From contig NC_015589.1 in NCBI RefSeq assembly GCF_000215085.1, positions 1,364,001 to 1,428,000 of the forward strand: a stretch of DNA of 64,000 nt, written 5' to 3'. Each line of letters starts with the position of its first letter. The first letter of the stretch is position 1. The position numbers and the translations under genes are program-made. This document shows, piece after piece, positions 1 to 64,000 of this stretch. The notes under the pieces are model-generated. The model was not told where the DNA came from and searched no databases. It saw nothing but the letters and a program-made list of their open reading frames with translations. The DNA is from Desulforamulus ruminis DSM 2154. Lineage in GTDB: Bacteria > Bacillota > Desulfotomaculia > Desulfotomaculales > Desulfotomaculaceae.

Positions 1-273
1 GCTTTAATCAAGCTGATTCATGAACACATGGACGCAGTTAAACAACAGCCCGGTTTAAAGGAAGGGTATGTGGCCAGGGCCAAAGGAAGCCCCAATAAAT
101 TTTTAGTGGCTTCGGTTTGGGAAAACGAAGAGGCTCAACAGGCGGCCATGGTGAAATTAAGCGGCGAGCCGGGGGCGGCCAGAAACTTTTTGGAGATGAT
201 GCAGGTACTGAAGGGGCAGCCGGACTTCGGCAACTATTTGGTGGAAAGCATATCCAAAACGCCAAGCGAATAG
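1..273 (+). CDS. Antibiotic-biosynthesis-monooxygenase-like (ABM fold) protein, 3' part
   Basis: The reading frame is open from the first base and ends at a TAG at 271, so the N-terminus lies outside the window. The visible 90 residues resemble the second half of small dimeric alpha/beta-barrel ABM proteins: a helix with many charged residues, then a strand with VASVWENEEA, then a helix ending in NFLEMM. The V-W-E-N/D strand is typical of ABM domains of quinol monooxygenase or heme-degrading type. Substrate and role cannot be told. It ends 34 nt before the NlpC/P60 gene, which has its own ribosome site, so cotranscription is possible. Family assignment is from overall pattern only. Confidence 0.55.
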   Translation, partial: ALIKLIHEHMDAVKQQPGLKEGYVARAKGSPNKFLVASVWENEEAQQAAMVKLSGEPGAARNFLEMMQVLKGQPDFGNYLVESISKTPSE

Positions 274-307
274 TGTTAACATAGAAGAGCAAAGAAGGAG
301 TGGTCCC

Positions 308-1111
308 ATGCCTGATTTGCGTGAAATAGAAGCAGGCACCTTTGTTCTCACAGCCGCAGCGGTGGCGGACGTGCGGGAGCAGCCGGAGGAAGGGGTTCCG
401 CTGGTGACCCAGTTGTTGATGGGGTGGCCTGCTCAGGTGTTGGGAATGGAAGGCCAATGGCTTCATATTCAAGCGGTGGACGGCTCGCCGGGCTGGACCC
501 CGGTGGACTGTTTCTGCCTGCCTGCCTGGCCTGAAGAAAATCCTGTAGTCCAAGTTGTCCGGGCTACGGCAGGCCTTTATTCCCGTGAGCAGGCAAATAC
601 CTGTTGCGGTACGCTGTTTTTGGGGAGCCGCCTCCGTCTGCTGGAGGAAAAAGAAAAAAATCTCCGGGTTTCTTTGCCCGGAGGAAAGTCTGCTTATCTT
701 TTAAAAGAAGATGTCAAGGTGATTCATTCTAATCAATTAGTTAAAAACCGGGATGTTCTGGCCGCCGCCTACCTTTTTGCAGGGGCGCCCTATCTTTGGG
801 GAGGGATGACCACCCGGGGCGTCGATTGCTCGGGGCTAACCTATATGGCCTATTTTGTCAATGGCTACCAGCTTCCCAGGGACGCTCAGGATCAATTTAA
901 GGCCGGGGCTCCGGTGGAAAGGGACCAGTTGCATGCCGGGGACCTGGTATTCTTCTCCACCATTGACCCCGGGCCTTCCCATGTGGGCATTTATCAGGGG
1001 GAGGGCATGTTTTTTAATGCCCGGACCAAAGAAGGCGTAACCGTCACTTCCCTGCAGGATGACTTTTTTAAACATCGTTATCTGGGAGCCCGGAGATACA
1101 TCGGTTTTTGA
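308..1111 (+). CDS. NlpC/P60 family cell-wall peptidase with SH3-like repeats
   Basis: A 267-residue protein. The C-terminal ~120 residues carry the NlpC/P60 cysteine peptidase signature: GVDCSGL with the catalytic Cys at residue 174, and SHVGIY with the catalytic His at residue 225, preceded by the usual AGAPYLWGG motif. The N-terminal ~140 residues look like two bacterial SH3 modules (VADVREQP start, GWTPVDCF end, then a second module), as in the gamma-D-glutamyl-diamino-acid endopeptidases YkfC/DvlysB that trim murein peptides. No signal peptide is visible, which fits a cytosolic recycling enzyme of the YkfC type better than a secreted autolysin. The ATG has AGAAGGAG nine to ten bases upstream. 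Confidence 0.85.
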   Translation: MPDLREIEAGTFVLTAAAVADVREQPEEGVPLVTQLLMGWPAQVLGMEGQWLHIQAVDGSPGWTPVDCFCLPAWPEENPVVQVVRATAGLYSREQANTCCGTLFLGSRLRLLEEKEKNLRVSLPGGKSAYLLKEDVKVIHSNQLVKNRDVLAAAYLFAGAPYLWGGMTTRGVDCSGLTYMAYFVNGYQLPRDAQDQFKAGAPVERDQLHAGDLVFFSTIDPGPSHVGIYQGEGMFFNARTKEGVTVTSLQDDFFKHRYLGARRYIGF

Positions 1112-1197
1112 ACTTGAGAATTCATTAAGGAATTTCTCTCCTTTTTATAGTATAATGAGGGCAAGTTTAAGATTACATCGATTGGGAGCGGTAAAGC

Positions 1198-1890
1198 ATG
1201 CAAGTTACCGAAGAAATGATTTTTTTTGCCAAATGTACATGCCCTAACTGCGGAAAGGAATTTGAGCATCCGGAAGTGCGCAGCAAGTTTGTCAGCCTGG
1301 AAAAGCAGGACAGTGATTTTTGCGGGTATTACAACAACATTAACCCGGTTTATTATCAGGTTGCCGTTTGTAAACATTGCGGCTACGCCTATACCAAAAG
1401 CTCCAGTTCGCCTCTGGGGGAATATGAAAAGGCGGCGGTCCACTCCATCCTTTCCAACTGGCACAGAGACAGCCACCAGTATGGCGGCTTGCGAACCCTG
1501 GAGCAGGCGGTTAAAAGCTATAAATTGGCCATCCTCTGCCAGGAGCTTAGAAAAGCCAAGGATTCGGTCATGGGTTCCCTTTACCTGAGCCTGGCCTGGT
1601 TATATCGCTACCAGTGCCGGCAGGAAGAGGAAACGCAGGCCCTGCAGCGGGCCTTTGAATTTATGAAGCGGGCCTATGAAAGGGAAACCGCTTCAGAACT
1701 AAAACAGGAATTAAAGCTGATGTATGTTTTAGGCGACCTGGCCTACCGGCTGGGCAACAATAACGAGGCAGTTCAATGGTTCTATGCCGTAACCACCCAT
1801 GAAGGGGCCGACCAATATCCCGTATTTTCCCGTATGGCCAGAAGCCGCTGGCAAGAGATCCGGGAGGAAATCAAGCAGAATAGGGAATAG
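1198..1890 (+). CDS. DUF2225 family protein
   Basis: A 230-residue protein with the DUF2225 layout: an N-terminal zinc-ribbon-like segment (Cys13, Cys15, Cys18 and a later CKHCGYAY motif) followed by an all-helical region resembling tetratricopeptide repeats (paired helices with the A-x-x-x-Y/F-x-x-A pattern from about residue 90). The family is common in Clostridia and has no firmly established biochemical function. A TATAAT at 1151 lies upstream. The gene is monocistronic as far as can be seen, since a 101-bp palindromic element separates it from dnaE. Confidence 0.8.
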   Translation: MQVTEEMIFFAKCTCPNCGKEFEHPEVRSKFVSLEKQDSDFCGYYNNINPVYYQVAVCKHCGYAYTKSSSSPLGEYEKAAVHSILSNWHRDSHQYGGLRTLEQAVKSYKLAILCQELRKAKDSVMGSLYLSLAWLYRYQCRQEEETQALQRAFEFMKRAYERETASELKQELKLMYVLGDLAYRLGNNNEAVQWFYAVTTHEGADQYPVFSRMARSRWQEIREEIKQNRE

Positions 1891-1944
1891 GGGAAAAGGC
1901 AAAAAGAGTCATACAGCGGAACAGGCCGATAACCGGCCGCTAAG

Positions 1945-2045
1945 AATAGAACACGGATGGAACGGATGATAGGATTTACACGGATAGGAAACATCGCAAA
2001 AAATCCGTAAGAATCCGGGGAAATCTGTTAAGTCCGTGTTCTATT
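1945..2045. repeat. 101-bp MITE-like palindromic element
   Basis: The element is bounded by perfect 13-bp inverted repeats, AATAGAACACGGA at 1945-1957 and TCCGTGTTCTATT at 2033-2045. Just inside, the arms stay partly complementary (AACGGAT against AATCTGTT). It carries no open reading frame and sits between the DUF2225 gene and dnaE. A second, left-half copy occurs at 22918-22950, which shows that it is dispersed. Confidence 0.7.
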
Positions 2046-2067
2046 GGTTTTTTAAAAGGAGTGAACG

Positions 2068-5000
2068 ATGCTGGAAAAAGATCAATTTGTACACCTGCAT
2101 CTGCACAGTGAATACAGCCTGTTGGACGGGGCCACCCGGATTAACCAGATGGCCCGAGCGGCCAAGGAACAGGGCATGACCTCTCTGGCCATTACCGATC
2201 ATGGGTGTATGTTTGGGGTGGTGGATTTTTATAAAGCCTGCCAAAAAGAAGGGATTAAGCCCATTCTAGGTTGTGAAGTCTATGTGGCCCGCCGCACCAT
2301 GGCAGACAAAGTTCCCAAAATGGACGACCAGCCCTATCATCTGGTTTTGCTGGCGGAAAACCAGGAGGGGTATCAAAACCTGCTTAAACTGGTTTCTTTG
2401 GGTTACACCGAGGGTTTTTACTATAAACCCCGGGTGGACAAACAGGCTTTAGCCCGCCACCACCGGGGTCTGATTGCTCTGAGCGGCTGCCTGGGCGGCG
2501 AGGTGGCGGCCAAAATTCTGGCAGCCGAGCCCCAGCAGGCCCGGCAGGCGGCCAGAGAGTATGCGGAAATTTTCGGCCGGGGTAATTTCTTTCTGGAACT
2601 GCAGGATCACGGGTTTCAAGAACAAAGGACGGTTAACCGTGAACTGGTCAGAATGTCCGATGAACTGGACCTGCCCCTGGTGGCCACCAATGATGTACAC
2701 TACCTGAGGCGTGAGCATGCCGACATTCAGGACGTTTTGTTATGCATTCAAACAGGCAAAAGCATTAACACACCGGGACGGATGAAGTTTGACTCCCCGG
2801 AAATGTACCTTAAAAACGCCCATGAAATGAATTTGCTTTTCGGGGAAATGCCGGATGCTCTAAAAAACAGCCTGAAGATTGCCGAACGCTGCCGGGTGGA
2901 ATTGGAATTCGGCCACCTGCACCTGCCCTATTTTACCGTACCGGAGGGCTTTTCCCCGGCCAGTTATCTAAAGGAACAATGTCTGACCGGCGCCCTGAAG
3001 CATTACGGCCACTGCAGCGGCCCGGTAGAAGAGCGCCTGGAATACGAGTTGTCGGTCATTCACCAGATGGGCTATGAGGAATATTTTTTAATTGTTTGGG
3101 ATTTTATCAAATACGCCCGGGAAAGGGGCATTGCCGTGGGGCCCGGCCGGGGTTCCGCCGCCGGCAGCATTGTAGCCTATGTCCTGGAAATCACCGGCAT
3201 TGACCCTTTACAGTACGGTTTGCTGTTTGAACGTTTCCTGAACCCCGAAAGAATTTCCATGCCGGATATTGATATTGACTTTGATTATGAGCGCCGGGGC
3301 GAAGTGATCGAGTATATTGTACAAAAATACGGTACCAACCGGGTGGCTCAGATCATCACCTTTGGTACCATGGCCGCCCGGGCGGCCATCCGCGATGTAG
3401 GACGAGCCCTGGACCTGCCCTATGGGGATGTGGACCGGGTGGCTAAAATGGTCCCTTTGGAACTAAATATGACCATTGCCCGGGCGCTGAAAAATTCCCC
3501 GGAATTGAAGACGGCCTACGATCAGGACGCCCAGGTTAAAAAACTGGTGGATACGGCTGCCGAGCTGGAAGGGATGCCCCGTCATGCCTCTACTCATGCG
3601 GCCGGAGTGGTTATTTCCCGGGAGCCTTTGGTGGAATACCTGCCTTTGTATAAAACCTCCGACGGCCAGATCACTACCCAGTTTCCCATGGGCACGGTGG
3701 AGGAGCTAGGGCTGCTGAAGATGGACCTTTTAGGTCTGCGCAACCTTACCGTGATTGCCGAAGCGGTGAATATGATTCGCCGGGAAAAAAATCAGTCCCT
3801 GGACATCAATGCCATCCCCCTGGACGATCCGGCCGCCTATGAAATGCTGACCCGGGGAGAAGGGGTGGGCGTCTTTCAACTGGAAAGCAGCGGCATGCGC
3901 AGCATATTGAGGGAGTTAAAGCCCAATGCCTTTGAAGACATTGTGGCCCTGGTGGCCCTGTACCGGCCGGGTCCCCTGGGCAGCGGCATGGTGGAAGACT
4001 TTATTCAGCGCAAGCACGGACGCACCCTGGTGGATTATTTTCACCCGGATCTGGAGCCGATCCTGAAAGAAACCTACGGGGTCATCCTGTACCAGGAACA
4101 GGTGATGATGATTGCCAGAATGATGGCCGGCTATACCCTGGGGCAGGCGGATTCCCTCAGAAAGGCCATGGGGAAGAAAATTCAGCAAATCATGGCCATG
4201 CATCGCCAATGGTTTATTGAGGGAACCAGCACCGATGAAAAGGGAAAGCCCCTGCAGAGCCCCATTCCGGGAGCGGTTGCCAGAGGGTATAGCCGGCAAC
4301 TGGCGGAAAAAATATTTGACCTGATGGAATATTTTGCCGGTTACGGTTTTAACAAATCCCATTCAGCGGCCTATGCCCTGGTTGCCTACCAAACGGCTTA
4401 TCTGAAGGCCAATTATCCTGTGGAGTACATGGCGGCCCTGCTGACTTCCGTACGGGACAATACGGATAAAGTGGTTTTGTATATTGAAGAATGCCGTCGG
4501 GCGGGCATTAAAGTGCTGCCGCCGGATATCAACCGCAGTCGTGAAAACTTTACGGTGGCCGAAGGTTGTGTCAGGTTTGGTTTGGCGGCGGTGAAAAATG
4601 TCGGCCTGGGTGCGGTGCAGGAGATGATTCAGGCCCGGGAAAAGGATGGGCCTTTTAAAAGTTTTACGGATTTTTGCAGCCGGCTGGACACCAAGGTGGT
4701 AAACCGCCGGGTGCTGGAGAGCTTGATTAAGGCCGGGGCCCTGGATGAATTCGATCACCGGGCTAAATTACTGAGTGGTGTGGATGCGGGCATTGAGTTT
4801 GCCGCCAGGACCCAGAGGGACAGAGAAAAGGGTCAGGTCAATTTATTTGACCTGATGAGCGATCAGCCGGAAGAGGCCATGGAAATCCCCCTGGCGGAGG
4901 TGCCCAAGCTGGCGGCCAAACAGCAACTGCAATATGAAAAAGAGACCTTGGGGTTATACATTTCAGGACATCCTCTTTCAGAGTTTCACTGGGAAATGGA

Positions 5001-5727
5001 GGTTTTGGAAACCCGACAGATTGCGGATCTGGGGGAAATCCCCGATGGGCAGCCCATTCAACTGGCGGTTCTATTTTCCGGGATTAAACGCATCACCTCC
5101 CGCCGGGGTGACCCCATGGCTTTCGGCCAGGCAGAGGATTTAACCGGCAACTGTGAAGTGGTTGTTTTTCCGGATACCTACCGGCGCTGCGGTAAGCTGC
5201 TGGATACCGGCACTCCGCTGCTGGTTATGGGAAAAGTCAGTAACAACGGGGAAGAAGCCAAGGTCCTGGCGGAGGATATGGCCCTGCTGGGGGATATTTC
5301 CAAGGAGTTGTGGTTAAAGCTGCCCTCCGGGGACGATTCCCTGAAAAAACCTTTGGAGGCCCTGCTGGGCCAACATCCCGGCAGCACCCCGGTACACCTT
5401 TTCCACGCGGAGACCCGGGAGGTAAATTCCCTAAAGCAGGTTCTCTGGATTCAGCCTTCCCTGGAGCTTAAACTGGCCCTGACCCGGCTGCTGGGGAACG
5501 ACGGGGTTAAATTGCGCTGCGTCCCGCCCTTTAAAATACCGGCGTCAGCCAACGGCGAAGGCCGCTGGACCCAGGAAAGGAAAACCCCCTTGCGGAGAGA
5601 GGCCCCGGTGCCGCAGGCCCATCCGGCAGCCCCTTTGCCGCTGCCGGGGAGTGGAGGCCAAGAAGAGGCAGAGCGGGTCTTTGACCCGGACCGTTACCCC
5701 CTTCCGGCCAGTCTGCTGGAACTGTAA
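2068..5727 (+). CDS. dnaE: DNA polymerase III subunit alpha (DnaE)
   Basis: A 1219-residue C-family replicative polymerase of the DnaE type. The N-terminal PHP domain begins with HLHLHSEYS (His9, His11, His13) and keeps the metal-binding pattern AITDHG. The palm holds GPGRGSAAGS near residue 355 and the catalytic aspartates in PDIDIDFD (Asp400, Asp402). The fingers and beta-clamp-binding region follow, then a helix-hairpin-helix segment near residues 830-880 and an OB fold from about residue 1000 (IQLAVLFSGIKR). There is no internal 3'-5' exonuclease, which separates it from PolC. The last ~60 residues are proline- and charge-rich. The ATG follows AAAAGGAGTGAACG. Confidence 0.97.
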   Translation: MLEKDQFVHLHLHSEYSLLDGATRINQMARAAKEQGMTSLAITDHGCMFGVVDFYKACQKEGIKPILGCEVYVARRTMADKVPKMDDQPYHLVLLAENQEGYQNLLKLVSLGYTEGFYYKPRVDKQALARHHRGLIALSGCLGGEVAAKILAAEPQQARQAAREYAEIFGRGNFFLELQDHGFQEQRTVNRELVRMSDELDLPLVATNDVHYLRREHADIQDVLLCIQTGKSINTPGRMKFDSPEMYLKNAHEMNLLFGEMPDALKNSLKIAERCRVELEFGHLHLPYFTVPEGFSPASYLKEQCLTGALKHYGHCSGPVEERLEYELSVIHQMGYEEYFLIVWDFIKYARERGIAVGPGRGSAAGSIVAYVLEITGIDPLQYGLLFERFLNPERISMPDIDIDFDYERRGEVIEYIVQKYGTNRVAQIITFGTMAARAAIRDVGRALDLPYGDVDRVAKMVPLELNMTIARALKNSPELKTAYDQDAQVKKLVDTAAELEGMPRHASTHAAGVVISREPLVEYLPLYKTSDGQITTQFPMGTVEELGLLKMDLLGLRNLTVIAEAVNMIRREKNQSLDINAIPLDDPAAYEMLTRGEGVGVFQLESSGMRSILRELKPNAFEDIVALVALYRPGPLGSGMVEDFIQRKHGRTLVDYFHPDLEPILKETYGVILYQEQVMMIARMMAGYTLGQADSLRKAMGKKIQQIMAMHRQWFIEGTSTDEKGKPLQSPIPGAVARGYSRQLAEKIFDLMEYFAGYGFNKSHSAAYALVAYQTAYLKANYPVEYMAALLTSVRDNTDKVVLYIEECRRAGIKVLPPDINRSRENFTVAEGCVRFGLAAVKNVGLGAVQEMIQAREKDGPFKSFTDFCSRLDTKVVNRRVLESLIKAGALDEFDHRAKLLSGVDAGIEFAARTQRDREKGQVNLFDLMSDQPEEAMEIPLAEVPKLAAKQQLQYEKETLGLYISGHPLSEFHWEMEVLETRQIADLGEIPDGQPIQLAVLFSGIKRITSRRGDPMAFGQAEDLTGNCEVVVFPDTYRRCGKLLDTGTPLLVMGKVSNNGEEAKVLAEDMALLGDISKELWLKLPSGDDSLKKPLEALLGQHPGSTPVHLFHAETREVNSLKQVLWIQPSLELKLALTRLLGNDGVKLRCVPPFKIPASANGEGRWTQERKTPLRREAPVPQAHPAAPLPLPGSGGQEEAERVFDPDRYPLPASLLEL

Positions 5728-5740
5728 GGGACCCCAAAAC

Positions 5741-5770
5741 TTGATATCAGCCGGGCTTCACTGGTATAAT
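5741..5770 (+). promoter_or_regulatory. Sigma-A-type promoter for the RCK_C protein gene
   Basis: TTGATA at 5741-5746, an 18-nt spacer and a perfect TATAAT at 5765-5770, starting just after the dnaE stop and lying 35 nt before the next start codon. Confidence 0.65.
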
Positions 5771-5804
5771 CATTGGCACCAAGATCCCCGAGGGGAGAGA
5801 CTGC

Positions 5805-6455
5805 ATGAACCTGATCTTTTTGGTGTCCTTCATCCTGATTTTGTTCATTATTGTGGAAGTGTCGGCCATTGCTTTAAAAATAACCGGTATGGATTTGTAC
5901 AAGGCCCGGTTTCAATCCCTGTCGGCTTTAGTTACGGTGGGTTATACCACCTCGGATTCCGAGCTGGTGGTTCAGCACCCGGCCCGCCGGAGAGTCATCA
6001 TGATTTTAATGGTCATGGGTTATCCGGGAACCGCCACCATTGTGACGGCCCTCATCAACATTCTACGGCATCCCCTGACCCTGCTTCAGGTGGCCACCGC
6101 CGTAATGATCATCCTGGCCGCTGTCAGCGTATTATTTAGTAAACCACTGCGGGTTAAGCTGAACCGAGGGATCGAACGCCAGTTATCCCGCAGTCATGCT
6201 TTACAGAAAAGACCGGTGGAAGAAGTATTAAGGCTGGACGGGCAGCACGGGGTGGCCGAGGTTCAGTTGGACTCCCGGGCCAAATTAGTTGGACAAACCA
6301 TTGCCGGCAGCAAGATCCGAGACCGGGGCATCTTTATTATGGCCATCGAACGGCAGGAGGTTTTCATTCACGCACCCCGGGGCAATGAAAGGTTAACGGA
6401 CGGGGATACCCTGATCCTGTACGGAGAGCTTGCCAGCATCCGCAGCCTGCTTTAG
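5805..6455 (+). CDS. Membrane protein with TrkA-C (RCK_C) regulatory domain
   Basis: A 216-residue protein. Three hydrophobic segments occupy about residues 1-22, 60-85 and 90-112; between the first two is a pore-loop-like stretch with SLSALVTVGYTTSDSE. The C-terminal ~75 residues (AEVQLDSRAKLVGQTI to LILYGELASI) match the TrkA-C domain, which binds a small ligand and gates K+ transporters and other channels. The combination suggests a small ion-flux protein or a regulator of one. No complete ion-selectivity filter can be pointed to, so the transported ion is unknown. It has its own promoter and precedes mtrB. Confidence 0.7.
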   Translation: MNLIFLVSFILILFIIVEVSAIALKITGMDLYKARFQSLSALVTVGYTTSDSELVVQHPARRRVIMILMVMGYPGTATIVTALINILRHPLTLLQVATAVMIILAAVSVLFSKPLRVKLNRGIERQLSRSHALQKRPVEEVLRLDGQHGVAEVQLDSRAKLVGQTIAGSKIRDRGIFIMAIERQEVFIHAPRGNERLTDGDTLILYGELASIRSLL

Positions 6456-6467
6456 ACAAGGCATCGG

Positions 6468-6496
6468 TTGTCAAAAGAACGTAATTATGGTATGAT
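6468..6496 (+). promoter_or_regulatory. Promoter of mtrB
   Basis: TTGTCA at 6468-6473, a 17-nt spacer and TATGAT at 6491-6496. The expected transcription start would lie about 40 nt upstream of the mtrB ATG. Confidence 0.6.
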
Positions 6497-6540
6497 TGGG
6501 ACTGTAAAAAAGAGGAAAATTTGAACCTGGAGTGAGGACA

Positions 6541-6771
6541 ATGGTAGAGAATCAAAACATTACCGGACAATATGTGGTTATTAAAGCCTTGGAGAACGGC
6601 GTCACCATTATCGGACTTACCAGGGGTCGGGATACCAAATTTCATCATTCGGAGAAACTGGACAAGGGTGAGATTATGATTGCCCAGTTTACAGAACATA
6701 CCTCCGCCATCAAGATTCGAGGACGGGCCGAAGTATTGACCAAGCACGGCCAGCTTCGCACCGACGACTAA
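6541..6771 (+). CDS. mtrB: Trp RNA-binding attenuation protein (TRAP)
   Basis: A 76-residue protein that aligns without gaps to Bacillus TRAP through its core: [18 protein letters not shown], then [14 protein letters not shown], then [14 protein letters not shown]. The three RNA-contacting residues of B. subtilis TRAP (Lys37, Lys56, Arg58) are present here as Lys39, Lys58 and Arg60, and the threonine- and glycine-rich loops that close over tryptophan are kept. TRAP forms an 11-subunit ring that, when loaded with tryptophan, wraps RNA carrying about eleven GAG/UAG triplets. Such a target lies 7.5 kb downstream in front of trpE. The ATG at 6541 is preferred over an in-frame GTG at 6532 because GGAG sits eight bases before the ATG. 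Unlike in Bacillus, folE (mtrA) is not adjacent. Confidence 0.96.
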
Positions 6772-6998
6772 GGACCCCGGAGAAATATACAATTATTTTA
6801 TGGTTGGCCGGGTCTTTCCCGACCGGTAACAGTATCCAGGGAACTGACTCTGGATATACTTATTTCCGTAGGTATAGAAAAAGCCCGGTAATTCCTAAAA
6901 TCTTATGCAACATGACCGGATAAAAAAGAGGAATACCAAGGGAATGAATAGAAACAACATGTTTAATATGGAATTGAATTTTGAGGGGGCCGTAACAA
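6772..6998 (+). other. Intergenic region with two hairpins
   Basis: Between mtrB and the DUF2007-like gene. It contains a GC-rich imperfect hairpin near 6804-6826 (GGCCGGG/CCCGACC) and a clean stem AGTATCCAG/CTGGATA (6831-6839, 6850-6856). Neither is followed by a U-run typical of an intrinsic terminator. No open reading frame of note is seen. Confidence 0.4.
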
Positions 6999-7190
6999 GT
7001 GTGGACGGTGGTATATATTGCGCCCAACCGAAGAGAAGCAGAGAGACTACAACAAGCATTGTTGCAGGAGGGCTTGTTGGTAAAACTACGCAATATCGGA
7101 CTACCGAATGCAAATGAGAATGGATCGGTAGAAATTTTAGTTCCCGAGTCGGAAGTAGACGAAGCCCTGGAAGTTATCAACACGGTATAG
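6999..7190 (+). CDS. DUF2007-like small protein
   Basis: A 63-residue protein of ferredoxin-like pattern: MWTVVYIAPNRREAERLQQAL, then LLVKLRNIG, then a final strand EILVPESEVDEALEVI. This matches the DUF2007 (putative signal-transducing) family, whose function is unknown. The GTG start is supported by GAGGGGG eleven bases upstream. It stops 26 nt before accD and is probably the first gene of the accD-accA transcript. Confidence 0.65.
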   Translation: MWTVVYIAPNRREAERLQQALLQEGLLVKLRNIGLPNANENGSVEILVPESEVDEALEVINTV

Positions 7191-7216
7191 AGGGTGAATT
7201 AAGGGAGAGGTGAGTC

Positions 7217-8068
7217 TTGGTTTTAGAGATTTTTCGTAAGCCCAAATATGTGACGGTGCGTCCCGAAGGGGTACAGGAAGGAGAAAAAAGAGATATTCCC
7301 GAAGGCCTTTGGGTAAAATGCGCCCGCTGTAATGAAATCCTTTATAACAAAGAACTGGAAAAGAATTTTAAGGTTTGTCATAAATGCAATTTTCACTTTC
7401 GTCTAAATGCCGGCGAAAGGATTCGTCTGACCCTGGACGAGGGTTCCTTTAAAGAATATGATCGGGATTTACTGACGCTGAATCCCCTGGACTTTCCCAA
7501 CTACCAGGAAAAACTGGTGAAGACCCAGGAAGCCACCGGTCTTCAGGAAGGTGTGGTTACCGGGGAAGGCACCATTGAGGGGCACCCGGTGGTCATTGGG
7601 GTCATGGATTCCCATTTTATCATGGGCAGTATGGGTTCGGTGGTGGGAGAGAAAATTGCCCGAGCCATTGAAAAGGCTCTGGAAAAAAGGCTGCCTTTAA
7701 TTATTTTTACCACCTCCGGCGGCGCCAGAATGCAGGAAGGAATTTTGTCCCTGATGCAGATGGCCAAGACTTCCGCTGCTTTGGCAAAATTTGATCAAGC
7801 AGGGTTACTTTATATATCCGTTATTACAGATCCCACCACCGGAGGCGTTACCGCCAGCTTTGCCTCCCTGGGAGATATTATTATCGCCGAACCCGGTGCC
7901 GTCATTGGCTTTACCGGGCCCAGGGTGATCGAACAAACCATCCGGCAGAAGCTGCCCGAAGGTTTCCAGCGGTCGGAATTTATGCGGCAACACGGCCATG
8001 TGGATATGATTGTTCCCCGGGAACGGATGAAGGAAACCTTGTCTCAAATTTTGTCACTGCACACTTAA
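7217..8068 (+). CDS. accD: Acetyl-CoA carboxylase carboxyltransferase subunit beta
   Basis: A 283-residue subunit of the carboxyltransferase that moves CO2 from carboxybiotin to acetyl-CoA in the first step of fatty-acid synthesis. The N-terminal four-Cys zinc ribbon is complete (Cys35, Cys38, Cys54, Cys57). The crotonase-fold body has the expected GGARMQEG and [13 protein letters not shown] stretches that form the oxyanion hole with AccA. The start is a TTG preceded by GGGAGAGGTGA. It is followed 18 nt later by accA, as in most Firmicutes. Confidence 0.96.
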
Positions 8069-8086
8069 GTCTCAAAGGAGGCCGAT

Positions 8087-9031
8087 ATGGCACTGGATTT
8101 TGAAAAGCCCTTGCTTGAGCTTGAGGCAAAAATTAATGAATTAAAACATTTTACCAATGAAAAGGGTATTGATTTCACCGATGAAATTGTTCTATTAGAG
8201 AAAAAAGCCAGGGAAATGAAGGAAAATATTTACAGTCAACTAACTCCCTGGCAAAAGGTGCAAATTGCCAGACATCCCGCCAGGCCCAATACGCTGGACT
8301 ATATTAAAGCCTTATTTACCGATTTTTATGAAATGCACGGGGACCGTTTCTACGGGGATGATCCGGCCATCATTGGCGGGATTGCCCGTTACAAGGGGAT
8401 GCCCGTAACGGTTATGGGACACCTGAAGGGACATGACACCAAGGAAAATGTAACCCGCAATTTTGGCATGGCCCATCCCGAGGGCTTCCGTAAGTCGTTG
8501 AGATTAATGAAGCAGGCGGAGAAGTTCAAGCGTCCGGTGATTTGCTTTATCGACACCGCCGGGGCCTACTGCGGCATGGGGGCTGAGGAAAGGGGCCAGG
8601 GAGAGGCCATTGCCCGGAATTTGATGGGGATGTCCGCCCTTAAAACTCCGGTGGTTTCCATTGTGATTGGTGAAGGGGGAAGCGGCGGGGCGCTGGCTCT
8701 AGGTGTGGCCAACCGTATTTTAATCCAGGAACACGCCATCTTCTCGGTCAGTTCTCCGGAATCGGCGGCCAGTATTTTATGGAAAGACGGAACCAGGGCC
8801 AGGGAGGCGGCGGAGGTTCTGAAGCTTACCGCTCAGGATTTAAAAGGCTTTGGGATCATTGATGAAATCGTGCCGGAGCCGCTGGGCGGGGCCCACAGCG
8901 ATCTGGCCAAAGCCTACAAGCTGGTGGATGAGGCCCTGGAACGCAATTTACAGCAAGTCCTGGGAAGCCCGGTGGATGAATTGCTGGAAGCCCGTTATAA
9001 AAAATTCCGTAATCTGGGACAATTTGGTTAA
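8087..9031 (+). CDS. accA: Acetyl-CoA carboxylase carboxyltransferase subunit alpha
   Basis: A 314-residue partner of AccD in the alpha2-beta2 carboxyltransferase. An N-terminal helical region (residues 1-60) is followed by the crotonase-type core with FGMAHPEGFRKSLRLM, FIDTAGAYCG and the glycine-rich GEGGSGGALALG that binds the carboxybiotin/CoA groups. Length is normal for the family. The ATG has AAGGAGG seven bases upstream. No biotin carboxylase or carrier gene is in the window, so those subunits lie elsewhere. Confidence 0.96.
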   Translation: MALDFEKPLLELEAKINELKHFTNEKGIDFTDEIVLLEKKAREMKENIYSQLTPWQKVQIARHPARPNTLDYIKALFTDFYEMHGDRFYGDDPAIIGGIARYKGMPVTVMGHLKGHDTKENVTRNFGMAHPEGFRKSLRLMKQAEKFKRPVICFIDTAGAYCGMGAEERGQGEAIARNLMGMSALKTPVVSIVIGEGGSGGALALGVANRILIQEHAIFSVSSPESAASILWKDGTRAREAAEVLKLTAQDLKGFGIIDEIVPEPLGGAHSDLAKAYKLVDEALERNLQQVLGSPVDELLEARYKKFRNLGQFG

Positions 9032-9055
9032 CCAGACAATCTTTATGTTGGGATA

Positions 9056-10082
<1,027 letters not shown>

Positions 10083-10108
10083 GATTTATACATAGAGGGG
10101 GTAACTGC

Positions 10109-11860
10109 ATGAGACGTACCAAAATTGTATGTACCATAGGACCTGCCAGTGAAAGTTTCGAGGTTTTGAAAGAAATGATGCTGGCAGGCATGAATGTGGC
10201 CAGACTGAATTTTTCTCATGGCACCCACGAAGATCACGGCCGACGCCTGGAGGCTATCCGGCAGGCTGCCCGGGAAGTGGGTAAAAATATTGCCATTTTG
10301 CTGGATACCAAGGGGCCGGAAATTCGATTAAAGAAATTTGCCAATCCCCCGGTACTCCTTAAACCCGGCCAGTCTTTTACCCTTACCACCCGGGAAGTGC
10401 TGGGAGACGACACCATTGTATCGGTAACTTACATGGATCTGCCCAAGGATGTCCGGCCGGGCAGCCGGGTGGCGGTGGCCGACGGTCTCATTGAGATGGA
10501 AGTGGAAGCCGTTGAAGGCCAGGATGTTCATTGCCGGGTGATCAATGGCGGTCCCCTTTCCAACCAGAAGGGTGTTAATCTGCCCGGTGTGAATGTCAAT
10601 TTGCCTTCCATCACCGAAAGAGATGTGGAGGATATTCGGTTTGGTATCCAGCAGGGTGTGGATTTTATTGCCGCCTCTTTTATCCGCAAGGCTTCCGATG
10701 TTTTGGCCATCCGGCAGATTGTTGAAGAGGTGGGGGCCGACGTAGCCATTATTGCCAAGATCGAAAGCCGCCAGGGTGTGGACAATCTGGCTGAAATTAT
10801 TAATGTATCCGATGGCATTATGGTGGCCCGGGGAGATCTGGGAGTGGAAATTCCCGCCGAGGAAGTTCCTGTTTTGCAAAAAACCATGATTCAAAGCTGC
10901 AACATTGCGGGAAAACCAGTGATCACGGCAACCCAGATGCTGGAATCCATGACCCAAAATCCCAGACCCACCCGGGCCGAGGCCAGCGACGTAGCCAATG
11001 CCATTTTTGACGGCAGCGACGCCATTATGCTGTCCGGGGAGACCGCGGCGGGCAAATACCCGGTGCAGGCGGTAGAAACCATGGCCCGCATTGCCCAACG
11101 GGCCGAGCAGGCGGTGAACTTTGATGCTCTGCTGGAAACCCGCGGATCCGCTCTGCAGAGAACGGTGACCGACGGCATCAGCCATGCGGTCTGCACCATT
11201 GCCAAGGAACTGGGAGTCAGCGCCATTATCACAGCCACCGCCAGTGGTCATACAGCCCGTATGATCGCCAAATACCGGCCCAAGGTACCGATTATTGCCG
11301 TAACGCCCAAGGCTGACGTGCTCCGTAAACTGGCCCTGGCCTGGGGTGTAGAACCCTTGTTAATTGGTCCCCTAACCGGCACCGACGAAATGATCAGTGC
11401 CTCGGTGGAAGTATCCCTGACCGCGGGGTTAATCTCCGCCGGAGATCTGGTGGTGATTACTGCCGGTGTTCCCGTGGGGGTTCATGGGACCACCAACATG
11501 ATGAAGGTGCATACGGTAGGTACCTTGTTGGCCCGGGGCACAGGGATCGGTCAGCGGGCCGCCACCGGTTCTGTTCGGATTTGTGCTTCCGGGCAGGAAG
11601 CCCTGGAAAAAGTTCGGCCGGGAGATATTCTGGTGACCGCCGCTACGGATCGCGAGTTTATTCCGGCTATGGAAAAGGCTGCCGCTGTCATTACCGAAGA
11701 AGGAGGCTTAACCTCCCATGCGGCCATTGTTGGTTTGGAATTTGGCATTCCCGTTGTTGTGGGGGTGGATCAGGCCACCGGCATTTTGCCGGACGGGGAA
11801 ATCATTACGGTGGACGGTCAGCGGGGCTTGATTTACGGCGGTACGGCCAGGGTGCTCTAA
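10109..11860 (+). CDS. pyk: Pyruvate kinase with C-terminal PEP-utilising domain
   Basis: A 583-residue enzyme making pyruvate and ATP from phosphoenolpyruvate. The TIM barrel carries RLNFSHG, LDTKGPEIR, the active-site lysine in IAKIESRQG, GDLGVEIP and ATQMLESM. The usual allosteric C domain ends near residue 470. About 100 extra residues follow and include the GGLTSHAAIVG motif of PEP-utilising (EI/PPDK-like) domains, the same extension seen in Bacillus and many other Firmicutes pyruvate kinases. The extra domain carries the usual phosphorylatable His, but its role in pyruvate kinase is structural or unclear. Confidence 0.96.
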   Translation: MRRTKIVCTIGPASESFEVLKEMMLAGMNVARLNFSHGTHEDHGRRLEAIRQAAREVGKNIAILLDTKGPEIRLKKFANPPVLLKPGQSFTLTTREVLGDDTIVSVTYMDLPKDVRPGSRVAVADGLIEMEVEAVEGQDVHCRVINGGPLSNQKGVNLPGVNVNLPSITERDVEDIRFGIQQGVDFIAASFIRKASDVLAIRQIVEEVGADVAIIAKIESRQGVDNLAEIINVSDGIMVARGDLGVEIPAEEVPVLQKTMIQSCNIAGKPVITATQMLESMTQNPRPTRAEASDVANAIFDGSDAIMLSGETAAGKYPVQAVETMARIAQRAEQAVNFDALLETRGSALQRTVTDGISHAVCTIAKELGVSAIITATASGHTARMIAKYRPKVPIIAVTPKADVLRKLALAWGVEPLLIGPLTGTDEMISASVEVSLTAGLISAGDLVVITAGVPVGVHGTTNMMKVHTVGTLLARGTGIGQRAATGSVRICASGQEALEKVRPGDILVTAATDREFIPAMEKAAAVITEEGGLTSHAAIVGLEFGIPVVVGVDQATGILPDGEIITVDGQRGLIYGGTARVL

Positions 11861-11990
11861 CCGCCTGCGATAAAAAATAATTGCTGCATTGATGAAACCA
11901 CCAGTTTATTTAAGCCGGATGGTTTCTTGGCCTCCGGTGTTAAATAATCACCCGGTCTCTCAGCCATACTAAGGTGTGGGAGGAGATCAA

Positions 11991-12587
11991 TTGACCGATC
12001 AACTTTTAGACGGATTAAGTCATCTTGGACTGGCCGGTTTGTTTGCCGGGGTCTATCTGGAAGCCCTGGGGGTGCCCTTTCCGGGAAGCCTGCTGGTTGC
12101 TTTAGCGGGTTTTTTATCCAAACAAGGGGAGTTAAATATTCTGCTGGTTTGGACCGTGTCCATGCTGGCTTATTTACTGGGTTCCACCTCTGCCTTCTTA
12201 ATTGGCCGGCATGTGGGGGAGCCCTTTTTTAAACGGTGGGGGCGCTACATCCATCTAACGCCGGAGCGTTTTGCCAAGGCCCAGGAGGTTTTAAAAAAAT
12301 CGGCCCCAGGTTTCATTATTGGAGGACGTTTTCTACCCACTGTAGGAAATATCACGCCCTATGTGGCGGGGGTCAGCGGTATTTCATTGCTTCGTTTCCT
12401 GATCTATGATCTGATTCACGGCATCCTGTGGCTGTCCGTCTTTTTAGGTGCCGGTTCCTTGCTGGGAAGAAATTGGCAACAGGTGGTGGAGGGCCGGTGG
12501 ACCTTGTGGTTTGGGGCGGCGGGTCTGGCCTTGCTGCTGTTTTATCTTCTACGCCAGTTTGTTTTTACTAAAAGGACTAAAGTATAA
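11991..12587 (+). CDS. DedA family membrane protein
   Basis: A 198-residue membrane protein with the DedA/SNARE-associated signature: VYLEALGVPFPGS near the N-terminus, a re-entrant-type GRFLPTVGNITPYVAGVS and an Arg/Gly-rich centre (FLIGRHVGE). DedA proteins are linked to flipping of undecaprenyl phosphate or phosphatidylethanolamine across the membrane. The TTG start at 11991 is chosen because GGGAGGAG lies six bases upstream; an in-frame GTG at 11976 would overlap that site. The gene stands alone. Confidence 0.85.
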   Translation: MTDQLLDGLSHLGLAGLFAGVYLEALGVPFPGSLLVALAGFLSKQGELNILLVWTVSMLAYLLGSTSAFLIGRHVGEPFFKRWGRYIHLTPERFAKAQEVLKKSAPGFIIGGRFLPTVGNITPYVAGVSGISLLRFLIYDLIHGILWLSVFLGAGSLLGRNWQQVVEGRWTLWFGAAGLALLLFYLLRQFVFTKRTKV

Positions 12588-12723
12588 AGGTGTTTTAGCG
12601 GAGGAGATTTTGGGTGGCTTTAAATTTTAAACTGACGGGAGGAATTTAGAAAGTACTGTCAAAGGATTCAATGCATAGAATAAAATAAATAAACAAACCT
12701 CTGTACAAAAGGGAGGCCTAGCA

Positions 12724-13659
12724 ATGATTCGCGTGGTTCAGGCGGAAGTATCCCTGATCGGACGGTACTTGCAGCAAGGGGACAAGGAACACCTGGTGGA
12801 TTCCCGGGATCACGAGGTGGACGGGTCCTATGAGGACAAGATAAGGTCTGCTACCAGTCAGGCCCTGCAAATGGCGGAATCCAAAGGGTTGGATTCCCTG
12901 GGCTTGCCGGTGATTCCATCCGGCAGGCAAAAGGTCGAGCCGGACCGGGTTGCCAGAACCATGGTTTCCGAAGTTCGACGGCAGTTTGCCCTGGGCTGCG
13001 GGTTAAGGGACGTTACTTTTATGGTGGAAAATGAGGAAACCATGACCGCCTTTAGGGATATGCTGAACCGCACCCGGATTGTCTGCCTGGGAGACAGCAT
13101 TACCTATGGCTATCCGGAGGGTCCGGACTTTTCCTGGGTGGCGGTGGTGCAAAGGGCCACCGGGCATACCTTTGTGAACCGCGGGGTCAACGGGGAAACC
13201 ACCGGACAGATGTTAGCCCGTTTTCACCGGGACGTGGTGCCGGAAGCACCGGCCTATATGATTTTTCTGGGGGGTCATAACGACGGGTGGCAGAAGGTTC
13301 CTTTTTCAGCGACCCAGCAAAACATCACCACCCTCACCGGTTTAGCTCTGGAAGAGGGCATCTGTCCGGTACTGGGCCTGCCTTCCCCCTTGAACCTGGA
13401 ACAAATGATGCAATATTACCAGTGGGACCGCCGGGAAGCGGAGCAGTACGTCTGGCGCCTGGACCAAATCAGACAGTGGATTGCTGAATACGCTTCGGCC
13501 AGGGGAATTTTAACACTGGACTTTTACACCCCTCTGCTGTCTCCGGACCTGAAGGAGGGAGACCCCAAATTCCTCTTGGACGGAGGTCACCCCACCCGTG
13601 AAGGTTACCGGATTTTAGGACAGTCGGTTACCAAGCAATGGTTAAGCTTCCACACCTAA
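12724..13659 (+). CDS. SGNH/GDSL-family hydrolase
   Basis: A 311-residue protein. The C-terminal ~195 residues form an SGNH esterase/lipase domain: LGDSITYG with the nucleophilic Ser, GVNGETT (oxyanion Gly), LGGHND in place of the usual GxND block, and a terminal DGGHPTREGY supplying the Asp and His. The N-terminal ~110 residues are a separate, charged, helical segment that I do not recognise. There is no signal peptide, so it is probably cytosolic. The substrate is unknown. It converges on, and overlaps by 18 nt, the small minus-strand gene downstream. Confidence 0.8.
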   Translation: MIRVVQAEVSLIGRYLQQGDKEHLVDSRDHEVDGSYEDKIRSATSQALQMAESKGLDSLGLPVIPSGRQKVEPDRVARTMVSEVRRQFALGCGLRDVTFMVENEETMTAFRDMLNRTRIVCLGDSITYGYPEGPDFSWVAVVQRATGHTFVNRGVNGETTGQMLARFHRDVVPEAPAYMIFLGGHNDGWQKVPFSATQQNITTLTGLALEEGICPVLGLPSPLNLEQMMQYYQWDRREAEQYVWRLDQIRQWIAEYASARGILTLDFYTPLLSPDLKEGDPKFLLDGGHPTREGYRILGQSVTKQWLSFHT

Positions 13660-13890
13660 AACCTGCCGCAGGGCCTGCATATGCCGGCATTTAAAGGACG
13701 GGTCCCGCCGGGAGCGCCAGCGGAAGGTGCAGCAGTCGCAATCAGTCAAAGTGGTGCTCAACTCCCAGCGGCAGTCCGCTTCAATGACGGAACCCCGGTC
13801 CGGTCCCGTCACATAGACTACTAAATCACCCACCGGGTAGGGTTCAAACAATTCTACTTTGGTTTTTTTGACAGTCAACGGTTTTTCCAC
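13642..13890 (-). CDS. Small Cys-rich protein with SWIM-like zinc motif
   Basis: An 82-residue protein. The N-terminal half is beta-rich (VGDLVVYVTGPDRGSVIEADCRWELSTT). The C-terminal half has CDC followed 15 residues later by CRH, which matches the CxC-x(n)-CxH zinc-ligand spacing of SWIM fingers, plus extra cysteines. SWIM domains bind DNA or protein; nothing more can be said here. Its upstream region is shared divergently with the trp leader. It overlaps the 3' end of the SGNH gene. Confidence 0.55.
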   Translation of the reverse strand: MEKPLTVKKTKVELFEPYPVGDLVVYVTGPDRGSVIEADCRWELSTTLTDCDCCTFRWRSRRDPSFKCRHMQALRQVLGVEA

Positions 13891-14001
13891 CTTTCTGATA
13901 AGGGCAATAAAAAGGCCTACCCTATATTTTTATGCGGATTCGGGAATAAATCCTTCTTTCTAGACGAAAAGATATTTAACCGATTATTTCAAATAATGTC
14001 A

Positions 14002-14030
14002 TTGACTTACCGAAACCTTTGTGATAGTTT
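14002..14030 (+). promoter_or_regulatory. Putative trp operon promoter
   Basis: TTGACT at 14002-14007, a 17-nt spacer and a weak -10 TAGTTT. It would start transcription a few bases before the TRAP-binding triplets, as expected for a TRAP-controlled leader. Confidence 0.5.
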
Positions 14031-14046
14031 AACAAGTAACCCGCAT

Positions 14047-14106
14047 GAGTTTAGTTGAGTTTAGTTGAGTTAAATAGCTGAGTTGAGTTTAGCTGAGAAT
14101 AGTGAG
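14047..14106 (+). promoter_or_regulatory. TRAP-binding site in the trp leader RNA
   Basis: Twelve GAG or TAG triplets begin at 14047, 14052, 14057, 14062, 14067, 14075, 14080, 14085, 14090, 14095, 14100 and 14104. Most are separated by exactly two bases, the optimal TRAP spacing; one gap has five bases and the last has one. Eleven is the number of TRAP subunits. The last triplet overlaps TGAGCTGGTT (14103-14112), which can pair with AACCA and GCTCA of the terminator 5' arm, forming an antiterminator that bound TRAP would prevent. Confidence 0.92.
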
Positions 14107-14131
14107 CTGGTTAATGTAAATAAGTCCTTGC

Positions 14132-14174
14132 AACCAGTGCTCATTTTTTTGAGCATTGGTTTTTTATTTTTTTT
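14132..14174 (+). terminator. trp attenuator terminator
   Basis: A 12-bp stem AACCAGTGCTCA/TGAGCATTGGTT (one G-U pair) with a six-T loop, followed by a long U-tract interrupted by one A. It lies between the TRAP triplets and the trpE ribosome site, the standard TRAP attenuation arrangement. Confidence 0.92.
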
Positions 14175-14188
14175 AGGAGGTGAACCCT

Positions 14189-15712
14189 TTGTATCAACCT
14201 TCCTTTGAGGAATACTGCCGCTTAAGCCAGGAATATAACTTAATCCCTGTCTACCGGGAATATCTGGCGGACACTGAAACACCGGTGTCCATTTATGGCA
14301 AGCTGTCCTCCGGGGACCCCAGCTTTTTGCTGGAAAGTGTGGAAGAGGGGACCACTCTGGCCCGTTATTCCTTTATTGGCACCGACTGCTTCCTGAATTT
14401 TCGCTTTCACCGGGGGCGGGCGGAATTTTGGGGCTCCGGAATGAAGGCTAAACTGCATGGCGGTCCCCTGGAAGCCCTAAGGGGTTTACTGAGCAGGTAT
14501 CGTACGCCCCGGTTGGCCGGGCTACCCAGATTCACCGGCGGTGCGGCGGGTTATTTCGGCTACGATATGATCCGCCATCTGGAAAAACTTCCGAATGATA
14601 AACCGGACCCTCTGGGGTTACCCCTCTGCCAGTTAATGTTTCCGGGCACGGTGCTGGTATTTGATCATATTCGCCGGACTTTGCTGATCGTAGCCAATGT
14701 TCCTTTTGCAGGCAATCTGGAGGAATCTTATCAGGAGGCTGTAAAAAAGATTGATCAGGTGGCCGGGCGAATTTTTACACCCTCTGCGTCTCCGGCTTAC
14801 AGTACCCTTCCTTACAGCCAACCGTACGCCAGGGAAAAGCTGAATCAGGTCCTGGCCGCCAATTCATCCATGAACCGAAGAGAATTTGAGGAGGCCGTTA
14901 CCCGGGCCTTGGATTACATCCGGGCAGGGGATATTTTTCAGGTGGTGCTGTCCCAGCGTTTCAGCCTTCCTTTTACCGGCGATCCCTTTGATTTATACCG
15001 GAGGCTGCGATCCATCAATCCGTCCCCCTATTTGACCTATTTTAATTTTGGGGATCTGGTGCTGGTAGGAGCGTCTCCGGAAATGCTGGTCCGGGTGGAA
15101 GAGGGAAAAGTGTTTACCCGCCCCATTGCCGGCACCCGGCCCAGGGGAAAAGACGAGACAGAGGACGACCTGCTGGCGGCGGAAATGCTGGCGGATGAAA
15201 AGGAACGGGCCGAACACTTGATGCTGGTGGACCTGGGCCGGAATGACGTGGGCCGGGTTGCGGTTCCCGGTACGGTGGAAGTACCCCAGTACATGCAGGT
15301 AGAGCGCTATTCCCATGTGATGCATCTGGTTTCCGAGGCCAAGGGGATTTTGGAAGAAGGAAAGGATCATCTGGATGCCCTGGGAGCCTGCTTCCCTGCG
15401 GGAACAGTATCCGGGGCGCCTAAGATCAGAGCCATGGAAATTATTGAGGAACTGGAACCGCTGCACCGGGGGCCTTATGCCGGGGCGGTGGGCTATGTGG
15501 ACTTTGCCGGCAACATGGATACGGCCATTACCATCCGGACAGCGGTTGTGCACCGGGGCAGCGCTTACTTTCAGTCCGGAGCCGGTATTGTAGCCGATTC
15601 CGACCCGGCCAAAGAGTATGAGGAAACCTTACACAAGGCCAGGGCCATGGCCACCGCTGTCATGGCGGCTTCGCAAAGGGAAGGAGGGATGGCGGTTGCT
15701 GGCGGTCATTGA
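14189..15712 (+). CDS. trpE: Anthranilate synthase component I
   Basis: A 507-residue chorismate-using enzyme that makes anthranilate with ammonia supplied by TrpG. It has the N-terminal tryptophan-binding LLES motif (SFLLESVEEG), the catalytic core from residue ~225 (DYIRAGDIFQVVLSQRF), RPIAGTRPRG, ERAEHLMLVDLGRNDVGRV and the chorismate-site PAGTVSGAPKIRAMEIIEEL. The TTG at 14189 is chosen because AGGAGG ends eight bases upstream; an in-frame GTG at 14180 overlaps the ribosome site. Expression is governed by the TRAP attenuator just upstream. Confidence 0.96.
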   Translation: MYQPSFEEYCRLSQEYNLIPVYREYLADTETPVSIYGKLSSGDPSFLLESVEEGTTLARYSFIGTDCFLNFRFHRGRAEFWGSGMKAKLHGGPLEALRGLLSRYRTPRLAGLPRFTGGAAGYFGYDMIRHLEKLPNDKPDPLGLPLCQLMFPGTVLVFDHIRRTLLIVANVPFAGNLEESYQEAVKKIDQVAGRIFTPSASPAYSTLPYSQPYAREKLNQVLAANSSMNRREFEEAVTRALDYIRAGDIFQVVLSQRFSLPFTGDPFDLYRRLRSINPSPYLTYFNFGDLVLVGASPEMLVRVEEGKVFTRPIAGTRPRGKDETEDDLLAAEMLADEKERAEHLMLVDLGRNDVGRVAVPGTVEVPQYMQVERYSHVMHLVSEAKGILEEGKDHLDALGACFPAGTVSGAPKIRAMEIIEELEPLHRGPYAGAVGYVDFAGNMDTAITIRTAVVHRGSAYFQSGAGIVADSDPAKEYEETLHKARAMATAVMAASQREGGMAVAGGH

Positions 15713-16268
15713 TAATTACGACTCCTTTACCTATAATCTGGTGCAATTGGTTCGTCAACTGGGCCGGGAGGTCAAAGTATTTCGCAATGACGAAATTACC
15801 GTAGAAGACCTCTTGAATATAAACCCCACCGGTTTAATTATTTCCCCGGGACCCGGCAGACCGGAAAAGGCCGGTATCTGCCAGGAAGCTGTAAAGCATT
15901 TGCTGGGCAAAGTGCCCATCCTGGGCGTCTGCCTGGGGCACCAGGCCATTGCCCAGGCGCTGGGCGGCAGAGTGGTTCCGGCGGAACGGCTGATGCATGG
16001 CAAAACCTCCACCATTGTGCATGACGGTTGCGGTTTGTATCAGGGGCTGGCCCGGGAATTTACCGCAGCCCGCTATCATTCCCTGGCGGTGGAGGAAGAA
16101 AGTCTGCCGGATTGTCTGGTGGTTTCCGCCCGGACTCCGGAAGGGGAGGTGATGGGTATACGCCATCGGGATTACCCGGTGGAGGGTTTCCAGTTCCACC
16201 CGGAATCCATTGCCACCCCGGAGGGGAAAAACCTGCTTAGGAATTTTATGGAACAAAGCAATCGTTGA
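15696..16268 (+). CDS. trpG: Anthranilate synthase component II (glutamine amidotransferase)
   Basis: A 190-residue class I glutamine amidotransferase that passes ammonia to TrpE. The triad is visible: Cys in GVCLGHQAI, and His and Glu in FQFHPES. The start is placed at the TTG at 15696 (MLAVIDNYDSF), seven bases after AAGGAGGG and overlapping the trpE end by 17 nt. In several Firmicutes this subunit is shared with folate synthesis, and no separate pabA is in the window. Here it lies inside the trp operon, unlike the B. subtilis gene. Confidence 0.96.
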   Translation: MLAVIDNYDSFTYNLVQLVRQLGREVKVFRNDEITVEDLLNINPTGLIISPGPGRPEKAGICQEAVKHLLGKVPILGVCLGHQAIAQALGGRVVPAERLMHGKTSTIVHDGCGLYQGLAREFTAARYHSLAVEEESLPDCLVVSARTPEGEVMGIRHRDYPVEGFQFHPESIATPEGKNLLRNFMEQSNR

Positions 16269-16294
16269 GTGGAGAAGAGAAGGAGGAGAGAAGA

Positions 16295-17332
16295 GTGATT
16301 CAAGAGGCCATTAAAAGAGTGGTAGGTGGAGGACACCTCTCTGAATCAGAGGCCCGGGAGGCCATGGATGAAATCATGAGCGGCCGGGTGACCCCGGCGC
16401 AAATTGCCTGCTTTTTAACAGCCCTGCATTTAAAGGGGGAAACGGCGGCAGAAATTACCGGTTTTGCCCGTACCATGCGGGCCAAGGTGACTCCGGTACG
16501 CACCCGGCGGAGCGGCATGGTGGATACCTGCGGTACCGGCGGGGACGGGGCCCATAGCTTTAACATTTCAACCGCTTGCGCCCTGGTATTGGCAGGGGCG
16601 GGAATTCCTGTGGCCAAACACGGCAACCGGTCGGTATCCAGCAAATGCGGCAGCGCCGATGTGCTGGAAGCCCTGGGCGTGACCGTAAACCTGACTCCCG
16701 AAGAGGCCGGCCTGTGCCTGGATGAAGTGGGCATTACCTTTCTTTTTGCCCCTTTGCTGCATGGGGCGATGAAATACGCCGCAGGACCCCGCAAGGAAAT
16801 CGGCATTCGTACGGTATTCAATATTCTTGGCCCTTTGACCAATCCCGCAGAGGCCCGGAGCCAGGTGCTGGGGGTCTATTGTGCGGATCTGGCTCCGGTT
16901 TTAGCCCAGGTTCTGGCCAACCTAGGCACCCAAAGATCCTTTGTCATTCACGGCTGCGGGGGGCTGGATGAGATCTCCCTGTCCGGGGAAGCCCTGGTTT
17001 ATGAGATCAAAGGAGACCAGGTTAACCGGATGACCTTGGACCCGTTGGAATTGGGACTGCCCAGAGCGCCCATCGCTTCCCTGACCGGCGGCGACGCCCC
17101 CACCAATGCCCGGATTATCAAGAACATTTTAAGCGGGGCGCCCGGACCCAAAAGGGATGTGGTGGTGGTTAATGCGGCTCTGGGGCTGGTGGCCGGCGGC
17201 CTGGCCGCCAATGTTTCTCAGGGTGTGCGGCTGGCTCAGGATGTCATTGACTCCGGCAGCGCCTTAAAAAAGCTTAAACAATTGGTTGGGTTTACCCAGT
17301 CCATGGCCGGGGGGAGGGCGGCAGCGCTTTGA
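16295..17332 (+). CDS. trpD: Anthranilate phosphoribosyltransferase
   Basis: A 345-residue enzyme joining anthranilate to PRPP. It shows VDTCGTGGDGAHSFNIST (PRPP-binding CGTGGD), AKHGNRSVSSKCGSADVLEALG and the RTVFNILGPLTNPA motif. The GTG at 16295 has AGGAGG eight bases upstream; the ORF extends back to a TTG at 16265 that overlaps the trpG stop but would add a charged non-homologous stretch. The stop codon overlaps the trpC start. Confidence 0.96.
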   Translation: MIQEAIKRVVGGGHLSESEAREAMDEIMSGRVTPAQIACFLTALHLKGETAAEITGFARTMRAKVTPVRTRRSGMVDTCGTGGDGAHSFNISTACALVLAGAGIPVAKHGNRSVSSKCGSADVLEALGVTVNLTPEEAGLCLDEVGITFLFAPLLHGAMKYAAGPRKEIGIRTVFNILGPLTNPAEARSQVLGVYCADLAPVLAQVLANLGTQRSFVIHGCGGLDEISLSGEALVYEIKGDQVNRMTLDPLELGLPRAPIASLTGGDAPTNARIIKNILSGAPGPKRDVVVVNAALGLVAGGLAANVSQGVRLAQDVIDSGSALKKLKQLVGFTQSMAGGRAAAL

Positions 17333-18126
17333 TATTGGACCGCATATTGGAAGTCAAAAGAAGCGAAGTTCAAGGGCTGCTGGAACGGTTCCGGGTTTCC
17401 GAGATGGCCCGGGAAGCGGCTCAGTTGCCCCCCGCCAGGGATTTTCGCCGGGCCATTGATCAGCCCGGCAGGGTTTCTCTGATTGCCGAAATAAAAAAAC
17501 AATCTCCCTCCAAGGGCCTCCTGTGCCGGTTCTTTGATCCTTGCCGCCTGGCCCGGATTTACCGGGATCATGGAGCGGCAGCCGTCTCCGTCCTGACGGA
17601 TCGGACTTTTTTCGGCGGTAAAGGGGAGTATTTGGCCCAGGTTCGGCAGGAAGTGGATCTGCCCCTGCTGCGCAAGGATTTTATCCTTGACCCGGTGCAA
17701 ATCTATGAGAGCCGGCTGCTTGGCGCCGATGCGGTGCTGCTCATCGTGGCGGCGCTTTCCCGGGAAAGTCTGTCCCGGCTGCTGGAGCTCTGCCGGGAAG
17801 TGGGTCTTCAGGCGCTGGTGGAGGTACACAGCGAGGAAGAACTGGAACGAGCCATAAAAGCCGGGGCGGATTTGATCGGCATTAACAACCGGAATCTGCA
17901 GACCTTTGAAACAGAATTGCAAACTACCCTGCGGCTAATGGAAGTAGTTAAAGAATCCGGTATAACCGTTGTCAGTGAGAGCGGCATTCATCACTTTAGG
18001 GACATGAGCCTGCTGAAGGCCGTGGGGGTCCAGGCTGCCCTGGTGGGTGAGGCCCTTGTTACGGCGCCGGATATCGGTCTTAAAGTGCAGGAACTGGCGA
18101 AGGGGGGCGGAGCCCTTGCCTTATAA
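17329..18126 (+). CDS. trpC: Indole-3-glycerol phosphate synthase
   Basis: A 265-residue TIM-barrel enzyme closing the indole ring. It has LIAEIKKQSPSKG (catalytic Lys), VLTDRTFFGG, LLRKDFILDPVQIYESR (catalytic Lys and Glu), VEVHSEEEL and IGINNRNLQTF. The start TTG overlaps the trpD stop as TTGA, indicating translational coupling. The adjacent TrpF is a separate protein, unlike the E. coli fusion. Confidence 0.96.
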   Translation: MILDRILEVKRSEVQGLLERFRVSEMAREAAQLPPARDFRRAIDQPGRVSLIAEIKKQSPSKGLLCRFFDPCRLARIYRDHGAAAVSVLTDRTFFGGKGEYLAQVRQEVDLPLLRKDFILDPVQIYESRLLGADAVLLIVAALSRESLSRLLELCREVGLQALVEVHSEEELERAIKAGADLIGINNRNLQTFETELQTTLRLMEVVKESGITVVSESGIHHFRDMSLLKAVGVQAALVGEALVTAPDIGLKVQELAKGGGALAL

Positions 18127-18751
18127 AGGCGTAAAAGTCAAAATTTGCGGTATTCGGGATCCTCGTACCGCTTATGACACAGCCATGGCCGGAGCGGATG
18201 CCGTCGGTATGGTTTTTGCCCCCAGTCGACGCCAGGTGACTCCGGAACAGGCCAGGGAAATTTGCCAAGCCCTGCCGCCGCTGATCACCCGGGTGGGGAT
18301 TTTTGTGGATGCGGCGCCTAAAGAAGTACGGGAAATCGTGAATTACTGCGGGTTGGATGTGGTACAACTGCACGGACAGGAAAGCCCGGAGTACTGCCGC
18401 GAATTGGGACTGCGCTGCATCAAGGCGGTTGCCGTCCGGGATGGCCGGACCCTGGAACAGGCCGATGCCTTCCCGGTCAGTGCCATTCTGGCGGATACCT
18501 ATCACCCCAAGGAAGCCGGGGGCACCGGGAAAACCTTTGATTGGAGCATCATGGAAGATATCCGGTTGAAGCGGCCCTTGATTCTGGCCGGCGGCCTCCA
18601 CCCGGGAAATGTGGGCCGGGCGGTGGCGCTCCTAAAACCCTACGGGGTGGATGTTTCCAGCGGTGTGGAGATTAACGGGCAGAAGGACATCACTTTAATT
18701 CAGGCTTTTATAAGCCGGGCCAGGGAGGTATATGGATATGCAGCCGGATAA
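18116..18751 (+). CDS. trpF: Phosphoribosylanthranilate isomerase
   Basis: A 211-residue TIM-barrel isomerase. It has VKICGI (catalytic Cys), [30 protein letters not shown] (catalytic Asp) and the phosphate-binding [10 protein letters not shown] and DVSSGVE. The TTG at 18116 is preferred: it follows GGGGGGCGG and puts the first strand at the right distance from the N-terminus. It overlaps trpC by 11 nt. Confidence 0.95.
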
Positions 18752-19928
18752 CAGGGGATATTTTGGTTCCTACGGAGGAATTTTTGTACCAGAAACGCTC
18801 ATCCCGGCCCTGGAGGAACTGACAAAGGCCTACCAGCAGGCGCAGCAGGATGGCAATTTTCAACGGGAAGTGGAACATTACCTGAAAAATTATGTGGGCC
18901 GTCCCTCCCCGGTGTATCTTGCCCGGGGCTTAAGCGAAAAAATGGGGGGAGCCCGGATTTGGTTAAAACGGGAAGATTTAAATCACACCGGGGCCCACAA
19001 GATTAACAATACCCTGGGACAGGTGCTGCTGGCCAGGCGTATGGGCAAAAAGCGGATTATTGCCGAAACAGGAGCGGGTCAGCACGGCGTGGCCACCGCC
19101 ACCGCCGCCGCCATGTTCGGGCTGCAGTGTGTGGTGTATATGGGAGAGGAGGACATCCGCCGCCAATCCCTCAATGTGTTTCGCATGAAGCTGCTGGGGG
19201 CGGAAGTGGTTGAAGTGTCCTCGGGAACCGGAACCCTGAAGGATGCCATGAATGAGGCCATGCGGGACTGGGTTACCAATGTCCGGAACACCTATTATAT
19301 TATTGGTTCGGTGGCGGGTCCCCATCCCTATCCCATGATGGTCAGGGATTTTCAGAAAATCATCGGCCAGGAGGCCCGGGAGCAGATGCTGGAGCAAAGC
19401 GGAGGCCTGCCCCACTGCGTAGTGGCCTGTGTTGGAGGCGGCAGCAATGCCATGGGGGCTTTCTATGCCTTTCTGGAGGATCGGGAGGTAGAACTGGTGG
19501 GGGTTGAGGCCGGGGGCTTGGGACTGGATACCGACCGGCACGCCGCGCCGCTTACGGCAGGTCGTCCGGGTGTGCTGCACGGTTCCTACAGCTATTTAAT
19601 TCAAGATGGGGACGGCCAGGTTACGCCGGTTCATTCGGTTTCCGCAGGTTTGGATTATCCCGGAGTGGGACCGGAGCACAGTTATCTCAAAGATACCGGC
19701 CGGGTTTCCTATACCGTGGCCACCGACCGGGAGGCCCTGAATGCCTTTCATTTATTATGCCGAACCGAGGGGATTATTCCCGCCCTGGAAAGCGCCCACG
19801 CCCTGGCGGAGGCGATTAAGCGAGCCGCTCGCATGAGCAAGGAGCGAAGTATCCTGGTTTGCTTATCAGGCCGGGGTGACAAGGATGTTCATACCGTGGC
19901 CAAAGAAATGGGGGTGGATCTGGCATGA
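18738..19928 (+). CDS. trpB: Tryptophan synthase beta chain
   Basis: A 396-residue PLP enzyme condensing indole with serine. The PLP lysine is in HTGAHKINN, the phosphate-binding loop is GGGSNAMG, and GRGDKD lies near the C-terminus; AETGAGQHG is the catalytic-Glu loop. This is the TrpB1 class that pairs with TrpA. The ATG at 18738 is nine bases from GGAGG, better than the ATG at 18732, which is only three bases away. It overlaps trpF by 14 nt. Confidence 0.96.
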
Positions 19929-20728
19929 GCGGAGTAAAAAAGCTGACGGAAAAGTTTGCAGAGCTAAAGGAAAAGGGCGAAAAGGCCCTGGTGACCTATG
20001 TTACCGCCGGGGATCCCAACCTGGAAACCACGGCCCGGCTGGTTTGCGCCATGGAACAGGCTGGAGCGGATGTGATTGAACTGGGAGTACCCTTTTCCGA
20101 CCCGGTGGCCGACGGCCCGGTGATTCAACGGGCCTCCACCCGATCCCTGCAGGGAGGAACTCATTTAACCGGAATCTTAGAAATGGTACGGGGAATCCGG
20201 GAAAAGGTGCAGGCTCCCCTGGTGCTGATGTCCTATTACAACCCCATCTTACAATATGGTCTGGAGAAATTTTGTCAGGATGCGGTCCGTTGCGGCATTG
20301 CCGGTTTGATTGTTCCGGACCTGCCGCTGGAGGAAGCGGGGCCCTTATTGCATAGCTCCCAGGAGGCAGGCCTGGCCTACATCCCCCTGGTTGCCCCTAC
20401 TAGTCCCCAAAGGCGTCTGGCCCGGATTGCAGAGAGCGGACAAGGCTTTATCTATTGTGTAACGGTCACCGGAATTACCGGTACCAAGCAAAATGTGAGC
20501 AACGAAATTGCCCGAATGTCCGGAGAAATCCGGGAGGTTACGGATTTACCCCTGGCGGCGGGTTTCGGTATTGCCGCGCCGGAACAGGCTAAAGCGGTGG
20601 CCCCCTATTGCGATGCCGTGGTGGTGGGAAGCGCCCTGGTTAAATTAGTAGAAAATCACCGGGAGGATAGTCTGGAGCCGGTAGCAAGCCTCACAGCCCA
20701 ACTTAAACAGGCGCTTTTGCGACTGTGA
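19925..20728 (+). CDS. trpA: Tryptophan synthase alpha chain
   Basis: A 267-residue TIM barrel cleaving indole-3-glycerol phosphate. The catalytic Glu is in [11 protein letters not shown] and the catalytic Asp in PDLPLEEA; the TGITG loop and [10 protein letters not shown] phosphate site are present. The start overlaps the trpB stop as ATGA. It is the last gene of trpEGDCFBA and is followed by an intrinsic terminator. Confidence 0.96.
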
Positions 20729-20808
20729 ATAATTGGTTGTGTTGGATTATGTTATATTATGTTGCATATTTTTAACAAATATTGTAGAATAATAACTAAT
20801 TAGTTAGT

Positions 20809-20840
20809 CCCCTGCCATTTTAAATAGCAGGGGATTTTTT
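20809..20840 (+). terminator. trp operon terminator
   Basis: Stem CCCCTGC/GCAGGGG (20809-20815, 20827-20833) around an AT-rich loop, followed by ATTTTTTATT. Confidence 0.85.
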
Positions 20841-20953
20841 ATTCCGGACATTCATCTCCTACCCTTTAAAAAGCAATAAACCCTACGTAGAAATAGTAGA
20901 GAACTCGGATAAGGACCTCGGGAAGATATGTTCCGGTGCAGGGGGAGTGACCA

Positions 20954-21697
20954 TTGACATTAGAGCAATATACGGCACAGTACCTGGACCAGGCTAAAAA
21001 GGGTGATAAGGCAGCCAGAGAAATTTTGTTATCCGCAGGGAAACCCTTTGTTCAAAGGACCGCGGCGGCATTTTGCGGCAGGCCCTTGGAATGGGGGAGG
21101 GATGAAGAATTAAGCGTCGGATTCATTGCCTTGGATGAAGCCATCGACCGTTTTGAACCAACGCGAAAAATACCCTTCACGGGTTTTGCCCGGTTGGTTA
21201 TTAAAAGCAGGCTTTCCGATTATTTTCGCAAGGAAGCCCGCCACCGGCACCAGCCCCTGGAGTTTCAAACTTTGCATCAGGGACCGATTCAGGTGGATAC
21301 GGAACAGGCCTGGGAAAACTATTTACGGGAAGCTGAGACCAGGGAGCGTCAGGAAGAAGTGTTGGAATTCCAAAGGGAACTTTCCCAATATGGCATTAGT
21401 GTGGAAGAACTGGTGAACGCCTCACCCAAGCACTGTGATTCCAGAGAAAATATGATCGGAGTGGCAAAACAGGTGGCGGAGCAACCGGGATTGATGGAGC
21501 ATTTACTGCGAACCAAAAGATTGCCCGTCAAGGAATTGGTGCCGCTTTCCGGCCTGCATCGCAAGACCATTGAGAAGGGTCGGCGCTATATTATCGCCAT
21601 GTCCCTGTTGCTGCATCACCGGGAACGGTTTATTTATCTGTATTCCTATCTTAAATTTACCGGTTGGTCCGAGAGGGAGGGGAGCAACTGTGGTTAA
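20954..21697 (+). CDS. sigI: RNA polymerase sigma factor SigI
   Basis: A 247-residue sigma-70-family factor of the SigI class. Region 2 reads VGFIALDEAIDRFEPTRKIPFTGFARLVIKSRLSDYFRKEARH, and the C-terminal domain has the SigI-specific helix-turn-helix with RLPVKELVPLSGLHRKTIEKGRRYIIA. SigI factors respond to heat or envelope stress in Bacillus and to polysaccharides in cellulolytic clostridia, and are held by membrane RsgI. Here rsgI overlaps the end of sigI by 8 nt. The TTG start follows GGGGGAGTGA. It is preceded by the trp terminator, so it has its own promoter, which I could not place. Confidence 0.9.
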   Translation: MTLEQYTAQYLDQAKKGDKAAREILLSAGKPFVQRTAAAFCGRPLEWGRDEELSVGFIALDEAIDRFEPTRKIPFTGFARLVIKSRLSDYFRKEARHRHQPLEFQTLHQGPIQVDTEQAWENYLREAETRERQEEVLEFQRELSQYGISVEELVNASPKHCDSRENMIGVAKQVAEQPGLMEHLLRTKRLPVKELVPLSGLHRKTIEKGRRYIIAMSLLLHHRERFIYLYSYLKFTGWSEREGSNCG

Positions 21698-22892
21698 AGG
21701 CTTGCTGATCCGTGCCAGAGGCCCCCTGGGAATCATCATGACCTCCGAAGGCCGGTTTGTCCGGATTATCCTTGGGGCGAAAAGCCGGTGTCTTGGACAG
21801 GAGGTTCAAGGGCGGGAACTAAAGGTTCCTTCGCTGGCTCAGACGATGGCAGTTGCCTCGGTTATTCTTGTATTACTGGTGGGATTATGGGCCAACAGCA
21901 GTTTGAAACCCGCAGCAGCAGCTTATGTTGCCTTGGATATTAATCCTAGCATTGAATTGTCGGTAAATGCTTCCGGACAAGTAATTCGCGCTCAGGGATT
22001 AGATCCCGAAGGGGTGCTGCTGCTAAAAAAAGTTCACCCCGAGCAACTGGAGATTTATAAAGCGGTTGCTGTCCTGGTAGAAGGGGCGGTTCAATATCAA
22101 TATCTAAATGATGTGAATGATGTTGTACTGGTTACCATTACTCCGGCGGAGGGCCAGCAGCCGGTTGCTATAAAACAAGAAAAAATTGAGGCTTCCGTAA
22201 ACCAAGCTGTTACCGCGCTGCCCACGCCGGTTAAAGTGATTACCGGCGTTGCCACGCCCGAAGAACACCGGGAGGCAGGCCAAAAAGGGATTTCTGTGGG
22301 ACGCTACCTGATCTACAGAGAAATCCTGCAACAGGGCGGCGACCTATCCCTTGAGGAGGTTAAAACCAAGGGTCTTGGGCAATTGGAAAAAGAGAAGAAC
22401 ATCCAACTTCAGAAATCGAGTAACAATGGGGAGAAGGAAACCCTGTCCGTTCTAAAAAGTGAAGAAAAAGAGATTCATTCCAAGGAATATATTGGGGTTA
22501 AAGATGTTCAGCCCGCTCAAGAGCATCAAAAAATCGATGATGAGCCTTCAAAGAATCAAGCCCTGCCGGCCATAAAAGTCCAAGATCAAGCCAAGAATTT
22601 GAACGAGGATAGGGATAAAGACAAAGATAAGGATAGAGATAAAAAGAAGGATAAAAATAAGGACGAGGAAAAGGAAAAAAGATGTTCTTCAAAGGTTCGG
22701 GATGAAAAAAAGAAAGATCGGGACCATTCCTCAAGGAATCCTTCAAGGGCTATGGATAATAACCGCTGGCGGGATGGCCCTTACCCATACCCTATAAAAG
22801 CCGAAGATAAAGCAAATTCTAGGCAACATTCCTGGCGGGAGAAAAATGAAACCAATAAGCAATGGAAGTGTCGTGGGCTAAAAGACAGATAA
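21690..22892 (+). CDS. rsgI: Anti-sigma-I factor RsgI-like membrane protein
   Basis: A 400-residue protein. The cytosolic N-terminal ~45 residues are the RsgI anti-sigma domain (VKGLLIRARGPLGIIMTSEGRFV). A transmembrane helix (AVASVILVLLVGLWA) follows at about residues 53-70, then an extracellular domain starting YVALDINPSIELSVNASGQV, which is the usual RsgI juxtamembrane module. From about residue 280 the protein is low-complexity and very charged (alternating Lys and Asp). No carbohydrate-binding module is visible, so the sensed signal is probably not a polysaccharide. The GTG at 21690 has GGGAGGGGAG upstream and overlaps sigI. Confidence 0.85.
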   Translation: MVKGLLIRARGPLGIIMTSEGRFVRIILGAKSRCLGQEVQGRELKVPSLAQTMAVASVILVLLVGLWANSSLKPAAAAYVALDINPSIELSVNASGQVIRAQGLDPEGVLLLKKVHPEQLEIYKAVAVLVEGAVQYQYLNDVNDVVLVTITPAEGQQPVAIKQEKIEASVNQAVTALPTPVKVITGVATPEEHREAGQKGISVGRYLIYREILQQGGDLSLEEVKTKGLGQLEKEKNIQLQKSSNNGEKETLSVLKSEEKEIHSKEYIGVKDVQPAQEHQKIDDEPSKNQALPAIKVQDQAKNLNEDRDKDKDKDRDKKKDKNKDEEKEKRCSSKVRDEKKKDRDHSSRNPSRAMDNNRWRDGPYPYPIKAEDKANSRQHSWREKNETNKQWKCRGLKDR

Positions 22893-22917
22893 CACAACGA
22901 ATAACCGACTGAATAGG

Positions 22918-22950
22918 AATAGAACACGGATTGAACGGATGATACGGATT
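22918..22950. repeat. Half copy of the 101-bp palindromic element
   Basis: The first 27 bases match 1945-1971 with a single difference, and the copy then diverges; the right terminal repeat is missing. It lies just after rsgI. Confidence 0.65.
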
Positions 22951-22980
22951 TTCGGATAAAAAATCCTTTTAGTAAATAAG

Positions 22981-23026
22981 GGGCTGGGAAAAAGGAACCA
23001 TACGGTATTCCTTTTGCCTAGCCCCA
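22981..23026. terminator. Shared hairpin between rsgI and corA
   Basis: A long imperfect stem with GGGGCT and AAAAGGAA on the left arm and TTCCTTTT and AGCCCC on the right arm. It lies between convergent genes and could end both transcripts, although U-tracts are short. Confidence 0.55.
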
Positions 23027-23032
23027 TTACTA

Positions 23033-24010
23033 TTACATCCATTTTTTTTGGCGGAAGATTAAAATCATCCACATGGAAACCGCAATTAAGCCAACGGTAA
23101 TGCTGATGGTTGACCAGGGAGAGGATTGGTCGGGAAGAGGAACGTTCATACCAAAAAAGCCGGTTACAAAGGTCAGGGGCATAAAAATGGTTGAAATCAA
23201 TGTCAGCACCCGCATGGTTTCGTTGGTTCGTGCGCTAATAATTGAATAATAGGTGGCTAGGGCGCCGTCTACCAAATCCTTATAGCCGTCGATGGAGTCG
23301 GTTATACGCTCCAAATGGTCCACCAAATCCAGGTAGTAAGGCTGATTATCTTCACTAATGGGAAAGGATGCGGTATTGATGGTGGAAAAGATGCGGCGCT
23401 GGGGCATGATAGCCCTTCTCATGGTTAAAATGGTTCGCTTCAGTGCCAGGAACTCGTCGGTGGTTTCCTTGCTGGGCTTTTCGTAAATTTCGTCTTCCAG
23501 GTCTTCAATACGATCACCGATACGGTCCAGAACCGGAAAATATTCGTCAATTAACCCGTCTATAACGGAATAAAGAAAAAAATCCCGTCCTTTATCTGCC
23601 AGGCGGATGTCCGTAAGGCAAATTTTGGCCACTCTTCCCAGGCTGGGCAGCGTATTTTTATGAACGGTTACCACATAGTTTTCGCCCAGGTAAACACCCA
23701 GTTGGACCAGCATGATTTCCTCGTCTCGTTCTTCGTTATAACGGACGGCATGGATAACCAGGAAGTGATAATCATCATACTTGTCCAATTTGGCCCGGGG
23801 ACTGTGCTGCAGGCAGTCTTCCACCGTCAGCTCGTGAAAATCAAAGGCGTTGGCTACATATTTTAATTCCTGATCCGAAAAGTTATAAAGGTCCACCCAT
23901 AACAAATTGTCCTTGTCATGGAGTACGCCGGACAAGTCTCCAAGGTTGATGTCGTGGCGCATTTTTCCAGCTTGATGGTCGTATAAGTAGGTTTTAATCA
24001 TGATTGTCAC
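23033..24010 (-). CDS. corA: CorA-type magnesium/cobalt transporter
   Basis: A 325-residue CorA. The long acidic N-terminal cytosolic domain is followed by two C-terminal transmembrane helices. The selectivity motif GMN is present (FFGMNVP) directly after the first helix, and the protein ends with a basic tail. CorA pentamers import Mg2+ down its gradient. The gene is preceded by a complete M-box riboswitch with a terminator, so it should be shut off when cytosolic Mg2+ is high. The ATG follows GGAGGTGACAATC. Confidence 0.95.
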   Translation of the reverse strand: MTIMIKTYLYDHQAGKMRHDINLGDLSGVLHDKDNLLWVDLYNFSDQELKYVANAFDFHELTVEDCLQHSPRAKLDKYDDYHFLVIHAVRYNEERDEEIMLVQLGVYLGENYVVTVHKNTLPSLGRVAKICLTDIRLADKGRDFFLYSVIDGLIDEYFPVLDRIGDRIEDLEDEIYEKPSKETTDEFLALKRTILTMRRAIMPQRRIFSTINTASFPISEDNQPYYLDLVDHLERITDSIDGYKDLVDGALATYYSIISARTNETMRVLTLISTIFMPLTFVTGFFGMNVPLPDQSSPWSTISITVGLIAVSMWMILIFRQKKWM

Positions 24011-24135
24011 CTCCAGGAGTACTGCTCTACAAACGGCAGACGTTCAGGTAAGAACAGAACCTGAACCGATTGAATGTTGCCTCAGGATATCCGGGGTACG
24101 GATCTTCCATTCTTACCACCTCCATAAAGGGAAAT

Positions 24136-24171
24136 AAAAAAAGCCTTCAGTCAGTCAAAATAGAAGGTCTT
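24136..24171 (-). terminator. Expression-platform terminator of the M-box
   Basis: On the minus strand, CCTTC and GAAGG flank a 14-nt loop and are followed by CTTTTTTTATTT. It lies between the aptamer and the corA start. Confidence 0.7.
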
Positions 24172-24195
24172 AAGAAAGGCCTATAGGGCCGCATG

Positions 24196-24357
24196 AACCT
24201 TCTCCACTCGTGCAAGCTTTGGCACATACATAGCTAGGGATTGAGTCCCAGCCACATTAGATTAAACCTTAAGCCGGTAGAACCTGTTAACCCGTTAGCG
24301 TCTCTCGACATTTCCGGGCAGTGGCATTTGTCTATGCAGAAGCCTCACCTAACGAAG
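24196..24357 (-). ncRNA. M-box (ykoK) Mg2+ riboswitch
   Basis: Read on the minus strand, this matches the M-box consensus in order: CTTCGTTAGGTGAGGC at the 5' end, CACTGCCCGGAAATGTCGAG, GACGCTAACGGGT, the TAACAGGTTCTACC segment, AATGTGGCTGGGA and finally GCCAAAGCTTGC. M-boxes fold on Mg2+ and usually turn off Mg2+ transporter genes by exposing a terminator, which is present at 24136-24171. Confidence 0.93.
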
Positions 24358-24380
24358 AAAATATTGATTTGCCTAGTTCC

Positions 24381-24409
24381 AATATAGGTGATAAATCAAT
24401 CAGTGTCAA
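24381..24409 (-). promoter_or_regulatory. corA promoter
   Basis: On the minus strand: perfect TTGACA (24409-24404), a 17-nt spacer and TATATT (24386-24381), 24 nt before the conserved 5' end of the M-box. Confidence 0.8.
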
Positions 24410-24530
24410 TCGTTAAATCATAAATTTAAGCAAATTTCGCCCTTGATGAAGCATAGTGAATCAAAAATGTTAAATAACAACAAATATCTTACTATGGCTT
24501 ATCATAAATCCCTGTTGCGTTGAAATTTAA

Positions 24531-25232
24531 TTACTTCATTTCTGTATGGGTTTGGCGAAGCTTATCCATGATCCCAGGTTCAAAGTGAAGCAGTTGTTCA
24601 ATGGATGAGAGCAGGGTATCCGCCTGCCTGGGCAGGAATTCCGGAGAGGTGGCAACCGTGATGATTTCGGCTGTTTCCTGGAAAACCGGCAGATCTTTTA
24701 ATTGTAATAAATGATAGGGAATAACTTTACTGGGCTGGCCCGGTAAAGAACAAAGGATTTCCGTGTGCAGAATGTGATCCTTGGTAAAGGAACGGCCCAG
24801 TTGAGAGGGTAAAAACATTTTTTGCAGAATCGAGAGATCCTCCGGATCAAAAAGCCGGTCAGGAAAGACCCAGTAAATCTCGGAAATAAGATTTTCACGA
24901 ATGGCATGCCAGAGATAATTCTGGCAGCCTAATTTTTTTAGATTGGATAGGTCCGGCTGATGATGACCGTAGAGATCGCTGTGAGCGTCAATATGAATCA
25001 CCCGGTTGTTCTTTTTACCGTGAATCCACCAGCGAAGGTGGCTCTGCATGTGATTGGTGAAAATAAAGCGTTTATGGCCCAACCGGACTCCTTTTTCCTG
25101 TAAAAGGCAAAATAAGTCTGCGGGGTTGGCCAGCCGGCAGTGAGAAGGATCGGGAGGGCGGTGATTGATTACGGATTCTTTTAATACAGGTGCCACAAAA
25201 TAGTCCAGGTCAATATCCAGGTAAAGTGCCAA
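24531..25232 (-). CDS. UPF0489 family protein (arginase-like fold)
   Basis: A 233-residue protein with the UPF0489 hallmarks: DIDLDYF at residues 6-12 and VIHIDAHSDLYG near residue 80, which look like metal-binding aspartates and histidines of an arginase/deacetylase-type fold. Some members act as peptide arginases in RiPP pathways, but most are uncharacterised, and no precursor peptide or other RiPP gene is visible beside this one. The TTG start has GGAGGAGG seven bases upstream. It is divergent from the hydrogenase-like gene. Confidence 0.75.
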   Translation of the reverse strand: MALYLDIDLDYFVAPVLKESVINHRPPDPSHCRLANPADLFCLLQEKGVRLGHKRFIFTNHMQSHLRWWIHGKKNNRVIHIDAHSDLYGHHQPDLSNLKKLGCQNYLWHAIRENLISEIYWVFPDRLFDPEDLSILQKMFLPSQLGRSFTKDHILHTEILCSLPGQPSKVIPYHLLQLKDLPVFQETAEIITVATSPEFLPRQADTLLSSIEQLLHFEPGIMDKLRQTHTEMK

Positions 25233-25448
25233 AATAATACCTCCTCCAGAGATGCCTTAAAGTCATAATTTATCGAACCCTATTATACCATTCAACAAGG
25301 GAATGAACCCCGGATCATGGCATTTTATTTGCATCACCAGGGTTATAAAAGGCTTATTCATGAAGGATCAAACAAAAGGAAGAGGAGTTATTAATAAATT
25401 GTCGAATTCAAAAAAAGAGGAACCCTTTGCTATGGGGAGGTGGTATCA

Positions 25449-27167
25449 TTGGCCTTAATTTATACAGATCATAATTCCTGCCGCAAATGTTACGCTTGTG
25501 TAAGGGCCTGTCCGGTCAAGACAATCTCCATCAAAAAAGGACTTCCGGAGATTGTGGAGGAGGGCTGTATAGGCTGTGGCCGGTGCGTATTGGCCTGCTC
25601 CATTGGCGCCAAAATGGTTCATGATGATTCCTCCGTCATTCAACAATGGATCTCAGAGGGGCAAAAACTGGCCGCCATTGTTGCACCCTCTTATCCCGCT
25701 GCCTATGATGTTCCTCCGGAAAAATTTGTTGGTGCCCTTTATGAATTAGGTTTTGCCAATATCCAGGAAGTGGCCTATGGGGCGGAGATCTGTGCCCAAG
25801 AGTATACCAAATTTTTTAATCAACAAAAACCAAAAACCATCTTATCCACCCCTTGTCCGGCAGTGGTACAACTGGTGGAAAAACATATGCCGTCCATGAT
25901 TGAGTATCTGGCTCCCATTGATTCTCCCATGTTGATTCAGGCTAAACTGGTAAGGGCCCGCTACCCTGACCATAAAATTGTTTTTATCGGCCCTTGTTTG
26001 TCTAAGAAATACGAAGCTTCCGATACCAATAATCAGGGTTATGTGGATGCCGTAATTACTTTTCGTCAGTTAAATCAATGGTTTGAACTGAAGCATGTTT
26101 CCCTGGAGGACGTCAGAGAGGGCCAATGGGATAACCCGCAGCCCCAGTTGTCCAGGACTTTTCCCATCAGCGGCGGCCTGTTGAAATCTTCCGGAATTGT
26201 AGAAGATGTGGCCAGCATGGAAATTGTGGTGGTGGAAGGCGCCCGTCGCTGTATTGAGGTACTAAAGGCCATTGAAAGGGAGGAATTTGCCCCCCGGTTT
26301 ATTGATATGCTGATGTGCGAGGGGTGCGTGATGGGGCCGGGCATGGTCAGCGATAAATCCTATGTGGTCAGGGCCCATAAGGTGGCCACCACGGTCCGGC
26401 GACACAACAACAGACTTGACGCACAGGCTCTTTCCAAGCTTGTTCAAGAAATGGATTTTCATAGAAAATTTACGGCCCAACCCGTTGTCAAAAAGCAGTA
26501 TAACGATGAAGAAGTCTGGCAGATGCTGAAGGAAACGGGCAAGCACACCCCCCGGGATCTCATCAACTGCAGTGCCTGTGGATATGATACCTGCTGGGAA
26601 AAGGCGGTGGCCTGTTTGCAGGGATTGGCGGAAAAGGAAATGTGCCTTCCCTTTTTACTAAGCCAAGTACCGGCTTTAACCAACAGCTTAATGGATATGA
26701 GCAATAAATTAATGCTTTCCATGGAGTCCATTAATTTTTCTACCCTAACCTTAAAGGGAACCACGTCCAGAATGAATTTGAAAAACCAGCAATTGGAGAC
26801 GCTCCTGGAAGAAACCAACCGCATTGCTAAAAACACCCTGCAGTTATCGGACACCGTTTTAGCCATGCTGGCCCGGTATGAGCAGCCTTTGAATTCCAGC
26901 GGCACATCCCTGCGTCTCAACTCTTCCGGTGTGTCCGAAATTAAAGAGATTGCCTCCCAAAGCAAACAGCAGGCGGAAAAAACCACCAAAGCCTTTGAAG
27001 AAATAACCGGTATATTAAATTGTTTGAGGGAAGACAGTGTGTCCATTTTAGAACAAGAAAAAGCCATTAAAGTGGTTACCCATTCCCTGGAACAAATTGT
27101 ATCAACTTACGAGCAGCTTCTTAATATTGGTGTTGCCATGGCCAATATCGGCCGCAACTATGTTTAG
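25449..27167 (+). CDS. Sensory-type [FeFe]-hydrogenase homologue with C-terminal coiled coil
   Basis: A 572-residue protein. Domains in order: two [4Fe-4S] ferredoxin motifs (CRKCYACVRACPVK and CIGCGRCVLACS, residues ~10-55); an [FeFe]-hydrogenase large-subunit domain (residues ~75-365) with diverged active-site motifs STPCPAV, FIGPCLSKKYE and MCEGCVMGPG; a further four-Cys iron-sulfur motif CSACGYDTCWEKA near 375-390; and a C-terminal helical, coiled-coil region of about 170 residues. This order matches group C/D putative H2-sensing hydrogenases rather than catalytic enzymes. The first motif has one Cys where active enzymes have two, so H-cluster binding is uncertain. The TTG at 25449 is preferred, eight bases after GGGGAGG. 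It is monocistronic, with its own terminator. Confidence 0.8.
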   Translation: MALIYTDHNSCRKCYACVRACPVKTISIKKGLPEIVEEGCIGCGRCVLACSIGAKMVHDDSSVIQQWISEGQKLAAIVAPSYPAAYDVPPEKFVGALYELGFANIQEVAYGAEICAQEYTKFFNQQKPKTILSTPCPAVVQLVEKHMPSMIEYLAPIDSPMLIQAKLVRARYPDHKIVFIGPCLSKKYEASDTNNQGYVDAVITFRQLNQWFELKHVSLEDVREGQWDNPQPQLSRTFPISGGLLKSSGIVEDVASMEIVVVEGARRCIEVLKAIEREEFAPRFIDMLMCEGCVMGPGMVSDKSYVVRAHKVATTVRRHNNRLDAQALSKLVQEMDFHRKFTAQPVVKKQYNDEEVWQMLKETGKHTPRDLINCSACGYDTCWEKAVACLQGLAEKEMCLPFLLSQVPALTNSLMDMSNKLMLSMESINFSTLTLKGTTSRMNLKNQQLETLLEETNRIAKNTLQLSDTVLAMLARYEQPLNSSGTSLRLNSSGVSEIKEIASQSKQQAEKTTKAFEEITGILNCLREDSVSILEQEKAIKVVTHSLEQIVSTYEQLLNIGVAMANIGRNYV

Positions 27168-27173
27168 ACAGAG

Positions 27174-27204
27174 CCCCCGGAACCCCCAAGTTCCGGGGGT
27201 TTTT
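27174..27204 (+). terminator. Terminator after the hydrogenase homologue
   Basis: A perfect 9-bp stem CCCCCGGAA/TTCCGGGGG with an 8-nt loop and a TTTTT tail. Confidence 0.9.
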
Positions 27205-27318
27205 GTGTCTGAATCTTTCTTAAAAATTTGCCATTTGTTCACCATAAATCTAAATTTTATTATAAATATGCTTTCCTACAGTGCCTCCGGCTGTAATTAG
27301 TTTAAGAATCATTAGGCC

Positions 27319-27362
27319 TTGACATGGAATTTCACCTGTAATATATTTATTACAGGTGAAAT
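27319..27362 (+). promoter_or_regulatory. Promoter with overlapping 15-bp palindromic operator
   Basis: TTGACA at 27319-27324, a 17-nt spacer and TATATT at 27342-27347. A perfect inverted repeat with 15-bp arms, ATTTCACCTGTAATA (27329-27343) and its complement (27348-27362), with only four bases between, covers the -10 box and most of the spacer. It is the obvious binding site for the ArsR-family protein encoded downstream. Confidence 0.8.
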
Positions 27363-27490
27363 AAAATTATTATTGTATCTTTAGGAGTCTCATACTCTTG
27401 ATGCTGTTTGCTAACAACTTTGCAAAAGCTTTCAAAGTCAATGCCTGAAAGGGGGAATAGGAAATAAATGATAACCATAATTTAGAACCA

Positions 27491-27847
27491 ATGTCACCTT
27501 CAGGAGACAAACTAGTCAAAATGCTAGAGGCACTGGCAAACCCGCATCGATTAAAAATTATTGCTTTATTGGCAGGTAGACGTATTCATGTAAGTCAGCT
27601 TGCCCGTGAGGTTATGATAAGCCGACCGTTACTGTATATGCATTTGAAGCGACTAGAGAACGCTGGATTGGTGACAAGTAAAATGGAATTATCGGAGGAT
27701 GGCAAAGCGATGAATTACTACGAAGTAATTCCGTTTGCACTCCAATTAAGTCCAGAAAATATCGCTGAAGCGGCAAATACACTTACTTTAAAAAAACCTG
27801 ACAATACCGCTTTGGACGTTAATAGTAAGAAGGGGGATAACAAATGA
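27491..27847 (+). CDS. ArsR-family transcriptional regulator
   Basis: A 118-residue winged-helix protein: ALANPHRLKIIALLAG, a recognition region VSQLAREVMISRPLLYMHLKRLENAGLV, and an extended C-terminal tail. It lacks the usual ELCVCDL metal-binding cysteines, so it probably does not sense a metal through that site. The start has no close Shine-Dalgarno sequence. Instead, AAAGGGGGAATAGG serves a five-codon ORF at 27468-27485 ending five bases before this ATG, so translation may be coupled. It is first in a three-gene unit; the next gene overlaps by 4 nt. The region is AT-richer than its neighbours. Confidence 0.85.
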   Translation: MSPSGDKLVKMLEALANPHRLKIIALLAGRRIHVSQLAREVMISRPLLYMHLKRLENAGLVTSKMELSEDGKAMNYYEVIPFALQLSPENIAEAANTLTLKKPDNTALDVNSKKGDNK

Positions 27848-28104
27848 ACGAAGGAGTTATTTTCGGAATTGGTGGAATGATCTTTGTGCTCGTAATAATC
27901 GTACCACTGACTGTAGTACTGGTATGGCAAGGTTTTAAGACCTGGCAAATGAGAACAATGAGCAGGGTAGAAATCGCAAGGGACGAGGCGTATCGTAAGC
28001 TTGCGGAGGAGGCGATCTCAGTACAGCAGAAGATGGCCGGGGATTTGTCTGATTTACGTATTCGCGTAACTTCTATAGAAAAAATGCTGCGGGAAGTTGA
28101 CTGA
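27844..28104 (+). CDS. Small membrane protein with cytosolic coiled coil
   Basis: An 86-residue protein. One transmembrane helix (IFGIGGMIFVLVIIVPLTVVLVW, residues ~6-28) is followed by a charged helical tail ending DLRIRVTSIEKMLREVD, a likely coiled coil. It overlaps the ArsR gene by ATGA and has AAGGGGGATAACAA upstream. The function is not recognised; the context suggests an envelope role under control of the ArsR protein. Confidence 0.65.
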   Translation: MNEGVIFGIGGMIFVLVIIVPLTVVLVWQGFKTWQMRTMSRVEIARDEAYRKLAEEAISVQQKMAGDLSDLRIRVTSIEKMLREVD

Positions 28105-28164
28105 TGTTATAGACACAGAAAATTATCAATCATCTCGAAAAATATAAAGGTAAAGGAGTACAAA

Positions 28165-28773
28165 ATGGATCTTTTTATCGGAGGATTGGCTATATCCGCT
28201 GTGCTTCTTATAATAACGGGCGTTACCCTGCTTGTTGGAAAGTTTAGGAAAAATAAACTAAACATAAAGCAAAAGAATTGGTTGCTTATCATCCATATGT
28301 TCTTTGTCATGATGTATATAGGCGGGGTTTTTGGGATGCTTTTGCTTGCCGTTTTGACGAAATTTACGATCGACAATAATCTAGTTTACGCTTCCCATGT
28401 ATTTATAAAACGATTTGATCATTTCTTAGTCATTCCAGGTGCTTTCGGCTCGCTCATTACCGGAATTTGGCTTGCTATACGGACACATTGGGGAGGGCTG
28501 ACAAAACATTATTGGGTTTTAGCGAAATGGATCGGTAATATCGTGGCGATTATTTTCGGCAGTACCTATGTACGGATTTGGATAAGCGATTCCCTCTCTA
28601 CCAGCCAGATTACGAATGGCATATATCCTTTACAAAATCCGGCTTATTTTGAAAATCGTCAGTTGTTATTTGTTGGCTTAGAAATATGTATTGCTATACT
28701 ATTCTTCTTAATAGTGATTTCTTATCTTAAACCATGGGGCAAAAGAGATGAACGACATTTAAACGATATTTAA
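28165..28773 (+). CDS. Multi-spanning membrane protein (DUF2269-like)
   Basis: A 202-residue integral membrane protein with about five hydrophobic helices (residues ~6-25, 38-62, 85-105, 120-140 and 170-190) and a positively charged C-terminus. The pattern FFVMMYIGGVFGMLLLAVLTKF, HxxIKRFDHFLVIPGAFGSLITG and HWGGLTKHYWVLAKW resembles the DUF2269/hypothetical membrane group found with ArsR regulators in Bacilli. The function is unknown. It is the last gene of the ArsR unit, and no clear terminator follows. Confidence 0.65.
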   Translation: MDLFIGGLAISAVLLIITGVTLLVGKFRKNKLNIKQKNWLLIIHMFFVMMYIGGVFGMLLLAVLTKFTIDNNLVYASHVFIKRFDHFLVIPGAFGSLITGIWLAIRTHWGGLTKHYWVLAKWIGNIVAIIFGSTYVRIWISDSLSTSQITNGIYPLQNPAYFENRQLLFVGLEICIAILFFLIVISYLKPWGKRDERHLNDI

Positions 28774-28836
28774 TGCAATAAAATTATCAATTGCTTTAGT
28801 AGCATATTCAAAATATTACTATGAGGGGTTGGCGCC

Positions 28837-29110
28837 ATGCAGATTGAACCATCCGCAAGCATTAGGCGGAACTATAATGAAATTGCGGCTTTGTGCAAAT
28901 CTTCCGGTGAGCCGGTGTATCTTACGAGGGCGATCTCGTGGTGATGGATATAGAGGCTTTTACCCGCCGTGAAAAAATGCTGAAGCTGAGGGAAGAGTTG
29001 CTGCCGTCGAGGAAGACCGTCTGGCCGGTCGTGCCGGGGTTACGCCGGATGAACTGGACAGCTATCTGGAAAGCATTATTGGCGAGGCAGAACATGGAAA
29101 AGAAGCCTGA
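28837..29110 (+). pseudogene. Frameshifted Phd/YefM-type antitoxin
   Basis: The ATG at 28837 begins an antitoxin-like sequence (IEPSASIRRNYNEIAALCKSSGEPVYLT). The frame breaks after the Thr codon at 28924 and continues one frame over with GDLVVMDIEAFTRREKMLKLREELL. It breaks again near 29002 and resumes in the third frame with VEEDRLAGRAGVTPDELDSYLESIIGEAEHGKEA, stopping at 29110. Each piece fits the Phd/YefM family in order, so two small indels have broken one gene; sequencing errors are an alternative. The toxin start lies inside the last segment. Confidence 0.8.
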
Positions 29111-29411
29111 ATATAAGGAAATTGTTTCCGATCGCTGTCGTCAGATGCTGGCGAGCCATGTTCGGTTTCTGGCACAAAAAAATCCTGCCGCTGCCCGCAG
29201 AGTGAAAAACGATTTAATGGACGCCATCCGCTCCCTTTACAAAATGCCGGAGCGTTTTTCGTTTCTGGATACAGTATTTATACCTCCCAACAAATATCAT
29301 AAAATGTTTGTAGAAAAATGGTATTTGATTCTGTATCAGATTAAGGGAGAGGCCGTATATGTTGACTATATTGTGGATTGCAGGCAGGATTACGGGTGGC
29401 TGGTACGGTAA
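29094..29411 (+). CDS. RelE/ParE-family toxin
   Basis: A 105-residue protein starting at the ATG at 29094, inside the antitoxin 3' end. It has the RelE/ParE pattern: an N-terminal helix, KNPAAARRVKNDLMDAIRSLYKMPERF, then strands FIPPNKYHKMFVEKWYLILYQI and AVYVDYIVDCRQDYGWLV. The YRVLY-like strand and the terminal D(C)RQDY are typical of the fold that cleaves mRNA on the ribosome or poisons gyrase. It appears intact although its antitoxin is broken. The longer frame running back to 28938 is made of antitoxin sequence and is not part of this protein. Confidence 0.8.
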   Translation: MEKKPEYKEIVSDRCRQMLASHVRFLAQKNPAAARRVKNDLMDAIRSLYKMPERFSFLDTVFIPPNKYHKMFVEKWYLILYQIKGEAVYVDYIVDCRQDYGWLVR

Positions 29412-29433
29412 GTTTTAGTAAGCTTGAACTATT

Positions 29434-29480
29434 ACCCGGATAAGGGAAAACTCCAAAAGTCTCTTATCTGGGTTTCTTAT
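29434..29480 (+). terminator. Terminator after the toxin gene
   Basis: Stem ACCCGGATAAG/CTTATCTGGGT (one G-T pair) with a 18-nt loop, followed by TTCTTATATTTT. Confidence 0.75.
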
Positions 29481-29580
29481 ATTTTAACACAAGCCTAGTT
29501 ACTAATAGACGGGTGGATTTAGTAGGGGATTTACATAAAAACACAAAAGACCGCATTATGCGATCTTCTTTTATTCGGTG

Positions 29581-29668
<88 letters not shown>

Positions 29669-29703
29669 TTATTTTTATCTGTCACTTTCGTGACTGCTTA
29701 TTT

Positions 29704-29732
29704 ATTATACGAAAAGCTTTGACAAGTTGCAA
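29704..29732 (-). promoter_or_regulatory. tRNA-Leu promoter
   Basis: On the minus strand: TTGCAA (29732-29727), exactly 17 nt, and TATAAT (29709-29704), about 36 nt before the tRNA 5' end. Confidence 0.75.
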
Positions 29733-30037
29733 GTAAAAATACGCGAGTTGTGGTGAAAAATATTTTTTGCAGCGGATATAAAAAATGTTTTTCTTTTATA
29801 TGTTACAAAAATGTTTCTAAAAGAGTCTTATGTATACAAGGCTTTTTCTGTGATCTTTCAAAGATATGCCGGGAAATACCTGGCATTCATGGTTCATTTT
29901 AGCTAAAGGAATTGCTATAGATCGCGTAGAAGACATTACGCTATGCAGTTATTAATCAATCAATTGTCAACCAATGATTTCCTGATCCATACAATAAAGC
30001 CAGAAATATTATCTTCGTTGGAAGAGGAGGGGGACCC
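29733..30037. other. Intergenic region between tRNA-Leu and the ECF sigma gene
   Basis: About 300 AT-rich bases. No protein-coding frame or RNA element is recognised. It must hold the promoter of the sigma factor gene; no sigma-A consensus stands out, which would fit autoregulation by the ECF factor itself. The sigma gene has GAGGAGGGGG before its TTG start. Confidence 0.4.
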
Positions 30038-30634
30038 TTGCCCCTGGAAGTGCAATTGTTAGTGGAGCAAAGCAAAAAAGGTGATCGAAACGCGTTTGAA
30101 CACTTGGTTCAAATGTACGAAAATAAGGTATATACCATTGCCTACCGCCTGATGGGGAACCATGCGGATGCCTCTGATCTGGCCCAGGAAGCTTTTATTA
30201 AAATATACCAGGCTCTCCCGAACTTTCGCGGAGATGCCAGTTTCAGCACTTGGATTTACCATATTACCGTAAACGTCTGTCGGGATGAACTGCGCAAGAA
30301 GCAGAGAAGGCCTACGGTATCGCTGGATGATTCACCCAATCAGGGGAATACTACATATGAACTGCGCTCTAACGGTCCCACCCCTGAAGAAGCGCTGGAC
30401 CGCAACGAAACCCAGGTCATGGTACAGCAGTGTTTGAGTACCCTGCCGGATGATTATCGCATAATATTAGTAATGAGGGAAATCCAAGAATTATCTTACG
30501 ATGAAATTGCTGAAACCCTGGGCTGTTCACTGGGTACGGTGAAATCCAGGCTCAGTAGAGCCAGGCAAGCTTTAAAGGAAAAAATAACTAAGCAAATGGA
30601 ACTTTTAGCCCCCTACGATCGTCTAGCTAAGTAA
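30038..30634 (+). CDS. ECF RNA polymerase sigma factor, SigW-like
   Basis: A 198-residue extracytoplasmic-function sigma factor. Region 2: NAFEHLVQMYENKVYTIAYRLMGNHADASDLAQEAFIKIYQALPNFRGDASFSTWIYHITVNVCRDELRK. Region 4: LSTLPDDYRIILVMREIQELSYDEIAETLGCSLGTVKSRLSRAR. It is closest in pattern to the SigW/RpoE-like envelope-stress group. The next gene, 14 nt downstream, encodes a zinc-binding anti-sigma factor, so the two form a regulatory pair. The TTG start is supported by GAGGAGGGGG. Confidence 0.92.
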   Translation: MPLEVQLLVEQSKKGDRNAFEHLVQMYENKVYTIAYRLMGNHADASDLAQEAFIKIYQALPNFRGDASFSTWIYHITVNVCRDELRKKQRRPTVSLDDSPNQGNTTYELRSNGPTPEEALDRNETQVMVQQCLSTLPDDYRIILVMREIQELSYDEIAETLGCSLGTVKSRLSRARQALKEKITKQMELLAPYDRLAK

Positions 30635-30648
30635 AGGAGGGGTGTTCC

Positions 30649-31713
30649 GTGTACTGCCAGGATATTTTAGAAAAACTTTCGCTCTACGTGGACGGAGTCC
30701 TGGATGCTGCCGATCAACAGGCAGTTCAGGAGCACTTGGCATGCTGCCCGGCCTGCAGGTCTGAGCTGGAAGAGCTCACCTTGGCTATGGGCATGCTCCA
30801 GGAACTCCCTGAACTAACTCCACCCGCTGATTTTAGGGTAAAATTAATGGAAAAAATTGAACAATTACCTGCTCCTATACAGGCGCCTCAACATAAACCT
30901 TGGTATGAACGTGTGGTGGGAGTAACCAGAAAATCCTGGTACCGCACTGCCGCTGTTGCCGCGGTTATGGCCATGACCTTGGGGTTGACTGCCCTTTGGG
31001 AGAAGGACGGTAATGAATTTCTTCCCATTGATCCCAAACCTCCGGGAGTTGAGAACCCGTCGAACCACAATTTGGCCCTTGAACCCGGTGAAACCCAGGA
31101 AAATCCTCAGGAAACGAATCAGCCGGAAACAAAACCTGAGGTCAATACTCCCAGTCAGGGAGGGACCCCAAACACATCCCAGCCTTCTAACACAAACAGG
31201 CAGGGTACAAAATCGACACCTTCAAATCAACTTAGTGTTGAAAGTTATGTACCCAAGAGCAGTGAAGGTCTGGTTTCTCGAACCAGTACTTTAAAGGTGG
31301 ATGTTCAAGACCTTGGGGCCGCAGTGAAAGCACTGGGAACGGTTGTTCAAAATAACGGGGGATCGATTGTTACACCTTATTCCGAAACCGGCGGAGTTGG
31401 CAGTATCAGTGTAAGATTCCCGGCCAATGTTTTTAAGTCCGCGGAAAACCAGTTGATGTCTTTGGGAGTTGTTATCTCCTATCTGCCTACGGAGAAAGAC
31501 CTTAGTGACCAGCACGGAGAGATCAAGAAAAATATTGAACAGCTTCAGGCCAAGGTCGGCGAATTAAAAGGTAAACTGGCGGCGGAAGAGGCAAATCAGG
31601 AACTGGAAAAACAACTGCGGGATGCTGAAAATGATTTAAACCAACAGATTAAAACCATCCAGGGGTTGGAAGAGCGTAGTACTTATGGCATAATTAATAT
31701 TACTTTAATTTAA
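30649..31713 (+). CDS. Transmembrane anti-sigma factor with DUF4349 domain
   Basis: A 354-residue protein. The N-terminal zinc-finger anti-sigma domain has HLACCPACRSEL (the His-x3-Cys-x2-Cys ligands of ZAS/zf-HC2). One transmembrane helix (TAAVAAVMAMTLGLTAL, about residues 102-118) is followed by a ~90-residue Pro/Asn/Thr-rich linker and a C-terminal DUF4349 domain (VSRTSTLKVDVQDLGAAVKALG) ending in a coiled coil with many Lys and Glu residues. It probably traps the ECF sigma at the membrane and senses envelope state outside. The GTG follows AAAGGAGGGGTGTTCC. Confidence 0.88.
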   Translation: MYCQDILEKLSLYVDGVLDAADQQAVQEHLACCPACRSELEELTLAMGMLQELPELTPPADFRVKLMEKIEQLPAPIQAPQHKPWYERVVGVTRKSWYRTAAVAAVMAMTLGLTALWEKDGNEFLPIDPKPPGVENPSNHNLALEPGETQENPQETNQPETKPEVNTPSQGGTPNTSQPSNTNRQGTKSTPSNQLSVESYVPKSSEGLVSRTSTLKVDVQDLGAAVKALGTVVQNNGGSIVTPYSETGGVGSISVRFPANVFKSAENQLMSLGVVISYLPTEKDLSDQHGEIKKNIEQLQAKVGELKGKLAAEEANQELEKQLRDAENDLNQQIKTIQGLEERSTYGIINITLI

Positions 31714-31717
31714 ACGG

Positions 31718-31751
31718 GCCGGAAGAATATTTCTTCCGGCTTATTCTTTTT
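31718..31751 (+). terminator. Terminator of the ECF sigma/anti-sigma operon
   Basis: A perfect 10-bp stem GCCGGAAGAA/TTCTTCCGGC with a three-base loop, then TTATTCTTTTT. Confidence 0.88.
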
Positions 31752-31906
31752 AAAAAGCTTTTGGCAACCCCTAACTCCAGAGATGATTACAAAAAGATAA
31801 CCTTTTACAAAGGAGATCAATTTTTTCTTGTATTATAGTTTTAATATGGTTTAAAATAATCTTGTAATGAATGGAAATAATTTTCCAAACTAGGAGGTTA
31901 TAAATT

Positions 31907-32131
31907 ATGAAAGAAAAAGTTAAAGAGGTTTTGGAACAGGTTCGTCCTTTTCTGCAAAGAGACGGAGGAGATGTGGAATTTGTAGATATGGATGAGAACG
32001 GGGTTGTTAAGGTAAAATTAAAAGGAGCTTGTGGAAGCTGCCCCGGCGCCCTTTATACTCTGAAAAACGGTGTTGAACGGACGCTTAAACAGCAAGTTCC
32101 GGAAGTTACAGAAGTTATAAGAGTAGACTAG
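31907..32131 (+). CDS. NifU C-terminal-domain protein (Cys form)
   Basis: A 74-residue stand-alone NifU C-terminal domain, a scaffold or carrier that passes [Fe-S] clusters to target proteins. It has the family pattern [37 protein letters not shown], with the cluster-binding cysteines Cys42 and Cys45. About 190 nt downstream lies a paralogue, roughly 70% identical by eye, in which the second Cys codon is TGA. The ATG follows AGGAGG, and a terminator follows the gene, so the two paralogues can be expressed separately. Confidence 0.92.
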
Positions 32132-32146
32132 CGGATACATAGACTA

Positions 32147-32180
32147 ACCACATGCCAACCGGCGTGTGGTTTTTCTTTTT
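32147..32180 (+). terminator. Terminator after the Cys-form NifU gene
   Basis: Stem ACCACATGCC/GGCGTGTGGT (one T-G pair), loop AACC, then TTTTCTTTTT. Confidence 0.85.
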
Positions 32181-32324
32181 ATTATAGTGTTTATTTTTAG
32201 TATGATTTTTCGGGAATCAGGAGGACTTCCCAATACTAGGCGTCCCCTTGGTTTCCTTTATTTTTTGTTTGAAACAAAAGGGTTCTGGAGATATTTATTT
32301 ATAATAGTGAAGGAGGTGAATGAA

Positions 32325-32546
32325 ATGCGTGAAAAAGTGGCAGAAGCCTTAGAGCAAGTGCGGCCCTTTCTGCAAAGGGATGGCGGCGACGTGGAATTAG
32401 TGGATGTTGACGACACGGGGATTGTTAAGGTGAGATTAAAAGGGGCCTGCGGTGGCTGACCGGGGGCAACCAATACCCTGAGAAATGGGATTGAGCGGTC
32501 GCTCAAGCAAGCGGTTCCGGAAGTAAAGAGCGTAGTGCAGGTTTAA
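32325..32546 (+). CDS. NifU C-terminal-domain protein, probable selenoprotein (Sec45)
   Basis: From the ATG at 32325 (AAGGAGGTGAATGAA upstream) the frame encodes [20 protein letters not shown] and onward to LKGACGG, meets a TGA at 32457-32459, then continues in the same frame with [20 protein letters not shown] to a TAA at 32546. The TGA falls exactly where the neighbouring paralogue has Cys45 of its CxxC cluster motif. Sequence after the TGA stays homologous to the family with no further stop or frameshift. A SECIS-like hairpin follows the TGA. I therefore read the product as 73 residues with a C-x-x-U motif. The rival reading is a single nonsense mutation (TGC or TGT to TGA). No sel genes are in the window to confirm the machinery. 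Confidence 0.75.
32457..32500 (+). promoter_or_regulatory. Bacterial SECIS-like hairpin
   Basis: A lower stem GACCG/CGGTC (32458-32462, 32496-32500) starts inside the TGA. An upper stem AAU-A-CCC/GGG-AUU (32472-32478, 32487-32492, one bulged A) closes an 8-nt apical loop UGAGAAAU (32479-32486). The loop begins 20 nt after the UGA and has a G in its second position; published bacterial SECIS models call for an apical loop about 16-37 nt from the UGA with a G among its first two bases. Confidence 0.65.
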
Positions 32547-32575
32547 AAGATAAAGAAAATTTAGCTCAGCCAGCA

Positions 32576-32609
32576 AAAATCCCCTTGCCTTTTCAGGTCT
32601 GGGGATTTT
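32576..32609. terminator. Bidirectional terminator
   Basis: AAAATCCCC (32576-32584) and GGGGATTTT (32601-32609), with U-rich sequence on either strand. It serves the convergent NifU-Sec and LysR genes; the LysR stop lies in its loop. Confidence 0.75.
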
Positions 32610-33492
32610 GTTTTAAGGTAAAATTGATAAAAGTTTCTACAATTGGGCCTCTGTTTTTGCGTCGGGGGTAAATCAGATATAAATTCCTTTTCATGGGCAG
32701 GTCTTTAATTTTTACCGTAACAATTCTTTTTAAGCTTTGTTCCTTATACACAGCCCAACGGGAGACGATGGAAATGCCTGCTCCGGTTTCCACTGCATTA
32801 ACGACCGCCCCGGTACTGCCGAGTTCCAGAGCGATGTTAAGTTTTTCCGGGATCAGACCGCCCCGGGCCAGATGACCTTCCACCACCGTCCGGGTGCCGG
32901 AGCCCAATTCCCGCCATATCAAAGGTTCTTCGGCGAATTGTTCCAAGGTTATTTCGGAAACATCCGCAAAGGGATGTTCCGGCGGGACAATCACCACCAG
33001 CTCGTCGGAGAAAAACTGAATTCCTTCAATGCGCTTGTTGTTCGGCAGCATGCCGACGGCGCCAAGATGGGCCGATTCCTCTAAAAGCTTTTGTACGGCT
33101 TCCCTGGAATCCCCAATATGTAGCACCGTTTGCACATCCGGATAAGCCTTTTTAAAGGCTCCGATAATTGATGGAAGAATATAATGACCGGGTATGCTGC
33201 TGGCCCAAACAATGAAACGCCCTCTTATTTCACCGGACAGATTCAGAATTTCTTTCTCAGCCCGCAGCATTAAATCCAACATTTCCCGGGCGTGCCGGTA
33301 AAAAACCTCCCCCGCCGGGGTAAGTATAATACCACGACCCCGGCGTTCCACCAAGGAAGTTCCAAAATGGTCTTCCAGGGCTGCCAGTTGCTTGCTGATG
33401 GCCGGCTGCGTAATGTGAATTTCCTGTGCTGCCAGTGATAAATTTTTCTTTTCTGCTACGGCGATAAAGGTCTGCAGTGTTGATAAATTCAT
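32593..33492 (-). CDS. LysR-family transcriptional regulator
   Basis: A 299-residue LysR regulator: an N-terminal winged helix-turn-helix (MNLSTLQTFIAVAEKKNLSLAAQEIHITQPAISKQLAALEDHFG) and a two-lobed effector-binding domain (starting GRFIVWASSIPGHYILPSIIGAFKK). The effector is unknown. It converges on the selenoprotein candidate, and LysR proteins accompany selenium genes in some Clostridia, but no direct link can be shown here. The upstream 245 bp up to the nitrilase gene hold no recognisable gene. Confidence 0.9.
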   Translation of the reverse strand: MNLSTLQTFIAVAEKKNLSLAAQEIHITQPAISKQLAALEDHFGTSLVERRGRGIILTPAGEVFYRHAREMLDLMLRAEKEILNLSGEIRGRFIVWASSIPGHYILPSIIGAFKKAYPDVQTVLHIGDSREAVQKLLEESAHLGAVGMLPNNKRIEGIQFFSDELVVIVPPEHPFADVSEITLEQFAEEPLIWRELGSGTRTVVEGHLARGGLIPEKLNIALELGSTGAVVNAVETGAGISIVSRWAVYKEQSLKRIVTVKIKDLPMKRNLYLIYPRRKNRGPIVETFINFTLKQNPQT

Positions 33493-33737
33493 TTAATCAC
33501 CAAGCTTATTATATATTCAAGTGATCTTCCTTGTATAGATGAAGAAGGCTGAGAAAGAAAGCTTATTTCCCCAGCGTGCAGATGATTCGATTCAAAACAG
33601 CGGCGAATTCACCTCAGGTTACCGTGTTATCGGCGTTATGATTATTAACAATATACCCCGATTCAATCAACTTATCAATTTCCCCTCGGGGGTTTCAGGC
33701 AGGGGTAGTGTCGGTTCTTCACCTCCGTTATCATATA

Positions 33738-34553
33738 TTAATAGATATTTTCACGGCGGTGTTTTAGGAGCGGCAGTTGCCGGCGTATTCCGGCAAGATA
33801 ATTAAGATCGATATGCGCCGTGAGAATACAAGGTTCTCCGACCGCTTCAACCAGTACAGTGCCCCAAGGGTCTGTTACCAGGGAATGACCGTAGGCAACA
33901 TATTCCGCTGCTTCATCTCTGGCGGGTGAAACGGCGGCCACGTAAATCTGATTATCAAGGGACCGGGCCCGCATGGTAAGCTGCCAGTGGGCAGGCCCGG
34001 TGGTCATGTTAAAGGCGGCGGGCAGCACCAGCAGGTTGATTCCCTTAATGGCCATGGTCCGAATCAGTTCCGGGAATCGAATATCATAACAGATGGCGAC
34101 GCCGACTCGGCAAAAGGGAGTATCAAACATAGAAATGGTGTGACCAGGGGTCAGGGTGTCGGATTCTTTAAAGGAGATGCCCTCCGGGATGTCGATATCA
34201 AAGAGATGGATCTTGCGATGTCGGGCCAGTAGATTGCCGCCAGGGCCAAAGATAAAACAACTGTTGTAGAGACGATCCTCATCCCTTTCCGGAATGGAAC
34301 CGCCCACCAGGTAAACAGACTGCTCCAGGGCTAGAGTTGAGAGCAATTGAAGGGTTTCACCATGGGGAAATTCCTCCGCATAAAGAGGAAAGTATTTGTT
34401 TCCGTAAGGACAGTTAAACATTTCGGGGAGAACCACCATATGGCAGCCATCCGCTGCCGCCGAGCGTACGGCAGCGGCGGCGATTTTCAGATTTTCCCCT
34501 TTATCGTCAACCACGGGGAGTTGGCAGAGACCCAGTTTGAAAGAATTTAACAT
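33738..34553 (-). CDS. Carbon-nitrogen hydrolase (nitrilase superfamily, omega-amidase-like)
   Basis: About 270 residues with the complete nitrilase-superfamily triad: Glu in VLPEMFNCPY, Lys in RKIHLFDID and Cys in GVAICYDIRFPE. The HLFDIDIPEGISFKESDTLTPG stretch is close to omega-amidase (Nit2-type) enzymes that hydrolyse alpha-ketoglutaramate or alpha-ketosuccinamate; other amidase activities remain possible. The ATG at 34553 follows GGAGGCTCC and is preferred to an upstream in-frame ATG at 34598. It stands alone between lysR and the sigma-54-controlled alcohol dehydrogenase. Confidence 0.88.
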   Translation of the reverse strand: MLNSFKLGLCQLPVVDDKGENLKIAAAAVRSAAADGCHMVVLPEMFNCPYGNKYFPLYAEEFPHGETLQLLSTLALEQSVYLVGGSIPERDEDRLYNSCFIFGPGGNLLARHRKIHLFDIDIPEGISFKESDTLTPGHTISMFDTPFCRVGVAICYDIRFPELIRTMAIKGINLLVLPAAFNMTTGPAHWQLTMRARSLDNQIYVAAVSPARDEAAEYVAYGHSLVTDPWGTVLVEAVGEPCILTAHIDLNYLAGIRRQLPLLKHRRENIY

Positions 34554-34958
34554 ATGGAGCCTCCAATCCATTGATTGTTTCGCATAGGAGGTTTTCAATC
34601 CAACTGCATTTTACAATGCCGGATGATTGCAACCTCTTTTATTTATAGGGTGATACAGGTTGTTCTATACCAAAAACATAATGCCCTTCCCTTATCGGAA
34701 GGAATCTTTTTCTTCAGACAGATTTTTTGCGGCAAGCTGGTTATTTTTACAGTTATTCGATGTTTCTGTAAACGATCCTGCAAAGCCTTTCGCTGTTCGA
34801 GGTTAGATCAATGTTTCGTTATGACACAAATTCTTGTCCCGTTTGAATACAGCGGAAGAGCCCCTTTCAATATAAGAAATCTTCTCTAAGGATTTTCTAA
34901 AAACAACAACCGTTAAATTTACTGTAAAATAAAAATATTTTGTTAATACAGAATAGTT
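34554..34958. other. Long intergenic region upstream of the first alcohol dehydrogenase
   Basis: About 400 bp with no convincing gene. It holds a small hairpin CCTTCC/GGAAGG (34685-34702) followed by T-rich sequence, and two copies of a TGTTTC-containing motif (34761 and 34813) that could be enhancer sites for the sigma-54 activator. A 104-codon frame at 34575-34889 lacks family resemblance and a ribosome site and is not called. Confidence 0.4.
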
Positions 34959-34974
34959 TGGCATGATCTTTGCT
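34959..34974 (+). promoter_or_regulatory. Sigma-54 promoter of the first alcohol dehydrogenase
   Basis: TGGCATGATCTTTGCT: the -24 GG and -12 GC are exactly 12 bases apart and flanking bases match the TGGCAC-N5-TTGCW consensus at all but one position. It lies 67 nt before the start codon, and a sigma-54-dependent activator is encoded 4 kb downstream. Confidence 0.88.
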
Positions 34975-35040
34975 TTTATATTTGGGCAGTACTGAAAGGG
35001 AGACCTCCCTATTAAAAATCATTTAAGGAGGAGTTCGTCA

Positions 35041-36207
35041 ATGGCAGTAGGTGAACAGGTATTTGGTTATTTTATCCCCACCGTTAACTTAATGGGTGTA
35101 GGAGCTCACAAGGAAATTCCGGATCAGGTCAAAACTCTGGGTGGAAGCAATGTTTTGATTGTAACCGATGCATTTCTAGGGCGTTCCGGTGGAATGGCCG
35201 ACGACATTAAAAAAATGTTGGAAGAAGCAGGAGTGAAAGTAACGATTTATGCCGGCGCTGAGCCGAACCCCACCGATAAAAACGTTCATGATGGATTGAA
35301 GGTTTACCAGGAATGCGGCGCCGATATGATCCTCTCTCTGGGCGGCGGCAGTTCTCACGATTGTGCCAAGGGCGTTGGACTGGTGGCCAGCAACGGCGGA
35401 AATATTCGGGATTTTGAGGGTATTAACAAGAGCACCAAGCCCATGCCTCCCTTTATTGCTGTCAATACTACTGCCGGGACGGCTTCTGAAATGACCCGTT
35501 TTTGCATTATTACCAATACCAGCAATAAAGTTAAAATGGCTATTGTGGATTGGCGTTGCACGCCCAATGTAGCCATCAACGATCCCCTGTTAATGGCCGG
35601 TATGCCCCCGGCATTAACCGCCGCTACCGGGATGGATGCCTTAACCCATGCGGTTGAAGCCTATGTTTCTACCATTGCCACTCCGGTAACCGATTCCGCC
35701 GCTTTAATGGCCATGAAGTTGATCTCCGAGAACCTGCGTAATGCCGTAGCCAACGGTCAGAATATGGCGGCCCGTGACAAGATGGCTTATGCCGAGTTTT
35801 TGGCAGGAATGGCTTTCAACAATGCTTCCCTCGGTTATGTTCATGCCATGGCTCACCAGCTTGGCGGTTTCTATAACCTGCCCCACGGCGTTTGCAATGC
35901 CATCCTGCTGCCCCATGTGGAAGCCTTTAACCTAATTGCCTGCCCTGAGCGCTTTGTTGACATTGCCAAGGCCATGGGCGAAAATGTAGAAGGTTTATCC
36001 GTACGGGATGCTGCGGACAAAGCCTTGGCGGCCATTCGCAAGCTTTCTGCCGATGTCGGAATTCCGGCCGGTTTAACTGCACTGAATGTGAAAGAAGAAG
36101 ACCTGAAAATTATGGCTGAGAATGCCATGAAGGATGCCTGCAGCTTTACCAATCCGAGAACTGCCACCTTAGACGATGTTATTGGCATCTTCAAGGCTGC
36201 TATGTAA
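35041..36207 (+). CDS. Iron-containing alcohol dehydrogenase (first copy)
   Basis: A 388-residue group III (Fe-dependent) alcohol dehydrogenase. The NAD-binding segment has LGGGSSHDCAKG near residue 100, and the metal site has AMAHQLGGFYNLPHGVCNAILLPHV plus the earlier Asp and His of DALTHAVEAY. These enzymes interconvert primary alcohols or 1,3-diols and aldehydes. It is transcribed from a sigma-54 promoter and ends in its own terminator. With the downstream aldehyde:ferredoxin oxidoreductase it could feed alcohol-derived aldehydes into ferredoxin reduction. Confidence 0.93.
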   Translation: MAVGEQVFGYFIPTVNLMGVGAHKEIPDQVKTLGGSNVLIVTDAFLGRSGGMADDIKKMLEEAGVKVTIYAGAEPNPTDKNVHDGLKVYQECGADMILSLGGGSSHDCAKGVGLVASNGGNIRDFEGINKSTKPMPPFIAVNTTAGTASEMTRFCIITNTSNKVKMAIVDWRCTPNVAINDPLLMAGMPPALTAATGMDALTHAVEAYVSTIATPVTDSAALMAMKLISENLRNAVANGQNMAARDKMAYAEFLAGMAFNNASLGYVHAMAHQLGGFYNLPHGVCNAILLPHVEAFNLIACPERFVDIAKAMGENVEGLSVRDAADKALAAIRKLSADVGIPAGLTALNVKEEDLKIMAENAMKDACSFTNPRTATLDDVIGIFKAAM

Positions 36208-36250
36208 TTTTTGCCATCATAAACCCCTTGAAATATTGTGTATGTGTATG

Positions 36251-36281
36251 GGTGGAGTTGTCTCCACCTTTTTTATTTTTT
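36251..36281 (+). terminator. Terminator after the first alcohol dehydrogenase
   Basis: A 7-bp stem GGTGGAG/CTCCACC with a TTGT loop followed by TTTTTTATTTTTT. A second hairpin GCTGCAG/CTGCAGC (36320-36340) lies further down the same gap. Confidence 0.85.
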
Positions 36282-36468
36282 AAAAATTTTCAGGCTAAGA
36301 AATCTAAGCATTTACTAGGGCTGCAGCCTTCTCCTGCAGCTTGGTATAGGCAAGTTTTCTTTATTTACTCCAACCCTAGGCAGGGATGAATTTATTCATA
36401 TAGAATTATTTATATATATATTTTAAAATTGATTTTAAATTTTGAATATTTAGCCGGAGGGCGATGGC

Positions 36469-37635
36469 ATGCAGACCAGTAATCTTTTAAATATCAGTAA
36501 GTTTGTTGCGCCTGAAGTCATCTTTGGATTTGGAGCCCTGAGTCAGATCGGGGAGAGTGCTGTTCGTCTGGGCATGAAAAAAGCTTTTTTAGTCAGCGAC
36601 CAGGGGGTTATTGAAGCCGGGTGGGCCGAGAAGGCCATAGAGTACCTGAAGGAAGTTGGCATTGATTCGAATATATGGTGTGGCCTTACCACCAATCCTA
36701 AAGACTGTGAAGTGGCTGAAGGAGCACGTCTTTACCTGGCAAGCGACTGCAACGGCATTATCGCCGTAGGAGGGGGCAGCCCCATTGATGTGGCCAAAGC
36801 CATTGCCATTTTAGCCACCAATGGGGGACAGATCAAGGATTACGAAGGGGTTAATAAAATAAGCAGCCCGCTGCCGCCAATGGTCATTGTTCCTACCACC
36901 GGAGGATCCGGGGCGGAGGTTTCTCAATTTTCCATGATTGTGGAAAAGGCCAGGCAGGTAAAAATGGCCATTATATCCAAGTCCCTTGTTCCGGATATTG
37001 CTATTGTGGACCCCCTTACCTTGCAGACCAAAAGCGCCCGGTTAACGGCAGCCACCGGAGTGGATGCCCTGAGTCATGCCATCGAAGCCTATGTTTCCCT
37101 GGCGGCTACGCCCCTGACAGATGTACATGCGCTGTCGGCCATCCAGTTGGTTTCCGCTAATCTTAGAGAGTCCGTTGCCTGCCGGACCAACCTGGAAGCA
37201 AAATCAGCCATGGCCATGGCCAGTCTGCAGGCCGGGTTGGCTTTTTCCAATGCCATACTGGGGGCGACCCATGCCATGACCCATCAGGTAGATGGATTGC
37301 TTGATCTGCATCATGGTGAAACCAACGGCATATTACTTCCATATGTGATGGAATTTAATTTAATTTCCTGTGTCAATAAATTTGCCAACATTGCCGCGGC
37401 ACTAGGGGTACAAACAGCCGGTTTAAGTAAATGGAAGGCTGCTGAAAAAGGAATTTCCTCTGTCCGGAGGTTTTTTAGAGATATTGGCATACCCGAACGC
37501 CTGTCCCAAGTGGGAATGAAAGAAGAACATGTGCAAAAACTGAGTTTGAATGCTTTGAAAGACGCCTGTTTGGTAACCAACCCCAGGGATGCCGGTGCGG
37601 AAGAAATTGAAGCTCTTTATCTGAGGGCTTTGTAG
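36469..37635 (+). CDS. Iron-containing alcohol dehydrogenase (second copy)
   Basis: Also 388 residues and a paralogue of the preceding enzyme: VGGGSPIDVAKAIA for NAD, DALSHAIEAYVS and ATHAMTHQVDGLLDLHHGETNGILLPYV for the iron site. The sequences differ widely, so this is an old duplication or separate acquisition. The ATG follows GCCGGAGGGCG. The gene is 12 nt upstream of the histidine kinase, so they are probably cotranscribed. No sigma-54 consensus with correct spacing is seen in its 260-bp upstream gap. Confidence 0.93.
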   Translation: MQTSNLLNISKFVAPEVIFGFGALSQIGESAVRLGMKKAFLVSDQGVIEAGWAEKAIEYLKEVGIDSNIWCGLTTNPKDCEVAEGARLYLASDCNGIIAVGGGSPIDVAKAIAILATNGGQIKDYEGVNKISSPLPPMVIVPTTGGSGAEVSQFSMIVEKARQVKMAIISKSLVPDIAIVDPLTLQTKSARLTAATGVDALSHAIEAYVSLAATPLTDVHALSAIQLVSANLRESVACRTNLEAKSAMAMASLQAGLAFSNAILGATHAMTHQVDGLLDLHHGETNGILLPYVMEFNLISCVNKFANIAAALGVQTAGLSKWKAAEKGISSVRRFFRDIGIPERLSQVGMKEEHVQKLSLNALKDACLVTNPRDAGAEEIEALYLRAL

Positions 37636-37647
37636 GAGGGAACTCCA

Positions 37648-39327
37648 ATGTTTGACGACAAATGGAACATCATTCGAAATCTGACCGGGGTGAACTCATC
37701 CAAACTGAACTACTACCTTGAGGTTCAGCATTCCAACGAGCAAATTAAAATACAAATCAACCGCCTGGAAATTATTCACCAACTAATTAAGGACATTAAC
37801 ATTGACATGTCCTTAGCGGATATTGTGGAGCGGGTCTACAACAAACTCCCCCAGGCTGTACCCTGCTGTTTCCTGGGATTGGCGCTGGCCAAGGGAGATA
37901 AGCTGGAAATGACCGCCGCCATCCCCGCTAAAAATAATCTGGGGCAGACCATACCTAAGACTTCCGTTCTGTGGCAGGCCTATGGAAAATGCCAGCGGCT
38001 TTTATATAACCTTTATCAAAATCCCGATCAGGTTTGCGTTTTGGTTCAGGACCGGGATCCTTTAGACCACTGGGGCCTCCGTTCGGTTGCCATCGTTCCC
38101 CTACTGGTCAGAAATCAAGTAATTGGTTTGCTTATTGTGGGTGATGGTCAGGATTTTACCTATGGAAATCCTGAATTAATTTTTATTGAACAATTGGCCG
38201 ATCAACTGGCCATCTGCATTGAAAATGCCCGGTTGTACAAGGAAGTCTCCAAGGGCAAACAGGAATGGGAAGCGACCTTTACGGCGGTACCGGACCCTAT
38301 TTTTCTTATTGATAAAAATCATAATGTCTTACGGCATAATCACCGGTATCACTATATGAATTCAACCCTAAGCGGCCAGGAGGATTCCTGCAAATGTTAT
38401 GAATTATTATGGAACCGGAATAAGCCCTGTGAAGTATGCTCCCTGGAGGAAGTTCACAAAACCGGCCGGGCGGTTTACAGCCAGATACAAAATGCCGGCT
38501 CCATATTGGATGCCTTTTATTACCCCATGGTGGACCCGGGCGGGCAGACCTATGCCGTGATCTTACACGTGAAGGATGTTACCGAGAAAGTAAAAATGGA
38601 AGCGCAGTTGGTTCACTCGGCTAAACTGGTAGCCATTGGGGAAATGGCGGCGGGGGTGGCCCATGAACTCAACAGTCCCATGACTGTAATGATTGGAACG
38701 GCACAAATGATGCAAAGGGATCTTGGGGAGAACGACCCCCGGTCAGAGTGGCTGGATGACATCATCAGCAGCGGCATGCGTTGTAAAAAAATCATTCAAA
38801 ATCTCCTCTCATTTTCCAGGCAGGGACAATTTTCTTTTACAGAGACCGATGTGAATGAACAGGTGTACAGAGTTTTAAGTTTAATTCATTACCAAATTAA
38901 TCAGAACAATATTGAGATTCGTAAAAAACTGGACTCAGGATTGCCTATGATTTTGGCCAACGGACATCAATTACAGCAGGTGATCATCAATTTACTATTG
39001 AATGCCCGGGATGCCCTGGAAGAGTCGGAGGGAGAAAAAATCATCACCATTTCTACGACCATCCGAGAGGAAGAGGCACACTCCTGGGTTGTGATTACGG
39101 TTAGCGATACGGGACATGGCATTGAAAAAGGAAATTTGCATAAAATTTTCAACCCTTTTTATACCAGCAAAGAAGCCAGCAGGGGGACCGGTCTGGGTCT
39201 TTCCGTCAGCCTCGGCATTGCCCAATCCCACGGAGGGACCATTGAAGTAGAAAGTGAACCCGGAGCTGGCAGCCATTTCAGACTGGTTTTACCGCTCAAA
39301 CAAGACACGGAGGGGGAAGGTGAATGA
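37648..39327 (+). CDS. Sensor histidine kinase with GAF and PAS domains
   Basis: A 559-residue cytosolic kinase without transmembrane helices. A GAF-like domain occupies about residues 35-200, a PAS domain with several Cys (CKCYELLWNRNKPCEVC) about 205-315, then the HisKA box AAGVAHELNSPM with phospho-acceptor His339, then HATPase motifs (NLLLNARDAL, DTGHGI, GTGLGLS). The PAS cysteines could bind a metal, Fe-S cluster or redox signal. It overlaps its cognate regulator gene by 4 nt, and with it likely senses an alcohol/aldehyde or redox cue. Confidence 0.9.
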   Translation: MFDDKWNIIRNLTGVNSSKLNYYLEVQHSNEQIKIQINRLEIIHQLIKDINIDMSLADIVERVYNKLPQAVPCCFLGLALAKGDKLEMTAAIPAKNNLGQTIPKTSVLWQAYGKCQRLLYNLYQNPDQVCVLVQDRDPLDHWGLRSVAIVPLLVRNQVIGLLIVGDGQDFTYGNPELIFIEQLADQLAICIENARLYKEVSKGKQEWEATFTAVPDPIFLIDKNHNVLRHNHRYHYMNSTLSGQEDSCKCYELLWNRNKPCEVCSLEEVHKTGRAVYSQIQNAGSILDAFYYPMVDPGGQTYAVILHVKDVTEKVKMEAQLVHSAKLVAIGEMAAGVAHELNSPMTVMIGTAQMMQRDLGENDPRSEWLDDIISSGMRCKKIIQNLLSFSRQGQFSFTETDVNEQVYRVLSLIHYQINQNNIEIRKKLDSGLPMILANGHQLQQVIINLLLNARDALEESEGEKIITISTTIREEEAHSWVVITVSDTGHGIEKGNLHKIFNPFYTSKEASRGTGLGLSVSLGIAQSHGGTIEVESEPGAGSHFRLVLPLKQDTEGEGE

Positions 39328-40865
39328 CCGCGACACCCAGCATATTGGTCATCGATGATGAGCAGCCTGTGGGAACTTTTTTTACCAGATTACTGGCGCA
39401 AAAAGGTTATCGGATTGGCGTTGCTGTTTCCGGAACACAGGCTCACGCACTAATTGACCAGGAACGCTATGATGTGGCCATGGTTGATTTAAAATTACCG
39501 GATACCGACGGGATCACCTTGTTGCAGCATATAAAAACCGTACAGCCCCATTGTGAAGTAGTGATTATGACAGGCTACAGCACCACCAGGACAGCGGTAA
39601 AAGCCATCCAATTCGGAGCCTTTGATTATATTGAAAAACCCTTTGACGACATTAATCTGGTGGAGCAGTTAATTGAAAAGGCCTTGAATTACAGTAAAAC
39701 CGTAGAAAAGCCCGGAGATAAAACCTTTAGCTGGACGGACACCGCCGAACAATGTGGTTTTCAGGTGGGCCATACTCCAAAGATGATTAAGCTGGTTTCC
39801 ATGGCCGAAAGAATTGCTTCTAAAGATATTAATGTGTTGATCCATGGAGAAACGGGCACCGGCAAGGAAGTTTTGGCCAAATTTATTCATATGGCCAGCA
39901 ACCGGCACGATAAACCTTTTTTAGCCATCAATTGCGGGGCCCTTCCGGAAAATTTGCTGGAAAGTGATTTATTTGGCCATGAGAAGGGATCCTTTACCGG
40001 GGCCAATGTTCAAAGGAAAGGGATTTTTGAACTGGCCAACAACGGAACCTTATTTCTGGATGAAATCGGTGAAGCTAGTTTGGCCATCCAGGTGAAGCTG
40101 TTGCGGGTTTTGGAGACCGGGGAATTTTTGCGGGTGGGCGGCGAAAAACCGGTAAAAACCAATGTAAGAATTATTGCTGCCACCAATGTGGATCTTGAGG
40201 AAGCAGTGGCGCATAAAACCTTCCGGGAAGATTTGTTCTACCGGCTGGATGTGGTTCGTTTTGTTTTACCTCCCTTGCGGGAGCGCAAAGAAGACATTGT
40301 CTCCCTGGTGGAATTTTTTATTCAGCGCTTTTGGGATTACCAAACAGGTCCCACCCCGACCTTTGCACCGGCCTGTATGGATGCCCTGTTAAACTATCAT
40401 TGGCCGGGGAATATCCGGGAACTGGCCAACACGGTGGAACAGGCCCTGGCCTTATGTGATGATAAAGCCGTTTTACCGGAACATCTCTCCCGTAAAATAA
40501 CTGGTGCTACCCCTGCCCTGGAAAAGAATGATCCTGAGGGCGGGGAGGACACACTTCCAGATATCAATGGTCTTTCCGGCTGGTTTTGCCAACAGGAAAA
40601 ACAACTGGATAAAATGGATGAAGAGAGACTGGTGCATTTATATAAAAGGGTTGAGGAACTGTACCGGGCTCTGCACCGGGTTATGGGAAAAAAAGGGGTT
40701 ACTTCTGCTTTTCCCATCTCCATTCAAGAAATGGAAGCCAGGGCCATTGTAGATACTTTGGAATTCTTTAAGGGAAATGTCAGTATGAGTGCCCGGGCCC
40801 TGGGAATCGGACGAAACACCCTTTACCGTAAGGCAAAAGAATACAATATTAATATATCCAATTAA
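39324..40865 (+). CDS. Sigma-54-dependent response regulator (NtrC family)
   Basis: A 513-residue activator: receiver domain (residues 1-125, phospho-acceptor Asp55 in MVDLKLPD), AAA+ sigma-54 interaction domain (Walker A GETGTGKE near 175, the loop GSFTGAN in place of the commoner GAFTGA, Walker B GTLFLDEIGEA) and a Fis-type C-terminal helix-turn-helix (NVSMSARALGIGRNTLYRKAKEY). A ~100-residue linker between AAA+ and DNA-binding domains is longer than usual. Sigma-54 promoters before the first alcohol dehydrogenase and the tungsten oxidoreductase are its probable targets. Confidence 0.93.
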   Translation: MTATPSILVIDDEQPVGTFFTRLLAQKGYRIGVAVSGTQAHALIDQERYDVAMVDLKLPDTDGITLLQHIKTVQPHCEVVIMTGYSTTRTAVKAIQFGAFDYIEKPFDDINLVEQLIEKALNYSKTVEKPGDKTFSWTDTAEQCGFQVGHTPKMIKLVSMAERIASKDINVLIHGETGTGKEVLAKFIHMASNRHDKPFLAINCGALPENLLESDLFGHEKGSFTGANVQRKGIFELANNGTLFLDEIGEASLAIQVKLLRVLETGEFLRVGGEKPVKTNVRIIAATNVDLEEAVAHKTFREDLFYRLDVVRFVLPPLRERKEDIVSLVEFFIQRFWDYQTGPTPTFAPACMDALLNYHWPGNIRELANTVEQALALCDDKAVLPEHLSRKITGATPALEKNDPEGGEDTLPDINGLSGWFCQQEKQLDKMDEERLVHLYKRVEELYRALHRVMGKKGVTSAFPISIQEMEARAIVDTLEFFKGNVSMSARALGIGRNTLYRKAKEYNINISN

Positions 40866-40891
40866 AATGAGGGGGATTATGCCCTCATTTT
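40864..40891. terminator. Bidirectional terminator
   Basis: A perfect 10-bp stem AAAATGAGGG/CCCTCATTTT with an 8-nt loop. A- and T-rich flanks allow it to serve both convergent genes; it overlaps the last codons of the MoaD-like gene. Confidence 0.75.
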
Positions 40892-41169
40892 GCCTGTTTG
40901 CCTACAATGCCGAGAATGACCCGGTAAGGCCCCGGTGTTCCCGGAGGCACCAGCGCCACCCTGTCGCCCGGTTGAATGGGATCATGCAGCCCCTGCACCC
41001 GGCCGTTTACAAAGAGGGCCTCCACCTCTGTTTCCTTTATATCCAGTTTGGAAATAAGTTGATCTCCCGTAAGTCCCTCTCCAATTTCAACCATTTGCGG
41101 GAAAGCGAATCCTTTTTTATGCAATACCTGTTGAAGGGTGGCAAATCCTCTTAATTCAATGGTTCCCAA
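40885..41169 (-). CDS. MoaD/ThiS-like ubiquitin-fold protein without terminal GG
   Basis: About 94 residues with the beta-grasp pattern of MoaD/ThiS: IELRGFATLQQVLHK, then a TGDQLISKLDI helix, VEALFVNGRVQGLHDPIQPGDRVALVPPGTPG. Where sulfur carriers end in GG it continues with YRVILGIVGKQAK, so it cannot be a normal thiocarboxylate carrier unless processed. The TTG at 41169 is placed after AAAGGGGGA. It is divergent from the tungsten oxidoreductase, whose downstream neighbour is a regular MoaD. The role may be as an accessory or regulatory subunit; this is unknown. Confidence 0.65.
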   Translation of the reverse strand: MGTIELRGFATLQQVLHKKGFAFPQMVEIGEGLTGDQLISKLDIKETEVEALFVNGRVQGLHDPIQPGDRVALVPPGTPGPYRVILGIVGKQAK

Positions 41170-41265
41170 GAAAAATCCCCCTTTCCTTTTACATTTATTA
41201 TAATGCAATATTAAAGCCTAAAACAGAGGAGGTTTCTGCTATTCTATTGTGACATTTTATAACAC

Positions 41266-41284
41266 TTGTTCAAATGTAGAACAA
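41266..41284. promoter_or_regulatory. Inverted repeat, candidate activator site
   Basis: TTGTTC, seven bases, GAACAA. Its centre is about 60 nt upstream of the -24 element of the oxidoreductase promoter, a usual distance for a sigma-54 enhancer site. Confidence 0.4.
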
Positions 41285-41334
41285 CGGATTGTCCTGTTTT
41301 AGAATACGCCGGTCCTTATTCTCCAGGGGGACAG

Positions 41335-41350
41335 AGGTATATTTTTTGCA
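41335..41350 (+). promoter_or_regulatory. Putative sigma-54 promoter of the aldehyde oxidoreductase
   Basis: AGGTATATTTTTTGCA has GG and GC exactly 12 bases apart with TTGCA at -12; the -24 flank matches less well than that of the alcohol dehydrogenase. It lies 136 nt before the start codon. Confidence 0.5.
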
Positions 41351-41485
41351 TTAAAATAAGACCGGGAATATTGTTTAAAAATTCTGAGAAGGGGGAGGGT
41401 GCTTATAAAAATAAAGGTTTGGGCAGGAAAAATTAAAAAGAGATTGAATTTTTAAATTGATTGACATTATAAAGGAGGGAGTATT

Positions 41486-43216
41486 ATGCCAAGGTTTTTA
41501 AGAATCGACATGAAAAAGGGGACAGCCGAATTTCAGGATGTGCCGGAAAAGTATTTGGCACTGGGCGGCCGGGCACTCACCTCGCAGATGGTCTCGGATG
41601 AAGTACCCGCAACCTGCAATCCGCTGGGGGAACGAAACAAATTAATTATTGCCCCGGGCCTGCTGTCCGGAACCAACGCACCCTCTTCCGGACGCTTGTC
41701 TGTAGGCGGCAAAAGCCCTCTGACAGGCGGCATCAAAGAAGCCAATGCCGGCGGCATTTGCGCTCAGAAACTGGCCAACCTGGATATTAAGGCCATGATT
41801 GTCGAAGGCAAGCCGGCGGAGAAAGGCGCCTGGATGGTGAAGGTTTCGCCGGAAGGAGCAGAGGTTTTAAAGGCCGATGATTTGGTGGGCAAAGGCACCT
41901 ATGAAGTAACGGCCATCCTCCGTGAGCGTTACGGCAGCAAAGTTGGCGTAATCTGCATTGGACCTGCCGGAGAATACATGCTGATGGGCGCCGGTGTAGC
42001 CACCAATGATGCCGAAGGAAACTCCAGCCGGTATGCCGGCCGTGGCGGCTTGGGCGCGGTCATGGGCTCCAAAGGGCTGAAGGCCATCGTTATTGATTCT
42101 CCCAATACTTTTGACGTGCCGGTTCAGGATAAGGAGCGCTTCTCTGCGGCGGCCAAGAAATTTGCCAAGATTTTGCTGGAACACCCGGTTACCGGTTCCG
42201 GTCTGCCCAATTTCGGCACCAATGTTCTGATGAACATTATCAGCGAAGCGGGCACTCTCCCCGTTAAGAATTTTGGAAATAACGGGCGTTTTGACAAAGC
42301 CAATGAGGTCAGCGGCGAGCGTCTGGCTGAGGTTGCCAAGGCCCGCGGCGGCAAAGCCACTCATGTCTGCCATCCCGGTTGTGTCATGCGCTGCTCCAAC
42401 GTTTATCCCATGCCCGACGGCAAGGTTTGCTCTCCCATCGAGTATGAAACCGCCTGGTGCTTTGGACCCAACCTGGGAATCAGCGATCTGGATGTTGTGG
42501 CTAAACTGAACTACATTTGCAACGATGCCGGCCTGGACACCATTGAAATGGGCGTTGCCCTGGGGGTTCTGATGGAAGCCGGCGTTATTCCCTTCGGCGA
42601 TGCGGATGCCGCCGTGGCGGCCCTGGAAGAAGTGGCCAAGGGAACTCCTGCGGGCCGTATCCTGGGCAATGGCGCGGTCTTTGTGGGTAAAGCATACGGC
42701 ATTACCCGGGTCGCGGCTGTTAAAGGCCAAAGCATTCCTGCTTACGATCCCAGGTCCTGCAAAGGGAATGGTGTTACCTATGCCACCAGCCCCATGGGTG
42801 GCGATCACACGGCCGGTTATGCTGTAACCGCCAACATCCTTAAAGTGGGTGGCTTTGTTGACCCGACCAAAGCGGAAGGGCAGGTTGAACTATCCCGGAA
42901 TCTGCAGATTGCCACCGCGGCCGTAGATGCCACCGGCTTGTGCCTGTTCGTGGCCTTTGCCGTTTTGGACAATCCGGAAGGTTTGCCTACCATTGTGGAA
43001 ATGCTGAATGCCCAATATGGTCTTAGTTTGGAAGTTGACGACGTGGTAACTTTGGGTCAGAACATTTTGAAGACCGAGCGTGCTTTTAATGCCGCCGCCG
43101 GATTAAGCAGTGTGGACGATCGTCTGCCTGAATTTTTCTATACCGACAAGCTGGCTCCTCACAATACCGTATTTGATATCAAGGACGAAGAATTAGACAC
43201 GGTATTTAATTTCTAG
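41486..43216 (+). CDS. aor: Tungsten-containing aldehyde:ferredoxin oxidoreductase
   Basis: A 576-residue enzyme oxidising aldehydes to carboxylates with ferredoxin as acceptor, or the reverse. It starts with the AOR N-domain (LRIDMKKGTAEF, LGGRALTSQM), includes the tungstopterin-binding SGRLSVGGKSPLTGGIKEANAGG and the conserved GRGGLGAVMGSKGLKAI, the [4Fe-4S] ligands in HVCHPGCVMRC, and a C-terminal Cys in DATGLCLF. Length is slightly below the archaeal enzymes. The ATG follows AAAGGAGGGAGTATT. A full set of tungsten-uptake and pterin-cofactor genes follows in the same direction. Confidence 0.95.
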   Translation: MPRFLRIDMKKGTAEFQDVPEKYLALGGRALTSQMVSDEVPATCNPLGERNKLIIAPGLLSGTNAPSSGRLSVGGKSPLTGGIKEANAGGICAQKLANLDIKAMIVEGKPAEKGAWMVKVSPEGAEVLKADDLVGKGTYEVTAILRERYGSKVGVICIGPAGEYMLMGAGVATNDAEGNSSRYAGRGGLGAVMGSKGLKAIVIDSPNTFDVPVQDKERFSAAAKKFAKILLEHPVTGSGLPNFGTNVLMNIISEAGTLPVKNFGNNGRFDKANEVSGERLAEVAKARGGKATHVCHPGCVMRCSNVYPMPDGKVCSPIEYETAWCFGPNLGISDLDVVAKLNYICNDAGLDTIEMGVALGVLMEAGVIPFGDADAAVAALEEVAKGTPAGRILGNGAVFVGKAYGITRVAAVKGQSIPAYDPRSCKGNGVTYATSPMGGDHTAGYAVTANILKVGGFVDPTKAEGQVELSRNLQIATAAVDATGLCLFVAFAVLDNPEGLPTIVEMLNAQYGLSLEVDDVVTLGQNILKTERAFNAAAGLSSVDDRLPEFFYTDKLAPHNTVFDIKDEELDTVFNF

Positions 43217-43264
43217 TCCTGCGAAAGGCTTGAATTTGCTATAATGGCACTGAGGTGACTGGAC

Positions 43265-43501
43265 ATGCAGATTGAATTAAGGGTGTATACAGGCTTGGAG
43301 CGGTTTACCGGAACCAAATATGGTGAACGGATTCCACTGGTAATGACCGAGGGCAGCACCATTCTGGATATCTTAAAGAAATACGATATACCGGAAGCAG
43401 AAGTGTTTAGCTCCCTGGTAAATGGTTTGCATAAGCCCTTTGATGCGAAGCTGCAGGAAGGTGACCGTGTAGCTCTTTTCCCGCCGGTAGGCGGCGGGTA
43501 A
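43265..43501 (+). CDS. moaD: MoaD/ThiS family sulfur carrier
   Basis: A 78-residue beta-grasp protein ending in PVGGG. The terminal GG can be adenylated by the MoeB-type domain encoded downstream and thiocarboxylated to supply the dithiolene sulfurs of molybdopterin/tungstopterin. It lies directly after the oxidoreductase gene with GAGGTGACTGGAC upstream. No MoaE (large subunit of MPT synthase) is seen in the window. Confidence 0.82.
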   Translation: MQIELRVYTGLERFTGTKYGERIPLVMTEGSTILDILKKYDIPEAEVFSSLVNGLHKPFDAKLQEGDRVALFPPVGGG

Positions 43502-43591
43502 GGATAGGGAAGTCAGGGGCGGGGTAAAACTCTCCGCCCTTGCACAGGCACTCGTTATGCTTAAAAAGACATAATGGAGGTTCATTCAGTC

Positions 43592-44290
43592 GTGGAAGTA
43601 TTCTGGAACGGGTTAATCATCGCTGTTAAACTGCTGCTCTCGGGAGATAAGACCGTCATAGAAATCTCCTTATTAACATTAAAAGTATCCGGTACTGCCA
43701 CCCTGATCGCTGTGCTAATTGGCGTGCCTGCGGGTTTTTTCCTGGCCCTGACTTCCTTTCCAGGCAGAAATTTTGTGGTCAGTATTGTCAATTTTGGTAT
43801 GGGCCTGCCCCCGGTGGTGGTGGGGCTGGTGGTTTGGGTACTCCTCAGCCGCTATGGCCCTTTGGGCCTTCTGGGTGTTTTATATACGCCCACGGCCATG
43901 ATTATGGCCCAGGGCATCATTGCTTCCCCCATTGTCACAGGTTTTACGCTGGCTGCTTTTCAACAACTGCATCCGAAGCTGCGTTTGCAGATTTTGTCCT
44001 TGGGGGCTTCCAGGCTGCAGTTGTTATGGCTGATGGCCAGGGAAGCCCGGCTAGGATTGCTGGCCGCTGTGATGGCCGGTTTCGGGGGAGCTGTTTCCGA
44101 AGTAGGGGCTTCCACCATGGTGGGGGGCAACCTGGTGGGTTCTACCCGGGTTCTGACCACCGCCACGGTTTTAGCGGTGGGAAGAGGGGAAACCGATCTG
44201 GCCATGGCCTTAAGCATTATTCTTTTATTACTGGCCTTTGCGGTAACCGTTGCCTTAACCGTAGCCCAGCAGCGAGGGAGGTGCCCATAA
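43592..44290 (+). CDS. tupB: Tungstate ABC transporter permease
   Basis: About 232 residues with five or six transmembrane helices and the permease coupling loop EARLGLLAAVMAGFGGAVSEVGASTMVGGNLVG, which is characteristic of TupB/WtpB-type tungstate importers. The GTG at 43592 is preferred because GGAGG lies just upstream; the ORF can be read from an ATG at 43574 without a ribosome site. It overlaps into tupC spacing of one base. The usual tungstate-binding protein gene tupA is absent from the window. Confidence 0.85.
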   Translation: MEVFWNGLIIAVKLLLSGDKTVIEISLLTLKVSGTATLIAVLIGVPAGFFLALTSFPGRNFVVSIVNFGMGLPPVVVGLVVWVLLSRYGPLGLLGVLYTPTAMIMAQGIIASPIVTGFTLAAFQQLHPKLRLQILSLGASRLQLLWLMAREARLGLLAAVMAGFGGAVSEVGASTMVGGNLVGSTRVLTTATVLAVGRGETDLAMALSIILLLLAFAVTVALTVAQQRGRCP

Positions 44291-44291
44291 A

Positions 44292-45047
44292 GTGATTGTT
44301 TTAGAAGGACAAGAAATTCAATTTATTAAAAAAGGACGAACCATCCTTGACGTCGAATCTTTTCAATTAGAGGAAGGGCAAGTGACCGCTCTGATCGGAG
44401 TAAACGGGGCGGGAAAGACCTCCTTGATGCATATTTTAGCTCTTTTACAAAAACCAACCGCCGGAAGAGTTATTTTTAAAGGGCTGGAGGCCAACCGGGG
44501 CAATCTGCATCCCTTGCGGCAGCGTATGGCCTTTGTGTTCCAGCAGCCCTTGCTGCTGGATATGACCGTGAGGAAAAATATTGAAACCGGTTTGCGTTTA
44601 AGAAAGGTCTCGCGCAGGGAAATAAGTAAACGCGTTGACAACTGGCTGGCAAGACTGGGAATTGATCACCTGGCCGATGGCCCGGTGCGTTTTCTTTCCG
44701 GGGGAGAAGCGCAGAGAGTCAGTATCGCCCGGGCTCTGGCCCTGGAGCCGGAAGTATTGTTTTTGGATGAACCCTTCACGGGTCTGGATACCCCTACCCG
44801 GGGACTGTTGCTGCGGGATTTAGCCGGGCTGTTGCATGGTACGAAAATTGCAACATTATTTGTAACCCATGATTATTCAGAGATCCCTTTTTTGGCTCAC
44901 CGGTTGTCCGTATTAGAGCAAGGAAAAATTATTCAGACCGGAACTCCCGGAGAGATCTACGAACAACCTAAAAACCAGGCGGTTGTAAACCTACTGCAAT
45001 GGCTGCCAAAAACCGATTCGGCAATGGGTGGACAAGGGGGCTGTTAA
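44292..45047 (+). CDS. tupC: Tungstate ABC transporter ATP-binding protein
   Basis: A 251-residue ATPase: Walker A GVNGAGKTS, Q-loop FVFQQPLLLD, signature LSGGEAQR, Walker B VLFLDEPFTG and H-loop VTHD. It is paired with TupB one base upstream. The GTG start has GAGGGAGG upstream. The position between the oxidoreductase/MoaD pair and the cofactor genes supports oxyanion (tungstate or molybdate) import for the same enzyme. Confidence 0.88.
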   Translation: MIVLEGQEIQFIKKGRTILDVESFQLEEGQVTALIGVNGAGKTSLMHILALLQKPTAGRVIFKGLEANRGNLHPLRQRMAFVFQQPLLLDMTVRKNIETGLRLRKVSRREISKRVDNWLARLGIDHLADGPVRFLSGGEAQRVSIARALALEPEVLFLDEPFTGLDTPTRGLLLRDLAGLLHGTKIATLFVTHDYSEIPFLAHRLSVLEQGKIIQTGTPGEIYEQPKNQAVVNLLQWLPKTDSAMGGQGGC

Positions 45048-45050
45048 AAG

Positions 45051-46028
45051 ATGATAGACGGGTACAAAAGAAGGATTGATTATCTAAGAATATCCGTAAC
45101 CGACCGGTGCAATTTGCGTTGTGTTTACTGTATGCCTCCGGAGGGTGTGAAACAAACCCCCCATAGAGAAATACTAACCTTGGAGGAATTCGGCCGGGTG
45201 GTGGATGCCGCTTCGGATTTAGGCATTAATAAGGTTCGTATCACCGGGGGAGAACCCCTGGTAAGAAAAAATATTTTAAAGCTTTTTCAGCATATAGCCA
45301 AAAATCCCGGGATTGATGACATCTCCATCACCACCAATGGCGTTTTATTCCTGCAAATGGCAGAGGATTTGAAAAAATCAGGATTAAACAGGGTAAACTT
45401 CAGTTTAGATAGTCTGGATCCGGATAAATTTAAAGAGATTACCCGTCTGGGGAAGTTTAACGAGGTGTGGCGCGGCATTGAGAAAGCCATTGCTTTAAAC
45501 CTTCATCCGGTAAAATTAAACGTAGTGGCTGTCCGGGGGGTAAACGACCGGGAGTTTGGCGATTTTGCCCGTCTGAGCCGGGAAATGCCCCTGCACATTC
45601 GATTTATTGAGTTGATGCCCATTGGGGAATGCAACCCCTGGGCCGTGGACAATTTTATATCCGCTGAAGAGATTGTCCGGAAGCTGCAGCAGGAATTTGG
45701 TCCCCTGCAGGCGGAAACAAAGGTTACCGGCAACGGTCCGGCCAAATATTTCCGACTGCCCGGGGCTAAGGGCACCCTTGGCTTTATTACGGCCATCAGT
45801 GAACATTTCTGTTCCACCTGTAACCGCCTGCGGTTGACGGCCAACGGTCAATTGCGCCCCTGTTTGTACGGGAACCAGGAGTTTGATTTAAAAAAAGCGC
45901 TTCGCAGGGGGGCCGGCAGGCAGGAATTGGCCGAATTAATCGCCAAAGGGATACGGCAGAAACCGGGTCAGCACCACATGGAAGAGGGGTGGAGCGACCT
46001 CAGGGTCATGAGTCAGATTGGAGGATAA
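45051..46028 (+). CDS. moaA: GTP 3',8-cyclase MoaA
   Basis: A 325-residue radical-SAM enzyme performing the first step of molybdenum/tungsten cofactor synthesis. The N-terminal cluster motif is CNLRCVYC; the second cluster is held by [18 protein letters not shown]. The C-terminus ends in the GG (QIGG) needed for activity. It starts three bases after tupC and precedes moaC. Confidence 0.96.
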
Positions 46029-46032
46029 CGGC

Positions 46033-46530
46033 ATGTCTCAGTTCACACATTTTGACGCCCAGGGGAATGCCCGCATGGTGGACATCACCTCCAAGGCGGA
46101 AACCCAAAGGGAAGCGGAAGCCAGGGGAGAAGTGGTTATGTCACCGGCTACCCTGGAGCTTATTCGTACCGGCGGCATGGCCAAAGGGGATGTTCTAGGC
46201 GTTGCCCGGGTTGCCGGAATTATGGCCGCCAAGCAGACTCCGTCTTTGATTCCCATGGCTCACCCGATTATGATCACCGGGACCAACCTGGATTTTAAAT
46301 TGGCTTCCCCGGACCGGGTGGAGATTCGGGGGCGGGTTAAGACGGGCGGAAAAACCGGGGTGGAGATGGAAGCTCTTACAGCGGTTAGTGTGGCGGCCCT
46401 TACTATTTATGATATGTGCAAGGCTGTGGATAAGTCTATGGAAATAAGAAATATTCGCCTGGTCAAAAAGAGCGGCGGAAAAAGCGGTGATTTTCTGCGG
46501 GAAGGAGAGCAATTATGGGAAGAATTGTAG
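46033..46530 (+). CDS. moaC: Cyclic pyranopterin monophosphate synthase MoaC
   Basis: A 165-residue enzyme that completes cyclic pyranopterin formation with MoaA. It shows [29 protein letters not shown] (active-site Lys and His), [25 protein letters not shown] and the terminal VKKSGGKSG. The ATG at 46033 follows GGAGGATAACGG. The gene overlaps the MOSC gene by 16 nt. Confidence 0.96.
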
Positions 46531-46952
46531 CGGTATGTACCAGCCCTAGAAAGGGAATGAGAAAGAAAAACGTGGGGGAAGGCCTGCTGGTTGTGGAGCA
46601 CGGCTTGGAAGGAGATGCCCACGTGGGTGACTGGCACCGCCAGGTGAGCCTGTTGGCCATGGAAAGTATAGAAAAAATGAAGGCCATGGGGTTGAAGGTT
46701 GGCCCGGGGGATTTTGCGGAAAATTTAACCACCGAAGAGATTGACCTGGTTTCTTTGCCCGTGGGAACAAAACTTCGTATTGGTGAGAAAGGCTTAGGAG
46801 AGGTAACCCAGATCGGCAAAGAATGTCATACCCGTTGTGCCATTTACCACCAGGCCGGGGATTGTGTAATGCCCAAGGAAGGGATCTTTGTCAGAGTCCT
46901 GCAGGGAGGACCGGTAAAAGTGGGAGATGCCATTGAAATATTGGAACAATAG
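46515..46952 (+). CDS. MOSC-domain protein
   Basis: A 145-residue stand-alone MOSC domain: an N-terminal strand [45 protein letters not shown] and the conserved Cys in [12 protein letters not shown] domains bind molybdenum or tungsten cofactor or carry its sulfur. The position between moaC and the MobB-MoeB gene supports a late cofactor step. It has AAGGAGAGCAATT upstream and overlaps both neighbours. Confidence 0.9.
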
Positions 46953-48219
46953 AATATCCCCTATCGTAGTTTCCCTGGTGGGCTGTTCCAACTCGGGCAA
47001 AACCACCCTTTTGGAAAAATTAATTCAAAGCCTCAAAGATAAAGGCTACCGGGTAGGTACCGTGAAGCATCACCGGGGAGCTTTTGAACTGGACATCCCG
47101 GGCAAGGATACCTGGCGTCATGCCCAGGCCGGGGCCGATGTGGTTGCCCTGGCCACACCCGGAGGACTGGGGATTATCCGGAAACTTCAGCAGGAGCCCT
47201 CCTTAAAGGACATAACGGATTATATGTCCGGAGTGGACATTGTATTGGTGGAGGGAATAAAAAAAGGCAGCCAGCCCAAAATTGAAGTGGTGCGTTCGGA
47301 CATATCCAGCGCGCCCGTTTGTTCCCTTGAGGATTTAACCGCGGTGGTCACGGATTTGCCTTTAACCCTGGATATCCCGGTTTTTGATTTAAATAAGATC
47401 GAGCAGGTAGCGGATTTCATTGAAGACAGGTTTTTAAAGCAGGAAATGATTCCAAAGCCTGTAGAGCGGTTAACCGCCGAACAATTAAAACGCTATCACA
47501 GAAACATCAAACTGCCGGGGGTTGGCCAAGAAGGTCAAATCAAGCTGCTTAATTCCTCGGTGCTGGTGGTGGGAGCCGGAGGGCTGGGTTCCCCGGTGTC
47601 CCTTTACCTAGCCGCTGCCGGCATTGGCAGGCTGGGGCTGGCCGATGAGGACAGCGTGGATCTATCCAACCTGCAGAGACAGATCGTGCATGCCACCGGC
47701 GACATCGGCCGGTCTAAGGTGGAGTCCGCCCGGGACAAGCTCACCGCCATTAACCCGGATGTTCAAATTGAAATCTATCACCAGCGGATTACCGCAGACA
47801 ATGTAGATCAGATCCTTAACAGTTATGACTTGGTGGTGGATGCCACCGACAACCTGGAGAGCCGGTATCTGTTAAATAAAGCATGCATTGAGGCCAAGAA
47901 ACCCTTCATCTATGGAGGCGTTCTTTCTATGGTTGGGCAGGTCATGACGATTTTACCCGGGCAGGGCCCCTGCTTTCGCTGCATCTTCCGGGAAGGCCCG
48001 TCGGAAAAGGCGGTAAAATCCACGGCCGATGTAGGAATTCTTGGCGCGGTGGCCGGCACCATCGGTTGCCTGCAAAGCATGGAAGCCATTAAGTGCCTTC
48101 TCAACCGGGGGAACCTGCTGGTGGGCAGGATTCTGACCATGGATGGTTTATCCATGTCCTTTCAAGAGGTAGAGATTTGCCGCGACCCGGAATGCCCTGA
48201 TTGTGGTCATTTAAAATAA
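46927..48219 (+). CDS. MobB-MoeB/ThiF fusion protein
   Basis: A 430-residue two-domain protein. Residues ~10-165 are MobB, a GTP-binding partner in guanylyl-pterin cofactor synthesis (Walker A GCSNSGKTTLLEKL, VKHHRG, DIVLVEGIKKG). Residues ~180-430 are an E1-like MoeB/ThiF adenylyltransferase (VVGAGGLGSPVSLYLAAAG, DSVDLSNLQRQI) with both zinc Cys pairs, CFRC and CPDC. The MoeB loop that usually reads TC-A/E-x-GVLG is STADVGILG here, lacking that Cys. MoeB would activate the MoaD encoded upstream. The start may instead be a TTG at 46933, six bases after GGGAG. Confidence 0.9.
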   Translation: MPLKYWNNRISPIVVSLVGCSNSGKTTLLEKLIQSLKDKGYRVGTVKHHRGAFELDIPGKDTWRHAQAGADVVALATPGGLGIIRKLQQEPSLKDITDYMSGVDIVLVEGIKKGSQPKIEVVRSDISSAPVCSLEDLTAVVTDLPLTLDIPVFDLNKIEQVADFIEDRFLKQEMIPKPVERLTAEQLKRYHRNIKLPGVGQEGQIKLLNSSVLVVGAGGLGSPVSLYLAAAGIGRLGLADEDSVDLSNLQRQIVHATGDIGRSKVESARDKLTAINPDVQIEIYHQRITADNVDQILNSYDLVVDATDNLESRYLLNKACIEAKKPFIYGGVLSMVGQVMTILPGQGPCFRCIFREGPSEKAVKSTADVGILGAVAGTIGCLQSMEAIKCLLNRGNLLVGRILTMDGLSMSFQEVEICRDPECPDCGHLK

Positions 48220-48222
48220 TTC

Positions 48223-48254
48223 AGCCATGCGGAATTTCCTCGCATGGCTTTTTA
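48223..48254 (+). terminator. Terminator of the tungsten-cofactor operon
   Basis: A perfect 9-bp stem AGCCATGCG/CGCATGGCT, loop of 9 nt, then TTTTTA. Confidence 0.88.
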
Positions 48255-48265
48255 CACGTTTTCTT

Positions 48266-48475
48266 TTATCTTATGGTGCTTGGCAGCCTTGCCGGTTCCA
48301 CCCAGTAGATGGCTTGACCAAAATAATCATAGGAGATATAAGGCTCTTTGGACTGCTTTAAATTTTTTGCCTTTATTTGAGCCGCATGAATTTTTTCAAA
48401 GACAATGAGTTCATTTAAGAGGAAGCTGGTTATTTTTTTCGTTTGCTTAGCCACCTCAACCAACCCCTTAAGCAA
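48266..48475 (-). CDS. Small hypothetical protein
   Basis: A 69-residue minus-strand frame with a Lys-rich helical first half and an aromatic C-terminus (YISYDYFGQAIYWVEPARLP). No family is recognised and no strong ribosome site is seen, so it may not be real. Confidence 0.3.
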   Translation of the reverse strand: MLKGLVEVAKQTKKITSFLLNELIVFEKIHAAQIKAKNLKQSKEPYISYDYFGQAIYWVEPARLPSTIR

Positions 48476-48596
48476 TGTGACTAACTTACTTTAGGTGGAA
48501 TGTATCATAGGACAGAGAGAGGATACAAGAGAAAATACAAAATAATACTAGGAAAAATATTTAAATAATTAAGAATATTTTAATTATTATTTTGGA

Positions 48597-49784
48597 TTAC
48601 TGGAGCCCTCTTATTTCTTTTTTGTTTCTAGGGAGAGTAAAAAGAAACAAAGTTAACAACAGAAGGCTGTAAAGGGCAAAAAGACCCCACAGAGGGAGGA
48701 ATTCCATCCAGCCTCCGCCAAAGAGGGGACCCCATAAATAGCCTAGGGAAAAGGCCGTGTTGTAAAGGCCAAAGGCGGCGCCATAACTGGCTTCGCCGGA
48801 ATCTTTGCTTTGCAGCATGACTGAATCGGCCAGCAAGGGCATGGTGGGGGTTAAGATCAGCCCGAAGGTAATGCCCAACAGGCCCATTACCATGGCTGTG
48901 GTGATGAGACTGTTGCTTAGGGAAACCAGCGGAATAACCGCCGCCGTGCCAACAAGACCCCATTGTATCAGCTTTAACCTGCCCCATGAATCGGATAATT
49001 TTCCGATGACCGGAGCCGAAGAGACGTGAGATAAAGAAATCAAACCAAACAAAATCCCGACGATACCGGGGGAAATGCCGAATTTGTCCATGAAATAGCC
49101 GGGCAGGATGGGATCAATGAAACCAAAGCCGGTGGATCCCAGTAAAATAACGGTTAAAGACACCGGCACACCTTTAAATTGTAAAACTTCCAGCAGGGAA
49201 TGATCTCTTTTCCGGCTTTTTCCATTGGTTTTATCTGCTGGAAGAACCTTTAGAACAAACAAGCCTACGATTAAAGACAAAATGGTGCCGATCAAAAAGG
49301 GCAGCCGGTAACCGCCCAATTCATACAATAGCCCCCCGGCTGCGGGCCCGATAAGAAAACCAAAGCCTGTGGCGGCGCTGATAATGCCCATTTTGGCGCC
49401 CCTTTGGTCCGGCGGATAAAGATCTGCCACCAGTGCCGGGCCGGCGGTCCAGGTGGCTCCTGCGGAGAAACCCTGAATCAGCCGGATCAGGATTAAAAGC
49501 CAGAGGCTGTTGGCCAGGGTGAAGCCCAGAGTGCTCAGAGAGAGAGTCAGCAGGCCCAAGAGCATGATTTTTTTTCGACCATAGCGGTCCGAAAGCAAGC
49601 CCAGGGGGATGGTTCCGGCCAGCAAAGAAGCGGAATAGGCGGCGAAAATAACCCCCAGAGTGAAGGGAGTGGCACCCAGATTTTCGCTGTATACCGGCAA
49701 GATGGGAATTATAATGCCGAAAATGAGCGTGTCCAAAAAGGTGGCCACAGCAACCGCAGCCAATATCCACCTGCGGCTATCCAT
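48597..49784 (-). CDS. MFS-family exporter
   Basis: A 395-residue major-facilitator transporter with twelve predicted helices. The loop 2-3 motif is GLLSDRYGRKKIMLLG and motif C-like GPAAGGLLY occurs in helix 5, typical of drug/H+ antiporters. The ATG at 49784 follows GGAGGTACAAAAC and overlaps the stop of the EamA gene by 8 nt, so the two transporters are translated from one mRNA. The substrate is unknown. Confidence 0.88.
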   Translation of the reverse strand: MDSRRWILAAVAVATFLDTLIFGIIIPILPVYSENLGATPFTLGVIFAAYSASLLAGTIPLGLLSDRYGRKKIMLLGLLTLSLSTLGFTLANSLWLLILIRLIQGFSAGATWTAGPALVADLYPPDQRGAKMGIISAATGFGFLIGPAAGGLLYELGGYRLPFLIGTILSLIVGLFVLKVLPADKTNGKSRKRDHSLLEVLQFKGVPVSLTVILLGSTGFGFIDPILPGYFMDKFGISPGIVGILFGLISLSHVSSAPVIGKLSDSWGRLKLIQWGLVGTAAVIPLVSLSNSLITTAMVMGLLGITFGLILTPTMPLLADSVMLQSKDSGEASYGAAFGLYNTAFSLGYLWGPLFGGGWMEFLPLWGLFALYSLLLLTLFLFTLPRNKKEIRGLQ

Positions 49785-50667
49785 TGTTTTGTACCTCCGG
49801 TTCTTTCTTCTGCAGCAGTACTCCCGAAAGAATAACAGCTCCACCAATCATCTGCCAGAGGCTGAGGGATTCGCTTAAAAGGAAAAATCCCAGTACTGCG
49901 GTAAAAGCGGGTTCCAGGGTGCTGATAATGGCCGACCGGGAAGGGCCAATCAAGGTTACTCCTTTCAGCAGGGCGGACATGGCCACCACGGTACACACGA
50001 TGGATAGAAATAAAAGGGCCAGCCAGGCCCTTAGGGGCAGGTTAAAGTTTAACTGGCCCAAAAGCGAGCCAAGGCCCAGAAAGAGGAGGGCACAGGAGCC
50101 GGTGAGATAGGTATTAAACACAGGGACCGGAATTTCTTTTAATACCTTGCCGCTGAGCACCAGAAATAATGCGTTGATTAGAGCGGCCAGCAGGGCCAGG
50201 GCCACTCCCAAAGGGTGCAGATTTTCCTGAGGATGGCCCAAAATAATCACACAGCCGGTCGAGGTAAGGACCAGAGCCAGCCATTTTTGCCAATGCAGGG
50301 GTTCCTTAAGTATAAAATAGGCAAGGATGGCTGTGATGGTGGGGTAAACATACAAGAGAAGAATGGCCATGGCAGCGGGAATATACCGATAGGCATTAAA
50401 GAGACTGAGGGCAGTGACAGCCTGGCAGCCAATCCCTAATCCTATTGCCTGAAGAGTATGTTTAAGGGATAATTTTATGCTGGTTCCGGCCGAATGCAGC
50501 ATCATGGCAAAAAATAAGACAGCCAGAACGTAACGGACTGTTAACGTAGTAAGTACCGTAGCACCGCCCTGATAAGCAATTTTTGCAGCAATAGCTTCGG
50601 TGCTTAAAGCGATGGTAGCGATAACGACCAGAAAAATCCCGGCCCATGGTTGGTTTTTTTGAGACAT
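49777..50667 (-). CDS. EamA/DMT-family transporter
   Basis: A 296-residue protein with ten predicted helices in two EamA repeats (TEAIAAKIAYQGG, GCQAVTALSLFNAYRYIPAAMAILLLYVYPTITAILAYF; then SALLKGVTLIGPSRSAIISTLEPAFTAVLGFFLLSE). Such proteins export amino acids or other metabolites. The ATG at 50667 has AAGGAG upstream. It is first in a two-gene transporter operon. Confidence 0.88.
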   Translation of the reverse strand: MSQKNQPWAGIFLVVIATIALSTEAIAAKIAYQGGATVLTTLTVRYVLAVLFFAMMLHSAGTSIKLSLKHTLQAIGLGIGCQAVTALSLFNAYRYIPAAMAILLLYVYPTITAILAYFILKEPLHWQKWLALVLTSTGCVIILGHPQENLHPLGVALALLAALINALFLVLSGKVLKEIPVPVFNTYLTGSCALLFLGLGSLLGQLNFNLPLRAWLALLFLSIVCTVVAMSALLKGVTLIGPSRSAIISTLEPAFTAVLGFFLLSESLSLWQMIGGAVILSGVLLQKKEPEVQNNG

Positions 50668-50784
50668 AAAAAGTGAAACTCCTTCAGCATATAGGATGCG
50701 GTTAAAATAAATCACTACTATAACTATATCTTCAATTGCCATAAAAGAAAATCCCCGTCCAGATAAAAGGGATTTTTGAGATAA

Positions 50785-50819
50785 AGAAAAGGCGTTGAAC
50801 TTTATTGCTCATACGCCTT
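50785..50819 (-). terminator. Terminator of the proline-rich protein gene
   Basis: On the minus strand: AAGGCGT and ACGCCTT (50819-50813, 50795-50789) followed by TTCTTTATC. A second hairpin AAAATCCC/GGGATTTT (50748-50777) lies just beyond. Confidence 0.6.
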
Positions 50820-50825
50820 CTTATT

Positions 50826-51377
50826 TTAAAACAGGGGTTTTTTGTTAATGGTGATACTTGGGGAGGGATGTCCGGGAAAATTTTTTCGTAAAGGTTTGGC
50901 TGAAAAGGGTGCAACCGGTGGTGGATGGGGCTCCGGCTGGGAAGGAATGTCCGGCGGTTCCGGTGCATCGGGTTGTTCCGGATTGGGTGCGGTAGGCAAC
51001 TGAGGTGGGAAAAGTGACTGATCCGAAGGGGCAATTGCTGGCTGCTCCTTAGATTTTTCACCGGTGGCCGGTGTGAAAACAGGAAGAGAGGACCCCGACG
51101 GATTCTCACTGGGATGCCGGGGGGCATGTACCACTGTAATACTATTATAAATTTTTTCGTCCTCGCAAACCAGCTCACCGTTTTGATAATGACGCCGGCG
51201 AACTTCCACCCTGGGAATATAGGCAGAAACCTCCGCCGGAATATCCAGGGATGAGAGACGCCCCAGACGAATGCCGGCCCCCTCCACAACCAGATCCACA
51301 TAATCATTCTGATAACAATTGCACCGGGATGGCAGATTGATTCGACGTTTTTTGCGGTTGATTTTATATTGAGTCAT
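50826..51377 (-). CDS. Hypothetical protein with proline-rich tail
   Basis: About 183 residues. The N-terminal ~85 residues are basic and beta-rich (YKINRKKRRINLP, VDLVVEGAGIRLGRLSSLDIPAEVSAYIPRVEVRRRHYQNGELV); the rest is a low-complexity Pro/Ser/Glu-rich tail. It has no signal peptide or membrane helix. The family is not recognised. The ATG at 51377 is eight bases from GGGAG; longer starts exist upstream without a ribosome site. Confidence 0.5.
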   Translation of the reverse strand: MTQYKINRKKRRINLPSRCNCYQNDYVDLVVEGAGIRLGRLSSLDIPAEVSAYIPRVEVRRRHYQNGELVCEDEKIYNSITVVHAPRHPSENPSGSSLPVFTPATGEKSKEQPAIAPSDQSLFPPQLPTAPNPEQPDAPEPPDIPSQPEPHPPPVAPFSAKPLRKNFPGHPSPSITINKKPLF

Positions 51378-51543
51378 AAACGCCACTCCCATAGGAAAAG
51401 TATTCCTTTTACCATTTACCATATGAAACGAAGCCCTAGGGGGTTCCAAGGGATTTCTGCAGCTTAAGAAATAATTCTTGAAAAAGTAAGAATTATGCAA
51501 GATTATAGCGATGGATGACAATTGAACCCCATTCTTTTTTAAA

Positions 51544-51558
51544 TTATACTTACTATAA
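51544..51558. promoter_or_regulatory. PerR box upstream of catalase
   Basis: TTATACTTACTATAA matches the 15-bp PerR consensus TTATAATNATTATAA at 12 of the 14 defined positions. It lies 48 nt before the catalase ATG, within the likely promoter, so peroxide would lift repression. Confidence 0.7.
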
Positions 51559-51606
51559 CTAGCATCATTTTCACTGATTGCTTAAAAAACAGAAGGAGGT
51601 AATGCG

Positions 51607-53121
51607 ATGTCTGACCTTAAGAAGAAGATTTTGACCACCAATTTGGGAAACCCGGTTTATGAAGACCAAGCTTCCATTACAGCCGGCGAAAGCGGACCGA
51701 CTTTATTGCAGGATACGCATCTGATTGAAAAACTGGCTCACTTTGACAGGGAAAGAATCCCGGAGCGGGTTGTCCATGCCAAAGGGACAGGCGCTCACGG
51801 TTATTTTGAAGTAACCCATGATGTCAGCCGCTTTACCAGAGCTGCTTTTCTTTCCGAGATTGGCAAACGCACCGATTTATTCGTGCGATTTTCTACTGTA
51901 GGCGGCGAGAAGGGGTCTGCGGATTCTGCCAGAGATCCCCGTGGCTTTGCCGTCAAATTCTATACCGAAGAAGGCAACTTCGATATGGTAGGCAACAACA
52001 CGCCGGTCTTTTTTATCCGGGATGCCATTAAATTCCCCGACTTCATCCACACCCAAAAAAGGCATCCGGCCCGGCATACCCAAAACCCCGACATGATGTG
52101 GGATTTCCTCTCCCTAACTCCGGAATCCATTCACCAGGTTACCATTCTGTTTTCCGACCGCGGTACCCCCAAGAGCTTCCGGCATATGGACGGGCACAGC
52201 AGCCACACCTATATGTGGTACAACCAGGCCGGCGAATATTACTGGATCAAATGGCACTTCAAAGCGGATCTGGGTTTCCAGACCCTCACCAGGGAAGAAG
52301 CCACCGAACTGGCGGGCAAAAATCCCGACTCTGCCACCAAGGACCTCTATGACAGCATTGCCCAGGGAGATTACCCCTCCTGGACCGTATACGTTCAGAT
52401 TATGCCGCCGGAAGAGGCCAAAAACTACAAATTTGATCCCTTTGATATCACTAAGGTTTGGTATCATGCGGATTACCCCTTAATCCCGGTAGGCAAAATG
52501 GTCCTGAACAGAAACCCCGAAAATTTCTTTGCGGAAGTGGAACAGGCCGCCTTCTCACCGGGTAATTTTGTACCCGGTATCGCCGCTTCACCGGACCGGA
52601 TGCTGCAGGGCCGCCTGTTTAGCTATCCCGATACCCAGCGCCACCGTCTAGGTCCGAACTTCCACCAGATACCCATTAATGCGCCGAAAGCGGCCAAGGC
52701 TAATTCCTATCAGCGGGACGGCTTCATGGCCATTGACGGCAACGGGGGCGCGTCTCCCAATTATTACCCCAATTCCTTTGGCGGTCCGGCTCCGGACCCG
52801 CAGTTCGCACCGCCTCCGGTGGATGTTGCCGGAATGGTCTCGCGGCACCCCTACGTATTGTCCGATATTGATTTTGTCCAGGCCGGTGAATTATACCGCC
52901 GGGTTATGAGCGACCAGGACCGGGCCAACCTGGTTTCCAATATCTGTGACAGCCTGGGGCAAGCCCAGCAAAGGATTCAGCTTCGCCAGACCGCCTTGTT
53001 CTATAAGGCTGACCCGGATTATGGTCAGAAGGTTGCCGAAGGCCTGGGTTTAGATCTGGCCGCTGTCAAAGACTTGGCCGCCATGTCCCAGGAAGAACGG
53101 GTTAAAGCCACGCAGGCATAG
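51607..53121 (+). CDS. katA: Monofunctional heme catalase
   Basis: A 504-residue small-subunit (clade 3-type) catalase. The active-site helix has [18 protein letters not shown] with the catalytic His; [30 protein letters not shown] and the distal Asn in VGNNTPVFF follow; the heme-ligand Tyr is in [14 protein letters not shown]. Catalase in an anaerobe points to exposure to oxygen. A PerR box precedes it and a strong terminator follows. The ATG has GAAGGAGGTAATGCG upstream. Confidence 0.96.
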
Positions 53122-53140
53122 ACAATTTAAAGATACGCTT

Positions 53141-53173
53141 GGAAGCAAGGGGAATCACCCTTGCTTCCTTTTT
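53141..53173 (+). terminator. Catalase terminator
   Basis: A perfect 11-bp stem GGAAGCAAGGG/CCCTTGCTTCC with a six-base loop and TTTTTG. Confidence 0.9.
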
Positions 53174-53373
53174 GTTTTTATATGCTATAATAATGGAAAA
53201 TATAGGACAAGGTATTTTTAAGATAAGTAGGTTATTTAAAAGTAAGTTTCTTTTTAAGGGCAAACCAAAGCTTGCTCTTCGGTTGGAAAGATATAATCCC
53301 TTAGCTAGTAAGTTGTAAAAAGCAACTTATTTAGCACAAAGATACAGTGACTTTTTAACATGGGGTGATCATT

Positions 53374-54759
53374 TTGCAGCAAAAGATAAACTTCCTGCAA
53401 GTCGGTGATATTGAAGAGATTACTATCGGAGGGATGGGACATACCGGCGAGGGAATCGGCAGAGCGGAGGGAGTGGCTGTTTTTGTACCCGGAGCTTTAC
53501 CGGGAGAAACGGTGAAAGTAAGAATTGATCAGGTTAAGAAAAACTACGCCCGGGGAGAACTGCTTGAAATTATCCAAAAGGCCTCTGCTCGAATTTCATC
53601 CCGCTGTCCTTTCACAAAGGCTTGTGGGGGCTGCCATTTGCAGCATCTGGATTACCAGGAACAACTGAGGCATAAGCGAGAAATGGTTCTTTCCGCCCTA
53701 AAACGAATTGGCGGGTTAGAAAACATTGAGGTGTTGACAACGCTAGGAATGGACGATCCCTGGCATTACCGCAATAAGGTTCATCTGCAGGTGAAAAAGG
53801 ACGGGAATCGGATTCAATTGGGCTTCTTTGCGGACGGAACTCATCAAATGGTTGCAGAAGTTGCAAAACATAAATGCCTTTTGGTCCATGAGAAAATGAA
53901 TCAAATAATGGCCACCTTGCAGGAGTTAATCAACACTGATTCCCTTTCGGTGTACTGCTGGAAACGTAAAGAAGGTTTGCTGCGTCATGTGATGATTCGC
54001 AGGGGGTACAGAAGTGGCCAAGTCATGGTGGTTTTTGTGACATCCCCGGAAGAGTGGCCCGGCGCCAAGAAATTGGCAAAGGACCTCATTGCCCGCCATC
54101 CGGAGGTAACTTCGGTAATCCGCAATATTAACCATCAGCCGGGGCGAGCGGTTTTGGGCAGAGAAAATCACCTGCTGGCAGGAGAAGAGTCCATCATGGA
54201 CTGGATTGAAGACTTGAAATTTAAAATCTCGGCCTCCTCTTTTTATCAGGTTAATTCCATACAAACGGAAGCTCTGTATGGCAAGGTTTTAGAATATGCA
54301 GGTCTGCAGGGGGACGAAACCGTGGTGGATGCTTACTGCGGCATCGGAACCATCGCCCTTTTTCTGGCCCGCCACGCAGGTGAAATGATCGGACTGGAAA
54401 TTGTTGAACAAGCCGTGGAGGATGCCAGGCAAAACGCTTTGTTAAATAACCTCACCAATACCCGGTTCTATTCCGGCCCGGTGGAAAAGCTGCTCCCTCA
54501 GATGGCCTCCAAAGGCCAGAAGGCTGATGTGGTGATTTTGGACCCTCCCAGAAAGGGATGTGCAAGGGAGGTTCTCAACGCAGTGACGGCGATGCAGGTT
54601 CCCCGAATTGTCTATGTATCCTGCGACCCGGCCACCCTGGCCCGGGACCTGGGCATCCTGAGCAAAATGGGGTATCAGGCTGCAAAAGTACAGCCGGTGG
54701 ATATGTTTCCTTGGACAAGTCATTGTGAAGCCGTAGGCTTGGTGGTTAGAGAGCAATAG
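53374..54759 (+). CDS. rlmD: 23S rRNA (uracil-5-)-methyltransferase of RlmD/TrmA family
   Basis: About 461 residues. An N-terminal TRAM domain (EITIGGMGHTGEGIGRAEGVAVFVPGALPGE) is followed by the [4Fe-4S] ligands CPFTKACGGCHLQ, the SAM-binding DAYCGIGTIALFLA, and the catalytic region ILDPPRKGC (nucleophile) and SCDPATLARDL. This arrangement matches the RlmD/RlmCD group that makes 5-methyluridine in 23S rRNA. The exact position modified cannot be told. The TTG at 53374 sits six bases after GGGGTG; a GTG at 53365 overlaps that site. Confidence 0.9.
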   Translation: MQQKINFLQVGDIEEITIGGMGHTGEGIGRAEGVAVFVPGALPGETVKVRIDQVKKNYARGELLEIIQKASARISSRCPFTKACGGCHLQHLDYQEQLRHKREMVLSALKRIGGLENIEVLTTLGMDDPWHYRNKVHLQVKKDGNRIQLGFFADGTHQMVAEVAKHKCLLVHEKMNQIMATLQELINTDSLSVYCWKRKEGLLRHVMIRRGYRSGQVMVVFVTSPEEWPGAKKLAKDLIARHPEVTSVIRNINHQPGRAVLGRENHLLAGEESIMDWIEDLKFKISASSFYQVNSIQTEALYGKVLEYAGLQGDETVVDAYCGIGTIALFLARHAGEMIGLEIVEQAVEDARQNALLNNLTNTRFYSGPVEKLLPQMASKGQKADVVILDPPRKGCAREVLNAVTAMQVPRIVYVSCDPATLARDLGILSKMGYQAAKVQPVDMFPWTSHCEAVGLVVREQ

Positions 54760-54771
54760 AACAAAGTTAGA

Positions 54772-54804
54772 AAAGCTCTGCTGGGATTTATTCAGCGGAG
54801 CTTT
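54772..54804 (+). terminator. Hairpin after rlmD
   Basis: Stem AAAGCTCTGCTG/CAGCGGAGCTTT with one T-G pair and a short U-tail. Confidence 0.6.
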
Positions 54805-54854
54805 ATGTTGTGCAAATAAGTTCTTAAGTTCTGTACCTGGCACCATGAATTCAG

Positions 54855-54900
54855 GTCAAAGTATCCTATGAGGATAACTAAGTAGAAAAGTTACTTTGAC
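54855..54900. repeat. Nested palindrome, probable REP/MITE remnant
   Basis: Outer arms GTCAAAGTA (54855-54863) and TACTTTGAC (54892-54900); an inner palindrome ATCCT-ATG-AGGAT (54863-54875) fits within. The preceding TGTACCTGGCACC resembles ends of REP-type elements. Confidence 0.45.
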
Positions 54901-55024
54901 ATGAGGATCAGGATTTAAGATAAAATAATTTTACATATATATTATACCATAAAATTACATTAAATTAAAGTCTGATAATTTAGTAAAAGCTATACTATAA
55001 TATTTAATGTCTGGAGGGATGAAT

Positions 55025-55894
55025 ATGGAAGAAAGAACTTTTAATACAAAGCAAGTAAATTTGAACTATGTAGAGAAAGGAGTCTCAGACATTTCTATAT
55101 TGCTATTGCATGGTGGATCTTCTAGGTGGCAGACTTTTAGAGATATAATTGATGACTTATCAGTACACTTTCATGTCTATGCCATAGATCTTAGAGGACA
55201 TGGAAAATCAGGTCGCACAGAAAATAAATATAAAATGCAGGATTATGTACCTGATGTTAGAGAATTTATAGAGAAATGTATTAAAAAGCCTACAATAATA
55301 ATCGGACATTCACTTGGTGGTATGATAGCAATTTTAATAGCAGCATATTATCCTAGTATTGTTAAGGCATTGATAATAGGAGATTCTCCAGTATCATTGG
55401 ATGTACTAAGGAGTCACTCAGAAAGTCAAAAGGATATGACTATGCTGTGGAGAGAATGGTCAAAGAACTTATCACTAGATGAAATCGTAGAAAAATTGAA
55501 AGCAATGCAAGTTCCAGTGCCAGAAAGAGAAGGGACAGTTTCAGCGGCAGAGGCTTATGGTGAAAATCATCCCTGGTTCGAGTTTATGGCTGAAAATTTA
55601 AAACAGAATGACCCTAATATGCTTAGTGCTATAATAGATGATTTTGATAATACCTATGAAGAGTATGATGTGGAAAGATTATTCCCTTTAATCAAATGTC
55701 CTATTTTAATTGTAAAGGGGGACTCAGGTCAAGGAAGTTTAATAAGGGATACTGATATAGGTTTTATTAAGAAATTGAACAATGATGTAAAACATGTAGA
55801 AATAAAAGGCGTTGGGCATGCTCTTTATATGCAGGATAAGCAGTCCTTTATAGATGCAATATTACCTTTTATAAATAAAAATGCACAGAATTGA
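55025..55894 (+). CDS. Alpha/beta-hydrolase fold protein
   Basis: A 289-residue hydrolase. Oxyanion-hole HGGSSRW, nucleophile elbow GHSLGGM (Ser), an acid in GDSGQGS and His in GVGHALYM complete the triad. The substrate is unknown. The ATG at 55025 is eight bases after GGAGG. Codon use is strongly A/T-ending (AGA, ATA, TTA), unlike the backbone, which suggests import from a low-GC clostridial source. It lies at the left edge of the decayed mobile-element zone. Confidence 0.85.
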   Translation: MEERTFNTKQVNLNYVEKGVSDISILLLHGGSSRWQTFRDIIDDLSVHFHVYAIDLRGHGKSGRTENKYKMQDYVPDVREFIEKCIKKPTIIIGHSLGGMIAILIAAYYPSIVKALIIGDSPVSLDVLRSHSESQKDMTMLWREWSKNLSLDEIVEKLKAMQVPVPEREGTVSAAEAYGENHPWFEFMAENLKQNDPNMLSAIIDDFDNTYEEYDVERLFPLIKCPILIVKGDSGQGSLIRDTDIGFIKKLNNDVKHVEIKGVGHALYMQDKQSFIDAILPFINKNAQN

Positions 55895-56160
55895 AAATAG
55901 ACTAGTAATTACGTAATATTCCTTAGACGAACTAAAAGTGGATGAATCAAGTGTCCACTTTGATTTTGTTCAATCATCAATATTGGTTTAAAACAGAGCC
56001 TAAAGATTCAGTCGATGTGGTTGAAATAGCCTCTGATACTAAAGATGTAAAATATAGATTTGTCGTCAGAAGAAACCATTGAAGACTTGGAAGATTTGAT
56101 GATGAGGCACTGTTCCCATATATAGAAGATTTAATGAATGAGTTCGAGGAGTATTAGATC
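55895..56160 (+). pseudogene. Degenerate coding remnant
   Basis: No intact frame, but pieces read as protein: from about 55978, YWFKTEPKDSVDVVEIASDTKDVKYRFVVRRN, then a break, then EALFPYIEDLMNEFEEY ending at the TAG at 56158. The A/T-rich composition matches the hydrolase upstream. The original function is not recognised. Confidence 0.4.
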
Positions 56161-56191
56161 CTTCTCCCATGATACTTTTATGAGATGCTTA

Positions 56192-56282
56192 TTGATATGT
56201 TTCCGAGAACCGCAAAATCGTTGATATGTTTCCACATACCGCAAAAACACTCAGAAATAGTTGACCTGTTCCCGAGAACGCC
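56192..56282. repeat. Three related direct repeats, possible IS terminus
   Basis: TTGATATGTTTCCGAGAACC (56192), TTGATATGTTTCCACATACC (56221) and TTGACCTGTTCCCGAGAACG (56261) are variants of one ~22-bp unit. Multiple terminal repeats of this look occur at ends of IS21-type elements; no transposase is attached. Confidence 0.45.
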
Positions 56283-56373
56283 GACATCAATAATGGCAAC
56301 TCGGGCCATTGTGAGGTGGTAGTATTGCTTGTAAAGTAGGTGAAGTTATATGTGAAGGAGTTGGAATAAAATT

Positions 56374-56526
56374 ATGGAAACAATCAATCCTTATCGTGAA
56401 CTTGTTTCAAGTGTTTCTCCTATAGAATTTAAGAAATATTGCTTGGAAATTTTAAAAGCTTATGCTGAGTCGGAGGCATTATCAGATTTTTTTATAATTC
56501 AAGTGTCAAGGGGACGGTTCTCTTGA
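56374..56526 (+). pseudogene. Truncated N-terminus of a restriction-endonuclease-like protein
   Basis: From the ATG at 56374: ETINPYRELVSSVSPIEFKK, then YCLEILKAYAESEALSDFFI, after which the frame runs into a REP-type palindrome and stops at 56526 after 50 codons. The opening resembles the N-terminal helix of Mrr-like endonuclease-fold proteins, but the core is missing. The palindrome sits exactly at the break. Confidence 0.45.
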
Positions 56527-56529
56527 CAC
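56503..56529. repeat. REP-type palindrome
   Basis: GTGTCAAG and CTTGACAC (8-bp arms) around GGGGACGGTTC-type centre. A degenerate copy with the same GGGGACGGTTCT centre lies at 57391-57417. Confidence 0.65.
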
Positions 56530-56727
56530 ACATATTAACGGAGATTTGTTTAGCCAATTGAGTGTATGTGCTTGCTGGAGTAATATTCTCATAATTTAGC
56601 AGCCAAGATATACCTCTGTATTATAGAGGTGAAAATCAGTAAATCTTAGTTAATTCAAAGTGCAGAGTTTTTCTTTTTCTGAAAATTAAATTGCTTGTTA
56701 GTGTTTATAAATATTATAAAAAATGAT
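56530..56727. other. AT-rich region without recognisable feature
   Basis: About 200 bp of A/T-rich sequence between the REP palindrome and the degenerate CRISPR repeats. It has no coding frame of note. Confidence 0.4.
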
Positions 56728-56804
56728 GTGGATTTAAATTACGTTAGTTAGTTTGGCAACCCGCATATTTTGCTCGCTCACTAGGTGGGAGCGTGGATTT
56801 AAAT
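56728..56804 (+). CRISPR. Relict CRISPR unit (degenerate repeats)
   Basis: A 31-nt segment at 56774-56804 differs from the downstream array repeat at three positions (TCGCTC-A-CTAGGTG-G-GAGCGTGGATT-T-AAAT). It is preceded, 34 nt upstream, by GTGGATTTAAAT (56728-56739), the 3' end of another repeat with the same T change. The 34-nt interval equals a normal spacer length. This looks like the decayed remains of an array of the same type. Confidence 0.7.
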
Positions 56805-56812
56805 TCCGACTT

Positions 56813-56968
56813 TTAATAGCGTCTTAATGCCTGGATATCCAGTGCTTGATCGACAATAAGCCGCATAAGTTTAGCGTTTTCAACTTTTAGATTTTTAATC
56901 TCAGATTTTTTATTATACTTAATTTCTTTAAGAATGATTATGAGCTTTTGGGAAAAGTATTTTTTCAT
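56813..56968 (-). CDS. Short protein resembling the C-terminal helix of IS3-family OrfA
   Basis: A 51-residue minus-strand frame with AAGGAG seven bases before its ATG. The second half, KNLKVENAKLMRLIVDQALDIQALRRY, matches the leucine-zipper end of IS3-family OrfA proteins (compare EENRRLKLLVGELTLDNQAL in the IS at 59.8 kb). The helix-turn-helix part is missing. It is probably an IS remnant inserted into the relict CRISPR region. Confidence 0.45.
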   Translation of the reverse strand: MKKYFSQKLIIILKEIKYNKKSEIKNLKVENAKLMRLIVDQALDIQALRRY

Positions 56969-57137
56969 TTCAACAGCTCCTTATCTCCTGAAATTATTTT
57001 TGTTTTATAATATTCAGGGCACTAGGAGGATATCACAAAAAAACATATATAAACCTAATATTATTTTTTTGACAACAAAAACTTATGTAAAGCAAAAAAA
57101 TATTTAAATATACTGGATATGTTGGTAAAATAAGGAT

Positions 57138-57169
57138 GTCAGACCCTATAAGTCTGTGGATTGAAAAAT
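57138..57169 (+). CRISPR. Solitary CRISPR-repeat-like sequence with altered stem
   Basis: Thirty-two bases beginning GTC and ending GTGGATTGAAA-AAT, like the array repeat, but with the stem CAGAC/GTCTG instead of GCTCTC/GAGAGC. The stem changes compensate each other. It lies 116 nt before the cas3 remnant. Confidence 0.4.
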
Positions 57170-57285
57170 ATATGTTTTTTTGTGTAAAAAGAATGTCTTC
57201 CAAATAAATTTGGTTAGGCATTCTTTTTATAGTTATCAAGCAAAAAACGACAAAAAATAACACAAAATATGGTAAAGGGTAAGCT

Positions 57286-57395
57286 ATAATAGATAAGGGC
57301 GGCACACAAAAACAGGCAGGAGGAAAAGCATATGAGATTCAAAGCGTTTCATTGCCCATATCCGCAAAGAGGATAAGAGCGAACAGGAATGTATC
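57286..57395 (+). pseudogene. Truncated duplicate of the cas3 5' end
   Basis: The sequence from ATAATAGATA (57286) through a ribosome-site region to CGTTTCATTGCCCATATCC, GATAAGAGCGAACAG and on to about 57390 closely matches 63148-63237, the end of the array and start of the real cas3. An extra base after the ATG at 57332 puts the homologous frame out of register. The copy ends where a degenerate REP palindrome begins. The match starts at the very base that follows the last CRISPR repeat in the intact locus. Confidence 0.75.
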
Positions 57396-57417
57396 AAGGG
57401 GACGGTTCTTTTGACTC
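57391..57417. repeat. Degenerate REP-type palindrome
   Basis: GTATCAAG, GGGACGGTTC centre and TTTTGACTC; a diverged copy of 56503-56529 that truncates the cas3 remnant. Confidence 0.5.
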
Positions 57418-57505
57418 CCATACATAGAAAGGTGTAAAAGGATGAATTCTTCTCCATTAGGAAATGACTATTTTTTTGCCCAAAGGGATAATTTGGAAGT
57501 CGTTT

Positions 57506-57543
57506 CAAGGGACAAGAGTGAAGGGCAGGTACCTCGTCCCTTG
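57506..57543. repeat. Inverted repeat upstream of a transposase remnant
   Basis: CAAGGGAC (57506-57513) and GTCCCTTG (57536-57543) around AGGTACCTC-containing sequence, of the type that flanks REP-associated tyrosine transposases. Confidence 0.5.
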
Positions 57544-57574
57544 TTCGGTTACTTGATATACCTTTATTGAGGTG

Positions 57575-57650
57575 ATGAATTTACCAAGAGATGCAAGAAC
57601 TAGAAGTAAAAGCAGAATTATCATATAATGCTTCAAGAAATAAATAGATT
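57575..57650 (+). pseudogene. N-terminal fragment of a REP-associated tyrosine transposase
   Basis: From the ATG at 57575 with GAGGTG upstream: MNLPRDARTRSKSRIII, stop, then with a two-base shift IMLQEINRFI. These correspond to the P-R-x-x-R-x-x-S-x-S-x-I-Y-H-I-M-x-R-x-x-N-R opening of Y1_Tnp/RAYT proteins. The rest is absent. It fits with the REP palindromes nearby. Confidence 0.5.
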
Positions 57651-57834
57651 TATCTCTCCCATCTGGTGCGAATGTGTAGTAAACATGAAAATGCCGGGGG
57701 TTTCGCACCGCGGAATGAGAAGAAAATTGTTGAAATATGGAAGATATCGTAGATATGGATTCGGTTATTATGTAGAGAAGTTTAAAAAGTAAACAAAAAT
57801 GGATCTGTCAGATGGTTTTTGTTTACTTTTTGCT
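57651..57834 (+). promoter_or_regulatory. CRISPR leader
   Basis: The A/T-rich stretch immediately before the first repeat. It contains an inverted repeat GGTGCGAA (57665-57672)/TTCGCACC (57702-57709), a feature I associate with type I-C leaders. A perfect 16-bp inverted repeat AAAAAGTAAACAAAAA (57784-57799) and its complement (57816-57831) ends three bases before the first repeat. A 35-codon frame (57685-57792) runs through it and is probably incidental. Confidence 0.65.
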
Positions 57835-59717
57835 GTCGCTCTCTAGGTGAGAGCGTGGATTGAAATCCATAAACTGTACGGCTGACGGATAATCCTAAGC
57901 CAGTCGCTCTCTAGGTGAGAGCGTGGATTGAAATAATCAATCAAAGCGAGTTTCTGAGGAGAAAAATAAGTCGCTCTCTAGGTGAGAGCGTGGATTGAAA
58001 TATCTACTCCCTTGGCAGCTAATTCGGCAATGTTCTGTCGCTCTCTAGGTGAGAGCGTGGATTGAAATGGTTCCCATCCCAGGGCCGTGTATACGTCCCT
58101 AAAGTCGCTCTCTAGGTGAGAGCGTGGATTGAAATCAAAAATCTACTGGCTGCCTCAACCGCCAAAGCTGTCGCTCTCTAGGTGAGAGCGTGGATTGAAA
58201 TATTTTATGAGGCCGTGATTGAGCCTATTGCTATCCAAGTCGCTCTCTAGGTGAGAGCGTGGATTGAAATGCAGGATGACCAGTGCAGCGAAAAGGCCAT
58301 GCTTGGTCGCTCTCTAGGTGAGAGCGTGGATTGAAATACTGAGTGAAAAAGTCGATAAAATTTCCCTTTCGTCGCTCTCTAGGTGAGAGCGTGGATTGAA
58401 ATATTTACAACCAAGTACTTAATGCCTATCTGGTTAGTCGCTCTCTAGGTGAGAGCGTGGATTGAAATATAATAGGTATATTTTACCCTAATTAATCTGG
58501 AAAGTCGCTCTCTAGGTGAGAGCGTGGATTGAAATATTCTTCAGGTAATCATCCATTTTCCGTTTCAACGTCGCTCTCTAGGTGAGAGCGTGGATTGAAA
58601 TCTGAAGCCATTTGGATATACTGCAAAAGGATACCGTCGCTCTCTAGGTGAGAGCGTGGATTGAAATCTCCTCGTACCAGCGCGTCCAAAGCGAACTTTG
58701 GGTCGCTCTCTAGGTGAGAGCGTGGATTGAAATCTTAAGGCTGAGGCGGGTCATTGACTGGCCTCCGTCGCTCTCTAGGTGAGAGCGTGGATTGAAATTC
58801 CCTGGCTGCATCCACCAAACCGGCCGCAGCATCCGTCGCTCTCTAGGTGAGAGCGTGGATTGAAATATCAAATTATCACCAATAGAGGTTCTGGCTATAG
58901 TCGCTCTCTAGGTGAGAGCGTGGATTGAAATTCCGGTTGGAAACAGAAGCCACTAGGCAGACGACGTCGCTCTCTAGGTGAGAGCGTGGATTGAAATACT
59001 GGCCATTGCCGCAAGCTCCGGCTCAGTTAGCGTCGCTCTCTAGGTGAGAGCGTGGATTGAAATATCCGGACGCGGATTGCTTCAATTGCCACAATAAGTC
59101 GCTCTCTAGGTGAGAGCGTGGATTGAAATAATTACCCTCACCCCCTTGCTCAAGTTTCTTTTGGTCGCTCTCTAGGTGAGAGCGTGGATTGAAATTACAG
59201 CCCCATTATGCCACCGCTAATCGGTGCACGTCGCTCTCTAGGTGAGAGCGTGGATTGAAATGTCAGTTTCATTATTATTTGACTCGTTAGTATCTGTCGC
59301 TCTCTAGGTGAGAGCGTGGATTGAAATATAGCTCTCAACTGTTGTTTTGTCAAGTGCAACTGTCGCTCTCTAGGTGAGAGCGTGGATTGAAATATCTAAG
59401 GCATAAAGCCTTCGCCGGGTTATATCAGTCGCTCTCTAGGTGAGAGCGTGGATTGAAATCCATCCATAATGGGTTACACCATAATAAGCGTCAGTCGCTC
59501 TCTAGGTGAGAGCGTGGATTGAAATTCCAGTGCCTTAAATTTATTGGAAAAAGTTTTAGTCGCTCTCTAGGTGAGAGCGTGGATTGAAATTGAAAAACAG
59601 GTCAAAACCCTTGAAAAACTTGGAATGTCGCTCTCTAGGTGAGAGCGTGGATTGAAATTGAAAAACAGGTCAAAACCCTTGAAAAACTTGGAATGTCGCT
59701 CTCTAGGTGAGAGCGTG
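57835..59717 (+). CRISPR. Type I-C-like CRISPR array, left part (28 full repeats plus a split one)
   Basis: Identical 32-nt repeats beginning GTCGCTCTCTAGGTGAGAGC and ending GTGGATTGAAAT start at 57835 and recur every 65-69 bp; spacers are 33-37 nt. I count 28 complete repeats here. A 29th starts at 59695 and is interrupted by an IS at 59718. Repeat length, the GCTCTC/GAGAGC stem and the ATTGAAAT tail fit subtype I-C. The leader is on the left, so the newest spacers should be near 57.87 kb. The two spacers before the IS (59591-59626 and 59659-59694) are identical. Confidence 0.97.
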
Positions 59718-59793
59718 TGACCTGCTCCCCGAAAACTGGTCCAAAGGAAATGTTAGTCCTGATGTAGTATAACTAAGTCAGGAGGGGACAGTT

Positions 59794-60057
59794 ATGAGAA
59801 AACGTTTCACCGAAGAGCAGATCATTGGAATACTTAACTCCCATGAGAATGGGATGCCGGTAGCTGACATTCTTCGGCAACATGGCATTAGCGAACAAAC
59901 CTTTTATCGCTGGAAATCTAAATACGGCGGAATGGAAGCAAGTGATGCGAAGAAACTTAAGCAGTTGGAAGAGGAAAACCGCAGACTTAAGCTACTCGTA
60001 GGTGAACTAACCCTCGACAACCAGGCTCTAAAGTGGGTTATTGAAAAAAACAAGTAA
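59794..60057 (+). CDS. IS3-family transposase OrfA
   Basis: An 87-residue protein with helix-turn-helix (RKRFTEEQIIGILNSHENGMPVADILRQHGISEQTFYRWKSKYGG) and a leucine-zipper C-terminus (LEEENRRLKLLVGELTLDNQALKWVIE). It ends just after a run of seven A residues (60044-60050), where a -1 frameshift would fuse it to OrfB. Confidence 0.92.
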   Translation: MRKRFTEEQIIGILNSHENGMPVADILRQHGISEQTFYRWKSKYGGMEASDAKKLKQLEEENRRLKLLVGELTLDNQALKWVIEKNK

Positions 60058-60107
60058 AGCCTGCTCGCAAGCGAAAGCTTGTTAAAGAACTCCAAGATAC
60101 TTTTGGT

Positions 60108-60899
60108 ATGAGTGAACGCAGAGCGTGCAGGCTTGTTGGTATCGGACGCTCCAGTCATAGATATGTTCCTTCTACTTCAGAAGAGAACGAGGCATTGAAA
60201 ACGAGAATATCTGAACTTGCCTTTAAGTGGCGTCGCTTTGGATATAGACGAATCCATGCCTTACTTCAGCGTGAAGGACAGAAAGTTAACCACAAGAAAG
60301 TATATAGGCTATACCGGCTTGCTGGACTCGCTGTCCGTCGCCGCAAAAGAAAACGTGTTCTCTCTGGAAGGGGCCGCCCCCCCACAGTTACGCCTCAACC
60401 GAATGTAAGGTGGTCTATGGATTTTGTTAGTGACTCAACAGCAACTGGGCAGCGATTTAGAGTTTTTGTAGTGATTGATGAAGCAACTCGAGAGTGTCTG
60501 GCCAGCGAAGTGGATACTTCAATAACAGGACGGCGTGTGACAAGAGTACTAGATAGAATTGCTATTTACAGAGGTTATCCCAAAGAAATCCTCTCTGATA
60601 ACGGACCTGAATTTGCAGGACTGACCTTGAATCAATGGGCTTATGAACATAGGGTTATCCAACTGTTTATAGACCCCGGTAAACCAATGCAAAATAGCCA
60701 TGTAGAAAGCTTTAATGGAAAACTCCGAGATGAATGCCTTAATGAACACTGGTTCAGAGGCGTAAGTGAGGCTCGTCGAATTATTGAAGAGTGGCGTCAT
60801 GAATACAATACAGTTCGTCCACATAGCGGACTGAGCAACAAAACACCAGTAGAATATGCTACAGATCTGGCTAAAAAAACCTGTGAACAAATTTCGTGA
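60108..60899 (+). CDS. IS3-family transposase OrfB (DDE integrase)
   Basis: At least 263 residues from the first ATG; the -1 frame is open from the A7 run at 60044 (VKPARKRKLVKELQDTFGMS), so the working product is probably an OrfAB fusion. The HTH_21 region (RRFGYRRIHALLQREG) is followed by the rve catalytic core with D in WSMDFVSD, D in LSDNGPEF and E in HVESFNGKLRDECLNE. The reading frame is complete, so the element may be active. Confidence 0.93.
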   Translation: MSERRACRLVGIGRSSHRYVPSTSEENEALKTRISELAFKWRRFGYRRIHALLQREGQKVNHKKVYRLYRLAGLAVRRRKRKRVLSGRGRPPTVTPQPNVRWSMDFVSDSTATGQRFRVFVVIDEATRECLASEVDTSITGRRVTRVLDRIAIYRGYPKEILSDNGPEFAGLTLNQWAYEHRVIQLFIDPGKPMQNSHVESFNGKLRDECLNEHWFRGVSEARRIIEEWRHEYNTVRPHSGLSNKTPVEYATDLAKKTCEQIS

Positions 60900-60937
60900 C
60901 TAACATCCCCTGTGGTACAAAACCTGGGGGCAGGTCA

Positions 60938-63147
60938 CGTGGATTGAAATTTCTCGTAACATGCGTAATCTTTGTCCAAATTTTTGGTCGCTCTCTAGGT
61001 GAGAGCGTGGATTGAAATCCATGCCAATTGCATGGCCCTGGACTGTGTTTTGTCGCTCTCTAGGTGAGAGCGTGGATTGAAATCCATTGGTCTGCGCCGG
61101 AGGATCGCAATTACGTGGGTCGCTCTCTAGGTGAGAGCGTGGATTGAAATTGTTATGGAAATGACGGATCCAGATGGAAGGACACGTCGCTCTCTAGGTG
61201 AGAGCGTGGATTGAAATACGACGAGCTGGATCGCAGCGACCTGGCGTGCGTAGTCGCTCTCTAGGTGAGAGCGTGGATTGAAATCGTTGCGTGAAGTCTT
61301 TCATGGAGATCTCTGAGGAGTCGCTCTCTAGGTGAGAGCGTGGATTGAAATAGACATGATATTTCCTCCTTTAAATTTTTTATCGTCGCTCTCTAGGTGA
61401 GAGCGTGGATTGAAATTTTTTTGATTTGAATATGGGGTATCACCCCAACCCGTCGCTCTCTAGGTGAGAGCGTGGATTGAAATTTGGACCTGTTTTTCTA
61501 GCTCTACTCTCTTTTGCGTCGCTCTCTAGGTGAGAGCGTGGATTGAAATTCCCTATGTTGAATATGAAACGAAGTCTCTTTCCGTCGCTCTCTAGGTGAG
61601 AGCGTGGATTGAAATCCTCTTTGTTATACTTGTATAAAAGGGGGGATTAGTCGCTCTCTAGGTGAGAGCGTGGATTGAAATTCCCTATGTTGAATATGAA
61701 ACGAAGTCTCTTTCCGTCGCTCTCTAGGTGAGAGCGTGGATTGAAATCCTCTTTGTTATACTTGTATAAAAGGGGGGATTAGTCGCTCTCTAGGTGAGAG
61801 CGTGGATTGAAATTCCCTATGTTGAATATGAAACGAAGTCTCTTTCCGTCGCTCTCTAGGTGAGAGCGTGGATTGAAATCTGGTACTAATCCCGGTGAAG
61901 GTTCTGGCTCTCTGTCGCTCTCTAGGTGAGAGCGTGGATTGAAATTGGAAGGTAAATATTGGGACGCCACCTTAGACGGTCGCTCTCTAGGTGAGAGCGT
62001 GGATTGAAATCTACCTGGCAGGGCGGCGGCACCGTAAAATGCACGTCGCTCTCTAGGTGAGAGCGTGGATTGAAATTGGTTCAGGTTTGCAAAAAAAGCC
62101 TCCAGATGCGGTCGCTCTCTAGGTGAGAGCGTGGATTGAAATGCTGCTGCGGGTCATTTTGTGCCTGCATGGCATCGTCGCTCTCTAGGTGAGAGCGTGG
62201 ATTGAAATAAATTTTCACCCCCTTTGTTTCGTGAGGAAATATCTGTCGCTCTCTAGGTGAGAGCGTGGATTGAAATTTAGAACGGGGAGGAGATATTGAT
62301 ACCATTTTAGGTCGCTCTCTAGGTGAGAGCGTGGATTGAAATCGAAACAAAAATATGCTGCTGCCGGTATGGCTGCGTCGCTCTCTAGGTGAGAGCGTGG
62401 ATTGAAATTTTTACTGGTACTCCTGTTCAGTCTGTTCCTTATGTGTCGCTCTCTAGGTGAGAGCGTGGATTGAAATTGTCTTTGCGGCTTCCAGTTGGTT
62501 AACTCGCTCAGTCGCTCTCTAGGTGAGAGCGTGGATTGAAATCAGCGTAGCATCCAGTATTCAAGAGAAAGTATCTGTCGCTCTCTAGGTGAGAGCGTGG
62601 ATTGAAATACCTAACATATATCGTTACATCTATCCTCATGTGTCGCTCTCTAGGTGAGAGCGTGGATTGAAATCATTTTTGCGTTTACGTATTTCGAGAT
62701 CGTACCAGGGTCGCTCTCTAGGTGAGAGCGTGGATTGAAATTTATTTGCTTATTTTATCAACCTTTATGATTATATTGTCGCTCTCTAGGTGAGAGCGTG
62801 GATTGAAATTGCCATGGACGCAGAACGGTATAACCAGAAAGATACGTCGCTCTCTAGGTGAGAGCGTGGATTGAAATCTGCAACAACACCGCTACCGGAA
62901 TGATACCCTGCCTGGTCGCTCTCTAGGTGAGAGCGTGGATTGAAATGTAAATGCTGGAGATGATCCCACTTATCAACCTCACGTCGCTCTCTAGGTGAGA
63001 GCGTGGATTGAAATATATAAAGAGGTCACGAGTGGGCTTCTAGGTAGTGTCGCTCTCTAGGTGAGAGCGTGGATTGAAATCTAACATTGTTGGAGTAGAT
63101 ATTGGTTGTGGAATGGTCGCTCTCTAGGTGAGAGCGTGGATTGAAAT
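60938..63147 (+). CRISPR. Type I-C-like CRISPR array, right part
   Basis: It begins with the last 13 bases of the split repeat (CGTGGATTGAAAT, 60938-60950), then a spacer, then 33 full repeats from 60987 to 63147. Repeats are identical to the left part, giving 62 repeats and 61 spacers overall. Spacers after repeats 38-42 (61550-61847) alternate A-B-A-B-A. One spacer (61352-61384) contains the complement of a ribosome site plus start codon, so it probably targets a gene start. The last repeat shows no terminal degeneration and runs straight into the cas3 upstream region. Confidence 0.97.
61550..61847 (+). repeat. Tandemly amplified spacer pair A-B-A-B-A
   Basis: Spacer A (starts TCCCTATGTTGAATATG) occurs at 61550, 61682 and 61814; spacer B (starts CCTCTTTGTTATACTTG) at 61616 and 61748. 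Each 132-bp unit holds two repeats and two spacers. Confidence 0.95.
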
Positions 63148-63180
63148 ATAATAGATACATACAGGCGGGGGGAAAGGCAC

Positions 63181-64000
63181 GTGGATTCAGAGCGTTTCAT
63201 TGCCCATATCCGCAAAGCGGATAAGAGCGAACAGTATGTGGATGAACATAATGACCAGGTGGCAGAGCTGGCTTCTGCTATAGCCGAGTCATACGGTTTG
63301 GCTAAGATTGCCAAATTGGCGGGACGACATCACGACGACGGCAAAAACACGCCGGAGTTTACCGCATATATCCGGGCGGCAGTTGAGGGAAAGCGGGTTG
63401 TCCGCGGTTCAGTCATCCATTCTACCCATGGTGCTATACTGGTCAATGAATTGGCTTCTTTAAAGCGGAATTCCCGGTTAACGGCGGAAATCGTTCGGAC
63501 GGCGATTATGAGCCATCACGGGCTGAGGGATTGCCTTTCTCTGGATGGTGATGTTGTGTTTGTAGAGGCGGCGGAAAATATTGCTGATTCCTATGAAAGT
63601 GTGAAAGAAACGGTATACCAGCGTTACGGCAGAGATTTTATCAATCAGGAGTTTATCGATGCCGGCCTTGACACGCACGTTATTACCAAGAACATTCAAG
63701 AATTACAGAAAAAGAGTAAGTTATTAGGTTCGCCCTATTTTTATTTGGCCATGTTCACCCGTTTGATCACCTCCATTGTTATTGATGCCGACCGGACAGA
63801 TACGGCTTGTTTTGAAGATAAGAGGGCTCTGCCGCAGCGCAGAGCATTGGATGAGCGTAAAGAAATGTGGAAAAAGTACTTGGTCCACTATGAAAGCCAA
63901 CTAGAGAAGTTGCAAGAAGGGAAAAAGACATCCAGCCTGGATCCTTACCGGGGGGAAATATCGAGGGCTTGTGCGGAATTTGACGGCGGTGAGGCAGGAA
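63181..64000 (+). CDS. cas3: CRISPR-associated helicase/nuclease Cas3 (HD domain), 5' part
   Basis: The frame is open from the GTG at 63181 to the window end, giving 273 residues. They form the HD nuclease domain: FIAHIRKADKSEQYVDEHNDQV, GRHHDDGKNTPEF with the metal-binding HD pair (His51, Asp52), HSTHGA (His80, His83), SHHGL (His112, His113) and a late IDADRTDT. The order and the opening IAHIR match type I-C Cas3; the helicase part lies beyond the window. GGGGGG lies eight bases before the GTG. It starts 33 nt after the last repeat, so array and cas transcription may be linked. Confidence 0.93.
   Translation, partial: MDSERFIAHIRKADKSEQYVDEHNDQVAELASAIAESYGLAKIAKLAGRHHDDGKNTPEFTAYIRAAVEGKRVVRGSVIHSTHGAILVNELASLKRNSRLTAEIVRTAIMSHHGLRDCLSLDGDVVFVEAAENIADSYESVKETVYQRYGRDFINQEFIDAGLDTHVITKNIQELQKKSKLLGSPYFYLAMFTRLITSIVIDADRTDTACFEDKRALPQRRALDERKEMWKKYLVHYESQLEKLQEGKKTSSLDPYRGEISRACAEFDGGEAG

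Follow-up and report, generated by a model that had tools for sequence, protein, structure and literature searches.

The stretch of DNA examined here (the window, 64,000 nucleotides of the Desulforamulus ruminis DSM 2154 genome, which is assembled as one contig of 3,969,014 bases) contains two tandem genes for small NifU-domain proteins. The upstream gene encodes a Cys-type protein with the motif CGSC. The second gene, which begins 193 bases past the end of the first and follows a Shine-Dalgarno-like sequence (AAGGAGGTGA), carries one in-frame TGA; when this TGA is read as selenocysteine (Sec, U), a frame of 73 residues results, with U45 in the context GAC-GG-U-PGA. The two products align without an internal gap at 73% identity, CGGU facing CGSC. 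This agrees with a preliminary description of the locus, which held that the frame is intact on both sides of the TGA and homologous to the neighboring Cys paralogue.

The predicted Sec-type product is a stand-alone NifU C-terminal (Nfu) domain. Residues 5-71 match PF01106 (NifU) at 101.6 bits against a curated cut-off of 27 (E 2.5e-29), and the protein misses the cut-offs of the full-length models TIGR02000 (NifU; 59.8 vs 273.3 bits) and TIGR03341 (NfuA; 45.9 vs 269.35 bits). NCBIfam release 20 held no selenoprotein model matching it. An AlphaFold2 model of the protein (mean pLDDT 90.2) adopts the Nfu fold and was matched by Foldseek, at E <=0.001, to five Nfu-domain structures (2z51, 2m5o, 2jnv, 1xhj and 1veh); residues 42 and 45 sit between strand 33-39 and helix 46-63 of this model.

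Genes for an ECF sigma factor and an anti-sigma-like protein lie upstream of the pair and recur at related loci. An ECF sigma gene on the same strand was found upstream of 37 of 57 Sec loci vs 5 of 61 Cys loci, and a zf-HC2/DUF4349 anti-sigma gene upstream of 38 of 57 vs 5 of 61; the 57 are those Sec loci whose available upstream sequence spans 2.5 kb or more, and the 61 Cys loci include other phyla. No Fe-S assembly partner was recognized among the recurrent neighbors, of which the Pfam scan covered those in the window. Two terminator-like sites were found in 31600-32700, against 1.3 expected in shuffles, and they weakly suggest that each D. ruminis nifU gene may be transcribed alone. Elsewhere in the window we noted an M-box (ykoK) magnesium riboswitch (24196-24363, minus strand, 147.5 bits) and, at 35041-37635, two consecutive open reading frames of 388 residues, the first an iron-containing alcohol dehydrogenase by Pfam and the second similar by eye.

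Table 1. Features of the nifU region of D. ruminis, in window coordinates
Feature	Position	Strand	Remark
ECF sigma factor gene	30038..30634	+	recurrent upstream neighbor; Pfam
Anti-sigma-like gene (zf-HC2 + DUF4349)	30649..31713	+	recurrent upstream neighbor; Pfam
Terminator-like hairpin	31716..31742	+	between anti-sigma gene and Cys-type nifU
Cys-type NifU paralogue	31907..32131	+	CGSC; 74 residues
Terminator-like hairpin	32146..32171	+	between both nifU genes
Shine-Dalgarno-like sequence	32310..32319	+	by eye
Sec-type nifU (nfu-like) gene	32325..32546	+	73 residues with U45; ATG at 32325; TAA stop (32544-32546) counted in
In-frame UGA, proposed Sec codon	32457..32459	+	second position of CxxC
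ACC (codon +6) to GG of codon +10	32475..32489	+	two predicted C-G pairs before hairpin
Putative SECIS core AUUGAGC-GGUC-GCUCAA	32490..32506	+	invariant apart from last two loop positions, 66/66 distinct regions
Putative SECIS stem, 6 bp	32491-32496 / 32501-32506	+	apical loop 32497-32500; folded

An invariant hairpin downstream of the TGA

A script gathered 198 distinct NifU-domain stretches, one of its sources being a collection search that contributed the best 80 of at least 479 places. The set comprises 76 Sec-type genes, 121 Cys-type genes and one fragment. Among 66 distinct 60-base regions from Sec-type genes, the 17-base stretch ATTGAGCGGNNGCTCAA varies at its two N positions only, and all 66 regions fold into the 6-bp hairpin UUGAGC-GGNN-GCUCAA. 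The apical loop of this hairpin begins after 37 nt from the UGA, a distance at the limit of the bacterial SECIS model in the literature, and the D. ruminis loop, GGUC, is also that of E. coli fdhF. The C-G pairs predicted just before the hairpin are possibly part of the same element. Compensatory base changes in the stem were absent from the 66 regions because the stem never varies. Rfam returned nothing at gathering score for the Sec gene region; with permissive thresholds, Rfam models of other families matched twice at chance level, and one of these matches overlies the hairpin.

Codon counts rest on 74 Sec and 120 Cys genes, after exclusion of L178 (Sec, with an assembly gap inside), L179 (Sec, cut at a contig end, with its hairpin intact nevertheless) and L003 (Cys, frameshifted). 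L003 comes from a genome, G007, in which selA is fragmented as well, and both defects are probably assembly errors. Counted from the TGA, codon +6 is ACC and codons +11 to +15 are ATT GAG CGG NNG CTC in all 74 intact Sec genes, whereas the 120 Cys genes use several synonyms at columns +6, +11, +12, +13 and +15. Synonymous variation at +11, +12, +13 and +15 is thus zero in the Sec genes vs a synonymous entropy of 0.97 to 2.40 bits in the Cys genes. Likewise, the synonymous difference pS across +11..+16 is 0.908 in Cys genes but 0.033 in Sec genes, which elsewhere, block by block, range from 0.51 to 0.77. The 13 specified bases of the motif are complete in 2 of the 120 Cys genes, and the hairpin energy of -7.1 kcal/mol, found in every one of the 74 Sec genes, is reached by 3 of the 120. 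When codons were redrawn synonymously, using the codon usage of Sec genes elsewhere in their sequence, 0.27% of draws attained this energy, and all four fixed codons came up with a probability of 0.0027 per gene; because Sec genes share kinship these trials are dependent, and the control is provided by the Cys genes and by the other columns of the Sec genes.

When 299 genomes of the phylum were scanned with a pattern allowing up to 3 mismatches, 28 places in 27 genomes were returned. The 19 places with TGA had 0 mismatches throughout, and the nine with TGC had 1 to 3; the scan counts the Cys codon itself as one mismatch and detects signal-bearing genes alone. For two of the TGC places, in G230 and G221, the Cys codon was the sole mismatch.

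According to PMC1088965, bacterial SECIS elements commonly have a guanosine in a small apical loop. Judged by its sequence, its position and its constraint at synonymous sites, the downstream invariant hairpin is a predicted SECIS signal; a search for such an element was among the checks proposed in the preliminary description. The frame past this signal is also under purifying selection, with pN/pS at +17..+28 of 0.12 in 9 genes of the genus and 0.24 in all 74. Upstream of the TGA the within-genus value is 0.45, inflated by ungapped two-residue length differences. The stop codon lies 28 or 29 codons past the TGA in all 74 intact copies, and frame breaks after the TGA, which the preliminary description had named as grounds for calling the gene a pseudogene, were found in none of them.

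Distribution, Sec machinery and the reading of the UGA

We searched 120 related genomes with the D. ruminis protein and obtained a NifU-domain match in 111. Rows with one TGA numbered 75, in 73 genomes; all stop-bearing rows carried TGA, and neither TAA nor TAG was seen. Stop-free rows numbered 65, a few of them fragmentary, in 61 genomes. A tally made by hand from the table of matches gave 50 genomes with the Sec form only, 23 with both forms and 38 with the Cys form only; the figure of 50 among 73 carriers with no NifU-domain gene found besides the Sec form depends on one query at E 0.001 and on largely draft assemblies. Each of the eight searched genomes of the same genus (G001 to G008) has the Sec gene. 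Within the scope of the search, the Sec form was seen in the order of D. ruminis and, outside it, in one family of the same phylum (f46), where eight of the ten genomes drawn had it; one place in this family (in G375) has the same 50 bases as a gene of the Syntrophomonadaceae (L077). One locus in the collection, L057, belongs to a deltaproteobacterial MAG. Of 118 genomes from the phylum of this MAG, 110 matched, and no TGA row, but one row with two TAG, occurred among the matches listed. In ten genomes from other groups, none of 13 NifU rows contained a stop. The bacteria that carry Sec-type NifU form a group of sulfate reducers and syntrophs. Two genomes have tandem pairs of Sec-type nifU with the hairpin in both copies (L187/L023 in G037 and L188/L031 in G027).

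Published criteria for selenoprotein genes include an in-frame TGA that aligns with Cys and is shared by two or more distinct sequences, as well as a SECIS-like stem-loop downstream with G in a small apical loop (PMC1088965). Here, the TGA falls in the same column as Cys when the 76 Sec-type and 121 Cys-type distinct genes are aligned, and in all 76 it occupies the second position of C-x-x-C and never the first, a placement well past anything expected by chance; relatives therefore carry U or C at this site, and the preliminary claim that the TGA replaces exactly the second Cys of the motif extends to the whole set. The TGA recurs in 73 of the 120 related genomes, and a SECIS-like stem-loop with G in its small apical loop (GGNN) accompanies it in 66 of 66 distinct regions.

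The D. ruminis genome also encodes the machinery that had been proposed as a check. selA (623.1 bits) adjoins selB (361.7 bits); tRNA-Sec, with anticodon TCA, was detected by both the Rfam model and ARAGORN; and selD (399.1 bits) itself contains one in-frame TGA near its start, so the Sec pathway of this genome is predicted to decode at least one other UGA. Where SelA scores over the cut-off, 72 of 105 genomes have the Sec form, vs 1 of 6 where it does not (Fisher p 0.017, computed from hand-made lists of matches), a correlation that is weak because nearly all relatives, 112 of 120, have SelA over the cut-off. In G060 and G112, SelB and tRNA-Sec are present although SelA is not, which shows that assembly gaps play a part in the SelA absences. 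The exception among the relatives is G070 (84% complete), which carries a Sec-type nifU with an intact hairpin (L158) and in which selA was below the cut-off, selB absent at E 1e-60 and tRNA-Sec absent at E 1e-9. Its congener G028 has selA and tRNA-Sec, and its NifU is of Cys type (L202). The DNA around nifU in G070 matches that in G028.

Taken as a whole, the relatives, the machinery and the downstream hairpin support the selenocysteine reading put forward in the preliminary description, and we regard it as almost certain that Sec-type nifU encodes a selenoprotein. The UGA would be decoded by SelB and tRNA-Sec, steered by the hairpin with its loop 37 nt downstream.

Three other readings of the UGA were weighed. 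The UGA might act mainly as a selenium-dependent stop, yielding a 44-residue stub when selenium is lacking, so that the gene and its Cys paralogue together would work as a switch. D. ruminis does have such a paralogue in tandem, and a methanogen is described as using Cys forms under selenium depletion (PMC11097638), but both forms are present in just 23 of 73 carrier genomes, and purifying selection on the codons past the TGA shows that the full-length product matters; we consider this reading quite improbable. Highly improbable, in our estimation, is SECIS- and SelB-dependent decoding in which a Cys-charged, UGA-reading tRNA inserts Cys. Such tRNA variants exist in some bacteria and NifU-family proteins usually have Cys at this site, but selA and selD both exceed their cut-offs, SelA does so in nearly all relatives, and both detection methods identify the tRNA as tRNA-Sec. 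That the gene is a nonsense pseudogene or a sequencing error, as its broken frame in the standard code would have it, is scarcely credible given an identical TGA in 73 of the 120 related genomes, no other stop and fixed, selectively constrained codons downstream. Another genetic code, in which UGA would stand for an ordinary amino acid, was rejected: TGA occurs exclusively at the Cys column in the 76 genes and is accompanied by the hairpin in 75 of them, the remaining one, L178, having its assembly gap.

Exchange between Sec and Cys forms

In one genus (g23), the congeners L137 (G079) and L195 (G030) have TGA and TGT, respectively, in a nearly identical region with an identical hairpin. These two genes represent a Sec/Cys exchange within the genus, and since the hairpin persists beside the Cys codon of L195, the direction was probably Sec to Cys. 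The full SECIS motif is also kept in the Cys-type gene L209, and L052 is one base short of it; L195, L209 and L052 may all have switched from Sec to Cys and retained a fossil SECIS. PMC1794560 describes SECIS-like structures in two genes with a Cys codon, one for FdhA and one HesB-like. More generally, the Cys genes of relatives differ from the SECIS motif at a mean of 3.7 of 13 bases vs 4.5 for Cys genes elsewhere (n 60 and 60, p 0.012, kinship ignored), which fits old losses of the signal but could be due to codon usage. A protein tree (194 rows, 72 columns) contained 15 Cys/Sec label changes, 3 of them forced by starred branches, and is too poorly resolved for counting switches.

Function and relation to known Fe-S proteins

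The CxxC motif of Nfu holds a [4Fe-4S] cluster at the homodimer interface, and replacement of both Cys residues abolishes the function of yeast Nfu1, as described in PMC5014551. By homology, the Sec-type protein probably works as an Nfu-type carrier, in which two subunits would hold a [4Fe-4S] cluster through one Cys and one Sec each and then hand it on to client enzymes. The selenolate may alter the grip on the cluster, its redox potential or the speed of its transfer; alternatively, it may let an oxidized motif be reduced again easily. When 26 rows of both the Sec and the Cys type are aligned, 16 columns besides the U/C column are invariant, and Cys42 is kept. These retained positions, together with the 50 genomes in which the Sec form is the sole NifU-domain gene found and would have to do all NifU-domain work, argue that it would perform the job of an Nfu protein with a selenolate as ligand.

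The main rival to the cluster-ligand reading is a redox or other metal-binding role, in which the protein would be a selenoprotein but no Fe-S carrier and its C-x-x-U would form a selenol/thiol redox center or another metal or metalloid site. Anti-sigma factors of the zf-HC2 type sense thiol oxidation in some bacteria, and a gene of this type is, with the ECF sigma gene, a recurrent upstream neighbor. C-x-x-U is also a common redox motif among selenoproteins, and a 2026 review (PMC13188914) takes the view that most uncharacterized selenoproteins serve redox functions. Against such a role, the Sec form seems to replace the ordinary gene in the carriers where it is the only NifU-domain copy, the invariant columns are shared by Sec and Cys rows, and Sec and Cys are exchanged at the identical site inside one genus. 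We therefore consider a role other than that of a carrier unlikely, while giving it real weight.

Returning to the cluster carrier, we find it somewhat probable, from homology to the Cys proteins, that Sec is a ligand of a carried [4Fe-4S] cluster, and the explanation as a whole, a selenoprotein working as an Nfu-type carrier, seems reasonably probable. Whether the protein serves a whole lineage as a carrier that bridges [4Fe-4S] on two Cys and two Sec, making Fe-S trafficking selenium-dependent where it is the sole NifU-domain gene, we judge to be evenly balanced.

NifU and Nfu are absent by name from Table 1 of the 2026 review (PMC13188914), which lists 119 prokaryotic selenoprotein families and subfamilies. 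A 2006 survey (PMC1794560) gives the selenoproteins of D. reducens, a species now placed in the same genus as D. ruminis, as SelD, FdhA (2), FrhD (2), HdrA, a SelW-like and a DsbA-like protein; NifU is missing from that row. No mention of NifU or Nfu was found in the portions searched of deep-Sep (PMC12013277), PMC9312934 and PMC5029168, and, by the titles and abstract starts of the matches listed in a full-text literature search, a Sec-type NifU or Nfu is apparently unreported. This literature yielded no prior catalogue entry; an earlier annotation is possible in GenBank, supplementary tables or subscription papers, which lie outside its scope.

Fe-S carriers of the Nfu type are widespread and are characterized by their pair of cluster-binding Cys residues. 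If the reading is correct, the Sec form offers a natural experiment on the effect of a selenolate ligand on cluster binding and release, and in sulfate reducers and syntrophs the delivery of Fe-S clusters could be linked to the supply of selenium. The prokaryotic selenoproteome would also gain a family, one that standard gene calling would truncate at the TGA.

The HesB-like selenoproteins (TIGR01911) are likewise Sec forms in a family that includes Fe-S carriers, one distinct from NifU. Their motif is UxGP, as compared with CxxU in Sec-type NifU (PMC13188914, Table 1), and Desulfitobacterium hafniense is described as having a Cys-form HesB-like gene with a SECIS-like remnant (PMC1794560). The (2Fe-2S)-binding CopZ-like proteins and NF005503 resemble the present protein in being predicted selenoproteins named for Fe-S binding; they differ in their motifs (GxUC, CU and UxxC) and in having other domains and no NifU domain (PMC13188914, Table 1). 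The closest comparison is with NFU1, NfuA and CnfU (PF01106), with which the D. ruminis protein has in common the whole domain, the fold, the first Cys and the DGGDVE and GAC stretches. Unlike these proteins, it consists of the stand-alone domain alone, its second ligand Cys is encoded as Sec, and its gene carries a putative SECIS hairpin within the coding sequence. An Nfu carrier has Cys at both positions of the motif; the D. ruminis protein has C-x-x-U, and is therefore best filed as a Sec variant rather than as an ordinary Nfu.
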